Shown here: in pieces, positions 1 to 39,862 of the stretch | Layout of the letters: each line of letters starts with the position of its first letter | How positions within the stretch are numbered: the first letter of the stretch is position 1 | Assembly (NCBI GenBank): GCA_020725105.1 | Contig: DYFQ01000028.1 | Span: forward strand, 1-39,862 | DNA from: Symbiobacterium thermophilum | GTDB lineage: Bacteria; Bacillota; Sulfobacillia; DYFQ01 | Reading direction: 5' to 3' | Length of the DNA: 39,862 nt | Notes under the pieces: generated by a model | Told to the model about the DNA's origin: nothing | Database searches by the model: none | What the model saw: the letters and a program-made list of their open reading frames with translations, nothing else | Translations under genes and position numbers: made by a program

Positions 1-393
1 AATGGCTGGTTCCACACGGGCGACGTGGCCACCGTGGACGAGGACGGCTACTTCCGGATCGTCGACCGCAAGAAGGACATGATCATCGCCGGCGGGTACA
101 ACATCTACCCCCGCGAGGTCGAGGAAGTCCTGTACGAGCACCCCAAGGTCAAGGAAGCGGCCGTCATCGGGGTCACCGACCCCTACCGGGGCGAGACGGT
201 CAAGGCCTTCGTGGTGCTGAAGGCGGGCGAGCAGGCCACCGCCGACGAGATCATCGAGTTCTGCCGGGAACGCCTGGCCCGCTACAAGGTACCCAAGCTC
301 GTCGAGTTCCGCGACGACCTGCCCAAGAGCATGATCGGCAAGGTGCTCCGCCGGGTGCTGGCGGAGGAGGAACAGCGGCACGCCCAGGCCTGA
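1..393 (+). CDS. Acyl-CoA synthetase / AMP-dependent ligase, C-terminal part (5' truncated)
   Basis: The frame is open from base 1, so only the last 130 residues are in the window. They form the end of an ANL-superfamily adenylating enzyme, which activates a fatty or other carboxylic acid with ATP and then transfers it to CoA. The segment starts in the HTGD motif and continues through the hinge region ([21 protein letters not shown]), where the C-terminal domain rotates between the two half-reactions. It ends with the conserved [10 protein letters not shown] region, whose first lysine of GK is the usual adenylation-step lysine. This looks like the long-chain fatty acyl-CoA ligase (FadD-like) branch; the substrate cannot be read from this piece. 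A strong hairpin follows the stop directly, so this is the last gene of its transcript. Confidence 0.93.
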
Positions 394-397
394 GACT

Positions 398-435
398 CGA
401 GGGGCTCCGCGGCGTCCCGCCGGCGGAGCCCCTCG
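398..435 (+). terminator. Terminator-like perfect 13-bp hairpin after the ligase gene
   Basis: Bases 398-410 (CGAGGGGCTCCGC) and 423-435 are perfect reverse complements around a 12-base loop, starting five bases after the stop codon. There is no long T run after it, only a mixed pyrimidine stretch, which is common for terminators in GC-rich genomes. It also lies downstream of the minus-strand ORF at 467-748, so it may serve both directions. Confidence 0.7.
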
Positions 436-466
436 GTCTCCGCTCTGTTGCCTGCGCAGGGTAACG

Positions 467-748
467 CTATTGCCGGACCAGGTAGCGGACGATCTGGAAG
501 GGCATCCAGTCGACCGTCAGGCACGCCAGGGCCACCAGCGCCTCCTTGCGCCGGGCATAGCGCCGGGCGAGGCTGGTGCCGTCGGGGTAGCCGACGGAGA
601 CCTCCCAGCCGCCGGCCACGGGCCGGAAGCGGACGCGCTTGCCTGCCCCCGTCGCCAGGGCGATCTCGAGAAGCGCGCCTCCCGGCTCCACTTCTCGCCG
701 CCGGGGCCGGACCTGCCATCGCCGCAGGGGTACGCTCACCGCCGCCAC
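467..748 (-). CDS. Small protein of unknown function (93 aa)
   Basis: I do not recognise this family. The product is a basic, Arg-rich protein of 93 residues with a hydrophobic, aromatic end (LTVDWMPFQIVRYLVRQ) and a central stretch (VRFRPVAGGWEVSVGYPDGTSLARRYARR) that reads like a beta-rich fold rather than an out-of-frame shadow. It starts with GTG at 748; an in-frame GTG at 739, preceded by a GAGGTGG stretch, is an alternative start. It converges with the acyl-CoA ligase gene on the shared hairpin at 398-435. High GC makes spurious ORFs common here, so the gene is only moderately supported. Confidence 0.45.
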   Translation of the reverse strand: MAAVSVPLRRWQVRPRRREVEPGGALLEIALATGAGKRVRFRPVAGGWEVSVGYPDGTSLARRYARRKEALVALACLTVDWMPFQIVRYLVRQ

Positions 749-825
749 CTCGATCCCGGTGCGCTCCCACGTCCATCATGGGTTTCGCGCCGGCCGCTGA
801 CGAACTGGGGGCCATCAGCCCAGGT

Positions 826-899
826 TTGACATGAAATGGGGGTTCATAACTGCTGACGGATTTATAGAAAAATGTCTTGCTTCATAGTATATTATTTGC
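826..899 (+). promoter_or_regulatory. AT-rich promoter region of the IS607-type element
   Basis: This is an AT-rich stretch in an otherwise very GC-rich window, directly before tnpA. A TATATT hexamer at 888-893 lies 17 bases after TAGAAA at 865-870, a weak sigma-A-like pair, but the start site would then fall almost on the ATG at 900 and give a nearly leaderless message. A TTGACA at 826-831 has no good partner at normal spacing. The left end of the element probably lies in or near this stretch, but IS607 elements lack terminal inverted repeats, so I cannot fix it. Confidence 0.4.
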
Positions 900-1463
900 A
901 TGAAGCTCTCTGACTGGGCACGGGCGAACGGCATCTCGTACAAGACCGCCTGGCTGTGGTGGAAGCGGGGCAAGCTCCCTGTGCCCGCTTACCAAACACC
1001 GACCGGCACGATCCTGGTGGAGGTGCCTGATCGGCAGGAGACCGGGGCGACGCTGTACGGTAGGGTGTGCTCGGCGGACCAAAAGGCCGATCTCGACCGC
1101 CAGGTTGCACGGCTCGCGGCGTTTGCGGCGGAGAAAGGAATCAAGGTCGCCAAGGTGGTCGCCGAGGTGGGAAGCGGGTTGAACGGCCACCGCAAAGGCC
1201 TGATCTCGGTACTGCGCTCGCCCGAGTACGGGGCCATTATTGTCGAGCACCGGGACAGGCTTGCCCGGTTTGGGTCGGAGTACATCGAGGCAGCTCTGGC
1301 CGCCTCGGGGAGGCGGCTGATCGTGATGGAGCCGGACGAGGTGAAGGACGATCTCGTGCAGGACATGCTCGACGTGCTGACGAGTTTCTGCGCCCGGCTC
1401 TATGGTCGCCGCTCGGCGCGTCGGTGCGCCAAGAAGGCGGTGCGGGCGGCGGCTGAGCCGTGA
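900..1463 (+). CDS. tnpA: IS607-family serine transposase TnpA
   Basis: At 187 residues the length fits IS607 TnpA, a small serine recombinase that excises and integrates the element. The N-terminal part (residues about 1-45, KLSDWARANGISYKTAWLWW) is the MerR/Xre-like helix-turn-helix typical of this family. The catalytic domain begins at residue 52 (LYGRV) and continues with the ADQKADLDRQ helix and the EHRDRLARFG motif. The residue in the nucleophile position, normally the serine right after YxRV, reads as Cys57, with Ser58 next to it. The C-terminal YGRRSARR block is typical. The stop overlaps the tnpB start by four bases (GTGA), so the two genes are translationally coupled. Confidence 0.9.
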   Translation: MKLSDWARANGISYKTAWLWWKRGKLPVPAYQTPTGTILVEVPDRQETGATLYGRVCSADQKADLDRQVARLAAFAAEKGIKVAKVVAEVGSGLNGHRKGLISVLRSPEYGAIIVEHRDRLARFGSEYIEAALAASGRRLIVMEPDEVKDDLVQDMLDVLTSFCARLYGRRSARRCAKKAVRAAAEP

Positions 1464-2725
1464 TTACGTACCAAGCCTACCGTTTTGCCCTCGACCCCTC
1501 TCCCCGCGCCGAGCGGGCGCTGGCCTCCCACGTCGGGGCGCGGCGGTTCGCCTTCAACTGGGGCGTGGCTCTCGTCAAGGAACGCCTGGAGGCCCGCCGC
1601 CGGGGCGAGGATGTGGAGGTGCCATGGGCGCTCCCGGCGCTCAGGCGGGAATGGAACCAGGCCAAGGAAACCGTCGCCCCCTGGTGGCGTGAGAACTCCA
1701 AGGAGGCGTACTCGTCGGGACTCGCCGGCCTGGCCGACGCGCTCAAGAACTGGGTCGACAGCCGCAGGGGCCAGCGCCGGGGCCGCCGGGTGGGCTTTCC
1801 CCGTTTCAAGAAGAAAGGGCGGTGCCGGGAGTCGGTGTGCTTCACCACCGGCGCGATCCGGGTGGACGGCAAGAGCCACGTCGTCCTGCCCAGGATCGGC
1901 CGGGTGCGGACACACGAGCCGACGACGGCGCTGCTGGAGCGGATCGCGGCGGGGGAGGCCCGCATCCTGCGGGTCACGGTGTCGAGGGAGGGCGGGCGGT
2001 GGTTTGTGAGCTTCACCTGCGAGGTGGAGCGCGAGCAGAAGGTTCCCAGGCTCCCCGGCGCCGTGATCGGGGTGGACGCCGGGCTTCAGCACCTGGCCGT
2101 ATTCTCGACGGGGGAGAGGGTGCCGAACCCGCAGCCGCTCCGGAAGGCGCTCCGGAAGCTCGCCTGCCTGAACCGGGAGCTTTCGCGGCGGAAGCCGGGG
2201 AGCAGGAACCGGGAGGAGACCCGGCGGAAGCTTGCCCGGCTGCATTCCCGTGTGGCCCGCATCCGCCGGGACGCCATGCACAAGCTCACCTACCGGCTTG
2301 CCTGCGCCTACGGGACCGTCGTCGTCGAGACGCTGAACGCGGCGGGAATGCTGCGGAACCGGCGTCTTGCGCGGACGGTGGCCGACGCCGCGATGGCGGA
2401 GCTGCGGCGCCATCTCGGGTACAAGTGCGCCTGGTACGGGTCCCGGCTGGTCGAGGCGGAGCGGTTCCACCCGAGCAGCAAGACCTGCTCCCGATGCGGG
2501 GCGGTCAAGCCGGAGTTTCCTCTGTGGGAGCGGGTGTTCCGGTGTGATGCGTGTGGGTTCGTCCTGGACCGGGACGAGAACGCGGCGCGGAACCTCGCGG
2601 CCCTGGTAGCCGCCGTCGCCGGGAGTGGACCGGAGACGTTAAACGCCCGTGGACGGGATGTAAGACCCGCCGCAAGGCGGGCGGTCCCGGAGGAAGCGGG
2701 AAGCCGGCTGCGCGAAAGCGCGTAA
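1460..2725 (+). CDS. tnpB: TnpB, RNA-guided RuvC nuclease of the IS607-type element
   Basis: This 421-residue protein is a full-length TnpB, the ancestor-type relative of Cas12, which uses an omega RNA from the element's end to cut the empty donor site. The three RuvC blocks are present: GVDAG with Asp206, VVVETLN with Glu290, and DRDENAARNL at 370-379. The zinc ribbon sits between the last two, with Cys343/Cys346 (CSRC) and Cys362/Cys365 (CDAC). The N-terminal HTH_OrfB-like region (AFNWGVALVKE) and the GFPRFKKKG motif are also normal. The GTG start overlaps the tnpA stop. The last 50 residues, after the third RuvC block, are Arg/Ala-rich and overlap the structured tail described separately, a common arrangement when the RNA is encoded across the 3' end of tnpB. 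Confidence 0.93.
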   Translation: MITYQAYRFALDPSPRAERALASHVGARRFAFNWGVALVKERLEARRRGEDVEVPWALPALRREWNQAKETVAPWWRENSKEAYSSGLAGLADALKNWVDSRRGQRRGRRVGFPRFKKKGRCRESVCFTTGAIRVDGKSHVVLPRIGRVRTHEPTTALLERIAAGEARILRVTVSREGGRWFVSFTCEVEREQKVPRLPGAVIGVDAGLQHLAVFSTGERVPNPQPLRKALRKLACLNRELSRRKPGSRNREETRRKLARLHSRVARIRRDAMHKLTYRLACAYGTVVVETLNAAGMLRNRRLARTVADAAMAELRRHLGYKCAWYGSRLVEAERFHPSSKTCSRCGAVKPEFPLWERVFRCDACGFVLDRDENAARNLAALVAAVAGSGPETLNARGRDVRPAARRAVPEEAGSRLRESA

Positions 2726-2790
2726 GACCGGCGCCTCCGCCCGGCGACGGGCGGATGCCGGGAACAGATTTCTATGCTCCCGGCAACGGT
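2660..2790 (+). ncRNA. Candidate omega RNA (reRNA) scaffold at the 3' end of tnpB
   Basis: Three compact stems with GNRA tetraloops follow each other here. They are CCCGCC-GCAA-GGCGGG at 2666-2681; GCGC-GAAA-GCGC at 2710-2721, enclosed by GCCGG (2703-2707) and CCGGC (2728-2732); and CCGCCCG-GCGA-CGGGCGG at 2737-2754. A fourth stem, TGCCGGGA/TCCCGGCA, spans 2756-2785 with a 14-base loop. The first two stems lie inside the tnpB coding sequence and the rest extend past its stop. A structured RNA straddling the tnpB 3' end is where the guide RNA of TnpB systems is encoded. The guide would be the bases just past the element's right end, near 2785, but the exact junction cannot be set from one copy. 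Confidence 0.6.
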
Positions 2791-2883
2791 CAATCGCCCT
2801 GGCGTATCGGTTTGGTCACGGTGCGCACCTGGGTGTCTACCAGTTGGAGAGCGACCAGTCGAACCGGTTCAAGCGCGGTCCGA

Positions 2884-3297
2884 CTACCGCCGGTTCTGCC
2901 CGTCTAAGAAGTCGCGGCGATAGCCTATCCTCTTGGCCCATTGGGCTAGACCAGATGCGGCCCATTGAAAGACATCGAAGTAAACCAACAAGGGGAACCC
3001 AAATACGAAGTACCGTCCGTACGCGTCCTGCGTGCTGACGGGCTCCGCCCACGGCGTCGCCGCCAAGGCGCCGTATAACAGACCAGCTAGCAGGCATTGG
3101 GTTTGCAGTGGCAGCGAAGACCGCGGCCCGACCCTGCGGCCTGGTTGCCGTAGCGACACCAGGCCGATGATTGCTGCCAGGGCCCATATTGCACCAGTCG
3201 GCTGCGGAAGAATCTGCCATTGATGCATGGCTACGACGGTGACGACAGCGAACAGCCACTTCACGGACGTCCCAACAATTCGCGGCCAAGTCTTCAC
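2884..3297 (-). CDS. Small integral membrane protein of unknown function (137 aa)
   Basis: I do not recognise a named family. Four hydrophobic stretches are visible, at about residues 10-28, 35-48, 66-83 and 92-114, followed by a basic C-terminus, so this is a polytopic membrane protein. It begins with GTG at 3297; an AGGAGGG lies 12 bases upstream, rather far. It follows the DCC-type gene by about 70 bases in the same direction, and the pair probably forms one transcript. Base composition is lower in GC than the flanking genes, which suggests the pair was acquired separately. A partner role with the neighbouring thiol protein is only inference. Confidence 0.6.
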   Translation of the reverse strand: MKTWPRIVGTSVKWLFAVVTVVAMHQWQILPQPTGAIWALAAIIGLVSLRQPGRRVGPRSSLPLQTQCLLAGLLYGALAATPWAEPVSTQDAYGRYFVFGFPLLVYFDVFQWAASGLAQWAKRIGYRRDFLDGQNRR

Positions 3298-3365
3298 GGC
3301 TACCCGCTCCCTCCTGCGGTCCGGGCGGCAGGGGCTCCGGACAGGAGGCGCAATAGTGCCGCCAA

Positions 3366-3932
3366 CTATTGCAGCAAAAATAGAGCCCCGCTTGAAGCTA
3401 TGAGTCGTACCGTCTCAGCCTCAACGCGATACAAACTAGAGCTGCTCCGGAAGCCGCGCACCGCGTGGCGGAGAGCATAATGGTTGAGCACGTAACCCGC
3501 GCCGCTCGTCGCCTGCCAGATGGCTGCCACGGCCAGAAGGGTGTTCCCCGTTTCCAACTCATGCTGTGCTGCTCCGACGGCGGAAGCCTGGGTCTGAAGC
3601 CCCAACTGGGTCAAGGCCCAGCCGAGTTCTCTCGTATCCTGAGCTTCCCACAACGCCCCTCGGGCTTCGCCCAAAGCGGCGCCGCTCAACTCCTGTGTAC
3701 CCATGATACGGACGGCTGTTCGCCAGTGGCCCCGCCGCTCCTCCAAGACGGCCGGCTCCCACCGTGGCGATGCCTTCGTCTTATGGAGGAGCGCCTGAAT
3801 CGCAGGGTCGCCGAGGCTCCTGGCCACGAGCCTCCCACCGGCCTCAGCTTCGAGCTCCGTTGCGACGCGAGCACAGAGCGCACAGCCGGAATCGAAGAGG
3901 AGGTACCGCCTATCGTCCGGTTCGCCGAACAC
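3366..3932 (-). CDS. DCC-type (DUF393-like) thiol-disulfide protein
   Basis: The N-terminus (residues 9-35) reads RYLLFDSGCALCARVATELE, which matches the start of the DCC/DUF393 family: a beta strand ending in Asp, then a CxxC pair (Cys17 and Cys20). These small proteins have a thioredoxin-like fold and a predicted redox role. The 188 residues are longer than the usual DCC domain of about 110-140; the C-terminal third (TLLAVAAIWQATSGAGYVLNHYALRH) is more hydrophobic. The GTG start at 3932 has a good AGGAAGGGTGA ribosome site a few bases upstream. Lower GC than the flanks, together with its downstream partner, hints at transfer. Confidence 0.6.
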   Translation of the reverse strand: MFGEPDDRRYLLFDSGCALCARVATELEAEAGGRLVARSLGDPAIQALLHKTKASPRWEPAVLEERRGHWRTAVRIMGTQELSGAALGEARGALWEAQDTRELGWALTQLGLQTQASAVGAAQHELETGNTLLAVAAIWQATSGAGYVLNHYALRHAVRGFRSSSSLYRVEAETVRLIASSGALFLLQ

Positions 3933-4103
3933 GCTTCACCCTTCCTATCCGTTCAACCCCACTGTAGCCGACGCCCGGTGTGGCAGACTTCTACTCTCTG
4001 GGACATATTGCCTGCCGCCATGGACCGCTTGAGATCGCCAGTATTCGTAGCCCGTAAAGGTGACCCGTCCCCGGTTGTTAAGGGGTTGGGCGCGGTGACT
4101 GTC

Positions 4104-4124
4104 TAACGCCGGTTCGCGGCGTTG
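4104..4124. other. Short hairpin in the gap before the DUF5665-like gene
   Basis: TAACGCC and GGCGTTG around a 7-base loop can pair over 6-7 bases. It sits in the roughly 290-base gap between two divergently arranged genes, in which I see no other convincing element and no coding sequence. Confidence 0.3.
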
Positions 4125-4222
4125 GACCGAGAGGCCGCCGGGCACACTTTGAGCGGCGGCGGAATAGGCAGCAGGCGCGGCCGCGCGCCGCGCCGGCAAG
4201 TCTCGGGGAGAGGAGCCCGGCC

Positions 4223-4546
4223 GTGGAGCACCGGGACCCGGGCGCGCTGGAGTTCCTGATGCGGCGGCTGGACCGGCGCATCGAGGGGCTGGCCTACGCC
4301 ATGGAAAAGATGAAGCTGGCCGAGTACGTTGACCTCCTGGACCACCCCCGGCGGCTCTTGTGGATCAACTTCATCTCCGGCGTGGCCCGGGGCTTCGGCA
4401 TCGCCGTGGGGTTTTCCGTCCTCACCGCGCTAGCGGTCATGCTCGTCAGGGAACTGAATCTGATCAACCTGCCGCTTATCGGGCGGTTTGTCGCTGAAAT
4501 CGTGCGGTTTGTCCAGTCGGACCTGAGGGGCACCCCGGGGCCGTAG
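4223..4546 (+). CDS. DUF5665-like small membrane protein
   Basis: This 107-residue protein has a charged, helical N-terminal half (RRLDRRIEGLAYAMEKMKLAEYVDLLDHPRRL) followed by membrane-prone segments at about residues 46-76 and 80-97. The LAEYVxLLxxPRRLLWxNFxxGxARGxGxxxG pattern is that of DUF5665 proteins of Firmicutes; their function is unknown. The GTG start has a GGGGAGAGGAG ribosome site about 10 bases upstream. It lies upstream of, and in the same direction as, the YteA-like gene, but that gene has its own promoter. Confidence 0.75.
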   Translation: MEHRDPGALEFLMRRLDRRIEGLAYAMEKMKLAEYVDLLDHPRRLLWINFISGVARGFGIAVGFSVLTALAVMLVRELNLINLPLIGRFVAEIVRFVQSDLRGTPGP

Positions 4547-4673
4547 CGGCCGGCCCGCCGCCTGCCCCGCGGCGGGTTCACCGGCTGCCGCGCCGCCGCT
4601 CGCCGTCGCGCCGACGGCCGCGTCCCTCTGGTTTCCAGCCCGGGCAGCGACGCGGGCGCCGGCACCGGGGGAA

Positions 4674-4682
4674 TGCTATAAT
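4674..4682 (+). promoter_or_regulatory. Extended -10 promoter for the YteA-like gene
   Basis: TGCTATAAT at 4674-4682 is a perfect TGnTATAAT extended -10 element. No matching -35 box is seen, as allowed for this class. Transcription would start near 4689, about 20 bases before the GTG at 4710, leaving room for the GGAGGGG ribosome site. Confidence 0.65.
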
Positions 4683-4709
4683 TTCAGCACGGAGCCTGGA
4701 GGGGACCCC

Positions 4710-5474
4710 GTGGCCGAACAGTTCTCCCCCGACCATCTGGAACGTCTCCGCGGCCGGTTGCGCGCGGAGGAGGAAAGCATCAGCCGCAGGCTCGACCGGA
4801 TGGTGCGGCAAGGCGCCGGCGAGAGCCTGTCCGGTTCGGTCGGGGAACTCTCCCGTTACGACAACCACCCCGGCGACCTGGGCACCGAGACCTACGAGCG
4901 GGAAAAGGACCTCGGCAGCCGCTGGCGACTGGAAGAGCAGCTCGAGCAGGTGCGGGCGGCACTCGGCCGGATGGACCAGGGCACCTACGGCGTCTGCGAG
5001 AGCTGCGGTCAATGGGTCGAGGCCGACCGCCTCGAAGCGCTGCCCCAGGCCCGGCGCTGCGCGCGGTGCGAGGCCCGGCGGTCGGGCCGGCCACAGGAGA
5101 GCTTCAGACCGGCAGAGGAGGAGCGGCTCGAGCCCGCCTTCGCGCGGGGCTGGGACGAGCCGGACAGCATCGCCTACGACGCCGAGGACGCGTGGCAAGA
5201 CGTCGCCCGTTACGGCAGTTCCGATACGCCGGCGGACGTGCCCGGCGCCCGCGACTACGGGGACGCCTACGCGGGTGGCCACGAGGAGCGCGGAACCGTC
5301 CAGTCGGTGGAAGCGCTCGTCACCAACTGGGGCGACCCCATGGGCGGGCGGGACGAGGTGGAGGCCCGGGCCACCGGCTGGGAAGCCGTCGGCAAAGGGG
5401 AACAGGAGTCCGCGCAAGTGCAGGCTCAGAACCGCCGGACCCGCCGGCGGAGGGGCCGCCGGCCCGAAGCGTGA
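4710..5474 (+). CDS. TraR/DksA-type C4 zinc-finger protein, YteA-like
   Basis: The first 135 residues match the YteA branch of DksA/TraR proteins found in Firmicutes: a long N-terminal coiled coil (residues about 5-35), the family signature YDNHPGDLGTETYEREKD (about 50-67), a second helix (LEEQLEQVRAALGRMDQGTYG) and a C4 zinc finger of CESC and CARC. The remaining 120 residues are acidic and low in complexity, ending in a basic RRTRRRRGRR tail. Relatives are annotated as sporulation proteins or regulators, with no firm mechanism; binding to RNA polymerase is inferred from DksA. The GTG start has GGAGGGG upstream and an extended -10 promoter about 30 bases before it. Confidence 0.82.
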   Translation: MAEQFSPDHLERLRGRLRAEEESISRRLDRMVRQGAGESLSGSVGELSRYDNHPGDLGTETYEREKDLGSRWRLEEQLEQVRAALGRMDQGTYGVCESCGQWVEADRLEALPQARRCARCEARRSGRPQESFRPAEEERLEPAFARGWDEPDSIAYDAEDAWQDVARYGSSDTPADVPGARDYGDAYAGGHEERGTVQSVEALVTNWGDPMGGRDEVEARATGWEAVGKGEQESAQVQAQNRRTRRRRGRRPEA

Positions 5475-5489
5475 GTTCCGCCGCGTTTC

Positions 5490-5518
5490 TTGATGGGGCA
5501 GGGGGGCTGTGCTACAAT
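5490..5518 (+). promoter_or_regulatory. Sigma-A-type promoter for lspA-rluD
   Basis: TTGATG at 5490-5495 and TACAAT at 5513-5518 are separated by exactly 17 bases. Transcription should begin near 5525, which rules out the upstream GTG at 5509 as the lspA start and supports the TTG at 5572. Confidence 0.7.
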
Positions 5519-5571
5519 GGCCGCGCGGCCGGGCCGACGTCCGGCCCCACCACCGACCGGAGTTGAGGCGC

Positions 5572-6024
5572 TTGGGCATCGTCCTGGTGGCGGCGATCGT
5601 GCTCGTGCTGGACCGGGCCAGCAAGCTGCTGGTCCAGGCACTGATGGTCCCCTACCAGTCCGTCGCGGTGATCCCGGACCGATTCCACCTGACCCTCGTC
5701 TACAATCCCGGCGCCGCCTTCGGGCTCCTGCCGAACCGGACCACCTTCTTCGTGGTGGTCACGGTGATGGTCGTGGCCGCCATCGCGCTGTACGCCTGGA
5801 AGGTGGGCGTCACCCAGCCGGCCATCCGGCTGGCACTGGGCCTGCAGCTCGGCGGCGCCCTGGGCAACCTGTTTGACCGGCTCTGGAGCGGCGCCGTCAT
5901 CGACTTTCTCGACTTCCGTATCTGGCCCGTCTTCAACCTGGCCGACACCGCCATCGTCTCCGGGGTGGCCCTGTTCTCCCTGGGGGTCATCCGGGGGATG
6001 GTGAGGGAAGGGAAAACCACGTGA
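5572..6024 (+). CDS. lspA: Lipoprotein signal peptidase (signal peptidase II)
   Basis: LspA is the membrane aspartic protease that cuts the signal peptide from prolipoproteins after lipid attachment. From the TTG at 5572 the protein has 150 residues, the usual length. Four membrane helices are visible. The conserved blocks are YNPGAAFG (residues 44-51), GGALGNLFDRLWSGAVIDFLDF with catalytic Asp111, and FNLADTAI with catalytic Asp125. The frame is open further upstream to a GTG at 5509, but that codon lies inside the promoter; the TTG has GGAG nine bases upstream. The stop overlaps the next start (GTGA), so lspA and the pseudouridine synthase are coupled, a very common gene pair. The LivK-like lipoprotein in this window would be one of its substrates. 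Confidence 0.95.
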   Translation: MGIVLVAAIVLVLDRASKLLVQALMVPYQSVAVIPDRFHLTLVYNPGAAFGLLPNRTTFFVVVTVMVVAAIALYAWKVGVTQPAIRLALGLQLGGALGNLFDRLWSGAVIDFLDFRIWPVFNLADTAIVSGVALFSLGVIRGMVREGKTT

Positions 6025-7085
6025 ACGACCGCGCCGGGCCGGCGCGAAATGACGGGCCCGAGGCTGTCAGCCCGGCGTTCGTGGACCCAGCGGGCCTCGA
6101 CGAGGCCGAACTGGCCGGCCTGCCGACCCAGCGGCGGGTCTACACCGTCCGTGAAGGCGCCCAGGGCCTCCGGCTCGACGCGTTCTTGCGGGAACAGCCG
6201 GACCTGGACGTGAGCCGGGCTTACGTCCAGCGGCTCATCGACGCGGGTCTCGTGCTGGTGAACGGAAGCCCCTCCAAGCCCGGCTACCGGGTGCGGGAAG
6301 GGGACGTGGTGGAGGTTGACCTCCCGGAGCCCAGGCCGGCGGAGCTCGTGCCAGAGGACATCCCCCTGGACGTGGTCCACGAGGACGAAGACGTCATCGT
6401 CATCAACAAGCCGCGGGATCTGGTGGTCCACCCGGCGGCCGGCCATGTCTCGGGCACGCTGGTGAACGCGCTCTTGAAGCACTGCCCCGACCTGGCGGGG
6501 ATCAACGACGTGGTCCGGCCCGGCATCGTCCATCGCCTGGACAAGGACACCACCGGCCTCATGGTGGTCGCCAAGAGCGACCTGGCTTTCCGCGACCTGT
6601 CGCTGCAGATCCGCCAGCGAAAAGTGAGCCGCAGGTATCTGGCCCTGGTGCACGGCAACCTCCCGCCGGACACGGGCACCGTCGAAGCCCCCATCGGCCG
6701 GCACCCGACCGACCGCAAGCGGATGGCCGTGGTGGAGCGGGGGAGCCGCAGGGCTGTCACGCACTTCGTGGTGAAGGAGCGTTTCGGCGTGGCCACCCTG
6801 GTGGAGGTGACGCTGGAGACCGGCCGGACGCACCAGATCCGGGTTCACTTCGAGGCCATCGGCCACCCGGTGGTCGGCGACCCGGTCTACGGGCCGCAGC
6901 CGCCCGGCCTGAAGCTCGGTAACCGGCGCCGGGGCCTGGGCGGCCAGGCGCTCCACGCCTACAGGCTGGGTTTCTTTCACCCGCGCAGCAAGGAATGGCT
7001 GCTGCTGGAAGCGCCACCACCCGCCGATTTCAAGGCCCTTCTGGAAGCCCTGCGGCAGGACCCGGGTCTCCGCCTGTTCCGCTAG
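6021..7085 (+). CDS. RluA/RluD-family pseudouridine synthase
   Basis: This enzyme isomerises uridine to pseudouridine in ribosomal RNA. An S4 RNA-binding domain (about residues 50-105: RLDAFLREQP...SRAYVQRLIDAGLVLVNG) precedes the catalytic domain, which carries the family motif HRLDKDTTGLMVVAK with catalytic Asp174. GRTHQIRVHF and GDPVYG complete the active-site region. At 354 residues it is some 45 longer than typical RluD because of an acidic N-terminal extension. The first in-frame start overlaps lspA; a start further in is possible but has no better ribosome site. Its place after lspA matches the usual Firmicutes order. RluD-like is the best subfamily guess. Confidence 0.92.
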   Translation: MNDRAGPARNDGPEAVSPAFVDPAGLDEAELAGLPTQRRVYTVREGAQGLRLDAFLREQPDLDVSRAYVQRLIDAGLVLVNGSPSKPGYRVREGDVVEVDLPEPRPAELVPEDIPLDVVHEDEDVIVINKPRDLVVHPAAGHVSGTLVNALLKHCPDLAGINDVVRPGIVHRLDKDTTGLMVVAKSDLAFRDLSLQIRQRKVSRRYLALVHGNLPPDTGTVEAPIGRHPTDRKRMAVVERGSRRAVTHFVVKERFGVATLVEVTLETGRTHQIRVHFEAIGHPVVGDPVYGPQPPGLKLGNRRRGLGGQALHAYRLGFFHPRSKEWLLLEAPPPADFKALLEALRQDPGLRLFR

Positions 7086-7203
7086 CCCCGCCGATCGCGA
7101 CCGGCCCGTCAGCGCCGTGGTTGCCAGGTCTGGGCAGTTAACCGTGGCGGCCCGGTCTACCCCCGGCAGCCGGATGGCCCCAACGTACCGGTTCATCCGA
7201 GCT

Positions 7204-7232
7204 TTGACGTGGCCGGCAGCGCGGCTTATGAT
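7204..7232 (+). promoter_or_regulatory. Strong sigma-A-type promoter for the FAD/Fe-S oxidase gene
   Basis: TTGACG at 7204-7209 and TATGAT at 7227-7232 are spaced by 17 bases, each five of six to consensus. The start site would be near 7239, giving a leader of about 150 bases before the ATG at 7392. No other gene lies between 7086 and 7391. Confidence 0.7.
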
Positions 7233-7263
7233 CAAGGCATCAAGGAGTTGCGAAAATTCGAAA

Positions 7264-7340
7264 GTCCCGCGGGGACCAGCTCTTGGCTCGCCTGAGTCCT
7301 TCGCTCGTCCCGGTCGGTCCGGGAACTCGCGGCGACCGGG
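7264..7340 (+). other. Structured 5' leader of the oxidase mRNA
   Basis: Two hairpins are visible in the leader: GTCCC/GGGAC at 7264-7276, and a perfect 8-bp pair CCCGGTCG (7309-7316) with CGACCGGG (7333-7340). The second is followed by TGCTTTAG, not a real T run, so an attenuator is possible but not shown. I do not recognise a known riboswitch. Confidence 0.4.
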
Positions 7341-7357
7341 TGCTTTAGCGCCACACT

Positions 7358-7373
7358 TGTGAATTGTGTCACG
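7358..7373 (+). promoter_or_regulatory. CRP/FNR-like palindrome before the oxidase gene
   Basis: TGTGA-N6-TCACG matches the CRP/FNR-type consensus TGTGA-N6-TCACA at nine of ten positions. It lies downstream of the predicted transcription start and just before the ribosome site, where a bound protein would repress or act on the leader. A chance match is possible. Confidence 0.3.
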
Positions 7374-7391
7374 AGTAGGGGAGGGCACGCG

Positions 7392-10300
7392 ATGGACCCC
7401 CTCGAGGTCGAACTCCGCACCAGGTTCCAGGACCGCTGCCGGTTTGACCATACCGAGCGGCTGCTTTATTCCCACGACGTGGCCTCGCTGCCCGAGGCCG
7501 TGGCCCGGCTGGTGCGCCACGTGGCCCGGGCGGTGGTGCAGCCGGAGAACGCCGAGGAGGTTGCCGCCCTGGCGCGCCTTTCGGCCGTCCACGGCGCGGC
7601 CCTGGTGCCCCGGGGCGCGGGCACTTCCGGCTACGGCGGCGCGCTCCCGGCCCGCGACAGCATCGTGGTGGACTTCACCCGGATGAGCCGGGTGCTGGGC
7701 GTCGACCCCGGGGCCATGACGGCCACGGTGGAGCCCGGGGTGGTCTGGACCAACCTGGAGGCGGTCCTGGGCGGGCACGAGCTGGCCCTGCGGCTATACC
7801 CCACCAGCGCCCCCGGGTCCACCGTGGGCGGCTGGGTGGCCGGTGGGGGGGCCGGCATCGGCAGTTACGAGTACGGCACCATTCTCGACAACGTGGTCGA
7901 GGTGGAGGCCGTCCTGCCTTCGGGTCAGGCGCGCCGGTTCGACGGCGAGGACCTGCGGCTGGTGGCGGGGCTGGGCGGCAGCACCGGCTTCATCACGCGG
8001 GTGACCCTCAGGGTTCGGCCCAAGGACCGGGACGTTCCGGTGCTGGCCGCGCTGCCCGACGTCGGCGCCGTGCAGCGGCTCCTGGAAGGTCTGGCCGACC
8101 GGCGCGTACCCCTGTGGCACGTGAGCTTCCACTCCTGCGAGTACACGGCCCGCAGCCAGACGGCGGCGGGCACCGACCATCTGCCGGCCGACCGGCCGCT
8201 GGTAATGGTGGTCTATCCGGCGAGCCGCACGGCTGAAGTGGAGCCGGCCCTGCTGGAGGCCATCGCCGCGCAGGGTGGCGAGGTCCTCCCGGAGACGCTC
8301 GCGGCCGAGCACTGGGCCGAGCGGTACTACCCCATGCGGCTCAAACGCCTCGGCCCCTCGCTCATTCCCAGCGAGGCCGTGGTGCCCACCGCCAACCTGG
8401 AGGCGGTGCTCAAAGACATCGGGGCCGCCGTCCCCGGCCTGGCCCTGGAGGGCCAGATGATCGGCCGGCGGGAGGCCGCGCTACTGGGCTTTCTGGTGGG
8501 CGACGAGCGGACGCTGGCCTTCACCCTGGGCTACGCCAAGTCCCTGCTGGTGCTGGACATCGCCCGCAAGCACGGCGGCCGGCCCTACGCCGCGGGGCTG
8601 TTTTTCACCGCCGACGCCGCCCAGGTGCTGGGTCCGGAGCCCCTGGCCCGGGCCCAGGCCTTCAAGCGGCGGGTGGACCCCGGCGGCCGGTTCAACCCGG
8701 GCAAGGTCTTCCCGGGGCAGGACCCCACGCTACGGCGGGCCATGGGCCTGGCCAGGGTCGGGCGCCCCGTGGCCGGCCTGGTGGAGAAGCTCCTCCCCAA
8801 GAACGGTGGGCGCCCCGCCGACGAGGACCCGCTGGCGGCCGGGAAGAAGGGCCAGTTGCCGGCGGACCTCACCTACCACGCCTTTGCCTGTGCCCAGTGC
8901 GGCTACTGCAGAAACGTCTGCACGCTGTTCACCGGCCGGGGCGGCTGGGAGAGCGCGTCGCCCCGGGGCAAGTGGTACGCGCTCCGGGAGTACGTGCGGG
9001 GCCGGCTGCCCCTCACCGGGGAGCTGGTGGAGACGTTTCTCCTCTGCACCACCTGCAAGCGGTGCAACGACGTCTGCCAGGTGGGCATCCCCATCCAGGA
9101 ACTCTGGGACAAGCTCCGCGGCGTGCTGGTGCAGGGCAAGGGCTTCCCTACCTTCCCGCCGTTCGAGATGATGGCGGCGTCGTTTGCCCTGGAGGGCAAC
9201 ATCTGGGCCGCCCACCGCAGGGACCGCGACGCCTGGCTGCCCGAGGACGTGGAACCCAGAGACGCGGCGCCCATCGGCTACTGGGCCGGCTGCACCGCGT
9301 CGTACCTGGAGTCCGACATCGCCAGAAACGCCGTCAGGATCCTGCGGGACGGCGGGATGGACTTCGCCTACATGCGCCAGGACGAGTGGTGCTGTGGGGT
9401 ACCCTTCCTGGTCTCGGGGAAGTGGGACGTGTTCGAGAAGGCGCTCCGCCACAACGTGGGCGAGATCAACCGCCGCGGCATCGAGACCCTGGTGGTCTCC
9501 TGTCCCGGCTGCTGGGTTTCGCTGGAGCACTACTACCGCGAGTGGGCGGAGCGGCTGGGCCTCGAGTGGAACGTGAAGGTCCGCCACATCACCGAGGTGG
9601 CGGCGGACCTGGTGCGCGAGGGCAAGCTCGAGTTCAAGCAACCGGTCAACGCCAGGGTGACCTGGCACGACCCCTGCCACATCGGCCGCCACGGGGGCAT
9701 CTACGAGCCACCCCGCCAGGTCATCCAGGCCATTCCCGGCGTGGAGTTCGTGGAGATGGCCCACAACCGGGCCGACGGCCTCTGCTGCGGCAGCGTGCTG
9801 ACGCGGGTTGGCGAGCCGGACACCTCCGACGCCATCGCCTCGGCCCGGCTGGCCGAGGCTGAGGAGGTGGGGGCGGACCTGGTGGCCACCACCTGCCCCT
9901 GCTGCGAGTTCCAGCTGCGGGTCGGTGGCCGGGCCGTGGGCAGGGAAGTCCCCGTCGTCGACTTCGCCACCCTGGTGGCGCGGGCCCTGGGCTACCCGGC
10001 CGAGGATCCCACCGAGGCCGTCCACCGGATGTGGGCCGTCTTCGACCGGGCCATCCAGCTGATGACGGTCGAGGGCATGGCCTGGATGATGGAGCAACTC
10101 ATGCCGGAGATGATAGGCCGGCTTCCCGGGGCCATGAACGCCGGCATGGGGGCCATGCGGCGGCTGCCCAGGGGTGTGCAGGACGGCCTGTTCGGCATGA
10201 TGGAAAGCCTGCTGCCAGCCATGATGCCGAAGCTCATGGACCAGATGCTGCCCAAGCTCTTGCCCGACGTGGTGGCGCTGATGGAGGCGGAGATCCCCGA

Positions 10301-10451
10301 CATGCCGCCCGCCATGCGGGAACTGATGCCCCGCATGATGCCGCGGATCATGAAGGCGCTCTTGCCCCGGATGCTGCCCGAGGTGCTGCCCAGGATCAAG
10401 CCGCGCATGATGCAACTCATGAAGGAGCACGTGCGCAGCCGGGCCGGCTGA
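7392..10451 (+). CDS. FAD-linked oxidase / Fe-S (CCG-domain) fusion protein with Met-rich tail
   Basis: This 1019-residue protein joins a GlcD-like FAD oxidase to a GlpC-like iron-sulfur protein, as in many 2-hydroxyacid (lactate, glycolate) dehydrogenases. The FAD-binding PCMH domain spans about residues 25-225 (LVPRGAGTSGYGGA, TVGGWVAGGGAGIGSYEYG), then the oxidase C-terminal domain to about 450 (DPGGRFNPGKVFPG). Two 4Fe-4S motifs follow, CAQCGYCRNVC from Cys500 and CTTCKRCNDVC from Cys552. Two cysteine-rich CCG domains come next (WCCGVP, SCPGCW; DPCH, LCCGS, CPCCEF). The last 130 residues are a Met/Pro/Leu-rich tail with 26 Met. The ATG at 7392 has GGGGAGGG upstream and is preferred over an in-frame GTG 33 bases earlier, which lies inside the CRP-like palindrome. 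The substrate is unknown. Confidence 0.9.
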   Translation: MDPLEVELRTRFQDRCRFDHTERLLYSHDVASLPEAVARLVRHVARAVVQPENAEEVAALARLSAVHGAALVPRGAGTSGYGGALPARDSIVVDFTRMSRVLGVDPGAMTATVEPGVVWTNLEAVLGGHELALRLYPTSAPGSTVGGWVAGGGAGIGSYEYGTILDNVVEVEAVLPSGQARRFDGEDLRLVAGLGGSTGFITRVTLRVRPKDRDVPVLAALPDVGAVQRLLEGLADRRVPLWHVSFHSCEYTARSQTAAGTDHLPADRPLVMVVYPASRTAEVEPALLEAIAAQGGEVLPETLAAEHWAERYYPMRLKRLGPSLIPSEAVVPTANLEAVLKDIGAAVPGLALEGQMIGRREAALLGFLVGDERTLAFTLGYAKSLLVLDIARKHGGRPYAAGLFFTADAAQVLGPEPLARAQAFKRRVDPGGRFNPGKVFPGQDPTLRRAMGLARVGRPVAGLVEKLLPKNGGRPADEDPLAAGKKGQLPADLTYHAFACAQCGYCRNVCTLFTGRGGWESASPRGKWYALREYVRGRLPLTGELVETFLLCTTCKRCNDVCQVGIPIQELWDKLRGVLVQGKGFPTFPPFEMMAASFALEGNIWAAHRRDRDAWLPEDVEPRDAAPIGYWAGCTASYLESDIARNAVRILRDGGMDFAYMRQDEWCCGVPFLVSGKWDVFEKALRHNVGEINRRGIETLVVSCPGCWVSLEHYYREWAERLGLEWNVKVRHITEVAADLVREGKLEFKQPVNARVTWHDPCHIGRHGGIYEPPRQVIQAIPGVEFVEMAHNRADGLCCGSVLTRVGEPDTSDAIASARLAEAEEVGADLVATTCPCCEFQLRVGGRAVGREVPVVDFATLVARALGYPAEDPTEAVHRMWAVFDRAIQLMTVEGMAWMMEQLMPEMIGRLPGAMNAGMGAMRRLPRGVQDGLFGMMESLLPAMMPKLMDQMLPKLLPDVVALMEAEIPDMPPAMRELMPRMMPRIMKALLPRMLPEVLPRIKPRMMQLMKEHVRSRAG

Positions 10452-10521
10452 CCTCGCCGGAGGGTGCCGGGAGGCCGGTAGGGACCGGCCGGTCTGACCC
10501 CCGGGTGTCCAGACAGGGAGG

Positions 10522-10560
10522 GTGCCGCCAGCCGGTGGCGAAAGCCAGGGCTGGCGGCAC
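10522..10560 (+). other. Long GAAA-capped hairpin between oxidase and radical SAM genes
   Basis: GTGCCGCCAGCC (10522-10533) pairs perfectly with 10549-10560 over 12 bases, and inside the loop TGGC-GAAA-GCCA (10536-10547) pairs again with a GNRA tetraloop. The result is a 16-bp rod with one small internal loop, about 30 bases before the next start codon. No T run follows. It could limit read-through, protect an mRNA end after processing, or act on the next gene's translation. Confidence 0.5.
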
Positions 10561-10588
10561 GAACTTCTGGCCCCCGGGAGGGCTGGCC

Positions 10589-12091
10589 ATGGCCTCACCC
10601 TGCGAGCGGCGGTTGCGGATCCTCCTGGTCAAGCCGGACATCTCGGCGGGCAGCATCGGCTTCACCAGCCTGGCCCGGGTACCTCCCCTGGAGTTGTTGA
10701 TGGTGGCGGCATCGGTGCCCGGGCACGAGTGCCGGGTCCTGGACCTCCGCCTGGAACCCGACGCCGCCTTCGAACGGGCGCTGGCCGACTTCGCGCCGGA
10801 CGTGGTGGGGGTCACCGCCTACAGCGCCGAGGCGGAGGCGGCGAAGGCGCTGTGCCGCCGGGCCCGGGCCGCGCGGCCCGGGACCACCGTGGTGGTGGGC
10901 GGGCACCACGCCACCATGGCGCCGGAAGACCTGCTGGCCGAGGCGGCCGTCGACGTGCTGGTGCTGGGCGAAGGGGAGGCGACCTTCCCGGAACTCGTGA
11001 GCGCCCTCGCCGCCGGCGGGGACCTCGGCCGGGTGGCCGGCCTCGCCTTCCGGCGCGACGGCGAGGCCGTGTTCACCGGGCCCCGCCCCCTCATCGCCGA
11101 CCTCGACCGGCTGCCCATGCCCGACTGGAGCCTGGTGGCTCGTTACCAGCCCCACTACTTTCTCAGCGTGATGGGGGCGGTGGGCACGGTGGAGACCTCG
11201 CGGGGCTGCCCGTACGACTGCAGCTTCTGCTCGGTCTGGGTCTTCTACAACCGGCGCTACCGCAAGAAGAGCCCCTCGCGGGTCATGGCCGAACTCGACC
11301 GCCTGCCCGACGGCATCGACGTGGTCGGGTTCGTGGACGACGAGTTCTGGGTGGACGCGGATCGGGCCCTGGAGCTGGCGGGGCTGATCGCCGCCCGCCC
11401 GGCGGGGTGGCGGGGGAGGCGGTGGAAGTTCTGGGCCCAGGTCCGGGCCGACGACATAGTCCGGCGCCCGGAACTGGTCAGCCGCTGGGCGGCAGCGGGG
11501 CTCAAGGTGCTCCTGCTCGGGATCGAGTCGTGCAAGGAGTCCGAGTTGCGAGACCTGTACCACAAGCGGAGCAGCCTCGCGGCGGCCGTCGAGGCGCTGG
11601 GGATCATGGAACGGTCGGGCGTCGAAGCGTGGGGCTGCTTCATCGTGAACCCCGAATGGGAGGAGCCGGACTTTGCCGAACTCTCGAGTTTCGTCCGGCG
11701 GCACAACATCGCCTTTCCCCAGTTCACGGTCCTCACCCCGCTGCCCGGCACGCGGCTCATCAAGAACCTGGTCTCCAGCGGCAGGCTGGACCTGAGCCGC
11801 TACCAGTACCAGCTGCTTGACTTTCTCCATGCCGTCACCGAGACCAGGTTGCCCCTTCGGCGGTTTTACGAACTCCTGGCGGAACTGTACGAGAAGACCT
11901 CCATGGCGGCTAACCTGAACGTCTACCGCCGCGCCGTGAGAAACGGCGTCATCTCCCGCGACTGGCTGCGGAGCGAGATGGGGCGGCGGGTAACGGGTCT
12001 GTTGAACCAGTTGAAGGACGCCGAGGCCTATCTCAAGCTCCACCGGCTGGCAGGCTGGCCCCGCTCGGAAGGGGAGCCGGTGGGCGCGTGA
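10589..12091 (+). CDS. B12-binding-domain radical SAM protein
   Basis: The 500-residue protein has an N-terminal cobalamin-binding-type Rossmann domain (about residues 5-150, ending VVVGGHHATMAPEDLL and VDVLVLGEGEATFPELV) and then a radical SAM domain with the cluster motif CPYDCSFC (CxxxCxxC) at about residue 208. It resembles BchE/HpnJ-type or generic B12-radical SAM methyltransferases and cyclases. These use S-adenosylmethionine cleavage to modify unactivated carbons; the substrate cannot be deduced. The ATG at 10589 has GGGAGG a few bases upstream. The frame stays open far upstream, but that part overlaps the oxidase gene out of frame and is not real. It is followed closely by the threonine dehydratase-like gene. 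Confidence 0.88.
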   Translation: MASPCERRLRILLVKPDISAGSIGFTSLARVPPLELLMVAASVPGHECRVLDLRLEPDAAFERALADFAPDVVGVTAYSAEAEAAKALCRRARAARPGTTVVVGGHHATMAPEDLLAEAAVDVLVLGEGEATFPELVSALAAGGDLGRVAGLAFRRDGEAVFTGPRPLIADLDRLPMPDWSLVARYQPHYFLSVMGAVGTVETSRGCPYDCSFCSVWVFYNRRYRKKSPSRVMAELDRLPDGIDVVGFVDDEFWVDADRALELAGLIAARPAGWRGRRWKFWAQVRADDIVRRPELVSRWAAAGLKVLLLGIESCKESELRDLYHKRSSLAAAVEALGIMERSGVEAWGCFIVNPEWEEPDFAELSSFVRRHNIAFPQFTVLTPLPGTRLIKNLVSSGRLDLSRYQYQLLDFLHAVTETRLPLRRFYELLAELYEKTSMAANLNVYRRAVRNGVISRDWLRSEMGRRVTGLLNQLKDAEAYLKLHRLAGWPRSEGEPVGA

Positions 12092-12110
12092 ACTTGCCGG
12101 GGGGTCGGGG

Positions 12111-13082
12111 GTGAAGCAGATTCTCTCCGCAGCTGACGTCGTGGCGGCCGGCCGGCGCATCGCCGGCCGGGTGGTGCGGACCCCGGTGGTCTGTCCCGAG
12201 GCCCTGTCGGAAAGAGCAGGCGCCAGGGTCTGGTTGAAGCTGGAGAACTTCCAGCTGACGGGCGCCTTCAAGTTCCGCGGCGCCCTCAATTGCGTGCTGA
12301 AGCTGGTCTCGGAACCCCGTCCGGACGGCCTGCGCCTGATCACGGCCTCCAGCGGCAACCACGCCCTGGGCATGTCGCTGGCAGGCCGGTTGTGCGGGGT
12401 CCCGGTGACGGTGGTCATGCCCGAGGGCGCGCCCCGGGTAAAGCAGGAAAAGGCCAGGGCCTACGGCGCGGAGGTAGTGCTCCACGGTGAGGTCTACGAC
12501 GACGCCCAGGCCCACGCCGCCCGGCTGGCCGAGGCCACCGGCGCCGTCTACGTCCCCAGCTTCAACCACCCCGACATCATGGCCGGCCAGGGTACCATCG
12601 GACTGGAACTCATGCGGGACCTGCCGGACCTCGACGCGGTGGTCTTCCCCATCGGCGGCGGCGGGCTGGCCGCCGGCCTCGCGGTGGTGTTCCGGACCTT
12701 GCTGCCTCGCGTGCGACTGGTCGGCGTCCAGGCCGAGGGAGCGGCGGCCATGAGGGCGTCGCTGGAGGCCGGGCGGCCGGTGGAACTCGACGCCGTTCGG
12801 ACGATCGCCGACGGCATCGCCGTGCGCCGGCCCGGCGAGTTGAACTTCGCGGTGGTCAAGGACCTGCTGGACGAGGTGGTCACCGTCTCCGACGAGGAGA
12901 TCCGCCAGGCCATGGGCGCCCTGGTCAAGGACGCGTCCGTGGTTGGGGAGCCGGCCGGGGCGGCGGCGCCGGCCGCCCTCCTCGCCGGGCGGGTGCCGGT
13001 CCGACCGGGCGCGACGGTGGCGGCCGTGATTTCCGGGGGTAACGTGGACGCCCACCTGCTGGCTGAGGTGCTGGCCGGCTGA
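12111..13082 (+). CDS. Threonine/serine dehydratase-like PLP enzyme (fold type II)
   Basis: This 323-residue enzyme belongs to the family that deaminates threonine or serine to 2-oxobutyrate or pyruvate. The PLP lysine is Lys54 in LTGAFKFRGA; the phosphate-binding SSGNHALG is at about 82-89 and the glycine loop IGGGGLAAG at about 180. There is no C-terminal regulatory ACT domain, so it is of the short catabolic type; a serine racemase or hydroxyaspartate dehydratase cannot be excluded. The GTG start lies 20 bases after the radical SAM stop, with a G-rich ribosome site, so the two genes are likely co-transcribed. A second enzyme of the same superfamily is encoded at 20424-21458. Confidence 0.9.
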   Translation: MKQILSAADVVAAGRRIAGRVVRTPVVCPEALSERAGARVWLKLENFQLTGAFKFRGALNCVLKLVSEPRPDGLRLITASSGNHALGMSLAGRLCGVPVTVVMPEGAPRVKQEKARAYGAEVVLHGEVYDDAQAHAARLAEATGAVYVPSFNHPDIMAGQGTIGLELMRDLPDLDAVVFPIGGGGLAAGLAVVFRTLLPRVRLVGVQAEGAAAMRASLEAGRPVELDAVRTIADGIAVRRPGELNFAVVKDLLDEVVTVSDEEIRQAMGALVKDASVVGEPAGAAAPAALLAGRVPVRPGATVAAVISGGNVDAHLLAEVLAG

Positions 13083-13650
13083 GGGCGGCGACCGGGTGCG
13101 CGGCCGGCCGGCCCAGCTGAATTCGACCGCTCTCCGGCGGCTTCGATGGCAGGAATTCCCGGGGTCGGGTGAAGAACTACTTTACGGGCGGGGCCGTGGC
13201 ACGGTGGGAGCTCCGCCCCGCGCTTGCTGTTTTGCCTCGGCCGGCGAAGGAGGTGAACCCTGGCGCGGCCGACGGGGAGAGCGGAGACTGTTGTGTGCTG
13301 ACTGGCTGGGACTGGGTGGAAGCTTGGTGTACGGAAACCCCAAATGCGGGGTTGGGGTGGTGTCCGCGTTCGTGCCGTCCTTTGGGCTTCTGCGGCCCGA
13401 CCGGGTCCTCGAGCTTGCGGGTTCTTCCGCCGTGCTCTGCCGGGGCGGCGGTGGGGGTGGGCTGCTTCTGGTGGTCGCGCGGCGTTGTCCGTGTGCCCGG
13501 GGCTGGCGCCCTCCGTGGATGCCCCTGGTGGGCAAGACGCTCCCGTGACAGATCCTTCTCCCGCGGGGACTGCGGGCAAGCTCGCTCGGCCCGGTGGGGC
13601 AGATGAATGCAGCCAGTGGGTTGCAGAGATGCTCACGGGGCAGCGCCGGT
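13083..13650. other. 570-base gap without a convincing gene
   Basis: ORFs exist in several frames, but none has family-like sequence. The stretch carries an unusually perfect Shine-Dalgarno sequence, AAGGAGGTGA at 13247-13256, that leads into no visible gene: the first codons behind it run CTG to a TGA after 13 codons. A 6-bp hairpin AACCCC/GGGGTT (13336-13353) is followed by a G-rich tract. A short leader peptide, a decayed gene or an unrecognised RNA are all possible. Confidence 0.4.
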
Positions 13651-14436
13651 TCAAAAGAACTCGTCCAGCAGTTGATAAAACTCCACTCTCGCCCGGTCCG
13701 GGTGGGCGATGCCATAGGCCTCAAAAAAGGGCCCGACCCACTGGGGGCCGAAGTTGCGGCTGATGCTTCTGCTGGCGAGGGCCAGGTCTCGGTAGCGATC
13801 CGCGACTCCGGCACTGCCCAGATCGACGAAGCCGCTGATCGTGTCCTCCATGATTATTACGTTGGGCAGGCAGTAGTCTCCATGGGTGAACACCAGGTCC
13901 TCGGTGGCAGGTCGTGCCCGGACGAGTTCCTCGAACACCTCCGCTGCAGTCTGGCCCCTGCGGCCCTCGTCGAAATCATCCTCGTCCACCAGCCCGTCCA
14001 CCATGTGCTGGTGCGCGAGGGCCACCTGCACATCGAGCCTGGCGTCGAAGGGGCACGTGTCGATCGGCACCGCATGGATCAACCTGAGGCCTTCGGCGAG
14101 CAGTGAAACCAACAAGGGCAGCTTATGCCCGAAGGAAGGATCGCACGCGGGCAAGCCCGGGACCCCGGTGGTCAGCAAGTACTGGTATCCATCGTCTTCC
14201 ACATACCGGACCACTCTGGGGACGGGGATCCTGCCCTGCAACCACTCGAGCCGGTCTCGCTCCCCCCTCAGATCCAGCCCGGTCACGGGTCGGGGGACCT
14301 TCAGGTAAAGGGGTGGTGTGGCACCCGGCCCGACCAACCGGAACACCCGTGAAGCAGACTGCCCGAGGGTCACCCGCTCCCAGGTGAACCCGTCCGCCAG
14401 ATCTCTCAGTTCGGGAGGCAGGACCAGAGAACTCAT
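13651..14436 (-). CDS. APH(3')-type aminoglycoside phosphotransferase family protein
   Basis: The 261-residue product has the size and motif order of APH(3') kinases, which inactivate kanamycin-type antibiotics by phosphorylation. Lys46 in LYLKV is the ATP-binding lysine; HGDYCLPN at 185-192 holds catalytic Asp187 and Asn192; and FVDLGSAGVADRYRDLAL supplies the metal ligand Asp205. The last residues, YQLLDEFF, match the conserved C-terminus of this family. The ATG at 14436 with GGGGTGA upstream is preferred over an open extension of 23 residues. It is monocistronic and divergent from the next gene. Housekeeping phosphotransferases share the fold, so resistance is plausible but not proven. Confidence 0.88.
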   Translation of the reverse strand: MSSLVLPPELRDLADGFTWERVTLGQSASRVFRLVGPGATPPLYLKVPRPVTGLDLRGERDRLEWLQGRIPVPRVVRYVEDDGYQYLLTTGVPGLPACDPSFGHKLPLLVSLLAEGLRLIHAVPIDTCPFDARLDVQVALAHQHMVDGLVDEDDFDEGRRGQTAAEVFEELVRARPATEDLVFTHGDYCLPNVIIMEDTISGFVDLGSAGVADRYRDLALASRSISRNFGPQWVGPFFEAYGIAHPDRARVEFYQLLDEFF

Positions 14437-14534
14437 TCGCGTCACCCCGCCAGGGGAGTGTTCGTCTCTGGTCCCGAGCCGTCCTGTTGGATATGGGGGT
14501 GGCACGGTAGAATTGGAGGGAACTACCAGTACGG

Positions 14535-15010
14535 GTGGAATACCACGAATTGGAGAAGCTGCCCTGGCCGAAGAGGGGGTGGGGGGGAGTGGTGCCGTAC
14601 ATTGTTCACGGCTATCGCATGTTCGCCCCCGTGCGCGTCGGTAACCTCCCTGGGTACGCCCGGGTTGATACGGGAGCCAGCCGCTCCATGATTCGCAGCT
14701 CCTTTGCCACCGGGTTCTCCTCGGTTACCGGCGGTGAGTTCAGGGGGCCCTGGGTACAGCCGAGGTGAAGCGGTGCAGGCTGCCAGTTGTTTCGCTGCTG
14801 GGTGAGGATTTCTCGGACCTGGTCGTCTATATAGAACCGGATTCGGCCGGCGACTTCGGGAGCCTGCCATTTGAAGTGATCCTCACCGCGGGCGTAAACA
14901 TCCTGTACCACAAGCCATTACATCTCGATTGTGCGAGGCAACAGCCGCCCTGCCTGGCGATAGACGGTCAACCCGTCGGAGAGGGTCGCTTCCTGGTGAC
15001 GCCAACGACT
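14535..15010 (+). pseudogene. Retropepsin-like aspartic protease gene, split by a frameshift
   Basis: Two overlapping frames together read as one clan AA aspartic protease. The first (14535-14768) gives FAPVRVGNLPGYARVDTGAS with the catalytic DTGA motif, then ends at TGA. The second (from about 14760; formal GTG start at 14765) continues with LPVVSLLGEDFSDLVVYIE and LPFEVILTAGVNILYHKPLHLD, the expected second half with its hydrophobic flap and LLG-type strand. The change is from frame 0 to frame 2 near 14755-14768. I see no slippery heptamer, so a one-base indel is likelier than programmed slippage; GTGA-coupled translation of two chains is the other option. The GTG start at 14535 has GGAGGGA upstream. 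Family-like sequence ends near 15010. Confidence 0.6.
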
Positions 15011-15209
15011 GCTGCGACTCGCGGTGAGTCAGGATCAAGGGGCCGGACCGCAGATCATGAGCCGGGTCAGCGCCAGTCCCGGACCAGCGACGATCCCAGC
15101 GAGAAGGCGGTCTGCAGAATATCCGTACGCTCTCTTGCAGGTGGGTCGCGATCAGACCGCGCAGGTCCCCACCTGGGCATGGACCACGCGTAGCCGGTCG
15201 CCGCACAGG

Positions 15210-15225
15210 CCGCACGCTAGTGCGG
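15210..15225 (+). other. Small hairpin upstream of livK
   Basis: CCGCAC-GCTA-GTGCGG forms a perfect 6-bp stem about 40 bases before the livK ATG. No clear -35/-10 pair is visible between 15011 and 15266, so the promoter of the transporter operon is not identified. Confidence 0.3.
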
Positions 15226-15266
15226 GTGGTAAGGAGTCCGAGGGATAGCAGAGGAGGAGGGCAGCG

Positions 15267-16454
15267 ATGTCAAGGAAGCCTCTCGTAGCCGTTCTCGCCC
15301 TGGTCTTGCTGGGCGCGCTGGTGCTGGCGGGCTGCCGGCCCGCCGCCGAGCCGGTGATCAAGATCGGCATCAACGCGGAACTTACCGGCGACATCCCGAA
15401 GGTCGGTGAAGGTACCAAGTTCGCGGCCGAACTGTGGCTGGAGGACATCAACAAGGCCGGCGGGCTCGAGGTCGGGGGCAAGAAGTACAAGGTAGTACTG
15501 GCGATCGAGGACAACGAGTCCAAGGCCGAGTCGGCAGCCGCCGCCCAGACCAAGCTCATCACCCAGGACGAGGTGCTGGTCATCGTCGGTCCGCAGGCCT
15601 CCAAGCAGGCCATCCCGGCCGGTGAAGTGGCCAACAACCTCAAGACCCCCATGATCAGCCCGTGGTCCACCAACCCGCGGACCACCGAGAACCGGCCCTG
15701 GGTCTTCCGGGCCTGCTTCCTTGACCCGTTCCAGGGACCGGTCATCGCCAACTTCGTCACCCAGGAGTTCGGCTTCACCAAGGCCGCGGTACTTTACGAC
15801 ATCGCCAGCGACTACCCCAAAGGCCTGGCCGAGTTCTTCAAGCAGGCGTGGGAACAGCTCCACGGTCCGGGTTCGGTGGTGGCCTTCGAGAGCTTCACCA
15901 CCAAGGACCGGGACTTCAGCGCACAACTGACCAAGATTATCGCCTCGGGCGCCGAGTTTCTGTTCACGCCCCAGTACTACGACGAGGTACCCCTCATCGT
16001 CAGGCAGGCCCGCCAGCTGGGCTTTACCAAGCCCATCGTGGGCAGTGACAGCTGGGGTTCGGCCGAACTGGTGAAGCTGGCCGGGCGTGACGTCGTCGGG
16101 CTCTTCTTCACCACCCACTACGCGGCCGCCGGGGCCAAGGGCAAGACCAAGGAGTTCATTGACCGCTACAACGCCAAGTACGGGTACGTGCCGGACGACG
16201 TGGGAGCGCTGACCTGGGACGCCATGCTCATCGTCCAGAAGGCCATCCAGGACTGCGGCCAGATCACCGGCGACCTGGCCAAGGACCGCCAGTGCGTCCG
16301 CGATGCGATGGCCAGGATCAAGGACTTCGAGGGCATCACCGGCAAGATGACCTTCAATGAACAGGGCGACCCCGTCAAGAGCGCCGTCATCGTAAGGATC
16401 AACGAGCAAGGAGAGTTCGAGTTCTACAAGTCGGTCAGCCCGACCGGCCAGTAG
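15267..16454 (+). CDS. livK: Branched-chain amino acid-type ABC transporter substrate-binding lipoprotein
   Basis: The 395-residue protein is a periplasmic-binding protein of the LivJ/LivK class (type I fold), anchored to the membrane by lipid. It has a signal peptide (residues 1-22) and lipobox LVLAGC with Cys23. The mature protein begins with IKIGINAELTGDIPKVGEGTKFAAELWLEDIN, typical of the family, and the second lobe carries QARQLGFTKPIVGSD and LTWDAMLIVQKAI. The ATG has GAGGAGGAGGG upstream. It heads a five-gene transporter operon. Family members bind leucine/isoleucine/valine but also amides, urea or short carboxylates, so the exact ligand is open; the neighbouring deaminases favour an amino acid. 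Confidence 0.93.
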   Translation: MSRKPLVAVLALVLLGALVLAGCRPAAEPVIKIGINAELTGDIPKVGEGTKFAAELWLEDINKAGGLEVGGKKYKVVLAIEDNESKAESAAAAQTKLITQDEVLVIVGPQASKQAIPAGEVANNLKTPMISPWSTNPRTTENRPWVFRACFLDPFQGPVIANFVTQEFGFTKAAVLYDIASDYPKGLAEFFKQAWEQLHGPGSVVAFESFTTKDRDFSAQLTKIIASGAEFLFTPQYYDEVPLIVRQARQLGFTKPIVGSDSWGSAELVKLAGRDVVGLFFTTHYAAAGAKGKTKEFIDRYNAKYGYVPDDVGALTWDAMLIVQKAIQDCGQITGDLAKDRQCVRDAMARIKDFEGITGKMTFNEQGDPVKSAVIVRINEQGEFEFYKSVSPTGQ

Positions 16455-16598
16455 ACCTCGGGGTAGCGAGGACGGAGGGGGAGGACCGGCGGTGGGCCTC
16501 CGACGTCTGGCCCTCCCCCTCACCACGTTCCAGACCTGCCTGCCGCGTCTACCTGGGTGGGATACGGGCGGGACAACGGGAAACGGAGCGGGAGGCGG

Positions 16599-17522
16599 AT
16601 GACCTTCTTCCTGCAGCAGGTGGTCAACGCCCTGCAGTGGGGCAGCTTCTACGCCCTCATCGCCCTGGGCTACTCCATGGTCTACAGCGTGCTGATGCTG
16701 TTCAACTTCGCCCACGGCGACATCTTCATGGTCGGCGCCTACATGGGCTTCTTTGTTGCCACGGGGCTGGTGACGCTCGGCGCCGCCGGCGTCCTGGCCC
16801 TGCCGAGCTGGCTGATCCTGGCGCTGACCATCCTGATGGCCATGTTCTTGACCTCGCTCGTGGGCATGCTGGTGGAGCGGGTCGGTTACCGGCCGCTCAG
16901 GGGGGCGCCCCGGGCCTCGGCCGCGCTCACGGGCCTCATGATCGGCATCATCCTGCAGACCGGCAACCTGGCGTTGCTCGGGGCGCGGCGGCAGACCTTT
17001 CCCGGTCTGATCGACGTCACTAGCTACAAGGTGGCCGGCGTCATCGTCAGCAACAAGGCCCTGATCATCATCACGCTGTCGATCCTGCTGACCCTGGCGC
17101 TGCACCAGTTCGTGCGCCGGACCAAGTGGGGGATGGCCATGCGGGCCATGGCCTACGACTTCGCGGTCGTGCCGCTGATGGGCGTCTCCATCAACACCAT
17201 CGCGCTGCTCACGTTCGGGCTCGGCTCCGCCCTGGCGGCGGTGGCGGGCATCTTCTTCGGCATGGCCTACCCGGTGCTGGAGCCCTACATGGGCTTGCTG
17301 GTGGGCTGGAAGGCTTTCGTGGCCGCCATCCTTGGTGGCAGGGGCTCGGTGCTGGGCGCCGGCCTGGCCGGTTTTCTGCTGGGTTTCATCGAGATCTTCG
17401 TGGCGGCGGTCTTCCCCTCCACCCTGCGGGACGTGATCGCCTACTCCATCATCCTGGTGATCCTGACCTTCCGGCCGTACGGCTTCTTCGGCGAGCCCTA
17501 CAGCGCCCAGCTCAGGCTGTAG
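16599..17522 (+). CDS. livH: Branched-chain amino acid ABC transporter permease LivH
   Basis: The 307-residue integral membrane protein has about eight hydrophobic helices and the LivH start (QQVVNALQWGSFYALIALGYSMVYSVLMLFNFAHGDIFMVGAY), including the conserved NFAHGD motif. The cytoplasmic coupling region is KWGMAMRAMAYDFAVVPLMGVSINTI, and VGWKAFVAAILGGRGSVLGA is the second family signature. The ATG at 16599 has GGGAGG upstream; a GTG 14 codons earlier is in frame but has no ribosome site. A gap of about 145 bases separates it from livK, larger than the other gaps in this operon. Confidence 0.94.
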   Translation: MTFFLQQVVNALQWGSFYALIALGYSMVYSVLMLFNFAHGDIFMVGAYMGFFVATGLVTLGAAGVLALPSWLILALTILMAMFLTSLVGMLVERVGYRPLRGAPRASAALTGLMIGIILQTGNLALLGARRQTFPGLIDVTSYKVAGVIVSNKALIIITLSILLTLALHQFVRRTKWGMAMRAMAYDFAVVPLMGVSINTIALLTFGLGSALAAVAGIFFGMAYPVLEPYMGLLVGWKAFVAAILGGRGSVLGAGLAGFLLGFIEIFVAAVFPSTLRDVIAYSIILVILTFRPYGFFGEPYSAQLRL

Positions 17523-17570
17523 GCGTGGCGGACGGGCCGCGAAGGCGGAGACCTGACACGAGGGATCGGC

Positions 17571-18911
17571 ATGGACACTGAAGCGAGAGGCGCGACCGCG
17601 GCCGGCCCCAGGGCGGCCGCCCGCAGGTGGACGGCGGCGACACGGGCCCTGTTCGGTGAGGTGCCGGCCTTCGGCTGGCTCCTGGGGGCGCTGGCGGCGG
17701 TCCTGGCCGAGTACTTCGTGGGCCGCCCGCTGGCCCGGGCCCTGGGCATCGGAAGAATCCCGTTGCTCTTCGGCGTGGACGTGGCGCTGCGCGACCCCTG
17801 GCTGCTCCCGGGAACGGTCGCCTACATGCTGCTGGTATACGCGCTCCCGGCCGCCGCGGTGGCCCGGCTCAGCGTGACGGTGGCACGGGGGATCACCGAG
17901 AGGCTACTGCGACTGCCGGTAGGGCTGTCGGTCCTGGTGCACCTGGGGCTGCTCTACGCCGGCCTGCACCTGTGGGCCGGCATCAACGACTACCGGCTGC
18001 TGGTGACCAGGCTGGCCCTCATTGCCATCATGGTGACCATCAGCCTGAACGTGGTCAACGGCTACATGGGTGAGTTCTCCTGTTCCCACCCGGGGTTCAT
18101 GGCCCTGGGCGCCTACGTATCCTCCATCATCACCGTGCTCTTCTTCGTGCACGACAGCGTCCTCGGGCCACCCCTTCTCCCAACGGCCGTCGGTCCGTTC
18201 TTGTTCCCGCTGGCCCTCATCGCCGGTGGCGCCGCGGCTGCCGTGGGCTCGCTCGCCGTGGCGCTGCCCTCTTTCCGGACCAGGGGTGATTACCTGGCCA
18301 TCATCTCGCTGGCCTTCATGTTCATCGTTAAGAGCACCATCGAGAACGTGCAGCTGATCGGCGGTTCCCGCGGGTTCATGAACCAGCCCGACTGGGCGGG
18401 CCTGCCGACCGTTTTCGTGTGGGCGGTGCTCTGCGTGGCCGTCACCAACAACTTCGTCCGCTCCACTCTCGGCAAGGCACTGAACGCCGTACGCGACGAC
18501 GAGACGGCGGCCGCCCACATGACCGTGAACACCAGGCGCACCAAGATGGTGGCCTTCGTGTTCGCCGCCTTCTGGGCGGGGGTGGCGGGCGGGCTGTTCG
18601 CCCACGTGATGCGTTACGTGAACCCGGGCACCTTCGGCGTCCAGAAGCTGGCCGAGGTCCTGGCCATGCTCTACTTCGGCGGCCTGAACTCCGTCATCGG
18701 GTCCATCGTGGGCGCCGTGGGCTTCACGCTGTTCAGCGAGGCGTTGCGGCCACTGCAGATCTACAAGTGGATCATCATCCCCGTCCTGCTGATCCTGGTC
18801 ATGATCTACCGGCCGACGGGGCTCATCGCCTTCCGGGAGTTTGACATCACCAGGCTCGTGAAACCACGTGAGAAGCCGGGGAAGGTCGAACATGTCGCTG
18901 CTGCGGATTGA
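17571..18911 (+). CDS. livM: Branched-chain amino acid ABC transporter permease LivM
   Basis: This 446-residue polytopic protein is the second permease subunit. The LivM core begins near residue 130 (YRLLVTRLALIAIMVTISLNVVNGYMGEFSCSHPGFMALGAY) and includes TRGDYLAIISLAFMFIVK, LGKALNAVRDDETAAAHMTVNTRRTKMVAFV (coupling helix) and KLAEVLAMLYFGGLNSVIGSIVGA. The N-terminal 130 residues add extra membrane segments, making it longer than the usual 300-420. The 3' end overlaps the start of livG by 20 bases, so translation is coupled. Confidence 0.93.
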   Translation: MDTEARGATAAGPRAAARRWTAATRALFGEVPAFGWLLGALAAVLAEYFVGRPLARALGIGRIPLLFGVDVALRDPWLLPGTVAYMLLVYALPAAAVARLSVTVARGITERLLRLPVGLSVLVHLGLLYAGLHLWAGINDYRLLVTRLALIAIMVTISLNVVNGYMGEFSCSHPGFMALGAYVSSIITVLFFVHDSVLGPPLLPTAVGPFLFPLALIAGGAAAAVGSLAVALPSFRTRGDYLAIISLAFMFIVKSTIENVQLIGGSRGFMNQPDWAGLPTVFVWAVLCVAVTNNFVRSTLGKALNAVRDDETAAAHMTVNTRRTKMVAFVFAAFWAGVAGGLFAHVMRYVNPGTFGVQKLAEVLAMLYFGGLNSVIGSIVGAVGFTLFSEALRPLQIYKWIIIPVLLILVMIYRPTGLIAFREFDITRLVKPREKPGKVEHVAAAD

Positions 18912-19661
18912 CAATATGACCCACTACTTCGGTGGCCTGCGGGCGGTCCACGACTACTCGCTCCGCATCGGGCCGGGCCAGATCCGGGGGCTCATCGGGC
19001 CCAACGGGGCGGGCAAGACCACCATCTTCAACCTGATCACCGGCATCTACCGGCCCACCTCGGGGACCATCGTCTTCGACGGCCAGAACATCGTGGGGCT
19101 ACAGCCGCACCAGGTGGCGGCCATGGGCATCGGCCGGACCTTCCAGAACATGCGGCTGTGGCGGCACATGACGGTACTGGACCACGTCAAGCTGGCCCGC
19201 TACGCCAGGCTCACCTACGGGCTGATGGGGGCGTTTTTCGGCACGCCCCGCCGCCAGCGGGAGGAGGCGGAGACCGAGGAACTGGCCTACCGGCTGCTGG
19301 AGCTGGTGGGGGTGGCCCGCTTCGCCGGGCAGGTGGTCACCGGCCTGCCCTACGGGGCCCAGCGCCGGGTGGAACTGGCCCGGGCCCTGGCGATGGAGCC
19401 CAAGGTGCTCTTGCTGGACGAGCCCACCGCCGGCATGAACCCCGAAGAGATGCTCCAGATGGTGCAGATCATCCGGCGGGTCCACAAGGACCTGGGGATG
19501 GCCATCTTCCTCATCGAGCACCGGATGCGGGTGGTCATGGACCTCTGCCAGGTCATCCAGACCCTGGTCTTCGGCCAGGTCATCGCCGAGGGCACGCCGG
19601 ACGAGATCCGGAACAACCCGCAGGTCATCGACGCCTACCTCGGCAAGGAGGTGGTGACCTG

Positions 19662-19662
<1 letters not shown>
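18892..19662 (+). CDS. livG: Branched-chain amino acid ABC transporter ATPase LivG
   Basis: This 256-residue ATPase energises the LivHM permease. The Walker A motif is GPNGAGKT at about residues 37-44; Walker B is VLLLDEPTAGMNP; the signature region is the degenerate PYGAQRRVELARAL typical of LivG rather than LSGGQ. IGRTFQNMRLWRHMTVLDH is the Q-loop region and FLIEHRMRVVMDLC carries the switch histidine. The ATG at 18892 lies inside the end of livM. The stop shares one base with the livF ATG (TGATG). Confidence 0.95.
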
Positions 19663-20375
<713 letters not shown>

Positions 20376-20376
20376 C

Positions 20377-20402
20377 CGCGCACCCCGGAACGCCGGAGCG
20401 CG
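20377..20402. terminator. Possible bidirectional terminator hairpin
   Basis: CCGG-AACG-CCGG (20385-20396) is flanked by CGCG on both sides, between two convergent genes. It lacks T runs, so support comes mainly from position. Confidence 0.35.
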
Positions 20403-20423
20403 CCGTCCGAGGTGCCGCACCCC

Positions 20424-21458
20424 TCAGGCGGAGGAAAGGATGGCGGCCAACCGGTCGCGGGGTAGATTGCCGCCGCTCAGCATCAGCCCGACCCGGCGCC
20501 CCCGGACCCGGTCGGGCGACTTCAACGCCGCGGCCAGGGCGGCGGCGCCGGCCTCCTCGGCCACCTGGCGGGCCGTGTCAAGCAGCAACCGGATGGCCGC
20601 CCGCATCTCCCCGTCGGAAACCAGGACGAAGTCGTCAAGGTACCGCCGGAGGATGGCCACCGGGTAGGCATAGGCGACCCGGGTGGCCAGGCCCTCGGCC
20701 ACCGTGGCCGCCTCCGGGGTCGAGACCACCCGACCGGTGCGCCAGGACTCGTAGACCGAGGGGGCCCCCGCGGCCTGGACGGCCACGACCTCAAGGTCCG
20801 GGTTGACGGCCTTGGCGACGATGCTCGCGCCGCAGGCGCCGCTGCCGGCCCCCACCGGCACAAACAGCACCTCCAGGTCGGGAACCCGGCGCAGCAACTC
20901 CAGGGTGGCGGTGGCGACCCCGGCGATGAGCAGCGGCTCGCGGACGGGGTGGACGTATCTGTAACCGCGCTCGGCGGCGAAGGCCTCGGCGGACTCCCTG
21001 GCCTCGTCGAAGTCGCGGCCCACCTCCACGACTTTCGCTCCCAGCCGCCGGATGGCGGACGCCTTGACCGGGTTCGGACGCTCGGGCATGTAGATATAGG
21101 CCGACACGCCAAACAGGCGGGCGGCATAGGCGATGGACTGGCCGTGGTTGCCGGTGGAGGCCGTCACGAACGCCTCCGGGCGGCCGTCCTCGGGCAGGCC
21201 GCGCTCGGTGGCGATCAGGTTCACCCCGCCCCGCACCTTGAAGGCCCCGATGGGCTGCAGGTTCTCGCACTTCACGTGGACCTCGGTACCGAGCGCCTCT
21301 TCCAGGGCCGGCGGCCGCAGCACCGGGGTTTCGTCAAGGTACGGGCGGATGGTCACCTCCGCCCGGAGGACGTCTCGCAGGGTCGGCACCGGCAGGCCGT
21401 CCACCATGCCCGCGTCCACGGCCTCGGTGCCCGGGACCGTCTCAAGGGACACGCCCAT
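20424..21458 (-). CDS. Threonine dehydratase-like PLP enzyme (fold type II)
   Basis: The 344-residue enzyme shows the fold II PLP-lyase motifs: Lys74 in PIGAFKVRGG binds the cofactor, TASTGNHGQSIAYAA is the phosphate and substrate loop, and VPVGAGSGACGAS is the glycine loop. It is a likely threonine/serine ammonia-lyase without an ACT domain. The sequence differs clearly from the enzyme at 12111-13082, so the two are not recent copies; this one has an extra N-terminal segment of some 25 residues. The ATG at 21458 shares one base with the stop of the alcohol dehydrogenase gene, with GGAAAGGGTG upstream, so the pair is translationally coupled. An aldehyde- or hydroxyacid-forming pathway from threonine would fit, as inference. 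Confidence 0.88.
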   Translation of the reverse strand: MGVSLETVPGTEAVDAGMVDGLPVPTLRDVLRAEVTIRPYLDETPVLRPPALEEALGTEVHVKCENLQPIGAFKVRGGVNLIATERGLPEDGRPEAFVTASTGNHGQSIAYAARLFGVSAYIYMPERPNPVKASAIRRLGAKVVEVGRDFDEARESAEAFAAERGYRYVHPVREPLLIAGVATATLELLRRVPDLEVLFVPVGAGSGACGASIVAKAVNPDLEVVAVQAAGAPSVYESWRTGRVVSTPEAATVAEGLATRVAYAYPVAILRRYLDDFVLVSDGEMRAAIRLLLDTARQVAEEAGAAALAAALKSPDRVRGRRVGLMLSGGNLPRDRLAAILSSA

Positions 21459-22528
21459 CACCCTTTCCGCGACTGGGTCTCCTGTGCCACGGCCAGCACG
21501 GCGGCGCCGCCGACGGCTCCGGACTTCAGGTCCCGGAGGGCCAGGTTGGCCTCGGAGAACGGGTAGACCCTGACCTCGGTACGGACGGGAATCTCGGCGG
21601 CCAGGCGCATGAACTCCTCGGCGTCGCGGCGGGTGACGTTGGCCACGCTCAACAGGGTGCGCTCGCCGTAGATCAGCCGGTAGGGGAAGGAGGGGATGTC
21701 CGTCATGTGGATGGCGTTGATGGCCACGGTACCGCCGGGGCGCACCGCGCGCAGCGCCGCCGGCACCAGTTCCCCGGCGGGAGCGAAGATGATGGCCCGG
21801 TCGGCCTCGGGCGGGCCGCCGGGCTGTGAGGGGGCCACCGGCTCGGCGCCGGAGGCCCCCGGCCCCAGGGGGGCCGGGCCGGCCCAGGTGGCTCCGAGGG
21901 TACGGGCCAGGCGCTGGTGGGCCGGGCTCCGGGTGTAGACGACGACATCGCAGCCCCAGTATCGGGCCACCTGGATCACCAGGTGGGCCGAGGCGCCGAA
22001 ACCGAACAGCGCCAGCCGCTCACCCCGGCGCAACCGGCTCAACCGCAGCGACCGGTAACCTATCACCCCGGCGCACAGAAGCGGCGCGGCCTCCACGGCG
22101 GAAAAGGTATCCGGGATGGGCACCGTGAAGGCGGCCGGGGCAACGATAGCCTCCGCGTATCCACCGTTCCGGTGCAGGCCCGTGAACTCAGGCCGCTCGC
22201 ACAGGTTCTCTTCGCCACGCCGGCAGGGGCCGCACCGGCCGCAGGCCTGGTAGAGCCAGTAGACGCCGCGGCGTTCGCCCCGCCGGACCCCTTCGACCCC
22301 CGCTCCCACCGCGTCGACCACGCCCACCACCTGGTGTCCGGGGACGATGGGCAGGACCGGCAGGTCAAGGTCGCCCTCGACCGTGTGCAGGTCGGTCCGG
22401 CAGACGCCGCAGGCCTCGATCCGCAGGCGCACCTGGCCCGGGCCGGGCCGCGGCTCGGGCGACTCGGCGAGGACCAATGGCTGGCCGGCGACGTCTGCCG
22501 GGCGGTGCAAGAGCCACGCGCGGACCAC
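21458..22528 (-). CDS. Zinc-dependent alcohol dehydrogenase family protein
   Basis: The 356-residue enzyme belongs to the medium-chain dehydrogenase family. The catalytic zinc ligands are in ACGVCRTDLH and VPGHQVVG; the latter has Gln in place of the usual Glu, as in the AdhA/YahK-type group. The structural zinc loop is CGRCGPCRRGEENLC. The nucleotide-binding region (RRGERLALFGFGASAHLVIQVARY) has GFGAS in the Rossmann loop. A Pro/Gly/Ala-rich insert of about 25 residues (near 220-245) lengthens the protein slightly. The GTG start has a near-perfect AAGGAGGG ribosome site. It is the first gene of a two-gene minus-strand unit with the PLP enzyme. Confidence 0.9.
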   Translation of the reverse strand: MVRAWLLHRPADVAGQPLVLAESPEPRPGPGQVRLRIEACGVCRTDLHTVEGDLDLPVLPIVPGHQVVGVVDAVGAGVEGVRRGERRGVYWLYQACGRCGPCRRGEENLCERPEFTGLHRNGGYAEAIVAPAAFTVPIPDTFSAVEAAPLLCAGVIGYRSLRLSRLRRGERLALFGFGASAHLVIQVARYWGCDVVVYTRSPAHQRLARTLGATWAGPAPLGPGASGAEPVAPSQPGGPPEADRAIIFAPAGELVPAALRAVRPGGTVAINAIHMTDIPSFPYRLIYGERTLLSVANVTRRDAEEFMRLAAEIPVRTEVRVYPFSEANLALRDLKSGAVGGAAVLAVAQETQSRKG

Positions 22529-22661
22529 ACGTTCCCTCCTTCAATGCAAGCCTACCACGCGGGCCAAGGGTTTCAGCAAGAAAACGGCGCGGAGCCGTCG
22601 TACAGGAGACTCAGGACCCCCGGGCGCTCGGGCCGCGGGGTCCGAAGGGCAGGAGTGACGC

Positions 22662-23243
22662 ATGCTCGTTGGCATCATGGTCTTTAGCGACGTGGAGGTC
22701 CTGGATTTCGCGGGCCCCTACGAAGTCTTTGCCGCTGCCGCCCACAGGATTCCGGGGCTGCAGGTACTCACGGTCGGGCCAGCGGAACGGGTGCGCTGCC
22801 GCGGTGGACTGGTGGTCGTGCCTGACTGGAAACCAGGGGAGGACGCGGGGCGACACACGCACTGGGACGTGGTGATCGTCCCGGGCGGACCCGGCGCCCG
22901 CCACCCGTCCGCCGAACGGGATTGGGCCGTCCGTTTCGTGGCCGATCAGTGGAGCGCCGGCGCCACGGTGGCCTCGGTCTGCACCGGGCTGTACATCCTG
23001 GCCGAGGCCGGAATCGCCGCCGGACGGCCGGTCACCACTCACTTCCGGGCCGTGGACGATGTGGCCCGGATGTATCCCGGCCTTGAGGTGGTACGGGAGC
23101 GGGTGGTGGATAGCGGCAGGCTCCTCACGGCAGGCGGGGTCGCGTGCGGCGTCGACCTGGCCCTGCACCTGGTGGCCCGGACCTGGGGGACTGATCTGGC
23201 CGGAGTTCTGGCCGAGAACATGGAGTGGCCGGTAACTGGTTGA
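22662..23243 (+). CDS. DJ-1/PfpI family protein
   Basis: The 193-residue protein has the class I amidotransferase-like fold of the DJ-1/PfpI family. The start (MLVGIMVFSDVEVLDFAGPYEVFAAA) is typical of the isonitrile hydratase / AraC-regulator N-domain subgroup. The nucleophile elbow is ASVCTGLYILAEAG with Cys at about residue 108, and PGGPGARHP lies before it. THFRAVDDVAR and TAGGVACGVDLALHLV are further subgroup motifs. There is no C-terminal AraC helix-turn-helix. The ATG has GGCAGGAGTGA upstream. It is divergent from the alcohol dehydrogenase gene; its substrate is unknown. Confidence 0.87.
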   Translation: MLVGIMVFSDVEVLDFAGPYEVFAAAAHRIPGLQVLTVGPAERVRCRGGLVVVPDWKPGEDAGRHTHWDVVIVPGGPGARHPSAERDWAVRFVADQWSAGATVASVCTGLYILAEAGIAAGRPVTTHFRAVDDVARMYPGLEVVRERVVDSGRLLTAGGVACGVDLALHLVARTWGTDLAGVLAENMEWPVTG

Positions 23244-23264
23244 CACCCCGTGCTCGTCCCGAGG

Positions 23265-23520
23265 TCAAGGCCGTGTGAGCAGGCCCGCGATCAGGAAGCG
23301 GGCCGCCCCCTGCCGGTGAGCGCCGGGAGTTGCCGGCCGGACCGAGACATCGAGCCCGCCGGGTCCAAGCAAGCCTGCCAGCTCTTGGGCGAACGGCTCG
23401 GCGAACCAATCCCCCAGGGCCCACACCACCGATCCGGTGACCACCACCAACCTGCCGACGACGGCGCCGACGCCTGAGGGGCTCGCTCCCAGGACTTTCT
23501 CCTGGAACCGAAGAAATAAT
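23265..23520 (-). pseudogene. Possible remnant of a ROK-family kinase C-terminus
   Basis: On the minus strand a frame open from about 23520 reads GVGAVVGRLVVVTGSVVWALGDWFAEPFAQEL and ends GAARFLIAGLL. This resembles the C-terminal part of ROK sugar kinases/repressors (LVxVLxPExVVLGGGVAxALGDLF...PL...GAAxLA), with a gap where the PE-VVLGG strand should be. No N-terminal half is present. It occupies the otherwise empty 300-base gap between the DJ-1 and enoyl-CoA hydratase genes. The match is by eye and weak. Confidence 0.35.
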
Positions 23521-23552
23521 CACTCAAGTGTTCGCGGGAGGAGTGAGTGGCG

Positions 23553-24371
23553 ATGTCACACCAGCAAGGCTCGGACGTCCTGACTTTTGACGTAAGGGCC
23601 GGCGTTGCCACCGCCGCGCTGGCGAGGCCGGCAGCGTACAACGCCCTCGACCTGGACCTGACCGCTGCTCTGGTCGGCCGGGTGGAAGAGTGTCGCGAGC
23701 GGGACGACGTCCGGGCCGTGGTCATCACCGGCTCCGGTCGGGCTTTCTGCGCGGGAGGCGATATGCGGGTGACCGCCTCTCATCAACCCCGGCCTGACCG
23801 CTACCTGCGAGAGCTGACCAAGTACCTTCACCGGCTCATCGCCGACCTGAGGGCGCTGCCCAAGCCCGTCCTGGCGGCGGTGAACGGGGCCGCCGTGGGG
23901 GCCGGATTCAGCCTGGCCATGGCCTGCGACCTCAGGATCGCCGCGGAGAGCGCCTACTTCAAGCAGGCCTACACCAGCATCGGCCTGGTCCCCGACGGCG
24001 GCTGGTCGACGTTCGTGCCGGCGGCCATCGGCTACGCGCGGGCGTCTCACCTCCTGCTCCTGGACCCCCAGGTTCCGGCGGCAACGGCCCTTCAATGGGG
24101 CCTGGTGGACGAGGTGGTCCCCGACGCGGTGTTGCCGGAGCGAGCCCGAGAGCTGGCCGACAGGCTGGCAGCCGGCCCGGCTGCCGCTTACGCGCGCGGG
24201 AAGCAACTGATCACCGCCGGCAGCTTGGCGCACCTGCACGACGGCTTGGAGATGGAGCGCGAGTTCATCGTGCGGGTTGCCGCCGGCCGGGAGTTCGCCG
24301 AAGGCGTCCGCGCCTTTCTGGAAAAGCGGGCCCCCGACTTCAGGGGAGTCGGTGGTCCCGGCGGCGCTTGA
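23553..24371 (+). CDS. Enoyl-CoA hydratase/isomerase family protein
   Basis: A crotonase-fold enzyme of 272 residues that hydrates or isomerises acyl-CoA double bonds. The oxyanion-hole segments are SGRAFCAGGDMR (about 60-71) and VNGAAVGAGFSLAMACDLRIAAE (about 110-132). The GLVPDGGWSTFVP motif carries an Asp where hydratases often have Glu, as in PaaG-type isomerases. The ATG at 23553 lies nine bases after GGGAGGAG; a GTG at 23547 is too close to it. The region before it holds only a possible kinase remnant. A role in fatty or aromatic acid degradation is likely and would fit the acyl-CoA ligase at the left edge. Confidence 0.9.
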   Translation: MSHQQGSDVLTFDVRAGVATAALARPAAYNALDLDLTAALVGRVEECRERDDVRAVVITGSGRAFCAGGDMRVTASHQPRPDRYLRELTKYLHRLIADLRALPKPVLAAVNGAAVGAGFSLAMACDLRIAAESAYFKQAYTSIGLVPDGGWSTFVPAAIGYARASHLLLLDPQVPAATALQWGLVDEVVPDAVLPERARELADRLAAGPAAAYARGKQLITAGSLAHLHDGLEMEREFIVRVAAGREFAEGVRAFLEKRAPDFRGVGGPGGA

Positions 24372-24413
24372 CCTGTACGACGCCCTGGCCGAAAAGATCG
24401 GCTGCCGACGTCG

Positions 24414-24712
24414 CTACCCGGCTTGGCCGCCCGCCCGAGACGGTGCGGCGGGAGGCGCGGCAACCGTTCCGCGCCGGCCTCGCCAGGCTTCCGGAGGTGT
24501 TCGGCGACCGAGCGGCTGCCGACCGCGAGTTCGACCGGGGAGGTCGCGGCCATGTGCGCGCTGCGCCTGCGGGGGAGGGAGTTGTCGTGGGCTACCAGAG
24601 CCGCTCGCGTAGTTATCTCTTGATGCCCAGCCCGACCATGACCGATGCCGAGGTGCAGGTATTCCTCGAGGCGCTCGACCGGGCCATTCGCCGGCTGGGG
24701 CAACAGGCGTGA
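24414..24712 (+). pseudogene. Fragment resembling the C-terminal end of a larger enzyme
   Basis: After the hydratase stop a different frame gives, near its end, YQSRSRSYLLMPSPTMTDAEVQVFLEALDRAIRRLGQ and stops at 24712. This has the look of the final strand and helix of a fold type I PLP enzyme such as a class III aminotransferase. No N-terminal part exists in the window. The stop overlaps the MFS start (GTGA), so reading of this stretch could still serve coupling. Identification is tentative. Confidence 0.3.
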
Positions 24713-25959
24713 GCAAGGCGACCTTGAAGGCGGACGGCCACGAGCGGGGGCTGCTGCCCCTGGCCGCCAGCGCCGTGCTGTCAGACCTCGCGGAATACCT
24801 TCTGTACGTGGCGTTGCCCGTGTGGGTGCTGAAGCAGTCCGGCTCGGTGGGCGCCGTGGGCCTGGCTTTCATCCTCCGCATGCTCCCGGCCTTTGGCGGT
24901 CCGTTTCTGGGCTTCATCGTGGACCGGTACCCGCGCCGCCTGCTGCTGGTGGCATCGTCGGCGGCCCGGACCCTGCTGGTGCTCCCGCTCCTGGCCACCA
25001 TCGGCCGGGGACTGCTGGGGCCGATGTACGTGGCGATCTTGGGGTGCGCCCTGTTTTACCTGCTGTTCGGCATCACCCGCCGCGCCGCCGTTCCCGACCT
25101 GGTTTCGGGCAAGGAGCGGCTGGCCTGGGCCAACTCCACCCTCGGGCTGGCCGGTTCTCTGGCCCAGGTGGCGGGCGCGAGCCTGGCCGCCCTGGTCCTT
25201 CCCCACCTGGCGCCGGTCTACGTGGTCGGCGGCGCGGCAGCCGGCTACCTGCTGAGCGCCGGCTCCGCGGTGCTGGTACCCCTCGAGGCCGGGCCGCGCC
25301 GCCAGGTGGGCCGAGCGGTCGGGGGGCCGTCCGCCGGTGAGGGTACGCGGGCCTTCCGTAGCCTCGCGGCGGCCCTGGCCCACCCCGTCGTGCTCGGAGT
25401 GGTCCTGCTCATCTTTCTGGAGATGCTGGCGGCCGGTCCTTTCATCGCCTACCAGATCGTTTACCTGGAGCAGGACATGGGACTGAGACCGGAGTTCTTC
25501 GGTTACCTCTTCAGCAGCCAGATGCTGGGCAACGTGGTCATGGCGGCCATCCTGACCAGGGCGGCCCGCCGGGTCACTCCCGCCCGGCTGCTCCCGGCGG
25601 CCATGGCGGGACTGGCCCTTAGCTCCCTGGTCTTTCTCAGCCGGGTACCTTCGCTGGTCTTGCTGTCACGGGTGCTGGTGGGCTTCTGCGTGACCGCAAA
25701 GGTGATTGCCGACGACACCCTGATCCAGACCTTTGGCGATCGCCGTCTGCTGGGACGCACCTTTTCCCTGGCCGGGATGTCCGGGGCCATCTCCGAGGTG
25801 GCCTCCATCGCGCTGGCCGGCCGGTTGATCCCCGGGCTGGGGCTTCGTCCGATCTACCTGGTCTGCGCCGTCCTGCAGGCGGCCGGGGCCGCCGGTGCCC
25901 TTTTGATCGTCGCCCGGGCGGGGGGAACCGGCGCCGCGGCCCGACCGGCGACGGTTTGA
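24709..25959 (+). CDS. MFS transporter
   Basis: The 416-residue protein has about twelve hydrophobic helices in two halves and the major facilitator loop between helices 2 and 3 (FLGFIVDRYPRRLLL, about residues 64-78). The sequence pattern resembles the drug-efflux-like MFS_3/enterobactin exporter type, with the second-half GYLFSSQMLGNVVMAAILTRAARR. The GTG start overlaps the stop of the upstream fragment and has no clear ribosome site, consistent with coupled or weak translation. The substrate cannot be predicted. Confidence 0.88.
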   Translation: MSKATLKADGHERGLLPLAASAVLSDLAEYLLYVALPVWVLKQSGSVGAVGLAFILRMLPAFGGPFLGFIVDRYPRRLLLVASSAARTLLVLPLLATIGRGLLGPMYVAILGCALFYLLFGITRRAAVPDLVSGKERLAWANSTLGLAGSLAQVAGASLAALVLPHLAPVYVVGGAAAGYLLSAGSAVLVPLEAGPRRQVGRAVGGPSAGEGTRAFRSLAAALAHPVVLGVVLLIFLEMLAAGPFIAYQIVYLEQDMGLRPEFFGYLFSSQMLGNVVMAAILTRAARRVTPARLLPAAMAGLALSSLVFLSRVPSLVLLSRVLVGFCVTAKVIADDTLIQTFGDRRLLGRTFSLAGMSGAISEVASIALAGRLIPGLGLRPIYLVCAVLQAAGAAGALLIVARAGGTGAAARPATV

Positions 25960-26090
25960 AGAGTTCCCGCGTGCGGGGTGGCTGGCAGGGGGCAGGGAGG
26001 AAGAGGTGAGGGGCCAGGGGCCGGGGGTGAGGTAGGTGAGCCCCCCGCCGGCGTGGAATCTCCCCCGCTCGATGAGCCGTTTGAGGTGGG

Positions 26091-27284
26091 ATGCGCGTGA
26101 AGGTTTCCGTCCTGGTGGAGCAGTGGCTTGGTCACGTCCGCCACCTCTCCGTCACCATCGGGCCGCGCCCACCCACTTCGCCCCGGGAAGCGCGGGCGGC
26201 GGACTACGTGGAGCAGGTCCTGCAGGGCCTGGGAATCGAAACCCGCCGCCAGCAGTTCAGGTCGCCCGCCTCCGTGTGGCTGCCCTACGCCGTGGCGACG
26301 GCGCTCGCCCTTGCGGCCTGCGGCATCTACCCCTGGTTTCCCCCGGTGTCGGCCTGGGTCGCCGTGGCGCTGACCGCGGTCGCCGCCCACAGCGGGCTGG
26401 CCGAGAGCATGCTGGCGGCCAACCTGGCCCGGTTGGTCCTGCCCACTCGCCGTTCCCAGAACGTCATCGGGGTTATACCTCCGGCCGGGGAGGTGAGGGG
26501 TGACGCGGTCGTCGTCGGTCACCTGGACACCCACCAGGCGCTGCTGATGCACCGTACTCCGCTCCGGCTGAGCCTCAACCGGCTGCTGAACCAGGTTGGC
26601 TTCGCCGCCATTCCGGCCATGGCGGTGCTGTTCGCCGCCGGCGCCGTCACCGGCGCCGGCTGGCCGTACGCTGCCGGACTGGCCCTCTCGCCGGTGGTGC
26701 TGGCCAACTTCGTCCTCTGTGTGGTCAACCACCGCTCACCGGCCGTGCCGGGAGCCTCTGACAACGCATCAGGCGTCGGGCTCACCCTTGTGCTGGCCCG
26801 GCAGCTTCGGGAGTCACCGCTGCGGCACACCAGAGTCTGGCTGGTCAACACCGGCTGCGAGGAGGCGGGGGCGTACGGCGCGGCGGTCTTCTTCCGCCGG
26901 CACCGGGAGACCCTCGGCCGGGCCCGCGTGCTGGTAGTGGACAACCTGGGCGTGGCCGACGCCGCCTGCGTGACCCACGAAGGCATCCTGTTCCCGCTGG
27001 CAAGCGATCCGGAGTTGGTCCGGCTGGTGGAGGCGGTCGGCCGCGAGGACCCGGAGTTGCGGGTCCACGCGAAGAAGTGGCTCGGCGCGTTCACCGACGC
27101 CTCACCGGCCATCAAGGCAGGCTTCCCGGCCGTCACCTTCCTGGGGCTGGCGCCTGGCGGCCGGCTGCCGTACTGGCACGTGCCCGAGGACACCATCGAC
27201 AAACTCGATCCGGCGGTGCTGGAACGCACCTTCCTGCTGGTGTGGCGTACCCTGCGGGCGCTGGACGAAGTCGTGATCTCGTAG
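26091..27284 (+). CDS. M28-family metallopeptidase
   Basis: This 397-residue protein carries the zinc aminopeptidase ligands of family M28: GHLDTHQ (about 144-150), PGASDNASGVG with the bridging Asp (about 221-231), the general base and ligand pair in TGCEEAG (about 257-263), and the final His in YWHVPEDTIDKL. Two hydrophobic stretches (about residues 65-110 and 165-205) interrupt the catalytic domain, so it is probably membrane-bound, an unusual layout compared with secreted M28 enzymes. The ATG has GAGGTGGG just upstream. It stands alone between the MFS gene and the CRISPR locus. Confidence 0.82.
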   Translation: MRVKVSVLVEQWLGHVRHLSVTIGPRPPTSPREARAADYVEQVLQGLGIETRRQQFRSPASVWLPYAVATALALAACGIYPWFPPVSAWVAVALTAVAAHSGLAESMLAANLARLVLPTRRSQNVIGVIPPAGEVRGDAVVVGHLDTHQALLMHRTPLRLSLNRLLNQVGFAAIPAMAVLFAAGAVTGAGWPYAAGLALSPVVLANFVLCVVNHRSPAVPGASDNASGVGLTLVLARQLRESPLRHTRVWLVNTGCEEAGAYGAAVFFRRHRETLGRARVLVVDNLGVADAACVTHEGILFPLASDPELVRLVEAVGREDPELRVHAKKWLGAFTDASPAIKAGFPAVTFLGLAPGGRLPYWHVPEDTIDKLDPAVLERTFLLVWRTLRALDEVVIS

Positions 27285-27575
27285 AGGTGACCGTCGTCAG
27301 GCAGCCGGAGGAAGCCCTCCACGGTAAGATAGGGCCGGCCGGAGGTCCCGCCAAGGCCAGGTTGACCGGCATGGAGCCCGACGCCCCCACACGGGTGCCG
27401 GCAGCGGAAATCAGGGGCGGCAGCCCCAGCCATGGGAAACGCAGGAAGACCGCGCCGGCATATTGAACTTGTCCTGGCCCGGACTTCATCCGTGCTTAAC
27501 GGCGTTCGGGCCCGGGAGGGTGTAAAGCCCCGGGCGGTCGGGGGGAACGTTCGGTTGACCGGTGGCCTTACCACA

Positions 27576-28574
27576 ATGCTGAGCGATGGGCTGGCGGGGG
27601 TCACCCTGGCCCGTTTCAAGGTCGCGGCCACGGTTACCGAGGCGCTGGCGCTACCGTGGTACAAGGGATCCGCCCTGAGAGGGGCCTTCGGGAGAGCCTT
27701 TCGCCGGGTGTGCTGTCCGCCGGGCACGGAGGACTGCCCCGACTGCCTGCTGCGCTCAGCGTGCGTTTACGCCCGGGTGTTTGAATCCGGGCCACCTGAG
27801 GGGACCGATCGTTTTCAATACCGCGCCGTCCCCCGACCGTTCGTTCTCGAGCCCCCGTTGGAGCAAAGGGTGGTCCATCAGCCGGGAGAACGGCTCGAGC
27901 TTCACCTGGTCCTGGTGGGAGAAGCCATCCGCTACCTGCCTTACTTCATTGTCGCGCTCCGGGAGATGGCGGCCGGTGGGCTCGGTCGCCGCGTCGGGCG
28001 ACCCGGCCGGGGGAGGCTCCGGCTGGAGACGCTGCACGCGCTGCGGCCCGGGGGAGCGGAGGAAAGCGTGTACCGGAGCACCGAGAACCTGGTCCGGGGC
28101 GGAACCTGGGGTGCTCCCGCGCCCGCCTGGTGGGGGGAGTCTGATAGGTCGTTGCAAGACGGCCGTCTTGCTGTCAGGTTTCTTACCATGACGCGACTGG
28201 TGGCCAACGAGCGGCTGCAGGGACGGCCGGAGTTCGCGCTCCTGGTTCGCAGCCTGTTGCGCCGGGTTTCCACCCTGGCCCTGTGTTACTGCGGATACGA
28301 GCCTGCCATCGACTACAAGGCGGTCGTGAGCGCGGCCGAACGGGTCCGCCTTGTCCGCGACGACACCCGCTGGGTTGACTGGACCCGCTATTCTGCCCGC
28401 CAGGGAAGCGCCATGCGACTCGGGGGCATCGTTGGAGAGGCCGTCTATGAAGGACCCGGAGACGTGATCCAGGCTCTGTGGCCGTTACTGGCGCTGGGCA
28501 CGTACCTTCACGTCGGCAAGAATCCCACCTTCGGCCTGGGCCGCTACGAGATTGTACTGGCTGGGGCCGCATAG
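27576..28574 (+). CDS. cas6: Cas6, CRISPR pre-crRNA processing endoribonuclease
   Basis: Cas6 cuts the repeat transcript to release crRNAs with an eight-base 5' tag. The 332-residue protein fits the larger Cas6 group: a start YKGSALRGAFGRAFRRVCC, then a cysteine cluster (Cys46, Cys47, Cys54, Cys57, Cys63, in CPDCLLRSACVYARVFE), and a C-terminal RAMP ferredoxin domain ending in the glycine-rich loop THVGKNPTFGLGRYEI-like stretch (HVGKNPTFGLGRYEIVLA). The ATG at 27576 is preferred over a 48-residue upstream extension that has no family-like sequence; GGTGG lies 12 bases upstream. It is the first gene of the CRISPR locus. The catalytic residues cannot be assigned by eye. Confidence 0.88.
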   Translation: MLSDGLAGVTLARFKVAATVTEALALPWYKGSALRGAFGRAFRRVCCPPGTEDCPDCLLRSACVYARVFESGPPEGTDRFQYRAVPRPFVLEPPLEQRVVHQPGERLELHLVLVGEAIRYLPYFIVALREMAAGGLGRRVGRPGRGRLRLETLHALRPGGAEESVYRSTENLVRGGTWGAPAPAWWGESDRSLQDGRLAVRFLTMTRLVANERLQGRPEFALLVRSLLRRVSTLALCYCGYEPAIDYKAVVSAAERVRLVRDDTRWVDWTRYSARQGSAMRLGGIVGEAVYEGPGDVIQALWPLLALGTYLHVGKNPTFGLGRYEIVLAGAA

Positions 28575-28631
28575 ACAACCAGTACGGCTGGAAGCCAGAG
28601 GGCAAGGGTTTCGCCTGAAGGCGGTGGGACG

Positions 28632-29651
28632 ATGGTTCGCCCCCAGTTGCACCGGATCGTTCACATCCACCAGCAGTTGCGGGCGGGGCGCTATCCGAAC
28701 GTGCCGCGCCTGGCGGCCCTCTTTGAGGTGAACGAGCGAACGGTCAGAAGGGACCTCCAGTATCTCCGGGAGATGTGCAACGCCCCGCTGGAATTCGACC
28801 ACCAGAGAAGGGGCTTTTACTACGCCGAGGATTTCGAACTACCACCGATGCGCCTGTCGGAGGGTGAACTACTGGCACTGTTCGTGGGCGCCAGGATCCT
28901 GGCGGAGTACCAGGGCACACCGTTCAGCCAGCCGTTGTCCTCAGCCCTTGCCAAGCTGGCCCAGTTCGCCCCCGGTACCATCACTGTCGACCTTCAAGCG
29001 GTAAGCGAAGTCGTGTCTTTCCAGGTCGAGCCACTACGCGGGGAGGCGGAGGCTGTAGCAAGAGCATTCCGCCAGCTTGAGCAAGCCATTGTGGAGCGCC
29101 GCAGGGTACTGGTGGAGTACTACTCGGCATACCGGGACGAGATCACGCTCCGGCGGTTCGACCCCTACTGCCTGCGCAACTCTGGCGGGGTGTGGTACGT
29201 GATCGGCCACTGCCGCGAGCGGGAGGCCCTGCGAACGTTCGCCCTTGACCGCATCCTGACCCTGGAGTTGCTGGAGGATCGGTTCGAGGTTCCCGAGTCC
29301 TTCGACCTGCGGCGCTACCTCGAGACGGCCTGGCGGACCGAGGTCGGCGAACCGGTCCCGGTAGCGGTTCGCTTCGACGCCTACCAGGCCCGGTGGATCA
29401 GAGGCAAGCGGTGGCACCCGTCGCAGCAGGTTGAAGAGACGCCGGACGGGGGCGTAATCGTGCGGTTCATCGTCGGCGGGCTTGGGGAGTTGAAGCGCTG
29501 GGTGCTGCAGTTTGGTGGCCACGCCGAGGTGCTGGAGCCTGAATGGTTGAGAGCGCAGGTGGCCCAGGAGTTCAGGGCGGCGACCGGTCTGTACGCGGCA
29601 GGACCGACGGCCACGGCTGGAACCCGGCAATCAGCCGCGAGGTCGGGCTAA
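28632..29651 (+). CDS. WYL-domain transcriptional regulator in the cas operon
   Basis: The 339-residue protein has an N-terminal winged helix-turn-helix of the DeoR/HTH_11 type (residues about 5-60: LAALFEVNERTVRRDLQYL) and a WYL ligand-sensing domain (about 140-215: VEYYSAYRDEITLRRFDPYCLRNSGGVWYVIGHCR, then RTFALDRI). A C-terminal WCX-like extension follows (PVAVRFDAYQARWIRG). WYL proteins sense nucleic acids or nucleotides and control CRISPR and phage-defence genes in several bacteria. Its position 57 bases after cas6, and before the effector genes, suggests it controls this locus. The ATG has GGTGGG upstream. Confidence 0.9.
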   Translation: MVRPQLHRIVHIHQQLRAGRYPNVPRLAALFEVNERTVRRDLQYLREMCNAPLEFDHQRRGFYYAEDFELPPMRLSEGELLALFVGARILAEYQGTPFSQPLSSALAKLAQFAPGTITVDLQAVSEVVSFQVEPLRGEAEAVARAFRQLEQAIVERRRVLVEYYSAYRDEITLRRFDPYCLRNSGGVWYVIGHCREREALRTFALDRILTLELLEDRFEVPESFDLRRYLETAWRTEVGEPVPVAVRFDAYQARWIRGKRWHPSQQVEETPDGGVIVRFIVGGLGELKRWVLQFGGHAEVLEPEWLRAQVAQEFRAATGLYAAGPTATAGTRQSAARSG

Positions 29652-29760
29652 CCCTGACCACGCCTGTCAGGGTGGGCGTGTTAACGTCGGAAGTACCAGG
29701 CTGGGTACAGGCCCCGCGGCTCCGCCGGGGTTTGCACAGGCCCGCCGGGGACCGCCGGGG
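29652..29760 (+). other. GC-rich gap with repeated CCGCCGGGG before cas8
   Basis: This 109-base gap holds CCGCCGGGG three times (near 29722, 29742 and 29751) and a CCCCGCGG/CCGCGGGG-like stem around 29713-29731. It is the only sizeable gap before the effector genes and the likeliest operator for the WYL regulator, though no clear -35/-10 pair is visible. Confidence 0.35.
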
Positions 29761-31263
29761 GTGAGGGGTGTGCTTTGCTATACCGGCCATCCGATAGTGG
29801 ACATCGGAGTGGCCACGGTGGCCGCTTTCAGCGACAAAAACCGGCCGGAGGACCTGACTCCGGCCGACCTGGAAGCGGTGGCAGAGTTCATGGCCAATGA
29901 GTACGTCTCGGGCGCGCTCACGCCGTACCTGAGCTGTGTTTTTACCATGAACTCGGTATATCTGCAGCCCTCCTGGGACCGCGAGCGCCGGCTGCGCGAA
30001 GCCAGAGATCTGCTCTACTCCTTCCGCGAGCCGTCCAGCCCAGAAGCGGCGGGACTCCGGTGCGTCTTCTCCGGCGAGCCCGCGACCCGGATCGCCTACC
30101 GGCAACACGTGCCGATGCTCACGGGTGAGGGGGTGCTCAATTTCTTCCCGGCCGGGATAGGGGGCCTGCCGGTTTCGGGCCGCTACCTCCTGGCCATCCA
30201 GGCGTTCCCACTTGGGGCCCGGCGCTGCCACGGGCGAGCGCTCGGGGTGCACAGCGTGGACGATCCCGAACTCACGTACGCCTTTGCGAGGCATTTCCTG
30301 GCAGAGAACCGCAGGTTGCTGCTGCTGGCCCAGGCAGGCTCGGGCGAGAAGTTCATGGACGCCAAGGCGCCGCGGACGCTGGTGGTGGATTCGTTACTGA
30401 GAATCGAGGACGAGCGCCGGCAACAGGCCCGGGAAGGTCCGGCTCCGTCGGTTACCGTGTACCACCTGACCAACTCCGGCCAGGGGCCGGACATCGACGT
30501 TCTCCAGCTACCTTCGCAGGTAGTGAGTTTTCTCAGGGAAGCGGCTCGGGCGGAGACCCACCATGTCTGGAACCGAATCCAGTGGGCGGCCTGGGAGCGG
30601 GTCCGGTCAGCCACCCGTCGGGCCCGGGACGGCCAGCCGAGGGCAGTCGCAGAGGACAACGGCAGCCGGGTCGCTGCCGAGGCAGGAGCCTGGGGCCCGG
30701 GCCTGTCCAGAAACTACCTGTACGAGGATCTGTTCTCGCTCCCCGGGAACGCCGCCCACTTCGTCAGGACCTACTTTCTGCGCCGCGCCTACCGCTTCGG
30801 CCGCGAGAACGACCCCAGGCGCGACTACCGGCTCAGTGAAGAGCTTGATCTGGTTTCGTGGGAACTGACCCGCCTGTTGCTCAGGGAGGTGGTGGGAGTG
30901 GAGAAGGTGAGGGTCGAGACCATCCGGAACGTGGCGGACCGCATCGCCGAGCACGTGGCCGCCGACAACGACCGCCGGCTGTTCCAGGGCCTGTATCGGG
31001 TGCGGCGTTACGGGGACCTCCGGAACCTTCTCATCAAGGCATCGGGGGCTCGGCTGAAAAAGGGCGAGCCTCCGCTGGTAGGCTTTGAGGAGTTCCTGTG
31101 GGTGTTTGAAGAAGGCGGCGACAGCTTCCGCACCGACTGGGCTCTGGCCCGGGACCTGCTCCTTATTCGCGTCATCGAGCAACTGCACGGCCGCGGCTGG
31201 TTCGGCAGGGCTCCAGAGGTTCTGGACGTGCTGGCGGAGGAGGAGCAGACGGAGACGGCCTGA
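29761..31263 (+). CDS. cas8: Cas8 (Cst1-like), type I-B Cascade large subunit
   Basis: The large subunit recognises the PAM and holds Cascade together. The N-terminus (CYTGHPIVDIGVATVAAFSDKNRPEDLTPADL) matches the Cst1/Cas8a1 group linked to the I-B (Tneap) subtype, and the 500-residue length fits. The family is named for two CxxC motifs; here only isolated cysteines remain (for example LSCVF near 59 and LRCVF near 101), so the zinc site seems lost. GTG at 29761 is listed; GTG at 29770 would give a start closer to the family norm. The gene is followed by cas7 after about 47 bases. Confidence 0.83.
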   Translation: MRGVLCYTGHPIVDIGVATVAAFSDKNRPEDLTPADLEAVAEFMANEYVSGALTPYLSCVFTMNSVYLQPSWDRERRLREARDLLYSFREPSSPEAAGLRCVFSGEPATRIAYRQHVPMLTGEGVLNFFPAGIGGLPVSGRYLLAIQAFPLGARRCHGRALGVHSVDDPELTYAFARHFLAENRRLLLLAQAGSGEKFMDAKAPRTLVVDSLLRIEDERRQQAREGPAPSVTVYHLTNSGQGPDIDVLQLPSQVVSFLREAARAETHHVWNRIQWAAWERVRSATRRARDGQPRAVAEDNGSRVAAEAGAWGPGLSRNYLYEDLFSLPGNAAHFVRTYFLRRAYRFGRENDPRRDYRLSEELDLVSWELTRLLLREVVGVEKVRVETIRNVADRIAEHVAADNDRRLFQGLYRVRRYGDLRNLLIKASGARLKKGEPPLVGFEEFLWVFEEGGDSFRTDWALARDLLLIRVIEQLHGRGWFGRAPEVLDVLAEEEQTETA

Positions 31264-31310
31264 CGTTTCGCCATGATCTCGCCTGATACTCGCGAGGGGG
31301 GTTCGAGCAG

Positions 31311-32375
31311 ATGGCGTTTGTCACCGGGATGATGCTTGTCGACGCCCCGGCGTCAGCGCTCAACAACGCCGGACAGGAGGAGGGCGCCCGTACCGACAAC
31401 GTGATCGTGGTCAAGCGGATTCGCACCCGGCAGGGCGACTATCCTTACGTTTCGGCCCAGGCTCTGCGCTACTGGATCCGGACGTATCTGGAGCGGTCGC
31501 TGCCCGAGTGGAAGGCGGCCCCGGTGTTCCGGGAAGCCAAGATCGCCTACACCGACGCCAACCCCATCGAGTGGTGGGACGATGACCTCTTCGGCTACAT
31601 GCGCGCTCCCTCCAAGCGGGCCGGTGCCCGGGAGCAGGCGGCCGAGGAGACGCCGACGACTGGCGAGATTACCCGCATCTCCCCCCTGCGCACGGGGACG
31701 CTGGTCTCCATCGCCCCGGTCAGCATCGTGGACGACTTCGGGACCATGGCCCGGCAGGACGGCGACCCGGTGCCTCACGAGCACCAGTTCTACCGGGCGA
31801 CACTGCAGGGTCTGTTCTCGCTGAACTTGACGACAGCGGGCACTTTCTTCCAGGGCGGACGGGTCGGGTACCGGAACCTCGACGAGCACCGTCTGGCCAT
31901 CGCCAGGGAGCGCGGGCTGGAGGAAGCGCGGGTGTACGGGCAGCCGGCCTTCCGGCTGCCGGCGGCACAGCGCGCCCGCCGGGCCGCAGCCCTCGTCAAA
32001 GCCTTGGGGGAACTCGAGGGTGGGGCCAAGCTCACCCTCCACTACACCGACGTGACTCCTGGCCTGCTCCTGGCGGCGGTCACCGCGGCCGGAAACCATC
32101 CTTTTTACCGCGTGGTTACGGCCGACCGCCACGGGCTGCCCGTGGTCAACCTGGAGGCGCTGAAGGAAGTCCTCCGGGTGTACCGCGACCAATTCCTGTC
32201 CGACGTCTTCGTCGGCTGGGCCAAGGGGTACCTGGCCGAGCAGCGTCAAGCGGTCGAGGCGCTGAGCGACGGGGACCGCTCGGGGGTCGCCTTCCGCTGG
32301 GGCCACCCGCGAGAGGCCATGGCGGAGCTGGCCGAGGAACTCCAGAAGCCGGCCAACCAGCGGTGGTTTGACTGA
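31311..32375 (+). CDS. cas7: Cas7 (DevR/Cst2-like), Cascade backbone subunit
   Basis: Several copies of Cas7 coat the spacer part of the crRNA. The 354-residue protein starts FVTGMMLVDAPASALNNAGQEEG and continues NVIVVKRIRTRQGDYPYVSAQALRYWIRTYLE, the standard beginning of the Cst2/DevR family. LFSLNLTTAGTFFQGGRVGYRNLD belongs to the same family core. The ATG is preceded by a G-rich ribosome site (GAGGGGGG). The stop lies one base before the cas5 ATG. Confidence 0.92.
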   Translation: MAFVTGMMLVDAPASALNNAGQEEGARTDNVIVVKRIRTRQGDYPYVSAQALRYWIRTYLERSLPEWKAAPVFREAKIAYTDANPIEWWDDDLFGYMRAPSKRAGAREQAAEETPTTGEITRISPLRTGTLVSIAPVSIVDDFGTMARQDGDPVPHEHQFYRATLQGLFSLNLTTAGTFFQGGRVGYRNLDEHRLAIARERGLEEARVYGQPAFRLPAAQRARRAAALVKALGELEGGAKLTLHYTDVTPGLLLAAVTAAGNHPFYRVVTADRHGLPVVNLEALKEVLRVYRDQFLSDVFVGWAKGYLAEQRQAVEALSDGDRSGVAFRWGHPREAMAELAEELQKPANQRWFD

Positions 32376-32376
32376 C

Positions 32377-33129
32377 ATGCGCGTGCTCCGCGTGGAGCTG
32401 GTGGCACCCGTCTGCTCCTTCCGCTACCCGCACTTTCTGGTGGGGCGGCAAGTGAGTTTCGACGCGCCGCCCCCGTCGACCATCTTCGGGCACGTCGCGA
32501 GCGCCCTGGGCGAGTGGCCGGACCGGGCGAGCTTCAGGTTTGCCTACCGCTTCAGCGTCGCCGGCAAGGGCGAGGACCTGGAAAACCAGCACATCATCCT
32601 GCCAGGCGGGCGACCGTTCCAACTGGAAGGGCAGCGTTATGCCACGTCCACCGTGGCTACCGTCCAGCCGGCGCGCCGGGAAATCCTCCTGGGCGCCCGC
32701 CTCGTCCTTTACCTGGACCGGCCCGAGTTCGCCCAGTGCTTCCGGCGGCCCCGCTTCCCGGTGATCCTGGGCCGGTCGCAGGACCTTGCCTGTTACACCA
32801 GGGTGGATGAGGTCACCCTGCAGCGGGCGGACCGGGGTTACTTCGAGGACACCCTCTTGCCTTTCGACTTCCGGAGGCGGACGGCCCGGGGGGTCACGGT
32901 ACTAATGCCCCGCTATGTCGGGCCCCCACCCTTGAGGCAACCGGTCTTCGACCGGTTCGTCGTGCTGAGCGGGGACTGGGTGTACTGCCGCCCCGCCGGC
33001 GAGCCGTCCAGGTTCGGGTCCCGGGAACTGCTCAGCCTGGACGGCGAGCCCCTGGAGCTCTGGGTGGACCCCGACTCGGAGGAGCGGGACGGCGCCCGGC
33101 TTGCCCTGGCCTTCCATGGCTTTGTGTGA
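32377..33129 (+). CDS. cas5: Cas5, Cascade subunit capping the crRNA 5' tag
   Basis: Cas5 binds the eight-base 5' tag of the crRNA. The 250-residue protein begins RVLRVELVAPVCSFRYPHFLVGRQVSFDAPPPSTIFGHVASALGEWP, the typical Cas5t start with a RAMP fold and the Pro-rich PPPSTIFGH loop. The ATG at 32377 follows the cas7 stop by one base; an in-frame TTG three codons earlier is less likely. The end overlaps the start of cas3 by 14 bases, so translation is coupled. Confidence 0.9.
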   Translation: MRVLRVELVAPVCSFRYPHFLVGRQVSFDAPPPSTIFGHVASALGEWPDRASFRFAYRFSVAGKGEDLENQHIILPGGRPFQLEGQRYATSTVATVQPARREILLGARLVLYLDRPEFAQCFRRPRFPVILGRSQDLACYTRVDEVTLQRADRGYFEDTLLPFDFRRRTARGVTVLMPRYVGPPPLRQPVFDRFVVLSGDWVYCRPAGEPSRFGSRELLSLDGEPLELWVDPDSEERDGARLALAFHGFV

Positions 33130-35482
33130 CGCTGACCGTAACACGCTGGCCAGGCTGTGGGCCAAGAGCCCGGTGGCCGGCCAGGCCCGCGGCGAGGGGC
33201 TGACCGAGCACACGGTAGCCGTGCTGCGGCGGCTGTCTGGTCTCTACCGCACCCTGCCGGGACTGACCCAGGCGGTGGGCGAGCCGAGGCTCTGGCACCG
33301 GGCGTTCTGGGCCTGCGTCCTGCACGACCTTGGGAAGGCTGCGGCGGGGTTCCAGCGCCAGCTTGGAGGTGCGGCCAGGCGCTGGGGGCACCGGCACGAG
33401 GTGCTGTCCCTCGCCTTCGTCGACTGGGCGCTCCCTGGCGACCCCCACGGCCGGGCCTGGGTGGCTTCTGGGGTGGCTTCTCACCACCGGGACCGCGACG
33501 AACTGACCCGGCTCTACCCACTGCCTGCCGGCGGCGACGATCTGGGCGATGGTGACGATCCCATCCTCAGACTGATTGGCGAGGTGAGTGACGAGGCGGC
33601 AGGCGCGCTGGGCCGCTGGCTCCTGTGGCAGGTCCCGGAGTTGGTCCGAGAATGCGGGTTGCCCGGGGTCGAGTGACACGTCGAGCTCCCCGCCGACCCC
33701 GCACAGGACTTCCGCCAGCGGGCGGCAGATCGGGTCCAGGCCTGCCTCTTGGCGTATCACCGGCTGGTCCGGGACCTCGGCGCCCAGCCGGCAGCGTCCC
33801 GCGAGAACCTGGCGGCGCTAGCTCTCCGGGGGCTGGTGGTGATGGCCGACCATACCGCATCCGCGGGCGTCGACCCGGCCGTTGCCGACCTGGGCGAACC
33901 GCTGGCTGTCGCCGCCCGCCTGGGCCTGCCTGGTCGGGAGGCCCTTTACGGGCACCAGCTCCGGGTCACCGATTGCCGGAGCCACGCCCTGCTGGTTGCG
34001 CCCACCGGGAGTGGCAAGACGGAAGCAGGGCTGCTGTGGGCTTCTTCCGTGGGGAGCGCGGCCGGCGCAGGGGGGCGGGTCTTCTACGTTCTTCCCTACC
34101 AGGCCAGCCTCAACGCCATGTACGACCGGCTGGGCGGCCACTTTCCAGGGCGGGTGGCCCTGCAGCACTCGCGGGCTTTGCAGGCGCTCTATCGCAGGCT
34201 GCTGGAAGGGGGCGACGATCCGCGGGATGCCGCGGCCACCGCCCACCGCCAGAAAGCCCTCAGCCGGCTACACCACCATCCCATCCGGGTCCTCACCCCT
34301 TACCAGTTGCTCCGCGCCGCCTTCCGGCTGAAAGGCTACGAGGCCCTCTTGACTGACGCGGCCGGCGGTCGGTTCGTGCTGGACGAAATACACGCCTACG
34401 ACACCAGGCGGCTGGGCATGATCTTGGCCACCATGGACTACCTTGCCCGTAATCTCGGCGGTCGCTTCCTGGTGATGTCGGCCACGCTGCCGGGGGTGCT
34501 GCGCCGGTTGCTCCGGGAGGTGCTCGGCGAGGCGGCGGAAGTGAGGGCAGACGCCAGCCTCTACCAGGCCTACTCCAGGCACGTCATCAGGCTCGAACGA
34601 GGCCAGGTTACCGATAGTGCCGTAGCCCGACGCATCGCCGGCGCTGCCCGGAGCGGCAAAGCGGTCCTGGTGGTGTGCAATGTGGTGGAGACCGCCAAGC
34701 GGGTGAGGGACCAGCTTGTCTCCCTGCTGGAGGGCACCGGGGTCCCCGTGTGGCTGCTGCACAGCCGCTTTACCGCCCGGGACCGCTTCCGAAAGGAGCA
34801 GCAACTGCTAGCCGCCATGGGAACCCGCCGCCGGGCCGCTGAGGGCTGCCCCCTGGTCCTCGTTGCCACGCAGGTGGTCGAGGTCAGCCTGGACATCGAC
34901 TTTGATCTGCTCTACACCGAGCCGGCACCTCTGGAGTCCCTTGCCCAGCGATTCGGCCGCGTGAACCGGGCGCGGCGGCTGCCGGCGGCCGACGTATGCG
35001 TCCTCACCGAGCCCCAGGACGGGCAGGGAGTCTATGCCGGTAGCTACGTCGAGGCGGCCCTGGAAGTCGTCAGGCAGCATGCCGGGGCGCGGGTAGACGA
35101 GTCGCGCCTGGACGTCTGGCTGGACTCAATCTACTCCGGACCGGTCGGCCAGAACTGGGCCGACGAGGTCAGGCACTGGCGGCGGCAGTTCGTGGACGCC
35201 TGTTTGAAGGATCTCAGGGCCTTTCAGTCGAGCCCGGAACTGGCGGATGCCTTTGACGAGATGTTCGACGGTACCGAGGTGGTTCCTGATTGCCTGGCCG
35301 CGGAGCACTCACGGCTACTGCGAGAGGATGCCCTGCGGGCCAGTGAACTGCTGGTTCCCATCTCCTTCCGGCAGCTCTGGAGGCTCAGGCGGGCCGGCAG
35401 GGTGATGCGGTCGGCGGATGACGTTCTGGTTGCCTGCGTGCCCTACGATCCCGACCGCGGCCTGGACCTCGCCCAGGGCTAG
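33116..35482 (+). pseudogene. cas3: cas3 (HD nuclease-helicase) interrupted by an in-frame TGA
   Basis: Cas3 is the DNA-degrading motor of type I systems. One frame runs from the ATG at 33116 to 35482, broken only by a TGA at 33674-33676 (codon 187). Before it are the HD residues: His32 (EHTVAV), His70/Asp71 (LHDLGK), His94 (GHRHE), His123/His124 (SHHRD). After it comes RGLVVMADHTASAG with Asp245, the final HD metal ligand. Then the helicase: Walker A APTGSGKT (295-302), DEIH (423-426), VMSATLP, and QRFGRVNRARR. Without the stop it would be a 789-residue fused Cas3 of normal size. The second part has no ribosome site; its first possible starts are TTG 33749 and ATG 33842. Nonsense mutation, read-through or sequencing error are the options. 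Confidence 0.85.
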
Positions 35483-35604
35483 CTCGGAACGCCCCGCCCT
35501 GTCAACGTATGTCAGGGGGCCTCTGTTAAAATATTTTCCCAACGGTCAGCGGTGTCTGGAGGCAACTGCTCCGGCCGAGGGAGGCGGGGGCGGTCCGGCA
35601 GCAC
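35483..35604 (+). promoter_or_regulatory. AT-rich gap between cas3 and cas1
   Basis: This is the largest gap in the second half of the locus. A short stem CCCTG/CAGGG (about 35497-35516) is followed by TTAAAATATTTT at 35526-35537, which contains a TAAAAT -10-like hexamer without a good -35 box. It could end the interference transcript, start the adaptation transcript, or both. Confidence 0.4.
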
Positions 35605-36606
35605 GTGGTGGTCGAGCGCTACGGCGCCTTCATTGGCAAGACCAGCGAGCGCCTGGTGGTGCGCGAGCAGAAGCGGGTCGTGGCGGAGGTCCCCTTCGCC
35701 GACCTGGAGCAGCTCACCATTGCCACGGGTGGGGCGGCCATTTCGGTGGACGCGATCCGGGCCTGTGTCGAGCACGGCGTCCAGATCAACTTCCTGTCGG
35801 GCGCCGGCCGGCCCTATGCCAAGGTCACCTCGCCCACGCTGCTGGGCACCGTGGTCACCAGGCGGGAGCAAATGCTGGCCTACACCGACCGGCGCGGGGT
35901 GGAGATCGCGCGGGCGGTGGTGGAAGGCAAGGTCCGCAACCAGGTCAACGTGCTCAAGTACTTCGCCAAGCACCGACGCAGGGCCGACCCGGCGCTGTAC
36001 GACCGCATCTACGCCGAGACCAGGTCGATGACGGAGATCCTGACCGAGGCGGCGCGGCTGGACGGCGAGCGCATCGATGACCTGCGGGCCCAGTTCTTGT
36101 CCGTCGAAGGCCGGGCGGCGCGGCGCTACTGGGACCTGGTGGGAGCGATCCTGGGCACCAAGGTGGAGTTTCCCGGCCGGGAGCACCGCGGCGCCGCCGA
36201 CCCGCTGAACGCCATGCTCAACTACGGCTACGGCATCCTGTACGGCGAGGGGTGGGGCGCGCTTCTGTTGGCCGGGCTCGAACCCTTCGCCGGCTTCCTC
36301 CACGTCGACCGGCCGGGCAAGCCCAGCCTGGTGCTGGACTTCGTGGAGCAGTTTCGCCAGCAGGTGGTGGACCGCCCGGTGGTGGCCGCCCTCAGCCGGG
36401 GCTACCAGCCCAAGCTGGTTGAGGGCCGGCTGGACGAGGCGAGCCGGCGCGAGGTGGCCCGCCTGGTGCGGGAGCGCCTGGAGTCGTCTGAGACGCACCA
36501 GGGCAAGAAGCACCGACTGAAGACCGTTGTCCACCTGCAGGCCAGGGCCCTGGCCGGTTTCCTGCGGGGGGAGGGCAAGTACCGCGCCTTCGTGGGCGCG
36601 TGGTGA
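35605..36606 (+). CDS. cas1: Cas1, CRISPR integrase
   Basis: Cas1 with Cas2 inserts new spacers at the leader end of the array. The 333-residue protein has the N-terminal beta domain and a helical catalytic domain with the metal ligands Glu168 (LSVEGRAARRYW), His233 (GFLHVDRPGK) and Asp245 (SLVLDFVEQFR). All key residues are present and it looks fully functional. The GTG start at 35605 has a GAGGGAGG ribosome site about 20 bases away, rather far; no better start is seen. It opens the adaptation block cas1-cas2-cas4-csa1. Confidence 0.95.
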   Translation: MVVERYGAFIGKTSERLVVREQKRVVAEVPFADLEQLTIATGGAAISVDAIRACVEHGVQINFLSGAGRPYAKVTSPTLLGTVVTRREQMLAYTDRRGVEIARAVVEGKVRNQVNVLKYFAKHRRRADPALYDRIYAETRSMTEILTEAARLDGERIDDLRAQFLSVEGRAARRYWDLVGAILGTKVEFPGREHRGAADPLNAMLNYGYGILYGEGWGALLLAGLEPFAGFLHVDRPGKPSLVLDFVEQFRQQVVDRPVVAALSRGYQPKLVEGRLDEASRREVARLVRERLESSETHQGKKHRLKTVVHLQARALAGFLRGEGKYRAFVGAW

Positions 36607-36610
36607 CGCC

Positions 36611-36883
36611 GTGACCACCCTGGTGATCTACGACATCCCCGACGACCGGATCCGCGACCGGATGGCCACGGCCTGCAAGGACTACGGGCTGGTGCGTATC
36701 CAGTACAGCGCGTTCCTGGGGGAACTCAACCACAACCGCCGGGAAGAACTGGCCTACCGGCTGCGCCACACGCTGGGGCGGAACGAGGGCAACGTCCAGC
36801 TTTTCCCCATCTGTGACAAGGACGTGCGGCTGCGGGTGGAGATCGAGGGCGAGCGTCGCCGCTCGGAGCGGGTGGAACCGTGA
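36611..36883 (+). CDS. cas2: Cas2, spacer-acquisition partner of Cas1
   Basis: The 90-residue protein has the ferredoxin-like Cas2 start TLVIYDIPDDRIRDRMATACKDYGLVRIQYSAF, with Asp8 at the end of the first strand, and the later NVQLFPICDKD strand. The GTG at 36611 follows the cas1 stop by four bases. The end is basic (ERRRSERVEP) and its stop overlaps the cas4 GTG by four bases (GTGA). Cas2 dimers bridge two Cas1 dimers in the integration complex. Confidence 0.94.
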   Translation: MTTLVIYDIPDDRIRDRMATACKDYGLVRIQYSAFLGELNHNRREELAYRLRHTLGRNEGNVQLFPICDKDVRLRVEIEGERRRSERVEP

Positions 36884-37506
36884 GCGAAGGCTGGCGGGAG
36901 CCGGGCATCGAGCTCAGGGTGTCCGACGTCAAGCAGTACGTGTACTGCCCGCGGATACCGTACTACCACAACGTGCTCCCGGTGGAGCGCAAGGTAACCT
37001 ACAAGATGCAGGCCGCCAGGGTGGAGCACGAAGTCCTGGACCGGCTGGAGAAGCGCCGGAGCCTGGTCAAGTACGGGCTGGACCTGGGGGAGCGCCGGTT
37101 CCACGTTCCCCTGTACTCGCCCCGGCTGGGCCTGCACGGCCTGCTGGACTGCCTGGTGGTCACGCCGGCCGGGCACTTTCCCGTGGAGTTCAAGGTCACC
37201 TCTGGCGAGCCGGCCGTGGGCCACAAGTACCAGCTGGTGGCCTACGCCATGCTGGTGGAGGAATGCATGCGCGTGACCGTGCGCCACGGCTTTCTGGTCC
37301 TGGTGCCCGGCCGCCGCATCGTGGAGGTGCCGATCATGCCGGGGGCCCGGCTGCACGTGAAGCGGCTTCTGGGCGCGGTGCGGCGCCTGGTGGAAGCAGG
37401 CAGGCTGCCGGCGGCCACGCGGGTGCGGGGGCGCTGCACCGACTGCGAGTACCGCAACTACTGCCTGGACGTGGCCCCCGGCGGCCGGGTGATGCTACTG
37501 CGGTGA
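36880..37506 (+). CDS. cas4: Cas4, Fe-S nuclease for prespacer trimming
   Basis: Cas4 is a RecB-like nuclease that checks the PAM and trims new spacers. The 208-residue protein has the four cluster cysteines: Cys23 (YVYCPRIPYY), and Cys186, Cys189 and Cys195 (CTDCEYRNYC). The nuclease residues are Asp90 (GLLDCLV), Glu103 and Lys105 (PVEFKVT) and Gln118/Tyr122 (YQLVAYAML). All are intact. The GTG start overlaps the cas2 stop. Confidence 0.94.
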   Translation: MSEGWREPGIELRVSDVKQYVYCPRIPYYHNVLPVERKVTYKMQAARVEHEVLDRLEKRRSLVKYGLDLGERRFHVPLYSPRLGLHGLLDCLVVTPAGHFPVEFKVTSGEPAVGHKYQLVAYAMLVEECMRVTVRHGFLVLVPGRRIVEVPIMPGARLHVKRLLGAVRRLVEAGRLPAATRVRGRCTDCEYRNYCLDVAPGGRVMLLR

Positions 37507-37562
37507 ACGTGACCGGCCAGGCGGGGCCCGCGGCGGAGGACCGGGGGGGACAGGAGGGTAGC

Positions 37563-38492
37563 ATGTATTTCTTTTCGGACGAGGAGCGCAAGTACCTGCT
37601 CCGAGGTCTGGTTCCGCGGGCCAGGCAGGCCGGCGTGGCCGAGGAGCTTCGGGGCTGGAACTGGCACCAGCCGCCCGTGGAACCGGTCTATGACGTCAGG
37701 CTCGGCCTGTGGGAGGTGGCGGGTAAGTACTGCCCGACAGGGCGCGATCTGTACCTCCGGCGGGTGCAGGGAGTACGGCGGCCCCCCAATCTGGCCATGG
37801 TGGCCGGTGGCCTGTTCCACGCCGTGCTGGTGGCCGTCATCACCCGGGCCAAGCGGTTGCTGTACACGGAGGGAGTCGAAGGCTACCGGCGCGCGCTGGA
37901 ACACTTGCGGTCGCCGGAGGAGCTGGCGCGCATAGTGGCGGAGCACGTGGCCGGCCTGGAGCCCGCTAGAGCGGCCGACCTCGAGGCGCAGGCCGGTGCC
38001 CTCTGGCAGTTCGAGACGGATCGGATCGCCGCCCGAGTCCAGGAGGTTCTTTCCAGACACCCGTACCTCAACGAGGACGCCCTGGTGTTCCGGGCCATCC
38101 CCGTAGTGGTCGAGCAGAAGCTGGACGGCACGTTTCTGGGGCTGAGCCCCAATCTCAGCGCCGACGCCTTCATGGCGTCTGAGCCCGTGGTCATCGACCT
38201 GAAGTTCGGCGAGCCGGAACGCTTCCACCGGCTGACCACGGCCGGGTACGGGATGGTGATGGAGGCGGTGTACGACTATCCGGTGAACGTCGGCTGCATC
38301 GTGTACGCCCGGTACCGCGATGGCCGGTGGACGGTGCGGAAGGACCTGCACCTCATCGACGACGAACTCCGGCAGTGGTTTCTGGAGGAGCGGGACGAGA
38401 AGATGAGGATGGTGTTCGAGGAACTTGACCCGGCTGTGGCTGACGAATGCCCTCAGACGTGTCCGTACTTCTCGGAATGCCGTCCGGGGTAG
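37563..38492 (+). CDS. csa1: Csa1-type second Cas4-family protein
   Basis: The 309-residue protein matches Csa1 (Cas4-like protein mostly seen with I-A systems): FFSDEERKYLLRGLVPRAR start, EVAGKYCPTGRDLYLRRVQGVRRPPN (cluster cysteine and the family's Asp/Tyr block), RAIPVVVEQKLDGTFLGLSPNLSADAF, the nuclease strand VIDLKFGE, and the C-terminal cysteines CPQTCPYFSEC. The ATG at 37563 has AGGAGGG seven bases upstream; the open frame before it overlaps cas2 and cas4 out of frame. In Pyrococcus furiosus the two Cas4 proteins act on opposite ends of the prespacer, so the same division of work may hold here (inference). Confidence 0.88.
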   Translation: MYFFSDEERKYLLRGLVPRARQAGVAEELRGWNWHQPPVEPVYDVRLGLWEVAGKYCPTGRDLYLRRVQGVRRPPNLAMVAGGLFHAVLVAVITRAKRLLYTEGVEGYRRALEHLRSPEELARIVAEHVAGLEPARAADLEAQAGALWQFETDRIAARVQEVLSRHPYLNEDALVFRAIPVVVEQKLDGTFLGLSPNLSADAFMASEPVVIDLKFGEPERFHRLTTAGYGMVMEAVYDYPVNVGCIVYARYRDGRWTVRKDLHLIDDELRQWFLEERDEKMRMVFEELDPAVADECPQTCPYFSECRPG

Positions 38493-38785
38493 ACCGGTGT
38501 TAACGGCGGGAGCAGGGAGAAAACCGGATCAGGGCTACAGGTTTCGAAGATGCAGACGCGTGTCCGGCGTCAACGTGTTCGCCTGGTGGCAGTATCTGGT
38601 AGGGGGTGTGCAGGCGTTCGCATCCTGAACTAGGGTGTTCGGGTCATACCGCGGTTGTTTCAAAATTCGAAGATGGCCAGGGGTTTAGTACAGCGGGATC
38701 TCATTCGAGCGAAGAGCACGGCCAGGACGGGAGGTGGGAAGGTGAGGCCCAGGTACGGCGCACCAAACGACCGTGCCGGGGGTCG
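38493..38785 (+). promoter_or_regulatory. CRISPR leader
   Basis: The 293 bases between csa1 and the first repeat hold no gene. A perfect 10-base direct repeat, TTCGAAGATG, occurs at 38543-38552 and 38666-38675, 123 bases apart. A GNGTTCG motif recurs near 38575, 38613 and 38636. An AT-richer island (TTGTTTCAAAATTCGAAG, 38655-38672) may hold the array promoter, but I cannot pair -35 and -10 boxes. Confidence 0.75.
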
Positions 38786-39862
38786 GTTGCAGGTAGAGAC
38801 CCGTGTCGTAGGGGACTGAAAGACCAAAATCCAATCAGGAAAGGGGGAGAGTAGAATGCGTTGCAGGTAGAGACCCGTGTCGTAGGGGACTGAAAGTCCA
38901 CCGTGCTACCGTCTGGCAGGTGAAACGTTGCCTTGTTGCAGGTAGAGACCCGTGTCGTAGGGGACTGAAAGCAATAGGAGCGGCGGAAAAAGCCGTTGTC
39001 CACGTCAGTTGCAGGTAGAGACCCGTGTCGTAGGGGACTGAAAGCGTAGATACCCCTGGTCGAGCTAACCTGACGGTCAAAAGTTGCAGGTAGAGACCCG
39101 TGTCGTAGGGGACTGAAAGATTCCCTGGAAAGCCCCAGCTTCGCGGCCTGCTCGACGAAGTTGCAGGTAGAGACCCGTGTCGTAGGGGACTGAAAGTCGT
39201 GTTGCCAAGGGCGGTTGTACCTGCGAGGACGGTTGCAGGTAGAGACCCGTGTCGTAGGGGACTGAAAGCACCGCGTGGCACTGGCTGTGGGGCGCCGGCG
39301 TCAGTTGCAGGTAGAGACCCGTGTCGTAGGGGACTGAAAGTGATACTCCTCGTCGATCTCGGGCGTGGTCGCAAGCAGTTGCAGGTAGAGACCCGTGTCG
39401 TAGGGGACTGAAAGTAAGATCGTGCAGGCTATGCGAAAGCCTTACTGCGGTTGCAGGTAGAGACCCGTGTCGTAGGGGACTGAAAGACGTAATGTTGTGG
39501 ACGACGATATCTCTCTCGTATTCTGTTGCAGGTAGAGACCCGTGTCGTAGGGGACTGAAAGTTTCAGGTAACGCCGGGTCAGAGTTTTCTCTACCTCGTT
39601 GCAGGTAGAGACCCGTGTCGTAGGGGACTGAAAGATTCACCGCTAACACGTGTCGATGTACGCAGGATGCGTTGCAGGTAGAGACCCGTGTCGTAGGGGA
39701 CTGAAAGAGTAAGAGGGGAGGAAAGACTAGTGCCAAGGGTAAAGTTGCAGGTAGAGACCCGTGTCGTAGGGGACTGAAAGGCCACTATATCCATAAGCGC
39801 CGTCGCCAGCTTGAACCTGTTGCAGGTAGAGACCCGTGTCGTAGGGGACTGAAAGTTGACCC
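38786..39862 (+). CRISPR. CRISPR array, at least 15 repeats of 37 nt, continuing past the window
   Basis: Repeats of 37 bases start GTTGCAGGTA and end GGACTGAAAG. They begin at 38786, 38860, 38935, 39008, 39083, 39160, 39232, 39304, 39378, 39450, 39525, 39598, 39671, 39744 and 39819; all look identical. The 14 complete spacers are 35-40 bases long and all different; a fifteenth starts at 39856 and is cut by the window end. The repeat has no strong palindrome, as expected for Cas6 of I-A/I-B type. Transcription runs left to right: the leader is on the left and the last eight bases, ACTGAAAG, fit the usual crRNA 5' tag. No spacer matched the rest of the window by eye. Confidence 0.99.

What the first reader, a model, noticed from the sequence alone, without database searches (positions are those of the whole stretch)
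2660..2790. Three tandem GNRA-capped hairpins at the tnpB tail, a candidate omega RNA
Stems with GCAA, GAAA and GCGA loops follow within 90 bases, the middle one enclosed by a second stem, then a 7-8 bp stem to 2785. Three GNRA tetraloops in a row are unlikely by chance and two stems lie inside the coding sequence. This would be the guide scaffold of an intact TnpB, with the guide taken from the flank near 2786-2805.
Basis: partly seen in the sequence, partly recalled or inferred. Interest (0 to 1): 0.62.

Follow-up and report, generated by a model that had tools for sequence, protein, structure and literature searches.

The report
Guide-RNA scaffold of an IS607 transposon
The hairpins at the end of this jumping gene's tnpB are a conserved RNA scaffold, shared with many relatives, that very probably lets the TnpB nuclease use the DNA next to the element as its guide; this is a new example of a known kind of system.

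Summary
The hairpins are real. The element is a complete IS607: serine recombinase tnpA 900-1463 and tnpB 1460-2725. Window 2693-2759 matches Rfam RF03015 "Transposase-2 RNA" at 67.6 bits, cut-off 42.7. A model of the whole 149-nt region finds the RNA directly after tnpB in 45 of 54 relatives. The helices covary strongly, including the two past the stop codon. Ungapped empty sites of two sister elements fix the boundary rule: left flank ..GGG^, right end ..AACGG^.

Corrections: GNRA loops are not the signature; only the third is usually GNRA (49 of 61 rows; the others 5 and 13). Stem 1 is closed by an outer helix, 2654-2659/2684-2689, that covaries; the competing minimum-energy hairpin does not. 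The pseudoknot expected at the 3' end was inconclusive.

Verdict: an IS607 TnpB right-end guide RNA, a new member of a known kind. The modest new point is that an Rfam family of unstated function is the core of this scaffold. Activity was not tested.

The parts
841..842 (.). Left junction core GG. The left flank AAATGGGGG supplies the presumed TAM (GGG); the element begins at 843 with TTCATAACTGCTG
   Evidence: LE rule GG^NNNNNAAC from relatives; 23 of 23 accepted junctions read GGG before the cut. The window's own empty site was not found
843..2789 (+). IS607-type insertion element, 1947 bp
   Evidence: Ends assigned by rule from copies in other genomes and two sister empty sites
900..1463 (+). 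tnpA, IS607-family serine recombinase
   Evidence: NCBIfam NF033518, 194.2 bits, cut-off 110; Pfam Resolvase
1460..2725 (+). tnpB, RNA-guided nuclease of the IS607 type, 421 aa; DAG, ETLN and DRDENAA motifs (D206, E290, D372) and a CxxC...CxxC zinc ribbon present
   Evidence: NCBIfam NF038280, 531.8 bits, cut-off 350; aligned with ISDra2 TnpB chain 8bf8, E 6.5e-55; motif positions. Their role as catalytic triad is recalled
2641..2789 (+). reRNA (omega RNA) scaffold as modelled, R1; the true 5' end is not known
   Evidence: R1 found beside tnpB in 45 of 54 relatives
2693..2759 (+). Rfam RF03015 Transposase-2 RNA core
   Evidence: 67.6 bits, gathering 42.7, E 1.8e-12, full-length match
2654..2689 (+). 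P1: outer helix 2654-2659/2684-2689, inner helix 2666-2671/2676-2681, loop GCAA
   Evidence: Outer helix: 5 of 6 pairs with changes on both sides in A1
2703..2732 (+). P2: outer helix 2703-2707/2728-2732, inner 2710-2713/2718-2721, loop GAAA; internal loop GUAAGA holds the tnpB stop codon UAA (2723-2725)
2736..2755 (+). P3: 8 bp, loop GCGA (the one loop usually GNRA in relatives)
   Evidence: 7 of 8 pairs with changes on both sides; GNRA in 49 of 61 rows
2756..2785 (+). P4, last stem before the end
   Evidence: 4 of 7 outer pairs with changes on both sides, 97.5% of cells paired
2785..2789 (+). AACGG right terminus with the GG crossover core
   Evidence: C, G and G each in 60 of 62 aligned matches; the right flanks diverge after it
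2790..2809 (+). Predicted guide TCAATCGCCCTGGCGTATCG (flanking host DNA)
   Evidence: Inferred from the end rule and from published ISXfa1, whose right-flanking nucleotide belongs to the scaffold (PMC10711439); 20 nt length from PMC11061315 (abstract)

Best explanation
Window 2641-2789 encodes the scaffold of a right-end guide RNA (reRNA or omega RNA) of an IS607-family TnpB. It overlaps the 3' end of tnpB and ends exactly at the element's GG crossover core. A transcript running through tnpB into the flank would be trimmed to about 130-150 nt of scaffold plus about 20 nt of flanking DNA sequence (2790 on). TnpB with this RNA would cut an element-free copy of the site, next to the GGG motif on its left, and so favour keeping the element. 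Shown here: the protein families, the conserved covarying RNA beside tnpB, and the end rule with GGG at the left junctions. Inferred: transcription, trimming, the guide start and cutting.
For: IS607 TnpA and TnpB each above their curated NCBIfam cut-off. Rfam RF03015 full-length match at 67.6 bits. On a sequence-only alignment of 17 relatives, 91.6% of cells pair, 28 of 44 pairs have changes on both sides, and the covariation score is 0.382 against 0.159 shuffled (0 of 500 shuffles) and at most 0.090 for slid versions. P3 and P4 lie past the stop codon, so coding cannot explain them. R1 is found adjacent and on the same strand in 45 of 54 TnpB loci, and nowhere else in those loci. Of 50 fetched R1 loci in the class, 46 have TnpB sequence beside the RNA. 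Empty sites of two sister elements, ungapped over 360 bases: 335/360 for one, 337/360 and 330/360 for the other. 23 of 23 accepted left junctions end GGG, the TAM reported for ISXfa1.
Against: No transcript data. The window's own empty site was not found in 154 genomes of the class, so its ends rest on relatives. The 3' pseudoknot reported for IS607 reRNAs was inconclusive here: for CCGU 2647-2650 with ACGG 2786-2789, standard pairs in 29, 54, 50 and 41 of 62 rows and no covariation. 9 of 54 loci lack the RNA; three end inside tnpB and four hold short TnpB matches, but two (L020, L053) are real misses. IS607 TnpB loci of Thermus and Rhodothermus match R1 only weakly (at most 16.7 and 13.1 bits), and a Nodularia phage element not at all. 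The junction pattern required GG, so only the third G is informative, and one relative (L004) seems to lack it.
Confidence: 0.93

Rival explanations
1. The structure is mainly a DNA or RNA feature of the transposon end (a TnpA binding site or transposition cis-element), not a guide RNA.
For: The terminal AACGG with the GG core is fixed by the recombinase. Some copies keep the RNA end while TnpB is lost or truncated (L130, L144, L138, L139).
Against: P1 and P2 lie up to 135 bp inside the end, within coding sequence, and covary as RNA helices, with unpaired positions conserved too. The left end shows only a short AAC-containing motif in the alignments made. The RNA sits beside an intact TnpB, whose known relatives bind such RNAs.
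Confidence: 0.04
2. The hairpins act as a transcription terminator or mRNA stabiliser at the tnpB 3' end.
For: Several strong GC-rich stems lie at the end of a gene.
Against: No run of T follows; the terminator scan found none on the + strand of 380-3000. Conservation stops exactly at the transposon end. Single-stranded GAAGCG, GGGAA and GUAAGA stretches are conserved, which a terminator does not need.
Confidence: 0.02
3. Chance hairpins in GC-rich coding sequence.
For: The region is 70% G+C and the three GNRA loops do not hold in relatives.
Against: Compensatory changes, the Rfam match and adjacency to tnpB in relatives.
Confidence: 0.01

Closest known systems
Rfam RF03015 Transposase-2 RNA
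   Same: Full-length match over P2 and P3 at 67.6 bits
   Different: Rfam models 69 positions; here the conserved RNA has 149, adding P1, P4 and the AACGG end. No function is given in the Rfam output, and none was found in print
IS607 TnpB with reRNA, ISXfa1 (PMC10711439)
   Same: IS607 element, GG crossover, GGG motif at the left junction, about 150 nt RNA running past the right end
   Different: Not compared in sequence; the pseudoknot shown there by mutation was inconclusive here
IS607 TnpB with RAGATH-18 reRNA, ISFba1 (PMC11061315)
   Same: IS607 TnpB, structured RNA beside the gene, G-rich TAM
   Different: RAGATH-18 is another Rfam family and was not hit in window 1-6000 up to E 10; that RNA starts 13 nt after the gene, while here it overlaps the gene's end
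ISDra2 TnpB (PDB 8bf8, IS200/IS605)
   Same: Closest natural TnpB of known structure by sequence, E 6.5e-55; that 8bf8 is ISDra2 is recalled and fits PMC10711439's 8EXA
   Different: ISDra2 belongs to the IS200/IS605 family; the transposase here is a serine recombinase

Membership tests
IS607 insertion sequence | Serine recombinase TnpA of the IS607 type | tested here: met
   NF033518 194.2 bits over cut-off 110
IS607 insertion sequence | GG core at both junctions, no target duplication beyond it | tested here: met
   Met for sister elements by ungapped empty sites; for the window itself by rule only
IS607 TnpB nuclease | TnpB of the IS607 group with intact RuvC motifs and zinc ribbon | tested here: met
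   NF038280 531.8 bits over 350; motifs
TnpB reRNA / omega RNA | Conserved covarying structured RNA at the tnpB 3' end that stops at the right end | tested here: met
TnpB reRNA / omega RNA | Pseudoknot between the 3' end of the scaffold and an upstream loop | tested here: inconclusive
   29-54 of 62 rows pair, no compensatory change
TnpB reRNA / omega RNA | RNA made, bound by TnpB, guides cutting | not testable with these tools
   Needs RNA sequencing and a cutting assay
Rfam RF03015 Transposase-2 | Score above the gathering cut-off | tested here: met
   67.6 against 42.7 bits
Rfam RAGATH-18 | Match to the RAGATH-18 model | tested here: not met
   No match up to E 10 in window 1-6000

The most novel reading that the evidence does not exclude
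Transposase-2 RNAs are a separate scaffold class of IS607 reRNA, spread over Thermaerobacter relatives, Bifidobacterium, Mycobacterium, Streptomyces and related lineages, that uses a GGG motif and overlaps the coding end of tnpB; copies that keep the RNA but have lost tnpB could be served in trans by intact copies in the same genome.
Probability: 0.4. Interest if true: 0.5.

Novelty: new member of a known kind. Interest (0 to 1): 0.36.

Why it matters
It gives an Rfam family named only for its neighbours a concrete role as the core of a TnpB guide scaffold, with predicted ends, guide start and target motif. It also gives a family-wide model for annotating compact guide-directed nucleases in GC-rich bacteria.

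Tried and rejected
The minimum-energy hairpin UCCCG/CGGGA (2685-2689/2697-2701) was tested as an alternative to the P1 outer helix. It has no compensatory change and 82.9% of cells paired, against 5 of 6 pairs with changes on both sides and 96.9% for the outer helix, so it was rejected. GNRA loops as a signature were rejected except for P3. The pseudoknot CCGU x ACGG was left open. The window's own empty site was sought in 154 class genomes and not found. The second place in the own genome (G000:C6) is a decayed tnpB tail without the RNA.

Rows dropped. Weak R1 matches were not counted as members; one search lists 67 matches of 60 bits or more by my count, and 50 loci were taken further (L069-L078 and L117-L156). 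Of the 30 loci that itself returned (L087-L116), 21 show TnpB sequence and 9 do not (L103-L108, L110-L112), most of these weak matches or short contigs. Rows left out of model R1 include partial or deleted copies (L015, L043, L070, L078, L086) and the more diverged loci. In the junction count, 24 of 51 elements matched the left-end pattern; L139 was dropped as spurious and the later of two matches was used for L137, leaving 23.

Full report
What is there. The window carries a two-gene IS607 element. tnpA (900-1463) matches NCBIfam IS607 transposase at 194.2 bits, and tnpB (1460-2725) matches IS607 TnpB at 531.8 bits, both above their curated cut-offs. The TnpB aligns over nearly its whole length with the TnpB of PDB 8bf8, and the DAG, ETLN and DRDENAA motifs and the CxxC...CxxC ribbon are present. 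It is therefore likely to be intact; that these motifs are catalytic is recalled.

The hairpins. Rfam gives a full-length match to RF03015 Transposase-2 RNA at 2693-2759, 67.6 bits against a cut-off of 42.7. Searches of the held papers for "transposase-2" with RNA motif and Rfam, "Transposase-2 RNA" and RF03015 found nothing; the paper I thought most likely to describe it is not held, so this says little about print as a whole. The family's name suggests that its authors saw transposase neighbours.

Conservation. A TnpB scan of the genome collection returned 54 loci. I aligned 17 RNA regions by sequence alone and counted pairs in a structure drawn from the window. 91.6% of cells pair, 28 of 44 pairs show changes on both sides, and the covariation score is 0.382, against a shuffled mean of 0.159 with 0 of 500 shuffles reaching it, and 0.090 at most for slid versions (the 44 pairs include 4 of the possible pseudoknot). 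P3 and P4 lie after the stop codon, so protein coding cannot explain their changes. A covariance model of the region (R1) was run on 70 loci and gave 62 matches. In the alignment fitted to the model, 39 of 40 pairs have changes on both sides; that alignment leans towards the structure. In the 54 TnpB loci the RNA is adjacent, downstream and on the same strand in 45, and no match lies elsewhere in them. Five of the 45 were among the model's own sequences, and L040 is the same copy as L084, which was too. Of the 9 without it, L044, L048 and L054 end inside the gene, L049, L051, L056 and L057 hold short TnpB matches, and L020 and L053 are real misses.

Stem 1 is enclosed by 2654-2659/2684-2689; 5 of its 6 pairs have changes on both sides. 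The competing minimum-energy hairpin has none. Tetraloop counts over 61 distinct rows are GNRA in 5, 13 and 49 for loops 1, 2 and 3, so only the third is a shared feature. The tnpB stop codon (2723-2725) lies in the GUAAGA internal loop of P2 in the window.

The ends. Copies in other genomes share sequence up to ..ACGG and then diverge, and C, G and G of that end are each kept in 60 of 62 matches. The left end follows GG^NNNNNAAC. For one element of G148 the joined flanks match an empty site in G022 without a gap at 335/360 identities; G146 and G147 hold more diverged sites, with gaps (271/345, 240/312). For one element of G146, empty sites in G022 and G148 match without a gap at 337/360 and 330/360. 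G146 contig 2 has the length and the tnpB position of a Thermaerobacter sp. FW80 plasmid, so this genus is probably Thermaerobacter. Among 23 accepted left junctions all three bases before the cut are G; the search pattern itself required the last two. L004 seems to read AGG there. ISXfa1 is reported to cut next to GGG and to count the right-flanking G as scaffold (PMC10711439: start of the abstract, passages, sections 25 and 28). By this rule the window's element is 843-2789 and its guide starts at 2790. Its own empty site was not found in 154 genomes of the class.

Breadth. Of 154 genomes of the class, 40 have an R1 match, weak ones included. I examined 50 fetched loci; 46 have TnpB sequence beside the RNA and four do not (L070, L074, L130, L144). 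L074 shows a tnpB tail at the DNA level (83% over 212 bases with L069). In named records, R1 scores 161.3 bits in the Thermaerobacter plasmid, 40.0 in Mycobacterium celatum pCLP and 42.6 in Thermobifida phage P1312, but only 16.7 in Thermus HB8 pVV8 and 13.1 in Rhodothermus, with no match in a Nodularia phage. Rfam confirms RF03015 in the first two. So the scaffold is not that of all IS607 TnpBs.

How it most likely works. From PMC11061315 (abstract, sections 5, 6 and 10, and passages of others) and PMC10711439, IS607 TnpBs bind an RNA from their right end and cut DNA matching its guide beside a G-rich motif. The same parts in the same order are present here. Shown: protein families, covarying RNA, adjacency, end rule. 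Inferred: transcription, trimming, binding, guide start, cutting, and the benefit of keeping the element. The 3' pseudoknot of published reRNAs could not be shown.

Novelty. This is a member of a known kind. The link from RF03015 to IS607 guide scaffolds may be unpublished as far as searches show (search listings only), but most subscription papers were not searchable.

Noticed in passing
L079 about 2826-2900 (G000:C6 about 46825-46900): A decayed tnpB tail in the same genome, 84% identical over 61 bases, without a detectable RNA.
   Followed up: partly
L130, L144, L070 (G146, G148, G022): Guide-RNA ends without tnpB beside them; in L070 the RNA is cut at its 5' side next to unrelated sequence.
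   Followed up: partly
L137, L138, L139, L122: Copies with truncated or internally broken tnpB matches but a nearly intact RNA and right end.
   Followed up: no
L075 1175-1298: A second, partial RNA end on the opposite strand, about 1.3 kb from the RNA of a complete element in G036.
   Followed up: no
G012 and G038 weak R1 matches: Repeated low-scoring matches of similar score and length, several near contig ends, perhaps ends of another multi-copy element.
   Followed up: no
window 398-434: Long GC-rich inverted repeat just after a reading frame that looks, by eye, like the end of an acyl-CoA ligase; no T run.
   Followed up: no

Follow-up and report, generated by a model that had tools for sequence, protein, structure and literature searches.

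We have found that the cas3 gene of a type I-B CRISPR-Cas operon in an uncultured, high-GC bacterium is interrupted by one in-frame TGA that falls within its HD nuclease domain. The observation is confirmed, and it looks like an everyday inactivating mutation or an assembly base error rather than a new reading of the genetic code. In our assessment, the TGA is probably a single nonsense substitution that created a recent loss-of-function allele of an otherwise intact cas3; in the sampled population this allele would be either fixed or polymorphic. Both the recency of the change and the loss of Cas3 activity are what we infer from the gene and its relatives. Recoding of the stop and a working split gene are, even when taken jointly, unlikely.

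The window analyzed here is the whole of contig C43 (39,862 nucleotides), which belongs to a 2.74-Mb draft genome in 73 contigs with an estimated 96.8% completeness. Features of the cas operon and the adjoining CRISPR array are given in Table 1. A WYL/WCX-domain HTH regulator (28632-29651) sits between cas6 and cas8b. At 36880-38492, an ordinary Cas4 adjoins Csa1 (PF06023, 272 bits), a family associated with type I-A, within this type I-B operon. Contigs C43 (at 39862) and C68 (at 94399) both end inside the same CRISPR array, and the end of C68 carries 10 further repeats, the last of which is degenerate with three mismatches. The two contigs probably join within the array, giving at least 25 repeats in total, with the leader in the window and the degenerate trailer repeat on C68. 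Phage records were searched with 17 spacers (14 from the window and three from C68) and gave no match. There is no second Cas3 in the genome, where searches returned one helicase match and one HD match above the cut-off.

Table 1. Coordinates of the cas genes, the interrupted cas3 and the CRISPR array in the window
Feature	Position	Strand	Remarks
cas6	27432..28574	+	start tentative
WYL-domain regulator with HTH, in cas operon	28632..29651	+	
cas8b, intact	29761..31263	+	PDLC01387, 473 bits
cas7 (Cst2/DevR), intact	31311..32375	+	
cas5b, intact	32368..33129	+	overlaps cas3 start; ends in TGA-C (TGA 33127-33129)
cas3 5' part	33116..33676	+	HD nuclease up to premature TGA, 186 aa; H32, H70, D71, H94, H123, H124; TIGR01596 82.4 bits
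In-frame TGA, codon 187, then C	33674..33676	+	in loop 181-194 of the modelled HD domain
cas3 3' part	33677..35482	+	last two HD helices including D245, then intact Cas3 helicase; TAG end; TIGR01587 237.6 bits
Candidate restart, probably chance	33825..33844	+	SD-like CCGGGGGC before GTG 33836, GTG 33839, ATG 33842
cas1, intact	35605..36606	+	
cas2, intact	36605..36883	+	start tentative
cas4, intact	36880..37506	+	
csa1-type second Cas4, intact	37560..38492	+	
CRISPR array, leader-proximal part	38786..39862	+	15 identical 37-nt repeats, runs off contig

An earlier sequence-only reading had described the frame from 33116 to 35482 as continuous except for a lone TGA at codon 187, with HD ligands on either side of it. 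Re-reading of this 789-codon frame bore out both points. The TGA, which is followed by C, is the sole internal stop, and the gene has its own terminator, TAG. Residues H32, H70, D71, H94, H123 and H124 are encoded 5' of the TGA and D245 (in MADHTAS) 3' of it, and in our alignment each of these ligands is invariant across 17 full-length homologues. The DNA of a single frame thus holds both the HD ligands and the helicase motifs of a Cas3, and the coding sequence is interrupted at codon 187. When the part upstream of the TGA was searched alone, the Cas3-HD model TIGR01596 scored 82.4 bits; in a profile search of the genome, its match continued across the TGA to cover the full 178 positions of the model with a higher score of 92.5 bits, which indicates that the two sides form one HD domain. 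The downstream part matched the Cas3 helicase core (TIGR01587) with 237.6 bits. GC3 is 0.83 both upstream and downstream of the TGA, and on either side the coding frame scores better than each of the five alternatives. Since codon usage does not differ across the stop and the alignment continues through it, a pair of compensating frameshifts and a gene junction were both rejected.

The read-through Cas3 was modelled with AlphaFold2 from an alignment of 18 sequences (pLDDT 89.8, pTM 0.90), and the best matches of this model among solved structures were Cas3 4Q2D/4Q2C and T. fusca 4QQY/4QQZ. Residue 187 was placed in a loop (181-194) flanked by two helices of the HD domain (159-180 and 195-223), and D245 within helix 229-250. 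As modelled, the 186-residue product is without two HD helices and one metal ligand, and known HD enzymes suggest that its nuclease activity would be lost.

Relatives of this Cas3 were gathered from 61 genomes, from 154 genomes of the class and from a collection of 84,980 genomes; the closest is approximately 47% identical. None of the 17 full-length homologues has a stop or a split; a conserved split at this exact place, together with a real start site for the second gene, is what the sequence-only reading had named as evidence against its own account. That reading had also proposed aligning the fused translation at codon 187. The column proved to be unconserved (V, L, W, Y, W, P, P, A, R, M, M, P, K, K, P, gap and P), with W and R among many residues and Cys in none of the 17. 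The alignments disagree in detail within this loop, which again marks the site as variable. Conservation elsewhere is nearly complete: when near-invariant columns were defined by at least 90% identity in the other sequences (n = 108), the window Cas3 matched 106 of them, on both sides of the TGA, so either the interruption arose recently or the gene remains in use. The two exceptions are K528, where the others nearly all have Q, and S608, where the others all have A. In a phylum sample of 398 genomes, 252 had a Cas3-HD match at E <= 1e-8 and, among the matches listed, the window alone has an internal stop. Viral contigs yielded no relative, and homologues on the plasmids searched reach at most 37.5% identity.

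Taken as they stand in the sequences, the unconserved site, the lack of any homologue with a stop, the retained near-invariant columns and the missing recoding signal favor either a nonsense allele or a base error. The identical array repeats and the near-complete conservation of Cas3 show no sign of decay and in this weigh against a nonsense allele; they imply that the change is very recent or that the base is wrong. The gene has the hallmark of nonsense inactivation, namely a premature stop that removes essential residues from a gene intact elsewhere. CRISPR loss under plasmid selection is documented to occur through nonsense and frameshift changes of single nucleotides in cas genes (PMC3784566). 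Also weighing against a nonsense allele, no selective reason for the loss of cas3 is visible: self-targeting was rejected as a motive, as none of 23 spacers matches its own genome outside the array (the best such match covers 20 nt, includes a mismatch and has E 0.34). If the allele is nevertheless real, translation would terminate at codon 187 in the loop of the HD domain, and the product would be missing D245, one of the metal ligands, along with the final two helices of that domain. The helicase would not be made, or a chance restart would yield small amounts of it without the HD domain. Cas6, Cas8, Cas7 and Cas5 should still build a crRNA-loaded Cascade, and Cas1, Cas2 and Cas4 are intact. 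The system would then go on binding its targets, and perhaps acquiring spacers naively, but would no longer destroy targets.

The main competitor is an assembly artifact, a wrong base or consensus call, in which case the living cell would carry an intact cas3; we regard this as possible, but less probable than a real substitution. It would account for a Cas3 that keeps all but two near-invariant positions next to an array and other cas genes that look intact, and it gains from a second isolated in-frame stop in the genome. This came from a codon-usage scan for stops within coding sequence, which covered stops only, in a 0.83-Mb sample of the genome. Ten candidates were obtained and, when inspected by eye, these comprised six gene junctions, one likely fused gene remnant and three interior stops, which are the cas3 TGA-187, the selenocysteine (Sec) codon of FdhA and a TAG in rqcH (NFACT; L118:19582, equal to C68:59582). 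The Pfam model runs through this TAG, with 206.5 bits when joined versus 142.2 and 48.2 bits. To produce both unexplained stops in 0.83 Mb, the assembly would have to carry substitution errors at a rate that we estimate at ~1e-4; for a 73-contig draft with thin coverage this is possible. However, the contig ends within a CRISPR array, as short-read assemblies do, and at good depth such assemblies would be expected to contain isolated substitution errors only rarely; the TGA-187 site is also free of any homopolymer. The rqcH TAG, as a further isolated stop in 0.83 Mb, indicates that lesions of this sort are infrequent but do arise, and with other stop codons too. Two unexplained stops of different kinds are compatible with ordinary nonsense mutation, strain variation or base error at a low rate, and no single recoding rule fits them. 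Separately, the remnant noted in the scan (L139:6016, equal to G000:C33 at about 106016) consists of a TGA followed by an in-frame aldo/keto reductase-like interior (LEAGITYFDTAPYYGG) without a start, and may represent what is left of a gene after fusion or deletion.

Read-through, whether regulated or constitutive, would have a near-cognate tRNA reading UGA-187 at a low level and thereby setting the amount of full-length Cas3. We consider it improbable. Cas3 is conserved downstream of the stop, bacterial in-frame stops under dN/dS < 1 have been reported, although most are short-lived (PMC7918605), and UGA can be decoded by a tRNA-Trp whose anticodon stem has 4 bp (PMC13092985). The tRNA-Trp of this genome, however, is canonical with a regular 5-bp anticodon stem, and a UGA-reading tRNA-Trp of that type was rejected. 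The C that follows UGA-187 had been put forward by the sequence-only reading as a context favoring read-through, but this does not hold here: TGA-C is the commonest combination of stop and next base in the genome sample (88 of 446 long-ORF terminators) and it also ends cas5, so the context of TGA-187 is ordinary and was rejected as a special one. Neither sign of programmed read-through is present, as the stop at codon 187 is absent from relatives (the 17 full-length homologues and, among the matches listed, the phylum sample) and no stimulatory structure lies 3' of the cas3 UGA (z -1.3 to 0.1). Genome-wide reassignment of UGA was rejected, given that TGA terminates 257 of the 446 long ORFs. 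We give even less credence to UGA-187 being a selected throttle, through which near-cognate or Sec-type reading would pass a little Cas3, perhaps in a condition-dependent way. Were such a throttle to exist, the cell would keep its array and Cascade in a state where targets are mostly bound and seldom cut. Among the three options that had been offered initially, the recently disarmed Cascade and the base error are thus the ones favored, whereas read-through finds no SECIS-like hairpin, suppressor tRNA, odd tRNA-Trp or shared stop behind it.

A working two-part Cas3, in which the HD piece would assemble with a helicase piece made by restart, is more doubtful again. In-frame starts 3' of the TGA are TTG 33749 (codon 212), GTG 33836, GTG 33839 and ATG 33842 (the last three being codons 241-243). 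The initial statement that no ribosome site precedes the second part holds only in part: the SD-like CCGGGGGC (in 33825-33833) lies ahead of the latter three and pairs with the anti-Shine-Dalgarno at -8.6 kcal/mol, equal to the value for cas1. On the other hand, 5.3% of 2,456 internal in-frame ATG/GTG codons in the genome have pairing as good, and the product would be HD-less. Judged from the sequence, restarting at codons 241-243 would give a helicase without an HD domain save D245 and a few neighboring residues. Helix 195-223 and most of helix 229-250 would then be in neither piece, and no homologue is split at codon 187.

Decoding of UGA-187 as selenocysteine, which would make Cas3 a selenoprotein, is the least probable alternative of all. 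The genome does decode UGA as selenocysteine, having selB, selC (anticodon UCA) and a formate dehydrogenase, FdhA, with an in-frame UGA, and the UGAs of cas3 and FdhA are both followed by CAC. The 50 bases counted from the FdhA UGA (L048:1921-1970, in G000:C21) were used as a control and folded into one long SECIS-like hairpin at -27.4 kcal/mol with a z of -3.3 (range -3.2 to -3.5). The equal 50-base stretch at the cas3 UGA gave -17.3 kcal/mol and a z of -1.3, longer stretches gave a z of about 0 (up to 0.1), and Rfam had no SECIS match there. The codon-187 column, a variable loop with no redox motif, is also devoid of Cys. This combination of no SECIS-like hairpin and no Cys in homologues renders selenocysteine very unlikely, and we rejected it. 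A second tRNA-Sec-like RNA (RF01852, 61.4 bits) occurs on the minus strand at L038:1501-1597 (equal to G000:C42:15153-15249), adjoining a mutS2-like gene. It was missed by ARAGORN, has the loop CCGCAAA with anticodon GCA (Cys), and resembles the selC* tRNA-Cys / allo-tRNA class (review PMC7609411). It was rejected as an opal suppressor, its anticodon being GCA and not UCA.

If the stop is real, this locus would be one more natural type I system expected to bind, and not destroy, its targets, and a CRISPRi-like complex would in principle remain. In Haloferax, artificial deletion of cas3 and cas6b leads to gene repression (PMC4946936). Apart from this, it is an ordinary lesion or base error. The case also shows that, in a genome that decodes selenocysteine, a claim of recoding at an in-frame UGA should first be tested against a selenoprotein already known from that genome.

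The interrupted gene can be set against several known systems. With FdhA, the selenoprotein of its own genome, cas3 shares an in-frame UGA in the presence of Sec machinery, but unlike FdhA and bacterial selenoproteins it has neither a SECIS hairpin nor Cys-bearing homologues. The natural Cas3''/Cas3' split (e.g. in type I-A) likewise has two ORFs that cover nuclease and helicase. There the break falls between complete HD and helicase domains, whereas here it lies in an inter-helix loop of the HD fold and parts the metal ligands, with D245 on the other side; the second frame is without a start until codon 212, and the split is conserved in no homologue. The initial view that this is not the natural split is therefore upheld. 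Type I-B (TNEAP/Cst) Cas3 has the same HD and helicase domains in one frame with all motifs, and the operon (cas6-cas8b-cas7-cas5-cas3-cas1-cas2-cas4 beside an array) is also of type I-B form; the in-frame stop in the HD domain, which the 17 full-length homologues lack, sets the present gene apart. The escapers of Staphylococcus epidermidis (PMC3784566) similarly carry a single-base lesion in a cas gene with the remaining locus intact, although the lesion described here is in a type I-B cas3 and in a wild, uncultured genome.
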